From Terriglobales bacterium (GTDB lineage: Bacteria > Acidobacteriota > Terriglobia > Terriglobales > Acidobacteriaceae): DNA of 34,676 bases. The notes below the pieces were generated by a model. The model did not search any database, had not been told where the DNA came from, and saw only the letters and a program-made list of their open reading frames with translations. Both the position numbers and the translations under genes were made by a program. The stretch spans positions 1 through 34,676 of the forward strand of contig JASHOU010000182.1 of NCBI GenBank assembly GCA_030038475.1, given 5' to 3'. Shown piece by piece: positions 1 to 34,676 of this stretch; the stretch's first letter is position 1; every line of letters begins with the position of its first letter.

Positions 1-15
1 TTCTTTTTGAATTTG

Positions 16-39
16 GCCTCGCCTTCGGACGAGGCTTTT
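16..39 (+). terminator. Rho-independent terminator of an upstream gene
   Basis: GCCTCG (16-21) and CGAGGC (30-35) form a perfect 6-bp stem around an 8-nt loop, followed by TTTT. It ends a transcript entering from the left of the window. In many bacteria rplU-rpmA lies upstream of obgE, so the terminated gene may be rpmA, but it lies outside the window and this is inference. Confidence 0.7.
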
Positions 40-140
40 CCTTTAGTTCCGAGTTCTGAGTTCCGGGGTCGTGAGCGAAACTCAGGCGGACCGAACGGCT
101 AACAATTCCAGCCCTCAAGGCTCGGGACTCGCGATTAGCA

Positions 141-1205
141 GTGTTCATCGACGAAGCAAAAATTCGCGTCAAGGCCGGAGACGGCGGAAACGGCTGCATG
201 GCCTTTCGGCGGGAGAAGTTCGTACCGCGCGGCGGGCCTTCTGGCGGCGACGGCGGCCGGGGCGGAGACATCTGGATGGAGTCGAGCGAACGCCACAATA
301 CGCTGGTGCATTTTCGTTTCAATCCCGAATACAAAGCTGAGCGCGGGCGGCACGGCGAGGGCGCGAAGAAAACCGGACGCGATGGCGAGGGGATTGTTTT
401 GAAGGTGCCGGTGGGGACGATCGTTTACGACGATGACACGGGCGAACTGGTGCACGACTTTTCCCATCCGGACGAACGTGTGGTGGTTGCGCGCGGCGGA
501 CGCGGCGGGCGCGGGAACGCTCAATTTGCTACTTCTACGCATCAGGCACCGCGCGAGCACGAAGAAGGGCATCCGGGTGAGGAACGCAATTTCCGTCTCG
601 AGTTGAAACTGCTGGCCGATGTTGGCCTCGTGGGATATCCGAACGTGGGCAAATCGACTTTGATCTCGCGGATTTCGGCGGCGCGGCCGAAAATTGCGGA
701 TTATCCGTTTACCACGCTCGAACCGAACCTTGGCGTGGTGCTGGTGGGCGACGCGGGAAAGGAAGTAAGCTTTGTGGTCGCCGATATTCCAGGGTTGATC
801 GAGGGCGCGCATACGGGGTTGGGGTTGGGGACGCAGTTCTTGCGACACATCGAACGTACGAGGTTGCTGGTGCATCTGGTGGATGTTTCGGATGGCAGCG
901 GACGCGACGACGTGGTGAAAGACATTGACGTGATTCGTGGCGAGCTGGCGAGCTTTGGAGCGGGACTGGAGTCGAAGCCTACCTTGATGGTCGCGTCCAA
1001 GATCGATGTGGCGAATCCGGAAAAGCTGAAAAAGCTGAAGCAGTGGGCAACGCGGCGGAAGCTGAAGCTGTATCCGATCTCGGCGGTTACGGGCGAGGGG
1101 ATTGAGAAGCTGAAGTTCGCCATGGCGGAGGAAGTAGAGAAGGCAAGGAAGGCTGTGGCCCATGCACATGCAGAGGAGACGAGGATGTCTCGCTCAGGGG
1201 CTTAG
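141..1205 (+). CDS. obgE: GTPase Obg/CgtA, ribosome assembly
   Basis: Essential Obg-family GTPase that binds the 50S subunit and acts in ribosome maturation and stress control in the cytoplasm. The 354-residue product begins with the glycine-rich Obg fold (about residues 1-158, with KAGDGGNGC and many GG pairs). The G domain follows: P-loop GYPNVGKS at 165-172, switch [18 protein letters not shown] (G3) and SKID in place of NKxD (G4). It ends soon after the G domain, so it lacks the extra C-terminal OCT domain found in some Firmicutes and actinobacterial homologues. The start is GTG at 141, chosen because the conserved Obg N-terminus [16 protein letters not shown] begins there; no strong Shine-Dalgarno sequence is visible. 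It follows a terminator and is probably transcribed on its own. Confidence 0.97.
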
Positions 1206-1287
1206 ATTGGCGCGGCGGCTCGAAGTGTGATGGCGTTGTTGCAACGGTTGACGTGGGGAGGGAATGGTGTGCGCTGGCTGCTCTCGG

Positions 1288-1746
1288 CTACTGGCCTCGC
1301 GGCACCTTCGGCTTGTCCAGCACGAGGTCGTGTTTGGCTTGACACTCCTCGCCAGGATCGTACGTGATAGCTCCCACCAACTCGTCTTTTGAAGCCAGAA
1401 ACTCCAGCGGTGGTCGACGCACCCGAGAAGGAATCCCAATGAACTTGACTTTCCCGTCGACATTCGTGCCGGCTTGTAAGTCGAGCCTTCGAAACCCACC
1501 GAAGCCATACGCGATGTGGACCTTGATGGTGGCGTCGTAGACGGGTTTATGGTCGGGTGTGGTTGCCGTAAGCTCCAGCGAGCAGGGTCCGGCACCGCCA
1601 TCCATGACGGGCATTTGATGTACCGCTGCCGGACTTGCCTGCGAGACTGCTGTTTGCTGGTTTGATTGCGCTGTAGTTGCGTACAGGAAACCAATCGGAC
1701 CGGCGAACATGAACAGCCAGCAGAGCACGTGGCGTGTTCTCTTCAT
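1288..1746 (-). CDS. Secreted hypothetical protein, Ig-like/carboxypeptidase-regulatory-like
   Basis: 152-residue protein of unknown function. The N-terminus MKRTRHVLCWLFMFAGPIG followed by a small-residue stretch ending near TTAQS is a signal peptide or anchor. The mature part reads like a single beta-sandwich domain: LELTATTPDHKPVYDATIKVHIAYG, then a Gly-containing strand pair, similar in flavour to carboxypeptidase-regulatory or Ig-like domains that carry 'x-D-x-KPV-x-A' loops. Two cysteines (in GPCSL and EECQA) could form a disulfide. A consensus TATAAT on the minus strand lies 15 nt before the ATG, which supports this start. It faces away from rpe, and its stop lies about 80 bp past the obgE stop (convergent). 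Coding bias looks native. Confidence 0.75.
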   Translation of the reverse strand: MKRTRHVLCWLFMFAGPIGFLYATTAQSNQQTAVSQASPAAVHQMPVMDGGAGPCSLELTATTPDHKPVYDATIKVHIAYGFGGFRRLDLQAGTNVDGKVKFIGIPSRVRRPPLEFLASKDELVGAITYDPGEECQAKHDLVLDKPKVPRGQ

Positions 1747-1761
1747 GCAGTCACCCGCGCA

Positions 1762-1767
1762 ATTATA
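1762..1767 (-). promoter_or_regulatory. -10 element TATAAT for the 1288-1746 gene
   Basis: Minus-strand TATAAT, a perfect sigma-70 -10 hexamer, ends 15 nt before the ATG at 1746. No convincing -35 is seen 17 bp upstream. The predicted leader is only about 8 nt. Confidence 0.5.
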
Positions 1768-1882
1768 TCGAAATGCCGCAGAGGGATCGTCTATCGCGAC
1801 GACATTCGCGAGCGGCCAGTCGGGATCTCGAAACGGACCTCGATTCTGGCGCCCGCCGTCTCCCCTGACGCACCCCGCGTGC

Positions 1883-1888
1883 TAGAAT
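1883..1888 (+). promoter_or_regulatory. Candidate -10 element TAGAAT for rpe
   Basis: TAGAAT lies 40 nt before the TTG start of rpe, giving a leader of about 34 nt. The same hexamer stands before the genes at 6303, 19193 and 28407. No good -35 is visible. Confidence 0.35.
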
Positions 1889-1928
1889 TTCCAAAGCTTT
1901 TGACCCTAGGTCGAATCTGGACTCTGTT

Positions 1929-2603
1929 TTGATCGAACTAGCACCCTCGATACTCTCGGCCGATTTCGCTCATTTGGCGGATGCCGTGGAGCGGGCGACG
2001 GCGGGCGGCGCAAGCGTCATCCATGTGGATATCATGGATGGACATTTCGTGCCGAACCTGACGATTGGGCCGCTGGTGGTGAAATCTCTGCGGCGGACAA
2101 CCCGGTTGCCGCTCGATTGCCATCTGATGATAGAGAATGCCGATCAATACATTCCAGACTTTGCCGACGCGGGAGCAGACTGGATTTCGGTGCATCAGGA
2201 AGCGTGCCAGCATTTGAACCGTGTGCTGAACCATATTAAGGATCATGGCTGCCGGGCTGGGGTGGTGATTAATCCGGCGACGCCGGTCGAAACGCTCAGC
2301 GAAGTGCTCGATCTTGTCGATTATGTATTGGTGATGAGCGTGAACCCGGGATTTGGGGGACAGAAGTTTATTCCCGGAGTTCTACATAAAATAACGAGAT
2401 TGACGGAGATGCGCGCGGCGCATGGATACCGGTACCGCATCGAAGTCGATGGCGGCGTGGCGATGGAGACGGTGGGGGAAGTGGTGCGGGCAGGGGCGGA
2501 GATTCTGGTGGCGGGCAGTGCGGTCTTCGGCAAAGGCGATGCCAAGACAAATGCTCAGGCGCTACTGGAAGCGGCGCGCAGCGCCAGTATGCAGCGAGTG
2601 TAA
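1929..2603 (+). CDS. rpe: Ribulose-phosphate 3-epimerase
   Basis: Interconverts D-ribulose 5-phosphate and D-xylulose 5-phosphate in the pentose phosphate pathway; a cytoplasmic TIM barrel. The 224-residue length is normal for the family. Visible motifs are LAPSILSADF at the N-terminus, HVDIMDGHFVPN with the metal ligands H32 and D34, DCHLMIE with H65, the phosphate/flexible loop MSVNPGFGGQKF, and EVDGG carrying the catalytic aspartate, followed by GSAVFG. The start is TTG at 1929, placed directly before the conserved IELAPSILSADF. The next gene, bamD-like, follows after 117 bp that contain a palindromic repeat. Confidence 0.96.
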   Translation: MIELAPSILSADFAHLADAVERATAGGASVIHVDIMDGHFVPNLTIGPLVVKSLRRTTRLPLDCHLMIENADQYIPDFADAGADWISVHQEACQHLNRVLNHIKDHGCRAGVVINPATPVETLSEVLDLVDYVLVMSVNPGFGGQKFIPGVLHKITRLTEMRAAHGYRYRIEVDGGVAMETVGEVVRAGAEILVAGSAVFGKGDAKTNAQALLEAARSASMQRV

Positions 2604-2608
2604 GGGAA

Positions 2609-2697
2609 ATTTTGTAATTGTGTGAATCGGTAGGTTTGTAATTTGAGTTGCAAACCCCAACCGGGTTTCAAATTACCAAATTACCCGATTACAAAAT
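2609..2697. repeat. Large imperfect palindrome between rpe and bamD
   Basis: Nested inverted repeats fill the gap. ATTTTGTAAT (2609-2618) pairs with ATTACAAAAT (2688-2697). GTAATTTG (2638-2645) pairs with CAAATTAC (2669-2676). AAACCC (2652-2657) pairs with GGGTTT (2663-2668) around a 5-nt loop. A 9-nt insertion on the left arm (about 2619-2627) makes the outer part asymmetric. The element ends 23 bp before the bamD start. It resembles REP/MITE-like intergenic palindromes. It is AT-rich and has no T-tail like that of an ordinary terminator. Confidence 0.6.
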
Positions 2698-2720
2698 GCT
2701 TCAGCGGGATTGAGGTCTTC

Positions 2721-4169
2721 ATGCGTAGGAAATCCTTTGTATTAGCTCTCGGGTTGTTGCTGGCGTTGACCATCGGGTGCACAAACAAGAAATCGACGAA
2801 CCCGCTGGCGAATGTTGGGTCGAAACAGCCGGATAAGGTGCTGTTTGACAAGGCCATGGATGCCATGAAGCACAACCGCTTCGACGTGGCGCGGATGACG
2901 CTGCAGACCCTGATCAACACCTATCCGGATTCGGAGTATGTGGCGCGGGCGAAGCTGGCGGTAGCCGACTCCTGGTATGCCGAGGGTGGAACGACGGCAT
3001 TGCAGCAGGCTGAGATCGAATATAAGGATTTCCGCACATTTTTTCCCAATATGCCGGAGGCGGCCGAGGCGCAGCTGAAGGTGGCGAACATTCACTATGA
3101 GCAGATGGAAAAGCCGGACCGCGACTTCACGCATGCGGTGCGGGCGGAGGAAGAGTACCGGGCGCTGATCGAGGAGTATCCGGACAGCAAGCTGGTGCCG
3201 CGGGCGAAACAACGGTTGCGGGAGGTGCAGGAAGTTCTGGCAGAACGGGAGTTCGACATTGGGCGGTTCTATTACCTGCGCTACGCTTACCCGGCGGCGA
3301 TTGCGCGCCTGAAAACGCTGGTCGATCGCTATCCGCTCTACAGCGGCGCGGATGAGGCGCTGTATTTGCTCGGGCAATCGTATGAGGGCGAAATTAGCGT
3401 GGTGCGCAAGAATCCGCGAATCAATGAAGTGGTAAAGGGCAGGATGATCGAGGAACTGACCAAGGAAGCGGCCGAGGCGTATGGCAGGATCATCCGGCGT
3501 TATCCGGCGATGGACCGGGCGGTGGACGCGAAAGCGCGGCTGGAGGCCCTGCATCAGCCCGTGCCGCGGCCGACGCGCGCAGCGCTTGAGAATAACAAGA
3601 AAGAAGAGGCGAGCCGGCATGAAGCGGGCGTTATGGCGAGCATGCTGGGGAATTTCGAGAAGCATCCCGATGTGGCCAAAGCAGCGCATTACGGCGAGCC
3701 AACCATGGTGGACCCGGAGCCGGTGACGCCAACCGGAGTGGTGAAACAGATGGCCATGGCGGCAGCCGGGTTTGGCGGTAACAACAAGCTCGGCGTGCAG
3801 ACGACGGGCGGAACGGCCGGCGCCAATCAGGAAGCGCCGCGCTCGGATAACACACCGGCAGCGGGAACGGAGACGTCGTCGGAAACAGAACAGTCGTCAA
3901 CAGGCCAGGCTTCGACAGGGCAGGCTTCGACAGCGCAACCTTCGGCGAATGAATTGACACCGAATGCGGCGGATGCGAATGAACTGAAGCCAAATGTTGA
4001 GTCCGATCCGAACGCGCTTCCTCCGCTGCAGCAAAATAACGAACTGAACACCAATGGTGGAACGCCCAGCACCAGCAGTTCAAGTGCGCCCACAAAAGAA
4101 GAGATGGCGGATATTTCTTCGAGCAAGAAAAAGAAGAAAAAGGGTCTGGCAAAGCTGAATCCTTTCTAA
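2721..4169 (+). CDS. bamD: BamD/ComL-like outer-membrane assembly lipoprotein with long C-terminal tail
   Basis: Probable BamD, the TPR lipoprotein of the BAM complex that inserts beta-barrel proteins into the outer membrane. The start chosen is ATG at 2721, because MRRKSFVLALGLLLALTIGC is a lipoprotein signal with Cys20 as the lipidated residue; the earlier in-frame start falls inside the palindromic repeat. TPR-like helices follow at about 35-290 (KAMDAMKHNRFDVARMTLQ, YPDSEYVARAKLAVADSWY, YPAAIARLKTLVDRYP, ALYLLGQSYEGE). The family is usually near 250 residues, whereas this protein has 482. The last 190 residues are Pro/Thr/Ser/Asn-rich low complexity with four 5-residue QxSxx repeats, ending in a lysine cluster and GLAKLNPF. 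The BamD assignment is firm for the N-terminal half; the tail has no known role. Confidence 0.85.
   Translation: MRRKSFVLALGLLLALTIGCTNKKSTNPLANVGSKQPDKVLFDKAMDAMKHNRFDVARMTLQTLINTYPDSEYVARAKLAVADSWYAEGGTTALQQAEIEYKDFRTFFPNMPEAAEAQLKVANIHYEQMEKPDRDFTHAVRAEEEYRALIEEYPDSKLVPRAKQRLREVQEVLAEREFDIGRFYYLRYAYPAAIARLKTLVDRYPLYSGADEALYLLGQSYEGEISVVRKNPRINEVVKGRMIEELTKEAAEAYGRIIRRYPAMDRAVDAKARLEALHQPVPRPTRAALENNKKEEASRHEAGVMASMLGNFEKHPDVAKAAHYGEPTMVDPEPVTPTGVVKQMAMAAAGFGGNNKLGVQTTGGTAGANQEAPRSDNTPAAGTETSSETEQSSTGQASTGQASTAQPSANELTPNAADANELKPNVESDPNALPPLQQNNELNTNGGTPSTSSSSAPTKEEMADISSSKKKKKKGLAKLNPF
3891..3950 (+). repeat. Four tandem 15-nt units inside the bamD tail
   Basis: The units are CAGTCGTCAACAGGC, CAGGCTTCGACAGGG, CAGGCTTCGACAGCG and CAACCTTCGGCGAAT. 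They encode QSSTG, QASTG, QASTA and QPSAN. Units 2 and 3 differ at one base, so the array expanded recently. A closely related array lies at 8037-8096 in an unrelated gene. Confidence 0.75.
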
Positions 4170-4241
4170 GTCGTCCGATGGAGTGTTCGCGAGACGGGAG
4201 CGGTTGGTTTTTTTGCCAGCGCCTCTCGAAGACTATTGCCC

Positions 4242-4260
4242 GTCCGCTTATCGGACTTTT
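4242..4260 (+). terminator. Rho-independent terminator after bamD
   Basis: GTCCG (4242-4246) and CGGAC (4252-4256) form a 5-bp stem with a 5-nt loop, followed directly by TTTT. It lies in the 93-bp gap between the convergent bamD and M19 genes. The short stem makes it modest in strength. Confidence 0.5.
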
Positions 4261-4262
4261 CC

Positions 4263-5435
4263 CTACGTCGTTCCCCAGATTTCGCCGATCACCCGCTGGA
4301 AATTCGTTCCTAGAACTTTTTCGATAACTGCCGACGTCTGGCCGCGTTTGGCAAGTTCGATGGCGATGACTTCCATGTGATCGGGACCATTGAGATCGGG
4401 TACATAGGGATAGCGATCTTCGCCCGGCGCGCCAATGCCAAGTTTCTTGCGGCGTGCGATGTCCTGATCGAAGGCGGCTTTCTGCTCCGGGGTAAGAATG
4501 GTTTTCTGGATCGCGCCATCGGAGCCGATGCCGACGTGATCGGCTCCGCAGACGTTGATGGCGTGGATAACGTGATCGAGCACATGCTGGCGCGTGGGCA
4601 CGGTGGGCGAGGCTACGACATAAGGCATGAGATAGACGCCAAAATAGCCGCCGCGGTCGGCCAGCGTTTTGAGAATTTCGTCGGGCTTGTTGCGGGGATG
4701 AGCATAGACGGCGGCGCATCCGGCATGAGTGATAAGAACCGGTTTAGCGGAGGTGGCGATGCCTTCGGAGGTGGTGCGGTATCCGCTGTGGCTGAGGTCG
4801 ACCGCGACGCCGAGGTCGTTCATTTTCTTGACGGCGGCGATGCCGGCTTTGCTCAGTCCGGCGTTGCCGGGTTCGAGGCATCCATCACCGAATATGCTGC
4901 GATTGTTGTAGGTGAGTTGCATGATACGGACGCCGAGCTTGCGAAAGGTATCGATGCGATCAGAATTTTCTTCCAGAAATGCGGTGTATTGGAAGCCGGG
5001 CATGATTCCGATTTTGTTTTCGCGTTTGGCGCGGGCGATATCGGAATGCTGGCGCACAATGAGGAACACTTCAGGATGTTGCTCGACCAGGGATTCGATA
5101 ACCGCGATGTTGTCGACGGTGCCTTCGAAGGTCGGGTCCGAGATGGTGAAGTTGATGGCAGTGATTCCCGATTGACGCACGGCCTGGAAGGCGTCGGGAG
5201 TGGGTGCGTCCATGTCCGTGAATGGCGCGCAGAGGGAATCGATGACGGTGGTATTCGCGTAGAGGGCGGCGATCTCTGGCGAAGGAAGGTCAGGCGAAGC
5301 ATTCTCGGGCGAGTTGGCAGGCTCGCCTCCGACGTTTGCGGGTGAAGTATCCAACGGCTGCGCGAGTAGACGCGGGGTGACGAGCGCAGCGGCTGAGATT
5401 TTGAGGATAGCGAGATTAAAGTCGCGACGATGCAT
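4263..5435 (-). CDS. Tat-exported M19 (renal dipeptidase-like) amidohydrolase with altered metal site
   Basis: Homologue of membrane/renal dipeptidase (peptidase family M19), normally a di-zinc enzyme that cleaves dipeptides. The 390-residue product starts MHRRDFNLAILKISAAAL, a twin-arginine signal, so it is folded before export. Family features present are DLSHSGYRT and ITHAG (two His ligands of the second zinc), the substrate-binding HPRN, and GIGSDG. However, the usual DGHxD near the N-terminus reads DSLCA (66-70), so His and Asp are missing. The bridging Glu of the usual GLEGGH is also missing (IGIMPGFQ). It may use one metal, have another substrate, or be a divergent subfamily. A hairpin overlaps its Shine-Dalgarno region. 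It is convergent with bamD. Confidence 0.85.
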   Translation of the reverse strand: MHRRDFNLAILKISAAALVTPRLLAQPLDTSPANVGGEPANSPENASPDLPSPEIAALYANTTVIDSLCAPFTDMDAPTPDAFQAVRQSGITAINFTISDPTFEGTVDNIAVIESLVEQHPEVFLIVRQHSDIARAKRENKIGIMPGFQYTAFLEENSDRIDTFRKLGVRIMQLTYNNRSIFGDGCLEPGNAGLSKAGIAAVKKMNDLGVAVDLSHSGYRTTSEGIATSAKPVLITHAGCAAVYAHPRNKPDEILKTLADRGGYFGVYLMPYVVASPTVPTRQHVLDHVIHAINVCGADHVGIGSDGAIQKTILTPEQKAAFDQDIARRKKLGIGAPGEDRYPYVPDLNGPDHMEVIAIELAKRGQTSAVIEKVLGTNFQRVIGEIWGTT

Positions 5436-5442
5436 TGAGCGG

Positions 5443-5467
5443 AGCTCCTGCGGGATTTTAGCGCAGG
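5443..5467 (-). promoter_or_regulatory. Hairpin overlapping the Shine-Dalgarno of the M19 gene
   Basis: On the minus strand, CCTGCG and CGCAGG (5462-5467 and 5447-5452) form a 6-bp stem with a 9-nt loop. The 3' arm runs into AGGAG, the likely ribosome binding site about 8 nt before the ATG at 5435. Folding would partly hide the site. Whether this acts as regulation is not known. Confidence 0.35.
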
Positions 5468-5639
5468 CAGGGATTTGATGCCTGGACGAAAGCGGGAAAT
5501 GACGGACGCGGAAAAGCGCTTATCGTCGCGCAACGGCCTTGCTTGAAGTAGGCATTCTGCGACCATGTAAACCATGTGCTTTACGCATTCTCTGGCTGAG
5601 CCACGGCGCAATCAGAATCCCTCTAGCGTTCCTGCTTCG

Positions 5640-6179
5640 TCATGCGCCTTGCCAGGCCTGAGAAGAATGGCGCGCCCCATCCGCCAATGGAGAGCAACGA
5701 GCAAACAGAATGACGGCATCGATGCTCGATCGACCTTCGCGCACGAAGTAAACGTCCTTCAGGTTGAGCCAGAGGGCGAACTCATCGAGGGTCAGCGCCG
5801 CGCCGATACCATAAAGCAGCGACATCAAGCCGCTGGCGAAGATCGATGAGGAATCGCTGCCGTTGCCGAATTCACACAACCAGCCATAACCCACCGCCAG
5901 CAAAATCAGAATTCCCGGAACGAGGTGGTGGATGTGACGACCGCCCATGATGATGTAATGAAACGGCGGAATCTGATGGCGAATGCAGAAAACCATTCCA
6001 CGAACAATGGCAAAGGTCAGAAAGAAGCTGACCGAGGCGAGAAACAGCCGGCGGCGTGGACGATCCGCGATGTGCTCGCGGAGAAGCGGACCCAGGCGAG
6101 TGCGATGAAGTAGCCCGAGCAACAGGGCCAGCATCGCCAGCAGAATCAGAAGAAGAATTCCAGTATCGCTCCAGTGCAT
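5640..6179 (-). CDS. Small integral membrane protein, C-terminus probably frameshifted
   Basis: Hypothetical membrane protein of 179 residues as read. Hydrophobic segments are at about 7-25 (TGILLLILLAMLALLLGLL), 46-65, 85-105 (HHLVPGILILLAVGYGWL) and 115-135. An internal stretch, PPFHYIIMGGRHIHHLVPG, is rich in His. No enzyme family is recognised. The last 25 codons (ARCSPLADGARHSSQAWQGA) lose hydrophobicity. In another frame from about 5700 the same DNA reads SLLSIGGWGAPFFSGLARR and stops at 5623, which is a far more natural membrane ending. A single lost base near 5700 would explain this. The start is ATG at 6179 with only a weak, distant GAGG upstream. Confidence 0.65.
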   Translation of the reverse strand: MHWSDTGILLLILLAMLALLLGLLHRTRLGPLLREHIADRPRRRLFLASVSFFLTFAIVRGMVFCIRHQIPPFHYIIMGGRHIHHLVPGILILLAVGYGWLCEFGNGSDSSSIFASGLMSLLYGIGAALTLDEFALWLNLKDVYFVREGRSSIDAVILFARCSPLADGARHSSQAWQGA

Positions 6180-6266
6180 GGGGCATTAAACCTCAAGCAA
6201 CGTGGATGCGGCAACCGTGGAGGCTCGCAAAGATGATGACGGCGATGCGCGATGGATAAGCCACGA

Positions 6267-6272
6267 TAGAAT
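6267..6272 (+). promoter_or_regulatory. Candidate -10 element TAGAAT for the BNR-repeat gene
   Basis: TAGAAT lies 30 nt before the TTG start at 6303, giving a leader of about 24 nt. No clear -35 is seen. Confidence 0.35.
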
Positions 6273-6302
6273 GTCAAAACAACCAAGAACGAGGGCTAGC
6301 AC

Positions 6303-9300
6303 TTGCGCAAATCTGGATCGCGTTTCAGACATCATTTCTCCACCTATGTTTTTCTGTTACTCACTATTCAAGCAATTGCTCAGCCGTCTGCTTCTGTTTC
6401 GTCTGAATTGTTTTCTGGGCTGAAATGGCGGCTGATTGGGCCGTTTCGCGGCGGACGCGCAGTCGCTGTAAGCGGTGTGCCCGGCGACTCGACTACTTTT
6501 TATTTTGGCGCAGTAAATGGCGGTATCTGGAAAACCATCGATGCCGGAGTAGTCTGGACGCCGATTTTTGACGGTCAGCCAGTAGGCTCGATTGGGGCGC
6601 TGGCTGTAGCTCCGTCCGATCCGAAAATTGTTTATGCGGGAACCGGCGAGAGCGATATTCGCGAGGATCTTTCGTCGGGCAATGGCGTTTACAAGTCGAG
6701 CGACGGCGGCGTCACGTGGAACCACATAGGCCTTGAGGATACGCGACAGATCAGCCGGATTGCGGTTGATCCCGAGAATGCGAACATTGTTTATGTGGGT
6801 GCGCTGGGACACGCTTATGCTCCGAACGCGGAGCGCGGCGTCTACAAATCTGTCGATGGCGGAGCGCATTGGGCGCACGTTCTGGATCTGGGGCCAGAAA
6901 TTGGCATTTCCGATCTGGCGATGTGTATTGGTTCTCCGCAGATTTTGTTTGCCGGCGCGTGGCATACGTGGCGCGCTCCGTGGAGCACGTATGCTCCGGT
7001 TGACGGACCGGGCAGCGGACTTTACCGATCGCAAGATGCGGGTAAAACGTGGCAGAGGCTCCAAGGGAGCGAATTGCCCGAGGGCAATTGGGGACGCGTG
7101 GGCGTCGCGGTTGCGCCCGACGGCAAGCATGTATACGCGCTGATCTTCATCGAGGGGCAGCCCAAAAAATCGGGATTGTATCGCTCCGACGATGGGGGCA
7201 GCACGTGGACGCTCGCCAATTCCGATTCTCGTTTGACCAGCCGAGCGTGGTATTTCAATCGCATCACCGTTGATCCGCAGAATCCAGACGTGATCTACAT
7301 CCCGAATGTGGCCCTCTACCGATCCGAGGATGGCGGAAAAACAATTTCGGTTTTGCGTGGCGCGCCGGGTGGCGACGATTATCACGAGCTGTGGATCGAC
7401 CCGAAAAATTCGGCCAGTATGGTGCTGGCAACCGATCAGGGCACTACGGTCAGCATCAATCGCGGGCAAACCTGGAGCACTTGGTACAACCAGCCGACGG
7501 CGCAGTTTTATCATGTAACCACCGACAACCAGTTTCCCTACGTGGTATACGGCACCGAACAGGATAGCGGCAGCGCTGTGGTGCTGAGCCGCACCGACCA
7601 TGGCCAGATCACGCCGCGGGATTGGTCCCCTTCCGGAGCAAGCGAGAGCGGGTACATGGTGGTCGATCCGAATGATTCGAACATCATTTATCTGAGCGGG
7701 ACTTACGGTTCAGTTTCGCGCTACAACAAGCGAACCGGCTTCAGCCAGGACATTACTCCGTGGCCGGCAGTTTCGTTCGATGCCGAAATCAATCGGCGCA
7801 AGTATCGCGACCCATGGACCCCGGCGCTGGTGCCTTCGCCGATTGATCGGGGAACGCTTTATTTGGGAACGCAATATGTGATGAAGACGGTCGACGGCGG
7901 TTTGCACTGGGAAAAGATCAGTCCCGATCTGACGGGAGCGATGCCAGGTGCGCGTGAGGCAATGGAGAAGAAAGAGCAGAATCCGCCGCAGCAAGTTTCG
8001 CCCGCTCAACTTCCGCAAACGAAGTTTGTGCCGGAGCAGTCTTCGGCAAACCAGTCTTCGGCAAACGAAGCTTCGTCAACTCCAGCTACGCCAACCCTCG
8101 AGGACGCTAAACGCGAAGGTTATGGAGTTGTGTTCACGGTCGCGCCATCACCCGTGAATCGAGATCTGATCTGGGCGGGAAGCGATACGGGATTGATTCA
8201 CGTAACACGCGACGGTGCAAAGAGCTGGAAGAACGTCACGCCGCCCAGACTCGGCGACTGGAGCAAAATTTCGCTGATCGAAGCTTCTCACTTCGATGCT
8301 GCGGTTGCGTATGCGGCGGTTGATCGCTCACGAGTCGACGATCAAACACCATACATCTATCGGACGCGCGACTACGGCGAGAGCTGGCAGTTGATTACAA
8401 GCGGCATCAACGCTCCGGCGTTTCTGCGCGCGGTGCGTGAAGACCCGCAGACCAAAGGACTGCTGTTCGCCGCAACCGAATTCGGAGTTTACGTCTCGTT
8501 CGATGACGGAGATCGCTGGCAATCGCTGCAATTGAATCTGCCGGTCACGGGAGTTCGCGACCTTACCATCCACTGCGATGACCTGGTGGCAGCTACGTTC
8601 GGACGCGCCTTTTGGATTCTCGACAACATCACGCCGCTGCGACAGTCGCACGATGCTGAAAAACCGGGTGGAGCGTGGCTCTACCGCCCAGCCACAGCGT
8701 TTCGCGTGGATAACGATTCATTTCCGGGCACACCGCTTCCGCCCGAGGAACCGACGGCAGAAAATCCTCCGGCGGGCGCAATGATCGATTATTTTCTTCC
8801 CTCGGCCGCGAGCAGCGTTCGGCTGGAAGTTTTCGATGCGCAGCAGAACCTAGTCAGAAAATTCTCTTCAGATAATCAACGCACGACAAAGCGCCCGCCG
8901 CTCCCGGTTGCCGAGCGCTGGTTCCCAAAGCCTGAAGTCCTGGAGAAAACTGCGGGGATGCATCGCTTTGTCTGGAATCTTACCTGGAGCAACTCCGGTG
9001 GCCCGACTGCGGACGAAGACGCCGAGTACCACGTTCCCAGCGGGCCCAAAGCTGTGCCGGGAAGCTATGAGCTGCGCCTGACAGTTGATGGAAAGACGCA
9101 GACACAATCGCTGAAACTTGAAATGGATCCGCGGTCGCCGGCGACTGCCGACGTGCTGGCGCAACAGTTGCAACTGGGCCGACAGATCTATGGCGAATCT
9201 GTCGAGGCGCGGCGCGCGCTGGCCGAGATTGGGTCGGTGCAGAAGCAACTCACCGATATTCAGCAGAAAGTTGCGCCAGAAAATTCGCGGCTCAAGCAGG

Positions 9301-9623
9301 CGCTCGAGGAAACACAATCGGAAGTCGGCAAGATTCTTGCGAATAAAGAGCACGGTGCCGAACAAAATCCCGGACTGCAGGCGGCGAATACGGCTCTGGC
9401 TTCCGCTTTGCGAGTTGTAGAAAGCGGAGATCGCAGGGTGCCCGCGCAAGCGGTGGCGGTTTACCAACAGTCAAGCGCGCAGGTAAAGGCACGGATTGCA
9501 GAGTGGCTTCAATTCAAACAAACGAAATTGGCGCAACTGAACGACTTGTTGCGTAAAGCAAACCTTGCTCCGATTGCGATTGCAGAAATTGAACAGCAAG
9601 TGGAGTTTTTAATATCGCGCTAG
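6303..9623 (+). CDS. Large secreted BNR/Asp-box beta-propeller protein (sortilin/VPS10-like, 'glycosyl hydrolase')
   Basis: The 1106-residue exported protein has a signal peptide in the first 26 residues (FSTYVFLLLTIQAIAQ), then LKWRLIGPFRGGRAVAVSGVPG and a ring of Asp-box (SxDxGxTW) repeats. These include SSDGGVTW near 131, SVDGGAHW near 183, SQDAGKTW near 243, SDDGGSTW near 296, TVDGGLHW near 528, TRDGAKSW near 635 and TRDYGESW near 687. This is the VPS10/sortilin-like or BNR propeller family, common in Acidobacteria and Bacteroidetes and often loosely labelled glycosyl hydrolase; its substrate is unknown. A Gln/Ser/Pro-rich linker with 15-nt repeats lies at about 560-600. Residues 800-930 look like a beta-sandwich, and 950-1100 are helical/coiled-coil. 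The start is TTG at 6303, set by the signal peptide. The TonB receptor gene follows in the same direction after a 311-bp gap. Confidence 0.85.
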   Translation: MRKSGSRFRHHFSTYVFLLLTIQAIAQPSASVSSELFSGLKWRLIGPFRGGRAVAVSGVPGDSTTFYFGAVNGGIWKTIDAGVVWTPIFDGQPVGSIGALAVAPSDPKIVYAGTGESDIREDLSSGNGVYKSSDGGVTWNHIGLEDTRQISRIAVDPENANIVYVGALGHAYAPNAERGVYKSVDGGAHWAHVLDLGPEIGISDLAMCIGSPQILFAGAWHTWRAPWSTYAPVDGPGSGLYRSQDAGKTWQRLQGSELPEGNWGRVGVAVAPDGKHVYALIFIEGQPKKSGLYRSDDGGSTWTLANSDSRLTSRAWYFNRITVDPQNPDVIYIPNVALYRSEDGGKTISVLRGAPGGDDYHELWIDPKNSASMVLATDQGTTVSINRGQTWSTWYNQPTAQFYHVTTDNQFPYVVYGTEQDSGSAVVLSRTDHGQITPRDWSPSGASESGYMVVDPNDSNIIYLSGTYGSVSRYNKRTGFSQDITPWPAVSFDAEINRRKYRDPWTPALVPSPIDRGTLYLGTQYVMKTVDGGLHWEKISPDLTGAMPGAREAMEKKEQNPPQQVSPAQLPQTKFVPEQSSANQSSANEASSTPATPTLEDAKREGYGVVFTVAPSPVNRDLIWAGSDTGLIHVTRDGAKSWKNVTPPRLGDWSKISLIEASHFDAAVAYAAVDRSRVDDQTPYIYRTRDYGESWQLITSGINAPAFLRAVREDPQTKGLLFAATEFGVYVSFDDGDRWQSLQLNLPVTGVRDLTIHCDDLVAATFGRAFWILDNITPLRQSHDAEKPGGAWLYRPATAFRVDNDSFPGTPLPPEEPTAENPPAGAMIDYFLPSAASSVRLEVFDAQQNLVRKFSSDNQRTTKRPPLPVAERWFPKPEVLEKTAGMHRFVWNLTWSNSGGPTADEDAEYHVPSGPKAVPGSYELRLTVDGKTQTQSLKLEMDPRSPATADVLAQQLQLGRQIYGESVEARRALAEIGSVQKQLTDIQQKVAPENSRLKQALEETQSEVGKILANKEHGAEQNPGLQAANTALASALRVVESGDRRVPAQAVAVYQQSSAQVKARIAEWLQFKQTKLAQLNDLLRKANLAPIAIAEIEQQVEFLISR
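8037..8096 (+). repeat. Four tandem 15-nt units in the BNR protein linker
   Basis: Two exact copies of CAGTCTTCGGCAAAC (8037-8051, 8052-8066) are followed by GAAGCTTCGTCAACT and the weaker CCAGCTACGCCAACC. They encode QSSAN, QSSAN, EASST and PATPT. The unit matches that in the bamD tail (3891-3950) in length, phase and the CTTCGnCA core. Confidence 0.75.
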
Positions 9624-9808
9624 ATGCGCGAATCGGTGAAAGAAGCCTGCCTCTGATGGCGTCTTTTTGATGCCGCCTTTCGCCTTCGGTTGCTCGGCGA
9701 TACAGCTGCGCACCACTACTTCTTCCGCAAGTTGTGAAGTTTGTCCCTACCCAAATAACTTTCACGATCTGAATCACAGCCTCGGGTCCGCGTGGGCGCA
9801 CATGCATC

Positions 9809-9824
9809 TGTGACTTCAGTCACA
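9809..9824. promoter_or_regulatory. Perfect CRP-type operator TGTGA-N6-TCACA
   Basis: TGTGACTTCAGTCACA matches the CRP half-site consensus at all ten positions. The wider inverted repeat is CTGTGAC-TTCA-GTCACAG (9808-9825). It lies about 110 bp before the TonB receptor start. This suggests control by a CRP/FNR-family regulator; the regulator is not in the window. Confidence 0.55.
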
Positions 9825-9857
9825 GCAGGAAGGCTTCGCTGCCAGCGATTATGAAAA

Positions 9858-9872
9858 TGAAATTCAATTTCA
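9858..9872. promoter_or_regulatory. 15-bp AT-rich palindrome, possible operator
   Basis: TGAAATT-C-AATTTCA is a perfect inverted repeat of 7-bp arms around one base. It lies 33 bp downstream of the CRP-type site and 62 bp before the TonB receptor start, where a repressor site would be plausible. No matching regulator is known. Confidence 0.4.
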
Positions 9873-9934
9873 AGATATGAGTTTTCGGCATTCTTAAGCT
9901 TCATACAACTTAATCGCATGAGGAAGAGGTCAAG

Positions 9935-12900
9935 GTGAACGAGGACGATGGCATTTTCAAACAGAAACGTTGGCGTCGAGCAATAGCGGGGATAAGAGTT
10001 GTGCTTTTTTGTTCTTTTTTGATTGTTTGTTCATCGAGCCAGGCAAGCGATGCAGCGAGCCTTTCGGGGACAGTTGTCGATCCGAGCGGTGCGGTTGTTC
10101 CGGCGGCCACGGTAATTGCGACCAACCTGGAAAACGGTGCGAAGCATACATGTGCTACCAACGCTGAGGGGGCTTACAGCATTGCCACGCTACCCGCCGG
10201 CCGCTATCAAATCGAAATAACAGCAGAGGGATTCAAAACCTACCGGCAAACGGGGTTGGAGCTTACTGCCTCGGTTGCGCTCAAAGTGGATGTTGCGCTC
10301 GAACTCAAGTCCGATGCGACGACAGTCGAGGTCAGCGGAGAGACTGTTCAACTCGATCTTTCAACCACGCAAATGGGCGAGACCATCGCGGCCAGCAAGC
10401 TGAATAATGTACCGCTCAACGGACGCAGTTTCACCGATCTGATGGCCATTCAGCCCGGAATCGTGCCCGCGAGTTCGCAGCAACCCAATGCTGTCGTCAT
10501 GAGTGGCGTCACCAGCACTTCACCGTCCGGTGACCTGAACGCAGGCAACACGTCAATTAGCGGGCAGCGCGAAACCGCGAATGGGTTTCGCGTCAACGGC
10601 AGCGACGTGGAAGAAGACGTCAACATGGGAACGGCGATTGTTCCGAATCTCGATTCCATCCAGGAATTGCGCCTGTTAACGAACAGCTTCGACGCCGAAT
10701 ATGGCAATTACAGCGGAGGACAGGTGCTCGTCGTGACCAAGTCGGGCGCTAATCAATTCCACGGCGATGGATTCGAGTTCCTACGCAATACAGCGCTCGA
10801 TGCGAGAAACTACTTCTCCGCCGATCGGGCGCAGTTCGAGCAGAACCAGTTTGGGGGTACATTCGGCGGCCCGCTGCGTAAGGATAAAGTCTTTTTCTTT
10901 GCTGATTATCAAGGCACTCGCCTGACGCAGGGAATCGACACTGGCCGGATCTCGGTGCCTTCGCTGCAGAATCGCGCGGGCGATCTGTCCGATCTCGGCA
11001 GCTCGTTAACGGGAGTTGTGAATGGCCAATACTGGGCCGGATTGCTGTCACAAAAGCTCGGGTATCCGGTTTACTCCGGCGAGCCCTACTATACGGCTGG
11101 TTGCGCCAGTTCATCGCAATGCGTTTTGCCCAATGCTGTCATTCCGCAGGACGCATGGTCAGCGCCAGCCAGGGCTTTGCTGCAATACATCCCCAAACCA
11201 AATCAGGCTGGAAATATATTCTCAACGTCAGCGTACGATGAGGACCTTCGCGATGACAAAGGAGCGGTGCGAGTCGATGCCGACACCCGCTGGGGACGAC
11301 TAGCGGTCTATTACTTTCTGGATGATTACACGCTGAACAATCCCTATCCCACGGGGCAGGGCGGGGCGAACGTTCCCGGGTTCAATGCGATGACGCTCGG
11401 CCGGGCGCAGCTCCTAAGTCTCGGTTTTACCAAAACGTTTGCGGCCAATGCAGTCAACGAATTGCATTTCAGCTACATGCGCGACGCGAATATTGCAGGA
11501 CATCCGGTGGGCGGAGTGGGACCGAGTTTGGCGTCGCAAGGATTCGTCGACGGAACGGGCACAGCGGGGATTGTTCCGCTCGCTCCATCAATTGAGGGCG
11601 TCGAGAATGTTTCGTTCAACGATTTTACTTTCGGGGTCGATATCACCGGATTGACGCAGGTCAACAACACATTCCAGTGGATGGACAATTATTCGAGAAT
11701 CATCGGCCAACACACGATGAAAATCGGCGGAGAATTTCATCGCGACCAGATCAACACCAATCCGGATCCGATCTTCAATGGCGCTTTTGTGTTTCAGGGA
11801 AGCGAGACCGGATCGGACCTGGCAGATTTTCTGCTCGGGATTGCCAGCAGTTACAGCCAGGGAGATTCTCAACGTTTCTACAACCGCAACCAATACGCGG
11901 GGCTGTTCGCGCAGGATAGCTGGCGAATCCGCAGCAATCTTACACTGAATTACGGCCTGCGTTGGGATGTGATTGCACCGTGGTACGAAAAATACAACCA
12001 GTTGCAAACCCTCGTTCTGGGCGAGCAATCGCGCGTCTATCCAGGTGCGCCGGCTGGATTGGTATTTCCCGGCGACTCCGGGGTTCCCCGGACGCTTGCT
12101 CCGACGAAATACGACAGCTTTGCGCCGCGCATCGGCGTTTCCTATTCACCGAATGCGCAGAGCGGCTTGCTCGCAAAAATCTTCGGCGGACCGGGCAAAA
12201 CCAACCTCCGCGCGGGCTATGGCCTTTTCTGCACCGCATTCGAGGGATTGTCGGCGGGCATCATGAGCGCCAACCCGCCCTACGGCTACGACTACACCAG
12301 TCTCGCGCCGCCGTTGTTTGCCACGCCCTTCGTCACTGCAGCCAGCGGTCAAAGCGTCGGCCAGCGCTTCCCGCTGAAATTTCCTGTCTTTGGCGCATCG
12401 CCGAACCATCCGGATTCGAATGTCGATTGGTCGCAGTTCCTGCCCATTACCGGGGTACCATCGTTTTTCCATGGGAACGTGCCGCCGTACTCAGAGAGCT
12501 ACCAGCTTTCGCTGCAACGAGAAATCGGCGCGAAGACCTTCCTCAGCGCTGGTTATGTCGGCACCCAGGCGCATCATCTGCTGGTGCTCGAATCGGCGAA
12601 TCCCGGCAATCCTGCCCTCTGCCTGAGCCTCAGCCAGCCTAATGAAGTTATGCCGGGAACGCCGACCTGCGGACCCTTCGGCGAAAGTGGCGTCTACACC
12701 ACGCCAGCGGGGGCTGTGATTCACGGTACGCGTGGACCATTCAGCCCCGAGTTCGCCGCCGTCACTTACCAGAAAACGATCGCGAATTCGAACTACAACG
12801 CGCTGCAGATCAATCTCCGTCACAACTCTGGCCCGCTGGAGTTTATGGTTGGCTACACGTACAGCAAATCCATCGACCAGTCTTCGAGCTTGGCGGAAGC

Positions 12901-13504
12901 GGTCAACCCGATCGATCCAGCGTTAAGCCGGGCGCTTTCCGCTTTTGATATGCGCGACAATTTTGTGGCGAGTTATAAGTACCAGCTACCATTGAGCAAT
13001 CTGCTCAGGCGCCAGAATCGATGGACCAGTGGCTGGGGGATCTCGGGCTTGACCCGATTCACCACCGGCTTCCCGGTAACCCTTTACAACAACACCGACC
13101 GGTCGCTGCTCGGAACGATTCCCAACGGCATCAATAACAACGGAGTCGACACTCCCAACTTTACCGCGGGCAACCTCGCCATCAATACCAATCCGCGAAC
13201 CGGGAATCCCGCTTTCAACACCGCGCTTTTCACCCTCCCGGCGCTTGGCGAAGTCGGCACGGCACCTCGGCGTTTTTTCAGCGGTCCGGGCATCGACAAT
13301 TTTGATTTGGCGCTCGAAAAGCAGTTGAGATTATCGGAATCCAAATCGCTGGAATTTCGCCTGGAAGCCTTTAACGCGCTGAACCATGCGCAGTTCTACG
13401 GGCCTGCGGCTGTAAACGGCAATATCAGCAGCGCCAACTTCGGCCAGGTGGTGAGCGCAGCGGCTCCCAGGCTGGTGCAGTTGGCGGGGAAATTTTACTT
13501 TTAG
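9935..13504 (+). CDS. Oar-like TonB-dependent outer-membrane receptor with carboxypeptidase-regulatory domain
   Basis: The 1189-residue outer-membrane protein is of the type expanded in Acidobacteria, thought to import or bind oligosaccharides or other large substrates with TonB energy. A signal peptide (VVLFCSFLIVCSSSQASDA) precedes a CarboxypepD_reg domain at about 40-125 (SGTVVDPSGAVVPAATV, GAYSIATLPAGRYQIEI). The plug follows (NGRSFTDLMAIQPG, SIQELRLLTNSFDAEYG, GGQVLVVTKSGANQFHG), then a long Tyr/Asn/Phe-rich beta-barrel ending in GKFYF with a terminal Phe, the usual barrel-insertion signal. The start is GTG at 9935 with the purine-rich AGGAAGAGG 5 nt upstream. The gap before it holds a perfect CRP-type site, so carbon- or redox-linked control is likely. 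The ligand cannot be told from sequence. Confidence 0.93.
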   Translation: MNEDDGIFKQKRWRRAIAGIRVVLFCSFLIVCSSSQASDAASLSGTVVDPSGAVVPAATVIATNLENGAKHTCATNAEGAYSIATLPAGRYQIEITAEGFKTYRQTGLELTASVALKVDVALELKSDATTVEVSGETVQLDLSTTQMGETIAASKLNNVPLNGRSFTDLMAIQPGIVPASSQQPNAVVMSGVTSTSPSGDLNAGNTSISGQRETANGFRVNGSDVEEDVNMGTAIVPNLDSIQELRLLTNSFDAEYGNYSGGQVLVVTKSGANQFHGDGFEFLRNTALDARNYFSADRAQFEQNQFGGTFGGPLRKDKVFFFADYQGTRLTQGIDTGRISVPSLQNRAGDLSDLGSSLTGVVNGQYWAGLLSQKLGYPVYSGEPYYTAGCASSSQCVLPNAVIPQDAWSAPARALLQYIPKPNQAGNIFSTSAYDEDLRDDKGAVRVDADTRWGRLAVYYFLDDYTLNNPYPTGQGGANVPGFNAMTLGRAQLLSLGFTKTFAANAVNELHFSYMRDANIAGHPVGGVGPSLASQGFVDGTGTAGIVPLAPSIEGVENVSFNDFTFGVDITGLTQVNNTFQWMDNYSRIIGQHTMKIGGEFHRDQINTNPDPIFNGAFVFQGSETGSDLADFLLGIASSYSQGDSQRFYNRNQYAGLFAQDSWRIRSNLTLNYGLRWDVIAPWYEKYNQLQTLVLGEQSRVYPGAPAGLVFPGDSGVPRTLAPTKYDSFAPRIGVSYSPNAQSGLLAKIFGGPGKTNLRAGYGLFCTAFEGLSAGIMSANPPYGYDYTSLAPPLFATPFVTAASGQSVGQRFPLKFPVFGASPNHPDSNVDWSQFLPITGVPSFFHGNVPPYSESYQLSLQREIGAKTFLSAGYVGTQAHHLLVLESANPGNPALCLSLSQPNEVMPGTPTCGPFGESGVYTTPAGAVIHGTRGPFSPEFAAVTYQKTIANSNYNALQINLRHNSGPLEFMVGYTYSKSIDQSSSLAEAVNPIDPALSRALSAFDMRDNFVASYKYQLPLSNLLRRQNRWTSGWGISGLTRFTTGFPVTLYNNTDRSLLGTIPNGINNNGVDTPNFTAGNLAINTNPRTGNPAFNTALFTLPALGEVGTAPRRFFSGPGIDNFDLALEKQLRLSESKSLEFRLEAFNALNHAQFYGPAAVNGNISSANFGQVVSAAAPRLVQLAGKFYF

Positions 13505-13532
13505 GGCGGTTGGGCTATTCTCTCGAAACCAG

Positions 13533-13567
13533 CACAGCACCGTGGCATCCTTAGCCGCTGTGTTTTT
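13533..13567 (+). terminator. Possible terminator after the TonB receptor
   Basis: CACAGC (13533-13538) pairs with GCTGTG (13557-13562), stacked on an inner GGC/GCC stem (13544-13546 with 13554-13556) with a 5-nt bulge, and is followed by TTTTT. The bulge weakens the call. Confidence 0.4.
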
Positions 13568-13801
13568 GAGCCGGTGGCTGTTCCCAACTTGCGTCAGGCC
13601 GCTGGGGACGCGGCTTACGCCTTCTGGTTTATGTGCAAATCTCAAATATTGTGACGAAAGCACTGATTCCGAAGCGCTTCCGCCGATTGCCGTGTCAAAG
13701 AGAGTTAACCGACCTAGAAAGATGGCCTTAGCAGCGCCGAAGCAGTGCCGAAATATGATTACCGGCCGGTCGGTACCGCTGGATTCCCGGCCTCGGCTCT
13801 C

Positions 13802-13838
13802 GCATCCACAAAGTTTTCCACAGCCAACCTTATCCAAG
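13802..13838 (+). promoter_or_regulatory. Cluster of DnaA-box-like 9-mers beside dnaB
   Basis: TTTTCCACA (13814-13822) fits the DnaA consensus TTWTNCACA. GCATCCACA (13802-13810) and TTATCCAAG (13830-13838) each match TTATCCACA at 7 of 9 positions, in the same orientation, within 37 bp. Chance is possible, since two of the three are imperfect. Confidence 0.3.
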
Positions 13839-13877
13839 GGTGGTGTTTGTCTCCATTTCACCCGAAACAACCGTAAT

Positions 13878-15266
13878 CTACTCACCCGGTTCGCTGTTGC
13901 CTTCGAGCAGGTTCGCAAAGCGCGTGGAATTATGCAGGAAGGCCAGATTGAACTTGCCGATAGGGCCGTTGCGCTGTTTTGCGATGATGATTTCGGCGCG
14001 CCCTTTTAGGTCAGGGTCCTCCTGTTTATAGATCTCTTCGCGAAAAATAAACATAACAACGTCGGCGTCCTGCTCAATCGACCCCGATTCGCGCAGGTCG
14101 GAGAGCTGCGGCCGATGGTCGCCGCCCCGACTCTCGGGAGCACGGCTAAGTTGCGATAAAGCTACAACCGGAACCCCGAGTTCTTTGGCGATGGCCTTAA
14201 GACCGCGTGAGATGGCGGAGACTTCCTGGGTTCGATTCTCGAAACGCTTGCTGCCGCCCGACATGAGCTGGAGGTAATCGACGACGATAAGGTCCAACCG
14301 TCCCTGCGCCTGCTTCAGCCGTCGCGCCTTCGCCCGCATCTCGGTAAGCGCAATGCCGGGTGTATCGTCGATAAAAATCGGCGCGTTCGAGAGCTCTTCC
14401 ATCGCGCGAACGATTTTTTTCATGTCGTCGCCCCACAGCGATCCGGTGCGCAGCTTCTGCGCGTCGACAATCGCCCGCGAACAGAGCAGCCGTTGCAGCA
14501 AAGCCTCACTGGACATTTCCAGGGAGAAGACGCCGACGGTCTTGCCATCGTCGATCGCGGCATTCTCGGCGATGTTCATCGCAAACGCAGTCTTGCCCAT
14601 CGAAGGCCGCGCCGCAATAATCACCAGGTCGGATTTCTGCAACCCGCTGGTCAACTCATCGAGCGCAGTGTAATGCGTGGCCAGGCCGGTGATCCGCTGG
14701 CCGCGTTGCAACAGGGCATCAACCGATCCAAACGAGTTGCGAACGATCTCCTTGATTCCCTGAAAGCCTTTGCCAATGCGCTTCTCGGAAAGCTGAAAGA
14801 CAGCGGCCTCAGCCTCGTTGAGAATCTCTTCGGCGGGATCGGACTGTTCGCTCGCTTTCGCGATGGCCGTGTTGGCAACGCTGATCAGTCCGCGCAGCAT
14901 GGCCTTGTCGCGGACGATTCGGATGTAGTGCTCGATCGAGGGCCGATCGGGAACGCCGTCGAGCAGGGCGGAAATGTAGCCGACATCGCCCACCGCTTGC
15001 AGGTCTTTGTGCCGGTCGAGTTCCTCCACCAGCGTGATAATGTCGATGGGCCGCGAAGATTCGGCGAGATCCATCATGCGTGAGTAAATGCGCCGGTGCG
15101 AATCGAGCAAGAAATCTTCGGGCTTTAAGTGCTCGGCAGCGTCGTTGAAGGCGTGATTATCGAGCAGCACGGCGCCAAGGATGGAGCGCTCGGCGTCAAT
15201 GTTCGCCGGCAAACGACCGATGTTGGTTTCGAGAGTTGCCACAATGTTGAGGTGAGTGCGTTGCAT
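13878..15266 (-). CDS. dnaB: Replicative DNA helicase DnaB
   Basis: Hexameric 5'-3' helicase that unwinds DNA at the replication fork and interacts with primase and the loader. The 462-residue length is standard. The N-terminal domain starts near residue 18 (LPANIDAERSILGAVLLD). The RecA-like domain carries Walker A ARPSMGKT at 219-226, Walker B LDLIVVDYLQLM, then LSQLSRAPESR and the arginine-finger region LRESGSIEQDADVV. The end (AKQRNGPIGKFNLAF) is typical, and no intein is present. The start is ATG at 15266. mutS2 lies upstream on the same strand across a 159-bp gap that holds a small inverted repeat (CCGAAA at 15319 with TTTCGG at 15333). The two could be cotranscribed. Confidence 0.97.
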   Translation of the reverse strand: MQRTHLNIVATLETNIGRLPANIDAERSILGAVLLDNHAFNDAAEHLKPEDFLLDSHRRIYSRMMDLAESSRPIDIITLVEELDRHKDLQAVGDVGYISALLDGVPDRPSIEHYIRIVRDKAMLRGLISVANTAIAKASEQSDPAEEILNEAEAAVFQLSEKRIGKGFQGIKEIVRNSFGSVDALLQRGQRITGLATHYTALDELTSGLQKSDLVIIAARPSMGKTAFAMNIAENAAIDDGKTVGVFSLEMSSEALLQRLLCSRAIVDAQKLRTGSLWGDDMKKIVRAMEELSNAPIFIDDTPGIALTEMRAKARRLKQAQGRLDLIVVDYLQLMSGGSKRFENRTQEVSAISRGLKAIAKELGVPVVALSQLSRAPESRGGDHRPQLSDLRESGSIEQDADVVMFIFREEIYKQEDPDLKGRAEIIIAKQRNGPIGKFNLAFLHNSTRFANLLEGNSEPGE

Positions 15267-15425
15267 CGTAATTCGTTTCGACCTGTGAGAAGCTGTGCGT
15301 GGCTGATGGAAACACGGGCCGAAATAGATTTTTTTCGGAACGCCATCTGCGTCAGCCTAGGCGCTGCCTCGGAGCGAGTATTGCAACGGGGCGAAGAAAA
15401 AGCAAATTTCTAACTGGGGGAGTAT

Positions 15426-17903
15426 CTAGACTCTCAACCCGACCACCGTCGCTCCGCCGCCGCCCTCGTTTGGCGGAGGTTCGGTGACGGACTCGACGTG
15501 CGGATGCTTTCGCAGATACTGTCGCAGAGCTTTGCGAAGAATGCCCATACCGCTGCCATGGACTATGCGAACACGCGGCATGCCGGCGAGAAACGCGCGA
15601 TCAACGAATTTCTCAACCTCGCTGGTCGCTTCGTCGACCGTGCAACCGATGACGTTGATTTCGGTGGGTTGGGTTAAGTCGCTCGCTTCGTTTTGCAGCT
15701 TGACGGTGATTCCGCGCGAGCGCGCGGCTTCGACCGGCGAAACTTGCGACTGCGTTCTTCCGGCGCTCGTCAGCACTTCGGCGATATCCTCGCGGGCGAT
15801 CCGCATCTTCATCGAGCCGATCTCGACGTCGAAGTGATTGTCGCCGATCTTCTTTTTGATGACGGCCGCGCGGCCCATTGACTTGAGTTTCACGGTGTCG
15901 CCTTCGGAAACGTGCTTGACCAGGCTGGGCTGCGCGTTTGGATCGCCGCGATCCGCTCCGGTCGAGTGCGCAACCACCGTGGAATCGAACTGCTCGCGAA
16001 ATTCGCGGCGCATTTTGGCGATGCGGCGTTCGGCGTCTTTCGACAGCTTTTGCGCGGCGGCACGATCCTGTACAGCATTGACGGCCTCCCTGGCGTGGTA
16101 TTCGAGATCGCGGAACAACGCCTCAAGCTTCGACTCCATCTCGCGAATCTTGGCTTGCTGCTCTTTACGGCCTTCGTTCGCGAGACGCGACTTTTCGCGC
16201 TCCAGTTCCTGCTCCCGCGTCTGCATCCGCAACCGCTCAGCTTCCAGATCGCGGAGGTCGGAGTGCAAACGGTCGAGGAATCGCGCCACGTCTTGCGTCT
16301 GCGAGCCTAGGCGCGAACGCGCGGACGCAACGATCGCAGGATTCAGTCCAAGGCGCTGCGCAATGTTGATCCCCGCCGAAGCTCCAGGGACGCCAATTTT
16401 CAGTTCGTAGGTCGGCTGCAGCGTGGCCTCGTCGAAGCCGACCGATGCGTTGACCACTCCGGGCGTATTCGCTCCATAAACTTTGAGCGAAGTGTGGTGC
16501 GTGGAGATGACGGCCATGCAGCCGACTTTGCGAAAATGCTCGGCGATGGCAACCGCAAGCGCGGCGCCCTCTTCGGGGTCGGTGGCGGAGCCGAGTTCGT
16601 CAAGCAGCACGAGCGAATCGGCGGTCGCGGTGCGCGAGATGAAATCGATGTTGGTGACGTGCGCCGAAAAGGTTGAGAGGTTTTGCTCGATCGACTGATA
16701 ATCGCCGATATCGGCGAGGATCGCATCGAAAACCGGCACATCGGCTCGGTCGGCTGGGACGGGAATACCGGATTGCGCCATGAGAGCGAGCAGGCCGAGC
16801 GTTTTGAGGGAGACGGTCTTACCGCCGGTGTTGGGGCCGGTGATCACCAACTGGCGATGGTCGCCTTCGAGTTCGATGGTGATCGGAACAATCTTTGCTT
16901 TTTTGAGTTTTAGATTGCGCTCCAGCAGAGGATGACGGGCACGATGGAGAATAAGGCGAGCACCATACCCGTCGCCGCCTTCCGCGGATAAATTCACGGC
17001 AACACAGTTGTAATCTTCGGCGAAACGAGCTTTGGCGAACTGGAGTTCGAGTTCGGCTAGCACATCAGCAGCGGCGAGAATCGCATCGGCGTTCTCGCCG
17101 ATCTGGTGTGTCATTTCGAGCAGTACGCGATGGATCTCGGCGAGTTCATCGTCGAACAGGCGAACCAGTTCGTTGTTTTGTTCGATGGTTTCCAGCGGCT
17201 CGACAAATACGGTTTGTCCGCTTGAACTGGCTCCGTGTACAACGCCCTGCACGCGGCGTTTCTGCTCGACCTTCACCGGGATCACGAAACGCTCGCCGCG
17301 GATGGTGATGAGTTCATCCTGCACCGTGCCGCCTTCGGCGAGCTTGCGCAAGTAGCCGCGCAGCGATTCCTGGATTTGCCGTTTTTGCTTTTCGATTTCG
17401 CGGCGAATGCGGCCGATCTCAGGCGAAGCGTGATCGTCGAGCGTGCCATCGGGCAGAATTTTGCCGCGGAACGCGCGCAGAAAGCCGGTGAAATCCTGGA
17501 TTCCCGCGGAAAGAGCATTGACTGTCCTCCACTCCGAGCGCATCGCGGCCGGAGGCTGGCGAACGATTTCGCGCCACTCAGAGGCGCGGTCGGCGATTAG
17601 AACGATGTCGCGAATTTCGGTGGTCTCGAGAGCGGCTCCGGCAATGCGCGACTTTTCGATCAGCACTTCAATTTCGGGCAGGCCGGAGAATTCGAAGCGT
17701 CCCCCGACGCGGCGATAGTCGCGAATTTCCGTGGTGAGCTGCTGCTGGTTTTCAATCCATTCGCGGTCGAGCGACGGCGTCAACTCCGCAATGCGGCGCT
17801 GCCCAAGCGGCGAAGAAGCGTAGCCAGCGAGCAGATCGCGCAGGACTTCGAATTCGAGCAGGCGCGAACTGGTATGAGTTACCGGATTGGGGACGAACGA
17901 CAT
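15426..17903 (-). CDS. mutS2: MutS2 ATPase with atypical Smr domain
   Basis: MutS-family ATPase without the mismatch-recognition domain; MutS2 proteins suppress homologous recombination or rescue collided ribosomes. The 825 residues show the core/lever region at about 1-330, Walker A GPNTGGKT at 356-363, Walker B LVLLDELGSATDPEEGAA, then STHHTSLK and a long charged coiled coil at about 510-640. A KOW-like segment (VSEGDTVKLKSMGRAAVIKK) comes next, then the Smr domain at about 745-825. The Smr motif HGSGMG (His782) is intact, but the usual LDLRG near its start reads INVIG, so the acidic/basic pair tied to nuclease activity is lost. The start is ATG at 17903. The tail EGGGGATVVGL is typical of the family. 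Confidence 0.95.
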   Translation of the reverse strand: MSFVPNPVTHTSSRLLEFEVLRDLLAGYASSPLGQRRIAELTPSLDREWIENQQQLTTEIRDYRRVGGRFEFSGLPEIEVLIEKSRIAGAALETTEIRDIVLIADRASEWREIVRQPPAAMRSEWRTVNALSAGIQDFTGFLRAFRGKILPDGTLDDHASPEIGRIRREIEKQKRQIQESLRGYLRKLAEGGTVQDELITIRGERFVIPVKVEQKRRVQGVVHGASSSGQTVFVEPLETIEQNNELVRLFDDELAEIHRVLLEMTHQIGENADAILAAADVLAELELQFAKARFAEDYNCVAVNLSAEGGDGYGARLILHRARHPLLERNLKLKKAKIVPITIELEGDHRQLVITGPNTGGKTVSLKTLGLLALMAQSGIPVPADRADVPVFDAILADIGDYQSIEQNLSTFSAHVTNIDFISRTATADSLVLLDELGSATDPEEGAALAVAIAEHFRKVGCMAVISTHHTSLKVYGANTPGVVNASVGFDEATLQPTYELKIGVPGASAGINIAQRLGLNPAIVASARSRLGSQTQDVARFLDRLHSDLRDLEAERLRMQTREQELEREKSRLANEGRKEQQAKIREMESKLEALFRDLEYHAREAVNAVQDRAAAQKLSKDAERRIAKMRREFREQFDSTVVAHSTGADRGDPNAQPSLVKHVSEGDTVKLKSMGRAAVIKKKIGDNHFDVEIGSMKMRIAREDIAEVLTSAGRTQSQVSPVEAARSRGITVKLQNEASDLTQPTEINVIGCTVDEATSEVEKFVDRAFLAGMPRVRIVHGSGMGILRKALRQYLRKHPHVESVTEPPPNEGGGGATVVGLRV

Positions 17904-18080
17904 GCGTTTGAACGGCGCTTCGAAGCGCTGTTTTATGTTACAACGCAGGCTGGCTTCGCATGGACGAGAATGACCATCGCGACTTTAATCGAGTGGCTTT
18001 TTACCGGCCAAACAGGTTCCCAGGTCGAGTGCGGTGTAAAATCAAGCTCGCCGGCTCGCGCCAATGCGATTCCGGCGCAC

Positions 18081-18157
18081 GGCCCCGTAGCTCAACTGGA
18101 TAGAGCATCAGTCTTCGGAACTGAGGGTTGGGGGTTCAACTCCCTCCGGGGTCGCCA
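18081..18157 (+). tRNA. tRNA-Arg (anticodon TCG)
   Basis: The full cloverleaf was read by eye. The acceptor GGCCCCG pairs with CGGGGTC (one G-T); the D arm is GCTC/GAGC; the anticodon stem TCAGT/ACTGA encloses the loop CTTCGGA with TCG at 18115-18117. The T stem GGGGG/CCCTC encloses TTCAACT. Discriminator G and an encoded CCA end the gene at 18157. It reads CGA codons (and others by wobble). A possible -10 TAAAAT lies at 18037-18042. No integrase or duplicated tRNA end was found nearby. Confidence 0.95.
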
Positions 18158-18277
18158 TGGCAAAGCTGGCTGTTCAAGTCCCGCCGAACGCGGCCAGACG
18201 AACCTCTCCGCACCCCACACTCTGGTTACTTGCTCCGGGTAACGATTCAGGCTGCAATAGCATTGGCGGAGCTTCCT

Positions 18278-18658
18278 ATGAAGGGTGTTTTTGGATTCCT
18301 GGGCACGGTCATCACATTAGCGATTGGAATGTACATTTACTCTTTGCAGGTCAAGGCGATTGATCCGGCAGCGGGTGCGTCGAACGGCGCGGAAGCACCA
18401 ACCATTACGGGAGTGAAAAACGACCTGATCAGCATTGCCAATGCGGAGCGCGGCTATATGGCATCGCAAGGCAAATATGCATCGCTGGAGGAATTGACTT
18501 CCGGCAATTATCTCACCATCAAGGGCGAACGGCCTCCGTATGTTTACGATGTGGAGGTTTTGGAGGGCAGTTTTCGCGCGACTGCAACTCGCACCACCAA
18601 AGGCACTCCGGCGCAGCTCTGGATTACCGAAACCATGCAGGTGCAGGCATCGGATTGA
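18278..18658 (+). CDS. Small membrane-anchored pilin-like protein
   Basis: 126-residue protein with one N-terminal hydrophobic helix (FGFLGTVITLAIGMYIYSL) and a small soluble domain. The soluble part pattern, IANAERGYMASQGKYASLEELTSGNYL, is like the segment after the long helix in type IV pilins and pseudopilins (a helix ending, then G-K-Y-x-S-L-x-x-L). However, the prepilin cleavage site with Gly and Glu5 is absent, so it is not a classical pilin. The start is ATG at 18278, with GGCGGAG 5 nt upstream; longer in-frame starts would run into the tRNA. Its function is unknown; it could be a minor pseudopilin-like scaffold protein. Confidence 0.75.
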   Translation: MKGVFGFLGTVITLAIGMYIYSLQVKAIDPAAGASNGAEAPTITGVKNDLISIANAERGYMASQGKYASLEELTSGNYLTIKGERPPYVYDVEVLEGSFRATATRTTKGTPAQLWITETMQVQASD

Positions 18659-18786
18659 CGTGCATCGGCACCGAATTCGCGCGCGTTGGCATAGCTTGCC
18701 TTTGAAGTACCGCCACGCAAGCATCCCACCTGCAATTCCGCACCCAGATCCTCAACGCTGGCATCCTCGGTGTTGGTGGTATTGAT

Positions 18787-19053
18787 CTAAGTCAGCGGCT
18801 TGCGCCTTTCGCGTAGAACATTTGGAAAACTCAGGATCGTGGCAGAGGTCTTGTTTTCGACTCGCCGGATGTACTCGGTAATTGCTGCCTGCAGCTCAGA
18901 CAGAATGACCACCAAATCGGCTTCCGATGCGCACGAGAGGTGGGCGCACAACTCTCGTATACGGTCTTCGAGACGTCGAGCCGGAGGCATGGCGGAAAAC
19001 CGGACGAGTAGCTGGGCTAAGGATGCCATAACTGACAGTCCGGTTGTATACAT
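18787..19053 (-). CDS. Hypothetical small helical protein
   Basis: 88 residues, mostly helical, with no signal or membrane segment: LAQLLVRFSAMPPARRLEDRIRELCAHL, then LVVILSELQAAITEYIRRVENK, and a basic end (LRERRKPLT). It resembles small conserved hypotheticals of Acidobacteria; no function is known. The start is uncertain. The ATG at 19053 gives eight extra residues, and a second ATG at 19029 gives MASLAQLLVRF. Neither has a Shine-Dalgarno, and TATACA at 19043-19048 on the minus strand could be a -10 that favours the shorter form. It is divergent from the 19193 gene across 139 bp. Confidence 0.6.
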   Translation of the reverse strand: MYTTGLSVMASLAQLLVRFSAMPPARRLEDRIRELCAHLSCASEADLVVILSELQAAITEYIRRVENKTSATILSFPNVLRERRKPLT

Positions 19054-19180
19054 TGGGCACGGTAGAATTCGCGGAGCGGCTGGCGCGAACTGCGATTTGG
19101 CGTGACGGGATTTTCAGACGTTTGCCCCTCATCCCAATCCGAAGATATATTAAATACAAACTTTGCTTGATCTTCGCGTT

Positions 19181-19186
19181 TAGAAT
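19181..19186 (+). promoter_or_regulatory. -10 element TAGAAT 6 nt before ATG (leaderless start)
   Basis: TAGAAT ends 6 nt before the ATG at 19193, so transcription would begin at or next to the A of the start codon. No Shine-Dalgarno is present, in agreement with a leaderless mRNA. Confidence 0.45.
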
Positions 19187-19192
19187 CGCTGT

Positions 19193-19555
19193 ATGTACAC
19201 AGACTTTACCGCCGCTAACCGCTGGACCCGGAAAAAGGTCCATTGCCTGTATCAGGCGCTCATAGTCGCCATTGCCACTCGCCATGCCGATGCGGTGGAC
19301 ATCAAGTTTCTGGTCGATGGACGGCCTGTTTGGGTCGCCCTGCCGCACCCGGCCTGGGTCGAATATCAGAAGCACACGGGGAAAGTGATTACCGACTCGC
19401 TGGCGAAAGAAATCGCCGGGCATTTTCTGAAAACGGCATTGGAATCAGGCGAAGGCTTGGGACGCGAGATGTATTCGCTCACCGTCGAGGAAACCCTCAG
19501 GCATCTGGAAGGCGTAGTTGCGGAGGCGGATGTGGCGGCAGCTGCAACTCCCTAG
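19193..19555 (+). CDS. Conserved hypothetical protein
   Basis: 120-residue soluble protein with no recognised domain. It reads as one compact alpha/beta domain: TRKKVHCLYQALIVAIATRHADAVDIKFLVDG (helix then strand), RPVWVALPHPAWVEYQKHTGK, then two helices (DSLAKEIAGHFLKTALESG and EEVLRHLEG-like), ending in Ala-rich residues. The charge pattern and codon use look like a real gene. The ATG at 19193 is directly preceded by a -10 hexamer, so it is probably leaderless. It lies about 450 bp before pckG in the same direction, but a separate pckG promoter makes an operon unlikely. Confidence 0.75.
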   Translation: MYTDFTAANRWTRKKVHCLYQALIVAIATRHADAVDIKFLVDGRPVWVALPHPAWVEYQKHTGKVITDSLAKEIAGHFLKTALESGEGLGREMYSLTVEETLRHLEGVVAEADVAAAATP

Positions 19556-19633
19556 GCCGATGGTGACGGCGACTCGCCTGCCATTGGGCTAGCGGCTCGC
19601 TGCGAATCTTCGCGTTCGGCCATCACACCAAAG

Positions 19634-19649
19634 AGTGACTCGCATCACT
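19634..19649. promoter_or_regulatory. CRP/FNR-type operator AGTGA-N6-TCACT
   Basis: AGTGACTCGCATCACT is a perfect inverted repeat in its arms and keeps the GTGA-N6-TCAC core of CRP sites. Its centre (19641.5) lies about 41.5 bp before the predicted start site at 19683, the usual place for a class II activator site. Confidence 0.5.
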
Positions 19650-19676
19650 TTGACCCCTCCGGCTACAACCTAAAAT
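19649..19676 (+). promoter_or_regulatory. Sigma-70-like promoter upstream of pckG
   Basis: TTGACC (19649-19654) and TAAAAT (19671-19676) are 16 bp apart. Start of transcription is predicted near 19683. The -35 touches the last base of the CRP-type site. Confidence 0.5.
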
Positions 19677-19681
19677 TTTGC

Positions 19682-19699
19682 GATGGCCAGCAGGCCATC
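19682..19699 (+). other. Stem-loop at the predicted pckG mRNA 5' end
   Basis: GATGGCC (19682-19688), the loop AGCA, and GGCCATC (19693-19699) form a perfect 7-bp stem. It lies at the predicted +1, where it could protect the mRNA from 5'-end decay. No T-tail follows. Confidence 0.45.
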
Positions 19700-20002
19700 C
19701 GATGCCGTCCATTATCTTTGATCTTTGCCGTCCGTAATTACAGATCAAATCGAACCGCCGCACGCAGGGATATTCTTCACCCTCATGCGTGCATCGATTC
19801 GCGAACGGCATTGCTCTTCGATTGATCCCGGCCGGGCTACAGTTGGAAAGCTGCACAGAATGAGCGAGAATAATAGCTTCGTCCCGCTGGCCGCGGTAGA
19901 CCCTGTTCGCACAAGCTTGTCTTTTTACGTGCGAATGCCCGTTTCATGGCCAGGCGGGGGATTGCGCGTCTTGCAGCAGGAAACTTTGAGGAGACATTTC
20001 CG

Positions 20003-21844
20003 ATGTCCAGCCTAATATCCGATACGGAAGCCCTAACCAAAAAAATAACTGCAATAAAGCATAAGCGGCTGAGCGCATGGGTGGAAGAACTGGCGCAGCT
20101 CTGCAAGCCGGATCGAGTGCAGTGGTGCGACGGTTCGCAAGCGGAATATCAGGCGATGCTGCAACTCATGGTGCTGACAGGCAGCGCCATCTGGCTGGCC
20201 AATGACAAGCGGCCAAACAGCATCCTGGTTCGATCGACTCCGGGTGACGTGGCTCGGGTGGAAGATCGGACATTCATCTGTTCGCGGACGCAGGATGAAG
20301 CCGGTCCCACGAATAACTGGGCCGAACCGGCGAAGATGAAGGAAAAGCTACGAGGTTTATTTGCGGGGGCAATGACCGGACGGACGATGTATGTGATCCC
20401 TTACAGCATGGGTCCGATCGGGTCGCCGATTGCGAATATTGGAGTGGAACTTAGCGACTCGCCGTATGTTGTGGCGAACATGCATATCATGGCCCGCGTC
20501 GGAACTCGCGTGCTGGAAGTTCTGGGCAGTGATGGCGATTTTGTGCGCGGCCTGCACTCGGTCGGAGCACCGCTGGGCGCGAATCAGGAGGATTCGGCGT
20601 GGCCTAACAATGCACAGGCAAAATACATTTGCCATTTTCCGGAGACGCGCGAGGTGTGGTCTTTCGGTTCCGGCTACGGGGGCAATGCATTGCTGGGCAA
20701 AAAATGCCATGCGTTGCGTATTGCTTCGGTGCAAGCCCGTGACGAGGGCTGGATGGCCGAGCACATGCTGATCCTGAAGATGACGAGCCCTGACGGTAAG
20801 GTCAAGTACATAACCGGCGCGTTTCCTTCGGCCTGCGGCAAGACGAATCTTTCCATGATGATTCCAAGTATCCCAGGGTGGAAGGTTGAAACCATCGGCG
20901 ACGACATTGCGTGGATGAAGTTTGGCATCGATGGACGCCTGTATGCCATCAACCCGGAGAATGGGTTTTTCGGCGTGGCTCCGGGAACGAGCATGAAGTC
21001 AAATCCGAATGCCATGCTCACCGCCACGAAGGATTCCATCTTCACGAATTGCGCGATGACTCTGGATGAAGACGTATGGTGGGAGCAGATGACGGCGGAA
21101 AAGCCCGCCGAATTGATCGACTGGCTGCGCCGCCCGTGGACTCCGTCTTCCGGCCGCAAGGCAGCTCATCCCAATGCGCGTTTTACCGTTCCGGCCAGCC
21201 AGTGCCCGTGCATCGCCCCGGAGTGGGAGGACCCCAAAGGTGTGCCGATCGATGCGATTCTTTTCGGCGGCCGGCGGGCGGGCGTGGTTCCGCTGGTAAC
21301 AGAGTCGTTCAGTTGGCAGCATGGGACGTTTCTGGGTGCGATTGTCACCAGTGAAACAACTGCGGCGATTACCGGCAAGGTGGGTGAACTGCGCCGCGAC
21401 CCCATGGCGATGCTCGCCTTCTGCGGCTACAACATGGGCGATTACTACGCCCATTTTCTCAAGATGGGCTCGAGGCCGGGGGCAAAGCTGCCTAAGATTT
21501 TCTATGTCAACTGGTTCCGTACGGACAACAATGGAAAGTTTCTATGGCCTGGATATAGCGAGAACAGCCGCGTTTTGAAATGGATCTTCGAGCGCTGCGA
21601 CGAAAAAGCCCATGCTGTGGATACGCCGATCGGCAGACTTCCGGAGCCTGCGGATCTGGATACCAAGGGGCTGGAAATTCCAGCTGCTGATATTGCCAAG
21701 TTGCTGAGCGTGGATGTCGAGGGCTGGCATGCTGAATTGCCCTCGATTCAGGAGCACTTCGCGCGCTTCGGCAGCCATCTTCCTGAGGAGCTGAATCGCG
21801 AGGTTCGGGAACTGGAAACAAGGCTCTGGAAGGCGAAGAAGTAG
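20003..21844 (+). CDS. pckG: Phosphoenolpyruvate carboxykinase (GTP)
   Basis: Converts oxaloacetate and GTP to phosphoenolpyruvate, CO2 and GDP, the entry step of gluconeogenesis. The 613-residue length fits the GTP family. The P-loop is [13 protein letters not shown] (274-286), with the hyper-reactive Cys278 and Lys280. Also present are GDDIAWMKF (metal-binding Asp pair), [32 protein letters not shown] and the C-terminal FFYVNWFR-type segment ([20 protein letters not shown]). The start is ATG at 20003, because GAGGAGA stands 8 nt upstream and [11 protein letters not shown] fits; the earlier in-frame codon at 19946 has no such site. A putative CRP-type site and promoter about 320 bp upstream would tie expression to carbon state. 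Confidence 0.97.
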
Positions 21845-21928
21845 ATAGCGCGTTGTCACGGCGCCAGAAGATATTCGTCAACGGAATCTGTATAGACAGG
21901 CAACTCGTCCTGAATCGAACAACAAAAG

Positions 21929-21963
21929 CCTTTCTCGGCGTTCTCCGCGTCTCGGCGGTGAAC
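21929..21963 (+). repeat. Intergenic sequence of the 'CGTTCTCCGCGTCTCGGCGGTGAA' type, split here as a repeat-like tract
   Basis: The tract has three related units, CTCGGCGTT, CTCCGCGT and CTCGGCGGTGA, in a row. Similar CTCnGCG-type phrases recur as intergenic elements in many unrelated bacterial genomes (from memory). Only this copy is seen in the window. It lies just before the 21988 gene. Confidence 0.3.
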
Positions 21964-21987
21964 CACTTCTTGTGCTTAAATCAAGGC

Positions 21988-22248
21988 ATGTTCGCCCGGA
22001 AAGTCCGCGTCGAATACAAACACGAGGGACAGCTTCATCCCTGCCCGTTGAAATGGCTGGATAATTTCAGCATGCGCAATTTTACCAATGCGCCGCTGTT
22101 TGACGACACGCTGCCGGTGGCCGATGGCTGCCTGGAAATCGGAACGAAGGTGCCCGTCGATCGACTGCGCGAGGCGATGGAAGACTGGTTTCGCCGCAAG
22201 AGCTACCTGCCCAAAGATGCGGCGGTAGTCATCACCCTAAAGGCCTAG
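21988..22248 (+). CDS. Conserved hypothetical protein, 86 residues
   Basis: Small soluble protein of unknown function: MFARKVRVEYKHEGQLHPCP, then KWLDNFSMRNFTNAPLFDDTLPVADG and VPVDRLREAMEDWFRRK, ending in VVITLKA. The strand-helix-strand order suggests one small alpha/beta domain. The start is ATG at 21988. An extended -10 (TGCTTAAAT, hexamer 21976-21981) ends 6 nt before it, so the mRNA may be leaderless, although AAGG also lies close. A longer in-frame reading from 21853 crosses the repeat-like tract and is not favoured. Its TAG shares CTAG with the stop of the convergent GGDEF gene. Confidence 0.7.
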   Translation: MFARKVRVEYKHEGQLHPCPLKWLDNFSMRNFTNAPLFDDTLPVADGCLEIGTKVPVDRLREAMEDWFRRKSYLPKDAAVVITLKA

Positions 22249-25200
22249 CTTGCCCCACCGAAACTTGAGGCTTTTTCCATCTTGAGCAGGCGCGCGAAGA
22301 CGCGGATGATCATGCCATCGAAGCGGGTGCCGCTCAGCTTAACCAATTCGGCCATGGCTTGCTCGTCGCTCTTGGGAAGAGCAAAAGATCGGTCGCTGGT
22401 CATGTTAACGTAGGCATCGGCGACAGCGACGATGCGGCCGTACAGGGGTATATTTTCGCCCTTCAATCCCAGCGGATAGCCGCTGCCATCGAATGCCTCG
22501 TGATGAGATTCGACGGCCTGCGCCACGGGCTCGATTTCAGGAATCGCCCGCACCACCTCTGCTCCAAGGCGCGCGTGGGTCTTCATTTCTGCGAACTCGT
22601 CCTCCCTAAGCGCTCCCGGCTTATTCAGGATGCGATCTTCGATGAACAACTTGCCTACGTCGTGCACTCGCGCCGCCAGAATGACATCGTCAATCTCATG
22701 CGCTGCCAGGTTCAATCCGCGGGCAATGATTCCAGCATAGTGCGCAGTCTGTTCGCCGTGTCCGGCGGCATTGTGCTCACGCAATTCAGCTGCGCGCGCC
22801 AGAGCTTCGATGGCCTCTTTGAGCGCCCTGCGATTCGCGTTATCTTCGCCCCCGCACAGCTTGCGCAGCGTGCTCACGAGTTCTTCGATGTGTTGCGGCC
22901 CGTTATCCTCGCGATTGAGAAATCCCTCGATATAGCCGGAAATCATGTTCCGTTGCAGGGCTGAACCCTCGCCGAATGCGTCGGAGGTGGAAACCTGATT
23001 GCCGCCTGCGTGCTTGGAGACATACATGCCGGCGTCGGCCACACGAATCAGGTCCTCAACGGAGAATCCGTGAACGGGGAAGCTGGCAACGCCGAAACTG
23101 CCGGTGATATGGTGCTCTTCTAGCATCGGATCCGTGGCTAGCCAAAGCCGCAATCGTTCGGCCAGCACTTGAGCCTGCTCAATACCGGTTTCGGGCATGA
23201 GGATGATGAATTCGTCTCCACCATAACGGGCGACAACGTTCGATTGACGACACTTTTGTTCGAGCAGCCGGCCAACTCGAGCGAGCACGAGATCGCCTTC
23301 CAGATGGCCCAGGGAATCGTTCACTTCTTTGAACTTGTCCAAATCGACGAGCACGACCGAGAACGGACGGCCTGAACGAGAGGCGCGCTTCCACTCCGAA
23401 CTCAGCGCTTCCCAGAAAAACCGCCGAGTCTTGATGCCGGTCAAACCATCGGTGATCGATTGTTGCTGCAGCTTTTGGAAGACAAAAGAATTGTGCAACG
23501 CCGTCGCCAAAAGATCGGCCAGCGTATTGAGAATGAGCACATCCTGCGGGGCGAACGCGTTTTCATCGCGGCTCTCGACGTTGAGCACACCCAGCAAGCT
23601 CTCTCCGTAGGTGATGGGCAGGCAGAGAACGGCGCGCGATTCCGGCAGGACGCCGGCCAGTTGCCCCGGGCCGGCGTTTTGCACCAGTGCGCTCACGCCG
23701 GTGCGGGCGACTTTTCCCAGAACTCCACTGCCTACTGCGATGCGGCGGCCCAGGGTTTGCGACGCTGTGCCCGCTTCGGCTTTGATCTCGATGTCCTTAG
23801 TGGCGTAGTCCATGATGCCGATGCCGATGTGATCGTAGTGGAAGTTCTTCTGGATTTCGCGCACGATATTGGCCATCATCTGCTCGGCGTCCTCGCTGGA
23901 GATTGCAACTTTCGAAATGTTATTCAGAAACGCGAGATGGCGGGCGCGGCGCTGCTCCTCGGTGAACAGGCGCGCATTTTCGATCGCCACTCCAAGTTGA
24001 CCGGCAGCGGTTTGCATGACCTCGAGATCTCTGGCCTGGAACTGCGATTCCCGCTCGGTGCTGAGAGCAGCCATCACTCCTTGGGCTCGATCGCCCAGGA
24101 GAATCGGCACTGCGCAGAACGATTTGGCAGGCTGCTGGGGCACGAAATCGACGCCCAGCTTTGCCCGCACCTGCTCCAGGTCCGACTCAATCAGCAGTGG
24201 CTCACCGGTCCTGAGAACATACTCGGTCAGTCCGTTGCCGGCTTTGCGCGAGCGCTTGGGAAGCCTGACTCCGGCTTCGATCTCCAGCTCGAAACGGATT
24301 TCATCCTCCTCTTGAAACGCGATGTAGAAATTGCTCGTGTCGAAAATCTGGCCTAGTTCGACCTGTACCGTGCGCAGCACCTCGTCCTGGACGAGATGAG
24401 AACTGATGGCTTGGCCAATTTCGGTGAGCAGTTCGTATTCTTTGGTACGGCGCTGAGCTTCGTGCATGACCACGTAATTTTCGAGTGTCAGCGCGATCTG
24501 TAGAGACAGCCCGATCAGCAAACGCAAATTCGAAGAGCCGAACATCCGCCGCTCGGCATGAGGAAACAGGAGTACTCCGAAATTGTGCTCCCGCGTTTGC
24601 AGGCTCACGGCCATCAGATCGGTGACTCCTTCGGCCAGCAGCGTCTGCTTGCAGGCCTCGAACTTACCTCCGGAAAGCGCGGGCAGAGGCTCTTCCAGCT
24701 CCGGGAGACTTCGAAAGGTGACGACGCCACCGCGCCTGTAAGCCAGCTCGGAAATGTAGTCTCCTGCCTGCGTTTTTTGCAGTTTTTCCAGGAATTCCGC
24801 CGAGAAGCCTTTTTGTACCGAGGGCAAAGTGCCGCGCCATTGCTGCGAGACGAAGAAGATGGCGCGACGCTCGGGCAGCGGCGCGATCAATCTATCCACG
24901 AAGGTTTGCAGGCTGGGTATGAGATCTGATGGCGAGAGCAAGCGGCGCGGATCGACACCCAGAGTCGAAAATGCGAGAGCGTTTTCCTGCACCGCGTTTC
25001 GTTCGTTTTCGAACAGAACCATCACCATCGCGATCGCCAGGAGCATCTGCGGAACGGGACCAAGAAAGCCGCCGAACTGACCAACAATATTGAGAAAAGG
25101 TTGCCGAAACTGGCCGGCGCCCATCAGTGCCGCCCAAAGCGCAAGGGAAAACGCAAGCACCCGGAAGGCCACCGAATTCCTGCGAAATGCGTATCGATAA

Positions 25201-25643
25201 AAATGGAATGAGCAATAGAAGAGAATTGCTGCCAGCGCCAGCTCCAGGCGGACATATTTAGGTACCAAGTCCGACTTTTCGGTGAACACTCCACTGACCA
25301 TTTGCGTCCGCAGGTTTATATAGGCGAGCAGAGCTCCGGTCACCGTCAGCGCAACGTCATACCACTTGAGCTGAAACGATTCCCTTATCAGGCGTGTGGA
25401 GACGAAGATGCAAACCGCCATGCCCACCAGAAGCATTGAGCTGAGGAAAAACAAGAGCGCAGAAGGGCCGTGGAAATATTCCACTGCCTGCAACGCGTAA
25501 TGCAGCGTGTAGGCCGCCCATGCGAGTTGCCACGCACGAAAATAGGTGTGACGGTTCTGTTCGTAGAGGTAAGTGAAGACAAGAAGCACCAGCAGGGCTA
25601 CCGCCCCGGGAATCAGCACCAGACCTGTTACCACGCTGTTCAT
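22245..25643 (-). CDS. Membrane GAF-GGDEF-HD-GYP protein (c-di-GMP synthesis and breakdown)
   Basis: 1132-residue signalling protein. About seven hydrophobic segments fill residues 1-220 (VLIPGAVALLVLLVFTYLY, LFFLSSMLLVGMAVCIFVS and others), a membrane sensor. GAF-like domains follow at about 400-540 and 570-715. The GGDEF domain has YGGDEF with the motif at 808-812, so diguanylate cyclase activity is likely; the inhibitory RxxD site reads RQSN. The HD-GYP domain has VHDVGKL (HD at 994-995), ESHHEAFDGSGYP (GYP at 1055-1057) and VAVADAYVNMTSDR, so c-di-GMP hydrolysis is likely too. The start is ATG at 25643 with GGGGA 7 nt upstream. The stop overlaps that of the convergent 86-residue gene by CTAG. 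It probably switches between making and breaking c-di-GMP in response to signals sensed by the membrane or GAF part. Confidence 0.92.
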   Translation of the reverse strand: MNSVVTGLVLIPGAVALLVLLVFTYLYEQNRHTYFRAWQLAWAAYTLHYALQAVEYFHGPSALLFFLSSMLLVGMAVCIFVSTRLIRESFQLKWYDVALTVTGALLAYINLRTQMVSGVFTEKSDLVPKYVRLELALAAILFYCSFHFYRYAFRRNSVAFRVLAFSLALWAALMGAGQFRQPFLNIVGQFGGFLGPVPQMLLAIAMVMVLFENERNAVQENALAFSTLGVDPRRLLSPSDLIPSLQTFVDRLIAPLPERRAIFFVSQQWRGTLPSVQKGFSAEFLEKLQKTQAGDYISELAYRRGGVVTFRSLPELEEPLPALSGGKFEACKQTLLAEGVTDLMAVSLQTREHNFGVLLFPHAERRMFGSSNLRLLIGLSLQIALTLENYVVMHEAQRRTKEYELLTEIGQAISSHLVQDEVLRTVQVELGQIFDTSNFYIAFQEEDEIRFELEIEAGVRLPKRSRKAGNGLTEYVLRTGEPLLIESDLEQVRAKLGVDFVPQQPAKSFCAVPILLGDRAQGVMAALSTERESQFQARDLEVMQTAAGQLGVAIENARLFTEEQRRARHLAFLNNISKVAISSEDAEQMMANIVREIQKNFHYDHIGIGIMDYATKDIEIKAEAGTASQTLGRRIAVGSGVLGKVARTGVSALVQNAGPGQLAGVLPESRAVLCLPITYGESLLGVLNVESRDENAFAPQDVLILNTLADLLATALHNSFVFQKLQQQSITDGLTGIKTRRFFWEALSSEWKRASRSGRPFSVVLVDLDKFKEVNDSLGHLEGDLVLARVGRLLEQKCRQSNVVARYGGDEFIILMPETGIEQAQVLAERLRLWLATDPMLEEHHITGSFGVASFPVHGFSVEDLIRVADAGMYVSKHAGGNQVSTSDAFGEGSALQRNMISGYIEGFLNREDNGPQHIEELVSTLRKLCGGEDNANRRALKEAIEALARAAELREHNAAGHGEQTAHYAGIIARGLNLAAHEIDDVILAARVHDVGKLFIEDRILNKPGALREDEFAEMKTHARLGAEVVRAIPEIEPVAQAVESHHEAFDGSGYPLGLKGENIPLYGRIVAVADAYVNMTSDRSFALPKSDEQAMAELVKLSGTRFDGMIIRVFARLLKMEKASSFGGAS

Positions 25644-25984
25644 CTAATATTCCCCAGGTAATACCTTCTCGTCACTATGAATGGTACCCTTTGAGAAACG
25701 TGTCACTAAGGCTGGCCTAATCCTGTCATACCAGACAGATGGAGACAACAGGTGTCTTTCGGCTGGCGCCATCCTGGGCACGGCGTTTTCAAAGTATCTA
25801 CTTATAGGATGCGACGGCGCTACAGCGATTTTCTTTCAAAGCATTACCTTCGTAATCCAGAGGTAACCATTCTTTCGAGGGCAGGGCCGGCTCGCCGCGG
25901 CAGTGCTTCGCTTTCGAACAAAGCGCGTTCCTGCTGACAGAACGGTTAGAGCCTAAACGCCCCGCCCCGCTATACTCAAGAGCT
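25644..25984. other. 341-bp divergent gap between the GGDEF/HD-GYP gene and gltX
   Basis: No gene is supported. On the left, GGTAATACC (about 25656-25664) is a short palindrome near the GGDEF start. Two loosely similar TTTCAAAG phrases (about 25788 and 25837) and two GTCACTA phrases occur without clear order. On the right is the gltX -10. Confidence 0.5.
25971..25976 (+). promoter_or_regulatory. -10 element TATACT 8 nt before gltX ATG
   Basis: TATACT ends 8 nt before the ATG at 25985, so the mRNA would start at or within 1-2 nt of the start codon. No Shine-Dalgarno is visible. Confidence 0.45.
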
Positions 25985-27448
25985 ATGCTTCGGGTTCGAT
26001 TCGCGCCTTCGCCAACGGGTTTTCTCCACGTTGGCAGCGCCCGCACTTTTATTTTCAACTGGCTCTACGCCCGCCACAACCGCGGAACCATGGTCTTGCG
26101 CCTCGATGACACGGATGTCGAGCGCAATACTGAAGCCTCGATGAACTCCATCTTCGAAGGCCTGAGATGGCTCGGCCTTGGCTGGGACGAGGAGTATAAG
26201 CAATCCGAGCGGCCCGCGTTGCACCGGCAGATTGCCCACGCCATTTTTCAGAAAGGCCTCGCCTACCGCGATTTCACCCCCGCCCACGCCGGCGACAGCG
26301 AGAAATCGGGCGCCAATCAGACGTGGCTTTTCAATCCTGGCATGCGTGAGCTTTCGCGTGTGGAAAGCGACCGCAGGGCCTCTGCGGGAGAGCCTTTCGC
26401 GCTGCGCTTCCGAGTTCCACGCGGGACCGGTGACGAAATTCGGTTTACTGACGCCGTCTACGGCGCGCAAGCCAAATCCGCCGATGACATCGAAGACTTC
26501 GCCCTGCTCCGTTCGGATGGCATGCCTACCTATCATCTGGCATCGTGCGCCGATGATATCGATCTGCGGATCAGCCACATCATCCGCGGCCAGGACCACC
26601 TCTCGAATACTTTCAAGCACGTGATGATCTTCGAGGGCGCGGGGGCAAAGCCGCCGCAGTTCGCGCATCTTCCACTTCTTGTGGCGCCCGATGGGTCGAA
26701 GCTTTCGAAGCGCCGTCACGGTCCGGTCGTGAGTGTGACCACCTATCGCGATGCCGGTTTTCTGCCGGAAGCCTTTATCAACTTTCTTTGCCTGCTGGGT
26801 TGGTCGCCGAAAGACAATCGCGAAAACATGACGCAGCAGGAACTCATCGATGCCTTTTCTCTCGAAGGCATCAATCGCGCCAACGCTGTGGTGAATTTCA
26901 AGGAACCTGCGGCGACACCGGAGGAAACGTTCGACCCCAAGGCGCTCTGGCTCAACGCCGAGCACATCCGCGCCCTTCCTGTCGAGGACCTTAGCTCGTG
27001 CCTGCTGCCGATCGTTCACGAAGCAGGTTTTGAGATTACCGTGGAAAAAATGCTGGCCATCACTCCGCTGATTCGCGAGCGTATCAAGCTGTTGCGTGAC
27101 GTTCTCACCGCCGCGGACTTTTTCTTCGTCGGTCAGCTACCGCCTTATGACCCAGCCGAGTTGATTCCCCAGAAAGGCGACGCCGCGATGGCTTTGAAAG
27201 TCTTAACTGGAGCACGAGAAATTCTGGCGCAAACCGAATTCAAACATGACCCGCTCGATCAGGCGCTTCGCGCCGCGGCACAGCAGATGGGCATCAAAGC
27301 GGGTCAGATGTTCCAACCAATTCGGGTTGCCGTTTGCGGCCGCAAGAACGCGCCCCCATTGTTTGAAACGCTGGCAGTGCTGGGAAGAGATACGACCCTC
27401 GAAAGAATCGACGAGGCAATCGAGAAGTTGCAACAACTCGGGAACTAG
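25985..27448 (+). CDS. gltX: Glutamyl-tRNA synthetase
   Basis: Charges tRNA-Glu with glutamate; class I synthetase in the cytoplasm. 487 residues, usual length. The catalytic domain shows [18 protein letters not shown] (HIGH-type motif, about 5-22), DTDVERNT, the tRNA-binding region, and the KMSKS-type loop KLSKRRHG near residue 240, followed by the helical anticodon-binding domain ending in [18 protein letters not shown]. The start is ATG at 25985, only 8 nt after a TATACT, which suggests a leaderless mRNA. glnS lies 1 kb downstream, so Glu and Gln charging genes sit together. Whether this enzyme is discriminating cannot be read by eye, but the presence of glnS makes that likely. Confidence 0.97.
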
Positions 27449-28383
27449 CGTGATGCGCTCAGCTGCGCTGCTCTTTCGGCTTCTGCACTCATCCGACCTT
27501 CTGCAATTTCTGTGTCCACGCCCTGCCGAAGCCCCACTCCATTTTGCCCATGCAGCAAGTAAGCGCGGGAATGCTGCAACCACATCACCCCGATCGCCAG
27601 AAATAAAACTCCGACCAGGAGCACCGCAATCCGGCGCAGGAAGTCATCTTGCGCTGGAGCCACGCGGGCGATCAGCGCACCGAGCAGCAGCCCCATGAGC
27701 AGCCCTCCGACATGCGCGGCATTATCGGTGCGAGCGATTACTGCGCCAAAAAAGAGGTTGTATCCGACAAACACGATTACACTGCGGAGCGTTCCCTGTA
27801 GCGCGGCGCGTGGCAACGAGAACTCGCCCAGATAAAAAGATGCGATCAGAGCGCCGGCAATTCCAAAGATCGCTCCCGAAGCGCCAACGCTTAAGACGAC
27901 AGGGTTCCAGATTATGCTTGCGAGACTCGACGACACGCCCGTGATCAGGTAGACCGCAGCAAACGTCCAGTGGCCGTAAACTGACTCTGCCAATCGACCT
28001 AGATCCCAAAGGCACCACATGTTGAAGGCGATGTGCAACAAGCCGCCGTGAACAAAAACGCAAGTCAGCAGCCGCCACCACTGACCACTCACCGTGAGCG
28101 GGCCGAAATTCGCTCCCCATCGCACGAGGTCCTGGCCAGAGGGATTGTCGAGCATGGAAACGCCGGCGAAAAGCATGGCGAGGTAGACGGCAACATTAAT
28201 GCCGAATATGGCCTGCGTGACCGCCATCGAAGCAGAGCGCTGCCGCATCCAGGGAGCCGTCTCCATGCGCTGGTAGCCAACATCCTCTCCCCGCTGCGCG
28301 GCCTCATGCTGTACGCACCACTGGCAAATCTTACGGAAGCTGAAAGGCGGAAGCTGCCGCCCACATTGTACGCACTGCGCCAT
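27445..28383 (-). CDS. Rhomboid-family intramembrane serine protease with N-terminal zinc-ribbon-like motif
   Basis: 312-residue membrane protease that cleaves transmembrane substrates. The N-terminus has paired cysteines, C4-x2-C7 and C20-x2-C23, as in a zinc ribbon. The six-helix rhomboid core follows from about residue 55: [18 protein letters not shown] (the oxyanion His and Asn), [13 protein letters not shown] with nucleophile Ser169, and [14 protein letters not shown] with catalytic His224. A last hydrophobic segment ([17 protein letters not shown]) and a short Ala/Glu-rich tail end the protein. The stop shares CTAG with the gltX stop. The start at 28383 is 23 bp from the divergent glnS start. 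Substrate unknown. Confidence 0.93.
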
Positions 28384-28397
28384 GAGACATATAGAAT
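28366..28397 (+). promoter_or_regulatory. glnS promoter overlapping the rhomboid start
   Basis: TTGTAC (28366-28371) and TATAGA (28390-28395) are 18 bp apart; the overlapping hexamer TAGAAT (28392-28397) is an alternative -10. The glnS ATG is only 9-11 nt further on. The -35 lies inside the rhomboid coding region. On the minus strand, TATTCT (28394-28399) lies 10 nt before the rhomboid ATG and may serve that gene. Confidence 0.45.
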
Positions 28398-28406
28398 AAC
28401 AAGAGT

Positions 28407-30146
28407 ATGAGCTCTACTAAGGCTGCTTCGTCCAGCGAGCTTACGGTAAAACCGGGTGAATCTCGTTCTTCGAACTTCATCCGCGATATTTTCCTGGAGG
28501 ACCTGAAAACCAGGAAATTCGGCGATGCCGTCATCCAGACACGCTTCCCACCTGAGCCCAACGGCTATCTCCATATCGGACATGCCAAAGCGATCTGCCT
28601 GGACTTCGGTTTGGCCGATGAGTTCGCCGGCAAGACCAATTTGCGCTTCGATGACACCAATCCGGAGAAGGAAGAACAGGAATATGTAGACGCGATTAAG
28701 CGGGACGTGCGTTGGCTCGGTTTCGATTGGGAGCGCCTTTGCTATGCCTCGGATTACTTCGACCAGCTTTACCAGTGGGCGATCAAGCTGATCAGAGACG
28801 GCAAGGCTTACGTGGACGATTTGACGGCGGAGGAAATTCGGAAGTATCGCGGCACACTGACAGAACCCGGCAAGGACAGCCCATATCGCAACCGGTCGGT
28901 TGAAGAAAACCTCGACCTTTTCGAACGCATGCAGAAGGGCGAGTTTGCGGATGGCACGCGCGTTCTGCGCGCCAAAATCGACATGGCATCGCCCAACCTC
29001 AACATGCGCGACCCGGTGATGTACCGCATTCTGCGCGCGGAACATCATCGTACAGGGAATAGGTGGTGCATTTATCCGATGTACGACTATGCGCATGGGC
29101 AGTCCGATTCGATCGAGCGCGTTACGCATTCCATGTGCTCGCTCGAATTTGCCGATCACCAGCCCATCTATCGCTGGTTCATCGAACAGTTGGGCATTTT
29201 TCCCTCCCAGCAGATTGAATTCGATCGTCTCAGCCTGACTTATACGCAAATGAGCAAACGTAAGCTGCGGCTGCTGGTCGAGGAAGGCCACGTGCGCGGC
29301 TGGGACGATCCGCGGATGCCGACGCTTTCCGGCATGCGCCGTCTCGGCTACACTCCGGAAGCAATTCGCAACTTTGTGGCTGCTGTCGGCGTCTCGCGCA
29401 CCAACGGAATCGTTGAGTTGGCGATGCTCGAACACTTCGTTCGCGAAGACCTGAACAGGCGCTCCCCACGTGTCATGGCCGTGCTGCGTCCGCTGAGGAT
29501 CGTGATCGACAATTATCCAGAGGGCCAGGTTGAGGAGGTCGAGGCGGTGAATAATCCGGAGGACGAAAACGCCGGCAAGCGCAAGGTTCCATTTTCGAAA
29601 GTACTTTACATCGAGCAGGATGATTTCCGCGAAGATCCGCCTAAGCAGTATTACCGCCTGTCGCCGGGGCGCGAGGTGCGACTGCGCTACGGTTACCTTA
29701 TTACCGCAAAGTCGATGGTGAAGAATGATCGCGGCGAAGTAGTGGAGGTGCACTGCACTTACGACCCGGCGACGCGTGGCGGGAATGCTCCGGATGGGCG
29801 CAAGGTAAAGTCGACGATTCACTGGGTCTCAGCCGAACATGCCATTGACGCCGAAGTGCGCATCTACGACAAGCTCTTTACCAGGGAAGACCCGGATCAG
29901 GTTGAAGAAGGACAGGAGTTCACCGCGAATTTAAACCCGACTTCGTTAGAGATCGTCGCGCGGGCCAAACTCGAGCCGTCGCTGGCGAATGCCACGATCG
30001 GAAACCGTTATCAATTTGAACGACTCGGGTATTTCTGTGTAGATCCGGATTCGAAGCTCGGGCATCCCGTATTTAACCGCACCGTCGCGTTAAAAGATAC
30101 CTGGGCCAAGGTTGAGAAGAAGATCGAGAGAAAAGGCGAGCTGTAG
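28407..30146 (+). CDS. glnS: Glutaminyl-tRNA synthetase
   Basis: Charges tRNA-Gln with glutamine; class I synthetase. 579 residues, normal for the family. After a short N-terminal stretch, [17 protein letters not shown] (about 46-63) is the HIGH motif, then [11 protein letters not shown], and QMSKRKL at about 281-287 is the KMSKS loop. The C-terminal part has two beta-barrel anticodon-binding domains ([54 protein letters not shown]). The start is ATG at 28407, 9 nt after a -10-like TAGAAT and without a Shine-Dalgarno. It is divergent from the rhomboid gene and convergent with the 30190-30795 gene. Its presence means direct Gln-tRNA formation is available. Confidence 0.97.
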
Positions 30147-30189
30147 CCGTTTCGAAAGCGGTCCGCAGAGGGTCAGTCATAGGCTTTCG

Positions 30190-30795
30190 TCACCGGAGTC
30201 GGCCGAAAGTCAACCAACGCACAATCTTTGTGTGTTGACGGAGCTTCAGCCTTCTCGTTGCCGCGTCTACTGCTGTATTGCCAGTTGGCGCTAATAATAT
30301 TCGGTTGTAGTTAGCCTCGAAGTCGGAAATGCTGTACAGATTTTTGGTCTTAACCCCTTGGGATGAGGCCGAGCCTTGACAGGGCGGAACCACTGCGGTG
30401 ATTGCGCCTACAGTTCCTACCACTAAATCAGCCAGCTGGGTGATCTTGGTTTGCGTGCTCGGATCGCTTACCTGTGCGACCTGTAGCACAAGTTGCTGAT
30501 CGGCCTGGTAGGCACTAATCGCTGCTTGTAACTCCTCGCAGATCCCCGGAGCTGACGCAGCCGTGGCTTTCGTAAAGTCAGCGGCCAGCGTCTCTATGTC
30601 CGTGGCGTCACTGTTAATCTTCGCTTCCAGGATCGAGTTCACCGGCTGACCATTGGCGACAGCCACAATTTGCAAAATGTTGATGAGAGCTGGCGCTGCC
30701 GCTGCCAAAATCGAATCGAGCTCAGACACCCAAGCGGTCGAACATGCGATACAGAACAAAGCAAGAGACAGCAAAACGACAAGAGCTTTCCTCAT
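30190..30795 (-). CDS. Putative lipoprotein at the end of a phage-like lysis cassette
   Basis: 201 residues, function unknown. MRKALVVLLSLALFCIACS is a secretion signal and probably a lipoprotein signal (Cys18), though Cys at -3 is unusual. The mature part is helical and Ala/Gln-rich (SILAAAAPALINILQIVAVANG, CEELQAAISAYQADQQLVLQVAQ, ITQLADLVVGTVGAITAVVPPC). The last 20 residues turn basic (LKLRQHTKIVRWLTFGRLR) and overlap a hairpin. The start is ATG at 30795 with GGAG about 9 nt upstream. It follows the holin-like and M15 peptidase genes, so a spanin-like or other lysis-related role is possible but only from position. Convergent with glnS. Confidence 0.7.
   Translation of the reverse strand: MRKALVVLLSLALFCIACSTAWVSELDSILAAAAPALINILQIVAVANGQPVNSILEAKINSDATDIETLAADFTKATAASAPGICEELQAAISAYQADQQLVLQVAQVSDPSTQTKITQLADLVVGTVGAITAVVPPCQGSASSQGVKTKNLYSISDFEANYNRILLAPTGNTAVDAATRRLKLRQHTKIVRWLTFGRLR
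30215..30237. other. 10-bp hairpin in the 3' end of the lipoprotein gene
   Basis: CAACGCACAA (30215-30224) pairs with TTGTGTGTTG (30228-30237) with one G-T, around the loop TCT. It lies within the last codons of the 30190-30795 gene, without a T-tail. It could help end or stabilise the transcript. Confidence 0.45.
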
Positions 30796-30833
30796 AATCG
30801 GTTTCTCCGTGGATTCCGCAGAATCTGAGTGAC

Positions 30834-31019
30834 TTACTTCGAGTTGTCGCGCGCAGCTGGTGAAGGCAGCCAGTGCGCCACGATGACCGCCAGCGGGGTG
30901 ACGATGGCTGCGGCAGTCGCATGGCTAGCCAAAAAAACTGCAATCGCGGGTGTAGCAGCGTTCGCAAGAGTGGTAATCAGGAGCACGACGGTGGGTAAAT
31001 AAACGCTGTATTTAGTCAA
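30834..31019 (-). CDS. 61-residue hydrophobic holin-like protein
   Basis: Small membrane protein with two hydrophobic stretches, YLPTVVLLITTLANAATPAIAVFL and TAAAIVTPLAVIVAHWL, and a short polar end (PSPAARDNSK). Size, topology and position next to a peptidoglycan peptidase gene fit a phage holin, but no holin family signature is recognised. The start is TTG at 31019, firmly supported by AGGAGGT on the minus strand 7 nt upstream (31027-31033). The gap to the next gene is 38 bp, so it is cotranscribed with its neighbours. Confidence 0.65.
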   Translation of the reverse strand: MTKYSVYLPTVVLLITTLANAATPAIAVFLASHATAAAIVTPLAVIVAHWLPSPAARDNSK

Positions 31020-31026
31020 GATAACT

Positions 31027-31033
31027 ACCTCCT
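31027..31033 (-). promoter_or_regulatory. Strong Shine-Dalgarno AGGAGGT deciding a TTG start
   Basis: A consensus ribosome binding site 7 nt before the TTG at 31019. It is one of the strongest in the window and confirms that the small hydrophobic gene is translated. Confidence 0.7.
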
Positions 31034-31080
31034 ATAGTCGCCCTTATATTTACTTAATTGGAAACGCCGCGATAAGCTTG

Positions 31081-31527
31081 TCAAGCTCGAATACCCGGTT
31101 CATAGGGCGATTGTGGCGAGCGCTTGGTGAATGCCTCGCGACGGAAGAATGATCGATCTTCCGCCAAGCCAATGTGCACCCATCCATATTCAAGGATCAG
31201 TTGGTCGTAGTCGAGGTCAGACTTAAGAATGGCATGTGCGACTTCCGCCGGTGTACCAAAGTCCGGGCAAACGAAATCGCAAGCTAAACCGCGACAATGC
31301 GCGCTCGTGGCTGCCCCGCCTACGGCCTGGTTTACTTGCGACGAGCGATAGCCGCTGTGTACGACGATGGGTTTGTTACCGAGCAACGTCCTAATTTTTT
31401 CCATAACATCTGCCACTAATTGTAGGTTAGCCATTATCGGCACGCTGGGACTGTTATCCAGACCGAGGCGTGTGGCAATCGCGGAGTAAGTCATTTCTTC
31501 GAGTGTAAAGTGATCCGTAAGATTCAC
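31081..31527 (-). CDS. M15-family zinc peptidase (D-Ala-D-Ala carboxypeptidase/endolysin-like)
   Basis: 148-residue peptidoglycan peptidase of the M15 (M15A/VanY-like) type often found in phages as an endolysin or tail-associated enzyme. It starts LTDHFTLEEMTYS; conserved residues are SGYRS (58-62), SAHCRGLACD with zinc ligands His77 and Asp84, and ILEYGWVHIG with catalytic Glu113 and ligand His118. There is no signal peptide, so release would need a holin, which fits the 61-residue neighbour downstream. The start is GTG at 31527 with GGAGA about 10 nt upstream. It lies 33 bp after the long beta-helix protein and 61 bp before the holin-like gene, on the same strand. Confidence 0.88.
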   Translation of the reverse strand: MNLTDHFTLEEMTYSAIATRLGLDNSPSVPIMANLQLVADVMEKIRTLLGNKPIVVHSGYRSSQVNQAVGGAATSAHCRGLACDFVCPDFGTPAEVAHAILKSDLDYDQLILEYGWVHIGLAEDRSFFRREAFTKRSPQSPYEPGIRA

Positions 31528-31560
31528 AGTATGTTATCTCCACTAATGGTCGAACGAGAG

Positions 31561-34500
31561 TTAGTCAGGATAAGGCCCATGGGCACCACAGTTAGCTCCG
31601 ACTGGACAGATATATTCCGTTTGCGTCATAACGGTATTGAGTTGTGTCGTGTTGACACCCTGCGTTTGGTAGGAACTGGATCCTACATAGGATATGTCGG
31701 TGAAGGTGAAGTTGCTTGCCCAGGGAAGCGCCATCAGCGGGCAATCGAACGGGTTCGACCCATCATACGTACAGGCTCCAGTGGGATAAGTCATCGCTGG
31801 GTCGGATCCCATGAACGCCACGTAGCCGAGGCAGGTTGGATCAGCGTTGGTTCCCGAGCAGTTTACAGAAACCGGGAACGCATTGGAGCAGCTTCCGCCC
31901 GGGCAGTTTACTACGCTCCAATTGGAAGAGTTTCTGCCGGTGAGGACGTTCTGGTAGAACTCGAACGTGTTGTCGTCCCAACAAGAAAACGAGTCGGTGC
32001 CTTCATATCCTCCTGGCGCTTCGTTGCAGTACACATCGCTGGTGTGCCCGGAATCGTTATCCACGAACACGTTGTTGAACATGTAATTCGAAATCGGCAG
32101 CCAGTCCCCGGTGTAGCTCGTCTGGATGGCAAAAACATTCGGCGCCATGAACGTGTTGTTCTGCAGCGTCGTCCACTTCGGGAAGCCGGCGCCGTTGCTG
32201 ATAATGCAATTTGCGGTAGCCGCAGTGGGCTGCGTGTTAGTCTGATAGGAGACCGTAAGTCCAGTTGTTACCGTGCCACTTACCGCATAAGCCGCTGCGG
32301 TTATCCCAGCGGCGTAGCCGTAAGTCGTGCAGGTTGTGTCTCCGCCGCCAACGTTCGTGGCATTCACGCCGTCGCCGACCGAAATATCGGTCATCTTGTA
32401 GGCGAGCGAGGCTATGGTCACATCACCGGCGTTCAGCAGCGCGCTGCACTTCGGCGAGCCGCTATTGTCGCACAAGGTTGCGGTACCAGGATTGTTGATG
32501 TTGTCGGTATAGGAGATGTACTGCGCCCCCGCGCCCGTGCCGCATCCTGTGCCATCGCTCGCCCAATTGCCGGTGCATCCGGTCATCGCGAACGAGCCGT
32601 TCCATCCGGTGTGATTCGAGATGATGATCGGGCACGTAGTCCAGGAGTTACCGTTCGCAATGCACGTCCCCGAACCGCTGGTCGAGAGCATCGCGTCCGT
32701 GCGCAACCCGTCATAGACGCTCACAACATTTGCAACACTCACAATCTTCGTGATGTTCGACGTGATGTCGTTCTGCTCGGGCAGGCATTGCGCCGTAATC
32801 GTAAAGGGCGCCGAACTGCCGGTATACGACATCGCGCAGGTAAACGTATTCGCTCCCGAAGTCCATTCCCACTCGTGTCCGGGATCGTTGAACTGGTTGG
32901 TATCGGCGATGTTCGAGTACAGGTTGTTGATCCAGTCCACATCCTCGACGGGAAGGCTCACGCCGCCGCCATTGCTCGGTGTTCCCGCGCGGTTCGACTG
33001 CTCCACCGGCTCCGGGCAATTGCGAATCCAGTTGCTCTCGAAGCGGATGTTGTCAATATAGCTGTCGGGCAATCCAGTACCGGGGTTGAAGACTCCGGCC
33101 ATCGCCCCGCCAGACGCTGTGCGCGCGTTGACCAAGATGCAAAAGCCCTGCTGCCCATCCGCCCAGGAGTTCTCAATGATGTTGCCGGCGACCAGGTTCC
33201 TATGCCCGACCTTGATCTCAAACGGATTCTTGATGGCGTAACTGAACGGGCATACGTTGTGCGAAGCCGTGCCGTCCGTAGGCCCGCATCCCCACGGCGG
33301 CGCCGGAGAGTTGCCCGCTCCGCCAGTCAGATACCGGTAGTTCAAATCCTTGCCAAAATAGTTGCGCCGTATCTCGTTATCCGACCCCGGCCCGCCATTC
33401 TGATCCACGGGCGCGCCACCGGAAATAATGGTCTGCTCCGAGCCTTCCAACCAGTTGTTGACGATCTTCAGCGGCCCATTGTCAAAGGCGTAACCCAGCG
33501 CATTCGACTCCCCGCCATAGTTGTGAATCTTCTCCACATAACCATCCATCAACCAGCCATCGTCCACATGAAAGCGGATAGCGTCTTCTACGTCGTCGCC
33601 GCAGCCAACAACTGGCGTGCCCGCGCCATAGACGAAGGAGAACTGGCCAGCAGAGTTTTTCGAGGGAGGATTCGATTCGCTCAAGTTGTAAGTGCCAGCA
33701 GTCGGCACCAGGCCCACGACAATAAACTGCGTGTTCTGCGTCCCGTTCTGCAAGCCCTCGGCGAGCGTGCCATCGTCAAGAATGGTGAAGGTGGTTCCAT
33801 TGATGCTGACCGGCGAGCCGGCGGCAAACGTCATCCCGTAGAAAGTCCCAGTAGACCGAGTAATCAAAGTGTCGCCCGCGAAGCCAGACGGATTCTGGGC
33901 GATCGTCACTGTGCCCGTATTGGTCCACTGCGAGCACGCGCCCGAGGGTTGGCCAGGATCCCCCACATCCCAGCCGTGAATGTAGAAGTGGCGCAACCCC
34001 AATACGTGATCGGCTTGGCAGCCAATACAAGGAACAATCGAGAGCGGATTATCGTTGAAGTCAACCAGTCGAACCGAATCCACTCCCGGCCCGCTCTGCG
34101 CGATGCCCGGAGCCAAAGTCACTTCTACATCGCGCAACTCGATGTGGTTGGCATAGTTCGTGGTCGGCGATTGCAGATCAGCGCCAGCGAAAATCCCAAT
34201 CCTGCCGACCTGATTGTTTCCACCACTGATCTCCACCTTCCACATCGACGCCTTATCATTCGGAGACGAGCAGCCCGGATTTCGCGTTCCTCCCAATCCC
34301 GGCACCCCCCCCTCCACACGCCATGTAGGGCGCTGGCGTCGAAGTTGGGGTAAATACAGCGCCGCTTGTCTGCCCCACCCAGGTGTACATATTGCTCTGC
34401 GAGGGGTAACCATTCATCGGCCCCAGTTGCAGGTCGGTGAAGCTGCCGAGCGAGGCGGTGTTTTGCAACGTGGCCGCCGCTCCGCTCGTCGATTGTTGCA

Positions 34501-34676
34501 CCCGCTCGCCAGTCGAGAAGGTTCCGGACGTTACCGTGCCCGAAACGTTGTAAGACACCAGCGGAGTGGTCGAATCTATGACCAGGCACTTCGTCGGCTC
34601 CGTGCCGGAGTTTACCTTTCCCGGCAGGCTAATGAGCGCGTCATTAGCGTCAAAGGTGGAACCACTTAAAACGGTT
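31561..34676 (-). pseudogene. Large beta-helix/phage-structural-like surface protein, partial and frameshifted
   Basis: Over 1000 residues, running off the right edge of the window (5' end missing). The protein is Gly/Asn/Ser/Thr-rich with repeated short strands (NHIELRDVEV, NNWLEGSEQTIISGG, NEIRRNYFGKD, HRNLVAGNIIENSW, DNIRFESNWIRNC), as in right-handed parallel beta-helix proteins such as tail spikes and pectate-lyase folds. Near its visible N-terminal end, SGTFSTGERVQQSTSGAAATL resembles a motif of phage structural proteins. From the window edge the frame reads TVLSGSTFDANDALISLPG, through PAPYMACGGG, and then breaks. The remaining 920 or so residues continue in another frame from a run of eight G (34305-34312). 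Seven G would restore one frame. It may be a tail fibre or adhesin; the family is not certain. Confidence 0.75.
34305..34312 (-). repeat. Homopolymer G8 tract (C8 on + strand) at a frameshift
   Basis: Eight C on the plus strand. The reading frame before it (from the right edge to about 34313) and after it (down to 31561) are both long, open and alike in composition but differ by one base. Confidence 0.85.

Follow-up and report, generated by a model that had tools for sequence, protein, structure and literature searches.

The four minus-strand genes at the 3' end of the window, the whole 34,676-nucleotide stretch of Terriglobales DNA analysed here, are best read, with a probability of roughly 0.6, as the arm that carries the fibre and lysis genes on the right-hand side of a phage-derived locus whose intact copies would make a particle resembling a gene transfer agent (GTA). 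Comparison with related genomes shows that this locus is of phage origin, occupies a fixed place, agrees with host phylogeny, is under purifying selection and retains conserved positions in its terminase.

The four-gene arm and its products

The window corresponds to an entire contig (C55), the 3' limit of which cuts through the fibre gene, so that what lies beyond it was read from relatives. Rechecking of the coordinates confirmed the presence of all four genes proposed in the initial annotation, with intergenic gaps of 33, 61 and 38 bp:

31561..34676, minus strand: secreted beta-helix/fibre-like protein; N-terminus past the contig end; relatives align in two frames
31081..31527, minus strand: M15_3 peptidase, phage-type endolysin (Pfam PF08291, Peptidase_M15_3, 3.6e-20; PHROGs phrog_894, a phage endolysin family, 4.1e-37)
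30834..31019, minus strand: protein of 61 aa containing two hydrophobic stretches; resembles a holin only in its position
30190..30795, minus strand: exported protein of 201 aa, a probable lipoprotein; resembles a spanin only in its position
28407..30146, plus strand: glnS, host gene at the arm boundary, outside the element; the arm adjoins glnS in relatives

The arm had been described as more AT-rich than glnS (GC 0.556), which is true of the M15 (0.526) and lipoprotein (0.533) genes and not of the 61-aa (0.565) and fibre (0.577) genes.

By profile and motif, the 148-aa M15 protein is a predicted phage M15 endolysin. Its SAH..D and VHxG motifs, which we take to be the catalytic motif, are conserved across 13 sequences, and by inspection the protein lacks a signal peptide, in line with its initial description as signal-less. 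The 61-aa protein was likewise aptly described as hydrophobic with a very strong Shine-Dalgarno: two hydrophobic stretches were judged by eye and an AGGAGGT site precedes its TTG start. The N-terminus of the 201-aa protein is hydrophobic, and a cysteine, read by eye, is conserved in 14 of 14 relatives. Most relatives also have a cysteine at -3, which departs from the canonical lipobox, and a strict lipobox pattern matched none of them; the protein is therefore termed a probable lipoprotein. Searches of Pfam and PHROGs with the two small proteins returned no holin or spanin match and no family above chance, in keeping with the earlier view that they fall outside the recognised families; their positions suggest that the 61-aa protein may serve as holin and the 201-aa protein as spanin.

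The fibre coding sequence is split over two frames (34256-34675 and 31561-34413) that meet at a homopolymer, eight consecutive C on the plus strand starting at 34305, and the break reflects either a genuine frameshift or an error in the homopolymer. The N-terminal part of the gene forms the start of contig C204 of the same genome, the ends of C55 and C204 sharing an 8-base overlap, and by inspection of C204 it appears to encode a Sec-type signal peptide. Such a signal peptide is unusual for a virion tail spike. Profile searches of Pfam and PHROGs with the fibre protein yielded no family above chance.

The M15 and lipoprotein genes were found together in 12 further genomes from this genus, with identities of 57-71%, and the set is thus not a chance arrangement. 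In those relatives of the genus with sufficiently long contigs, this arm lies between glnS and sucB. Its distribution is mostly confined to one genus, in which three genomes with the capsid gene (G002, G010 and G021) carry no close M15 relative. Median dN/dS was 0.137 for the 61-aa gene (13 sequences from the genus), 0.142 for the 201-aa gene and 0.063 for glnS.

A head-tail module near sucB and its inheritance

Past sucB, related genomes carry either a phage head-tail module, comprising terminase (phrog_2, 1.8e-31), portal (PF04860, 1.6e-41), capsid-like, adaptor (phrog_442, 5.6e-12) and tail-tube-like genes, or its deletion scar; the phage origin suggested by the initial annotation is thereby borne out. 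The tail-tube-like protein matches a tail-tube fold. In G007 the locus extends over about 31 kb with sucB inside it. Copies of the element in related genomes also encode S24-type regulators, a sigma-like protein and variable large secreted or fibre-like proteins. The capsid assignment is weak, resting on position and on a weak fold match of an AlphaFold model so poor (pLDDT 46) that its Foldseek list is suggestive only. Three PDB profile searches gave no match in one case and a single chance-level match in each of the other two. None of the 49 terminases searched carries a strict Walker A pattern; a KARQxG motif, presumably a Walker A variant, is conserved in them as read by eye. No tape-measure gene was recognised in the element, and a scan of 24 proteins against Pfam and PHROGs recognised no integrase or replication family above chance, though a protein assigned to no family may yet have such a role. 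Stops fall within the alignment in eight gene copies, two terminases contain a TGA, and the portal of G002 is split; some copies are therefore decaying or misassembled.

The genome from which the window derives is 98.4% complete and yielded no terminase, portal or capsid gene, and its contig C204 bears the fusion scar of a deletion. The window copy is on these grounds a remnant arm which, its head-tail module having been deleted, most likely makes no particle. With no such gene found at that completeness, and with the C204 scar, the possibility of a head module on another contig of this genome was rejected. Several relatives were likewise found without head genes. The initial annotation had named two outcomes that would speak against its reading, a lack of nearby phage structural genes and a failure of the four genes to co-occur in related genomes; the former was encountered in the window's own genome, and the latter is contradicted by the 12 genomes above.

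The capsid-like protein was detected in 179 of the 298 genomes drawn from the order, all of them within one family, with a single match per positive genome apart from two exceptions; the element is present in 46 of the 70 genera of this draw. In a draw across the phylum, 34 of 44 genomes of the family were positive and 0 of 352 others. On the same contig, sucB lies at most 22 kb away in 10 of 14 named genomes, in both gene orders. Divergence of the capsid-like protein only somewhat exceeds that of RpoB, and element and host distances are correlated (Mantel r 0.64; 0 of 5000 permutations). A tree of four concatenated head proteins shares 10 of 20 splits with the RpoB tree (permuted maximum 3), all six strong splits being in agreement, whereas the capsid-only tree shares 4 of 20 and shows one strong conflict. 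The head genes are under purifying selection, with median dN/dS of 0.072 for capsid and 0.086 for portal as against 0.087 for sucB. An all-against-all blast of flanking-gene families was dominated by shadow-ORF noise and its result was unusable.

Proposed function and rival explanations

We propose that the locus was acquired near sucB by an ancestor of the Acidobacteriaceae and thereafter inherited mainly vertically. Where the locus is intact, expression of the head and tail genes would be turned on by its S24-type regulators and sigma-like protein, the terminase would load DNA through the portal into tailed capsids, and the M15 endolysin together with the small membrane proteins would lyse the cell. 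As the terminase is kept and no replication or integration gene was recognised, the likeliest cargo would be host DNA, which would make the product a GTA-like particle. Among the options raised initially, a domesticated GTA-like system gains support from the head-tail genes of relatives and from the tracking of host phylogeny by the locus. Tailocins are not known to carry a capsid, portal or terminase, and the presence of all three genes in intact copies rules out that option. More tentatively, the family may possess a GTA of its own that was domesticated independently and is carried by clearly more than half of the drawn genomes, with S24/sigma-like control, no recognisable tape measure and exchangeable lysis arms, from which some lineages, including that of the window, would have dropped the particle while keeping the arm.

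The main rival to a GTA is a PBSX-type killer particle that has been domesticated: vertically inherited, it would pack random host DNA and kill relatives that lack it, with no delivery of genes. PBSX-type defective phages are vertically transmitted, derive from phages and pack host DNA, so that the two would look alike. The genomic data fit both and do not separate one from the other, and S24 regulators together with large, variable proteins of secreted or fibre-like type would suit a killer; no immunity gene was identified, however, and we consider this explanation unlikely. It is also doubtful that the fibre, M15, 61-aa and lipoprotein genes form a separate host surface or wall module merely adjoining the phage locus. 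The signal-like N-termini of the fibre and of two large left-arm proteins would agree with such a module, as would the near restriction of the arm to one genus and its retention in capsid-less genomes at median dN/dS of 0.10-0.19. Against this, the M15 and papain-type proteins of the element fall in phage families, and relatives of the lipoprotein adjoin element genes in other genera (G028 and G029; L086, L113 and L119).

Loss or decay throughout is a poorer account still. The failure to find head genes in the window's genome and in several relatives, the stops in some copies and the fibre frame break are what a functionless prophage remnant would leave, but low dN/dS throughout the element genes and its occurrence across most genera of the order draw render decay in all carriers very unlikely. 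The edge of an active prophage, another option of the initial annotation, was rejected given the absence of a recognised integrase or replication family among the 24 proteins scanned, the fixed place and the vertical inheritance with host-like divergence. Near copies in IMG/VR and earlier papers, which in the parts drawn on here speak of a prophage "active" by gene content, would favour a temperate phage confined to the family and misread as domesticated; the single copy per genome and the failure of the capsid query to match any of 50,697 phage records make this extremely improbable.

Relation to known elements

The element has been recorded before under another name. In the portions of Eichorst (2018; PMC5900883) used here, the acidobacterial prophage "Cluster 153" covers 150-180 kb of T. 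roseus NC_018014 and 60-90 kb of KBS 89 scaffold 5, regions that hold our loci L112 and L134, and Cluster 153 is thus the same element. The same portions list no prophage in KBS 146, where we find the element (L121). The group (ii) Terriglobales proviruses (PMC11924767) are probably also the same, a link made only through their stated likeness to Koribacter Ellin345, given as a Cluster 153 member. As far as the relevant parts of these papers go, they label the element a prophage or provirus; the findings of vertical inheritance, a fixed place and selection are new to the present analysis.

A scan of IMG/VR with the M15 query returned seven loci, each of which shares a related endolysin but none of the other element genes. 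A large, phage-like IMG/VR contig (L209; 124,662 bases) carries a related capsid (55%), portal (41%), adaptor and tail-tube-like protein. It encodes a 1390-aa tape-measure protein (phrog_8462, 1e-22), whereas only 142 bp separate the matching genes in the G007 locus.

If particles are indeed produced by intact copies, a common family of soil bacteria would have its own means of transferring genes or of killing competitors, until now classed as an ordinary prophage, and a GTA would add such a lineage to a phylum with none in the literature searched. The proposal is directly testable, since carriers are available in culture (Terriglobus roseus, Edaphobacter modestus and Granulicella aggregans).

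Three GTA families, Rhodo-, Barto- and Brachygtaviriformidae, are distinguished by Kogay (2022; PMC9662315), together with six GTA features: tailed-phage proteins, packaging of mostly random host DNA, full endogenization, own genes that are not fully packable, vertical co-diversification and delivery. Particle proteins derived from tailed phages occur in intact relatives, the window's genome holding the endolysin arm only. Endogenization is seen in the chromosomal location, the sucB neighbourhood and the lack of a recognised integrase, and vertical co-diversification in the tree comparisons, more weakly with capsid alone. Judged from its genes, the locus therefore has the genomic profile of a GTA. 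Unlike the three families, the element resides in a different host phylum and has no recognised tape measure; like them, in its genomic features, it carries head-tail genes that are phage-derived, fixed in the host, co-diversifying and slowly evolving.

The four-gene arm and the complete locus

The initial annotation described four minus-strand genes (30190-34676) that encode, in transcription order, a fibre-like protein, an M15 peptidase, a 61-aa protein and a probable lipoprotein; they lie at these positions, separated by gaps of 33, 61 and 38 bp, and the four-gene observation holds. The four genes form one arm of a domesticated phage locus that is inherited vertically and survives in the window's genome as a remnant. 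A family scan identified the 148-aa protein as an M15_3 peptidase of the phage endolysin type and matched neither the 61-aa protein nor the probable lipoprotein, of 201 aa, to any family above chance. The window is the complete contig C55 of an assembly of 216 contigs (4.46 Mb, 98.4% complete), and the fibre gene therefore runs off its end; the frame of this gene changes at an eight-base homopolymer starting at 34305. A 947-aa open frame on the plus strand (31510-34353), antisense to the fibre gene, is probably a shadow of codon bias, and nothing marks it as a gene.

Sixty relatives were searched in addition to the window's own genome. Twelve of them, all of the genus, have a close M15 match (57-71% identity), and eight more have weak, partial M15 matches only; the lipoprotein was matched in the same 12 genomes and in two further genera. 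On longer contigs glnS and sucB flank the arm, and a phage head and tail module follows beyond sucB. The order of the full locus was read from the relative G007, its leftmost gene being taken from relatives of G007.

Gene order of the full locus
1. S24-peptidase regulator (leftmost, seen in G007 relatives; weak HTH match)
2. 75-aa protein
3. Sigma-region-4 protein
4. Dual-specificity phosphatase
5. ~1900-aa protein (BppL_N repeats)
6. Beta-helix protein
7. Terminase (phrog_2, 1.8e-31)
8. HipA-like protein
9. DUF3037-S24 proteins
10. Portal (PF04860, 1.6e-41)
11. 187-aa and 143-aa proteins
12. 323-aa capsid candidate
13. Head-tail adaptor (phrog_442, 5.6e-12)
14. 115-, 172-, 325- and 781-aa proteins and a 78-aa protein
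15. sucB (opposite strand)
16. Fibre, M15, 61-aa, lipoprotein, then papain-type peptidase (phrog_16701)

The 323-aa protein belongs to no family found in sequence-family searches. AlphaFold modelled it poorly (pLDDT 46), and Foldseek returned two encapsulin entries (4.2e-4 and 5.0e-4) followed mostly by phage capsids at E > 0.01; from its position, its conservation and this weak fold match we take it as the putative capsid. A model of moderate quality (pLDDT 65) gives the 325-aa protein the fold of a tail tube; its 16 best PDB matches (best 5.1e-9) are entries for tail tubes, other tail parts, necks or connectors. The family scan of the locus proteins revealed no integrase or replication family above chance and no family match for a tape measure.

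The papain-type peptidase is absent next to glnS in the window. The window also lacks a ~110-aa protein that five genomes encode between the genes for the 61-aa protein and the lipoprotein (L051:9634-9966 in G016; relatives in G006, G012, G018 and G022). This ~110-aa protein has no Pfam match, and its N-terminal hydrophobic stretch and charged tail suggest the layout of an inner-membrane spanin. Within the phage module, DUF3037 is fused to a LexA-type S24 domain (L060:14399-15172; G007:C42:22282-23085) in two copies adjoining the HipA-like protein, possibly an unusual control switch.

Remnants and deletions within the genus

Searches of the window's own genome (G000) found no capsid, terminase or portal. 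The other side of the locus is carried by its contig C204, with sucB, then a 361-aa-type gene, then a gene that joins the start of the ~1900-aa protein in frame to the end of the 78-aa one, after which come the phosphatase, sigma-like and 75-aa proteins. The beginning of C204 falls within a fibre-like frame that has a signal peptide; because the ends of C204 and C55 overlap by 8 bases in frame, the two contigs probably adjoin at the fibre gene, 8 bases alone being weak proof. The relative G009 has its deletion on one contig, with a left breakpoint different from that of G000. In both genomes the left gene continues in frame into the end of the 78-aa coiled-coil/membrane protein (L276:2900-4000 on C204; G009:C10:155109-156254), and this common partner may reflect either chance or a kept function.

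Across 24 genomes of the genus the capsid occurs in 10 and the M15 arm in 13, six of which (G000, G003, G005, G006, G008 and G009) yielded no capsid, perhaps in some cases through incompleteness (71-83% in three). The arm genes of these six have median dN/dS values of 0.10-0.19, which point either to a particle-independent function or to recent loss, alternatives that pairwise values cannot separate.

Distribution, inheritance and selection

A scan of genome contigs confirmed 203 relatives of the 323-aa protein, 80 of which were kept as loci (73-100% identical), with titles mostly of Acidobacteriaceae or Acidobacteria. Loci L125 and L138 carry the capsid in environmental bins labelled Verrucomicrobia and Rhodanobacteraceae, which are probably misbinned or mislabelled. 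In whole genomes the capsid was detected in 43 of 120 relatives, in 34 of 396 genomes drawn from the phylum (34/44 family members, 0/352 others) and, with a wider profile, in 179 of 298 genomes (46 of 70 genera) drawn from the order; among the positives listed in the latter all were Acidobacteriaceae, and each genome gave a single match except G696 and G700, with two each. The element has a fixed place near sucB, which lies within 32 of the 80 loci. Of 14 named genomes, 10 have sucB and the capsid on one contig at a distance of 6-22 kb, two have them farther apart (~57 and 145 kb), and two have them on separate contigs. A second gene order, with the capsid block left of the terminase, is found in 13 loci with the regulator; the four such genomes read further all have the portal and tail protein, and three have sucB next.

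Capsid and RpoB (C-terminal part) were compared in 23 genomes of 20 genera that have both genes, with identities of 72-96% and 80-98%, respectively, and the two sets of distances are correlated (Mantel r 0.64; 0 of 5000 permutations). The capsid-only tree has 4/20 splits in common with RpoB (permuted maximum 2) and one strong conflict. A concatenation of four head proteins, of which two are not present in every genome (21/23 and 16/23), gave 10/20 common splits (permuted mean 0.13, maximum 3), and 6/6 strong splits, at a support threshold slightly looser than for the capsid alone, were found in the RpoB tree.

Median dN/dS, over within-genus pairs with dS < 2 and leaving out eight gene copies with stops inside the alignment, was 0.072 for the capsid, 0.086 for the portal, 0.10-0.15 for the smaller head and tail genes, 0.166, 0.137 and 0.142 for the M15, 61-aa and lipoprotein genes, and 0.167 for the ~1900-aa gene (3 pairs), compared with 0.087 and 0.063 for the host genes sucB and glnS. 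The terminase value of 0.231 comes from one usable pair; several terminase positions, among them the putative nuclease acids and a presumed KARQxG motif, are kept in 95% or more of 48 sequences.

Comparison with described proviruses, particles and phages

In the accessible text of Eichorst 2018 (PMC5900883), prophage 'Cluster 153' includes T. roseus 150-180 kb and KBS 89 scaffold 5, 60-90 kb, and loci L112 and L134 of the element fall inside those regions. Koribacter Ellin345 is another member of the cluster as far as that text goes, and the accessible part of a 2025 paper (PMC11924767) has 'group (ii)' Terriglobales proviruses similar to it. The genome draws gave no capsid match outside Acidobacteriaceae, and the Koribacter copy is therefore either a different one, too far diverged, or outside the genomes drawn.

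With criteria taken from the accessible text of Kogay 2022 (PMC9662315, sections 3 and 10), a gene transfer agent (GTA) appears to be the best reading of the domesticated locus, judged from sequence; its main rival is a PBSX-type particle, that is, a domesticated killer particle. A literature search, with subscription journals mostly outside its reach, brought up no report of a GTA from this phylum.

Among 50,697 phage records the capsid has no match and the portal 14, at 20-28% identity. IMG/VR contains close copies of the element that keep its gene order, as well as distant copies (48-66%) in contigs up to 214 kb. Three IMG/VR contigs of 74-214 kb (L203, L204 and L205) have a capsid 65-66% identical to that of the element and no other matching element gene in the 21 kb examined, possibly through exchange of the capsid gene. 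The IMG/VR locus L209 has a portal, an adaptor and a 1390-aa tape-measure protein, whereas the domesticated locus lacks a tape measure at the corresponding position; a phage of the L209 type is a plausible ancestor of the domesticated locus.
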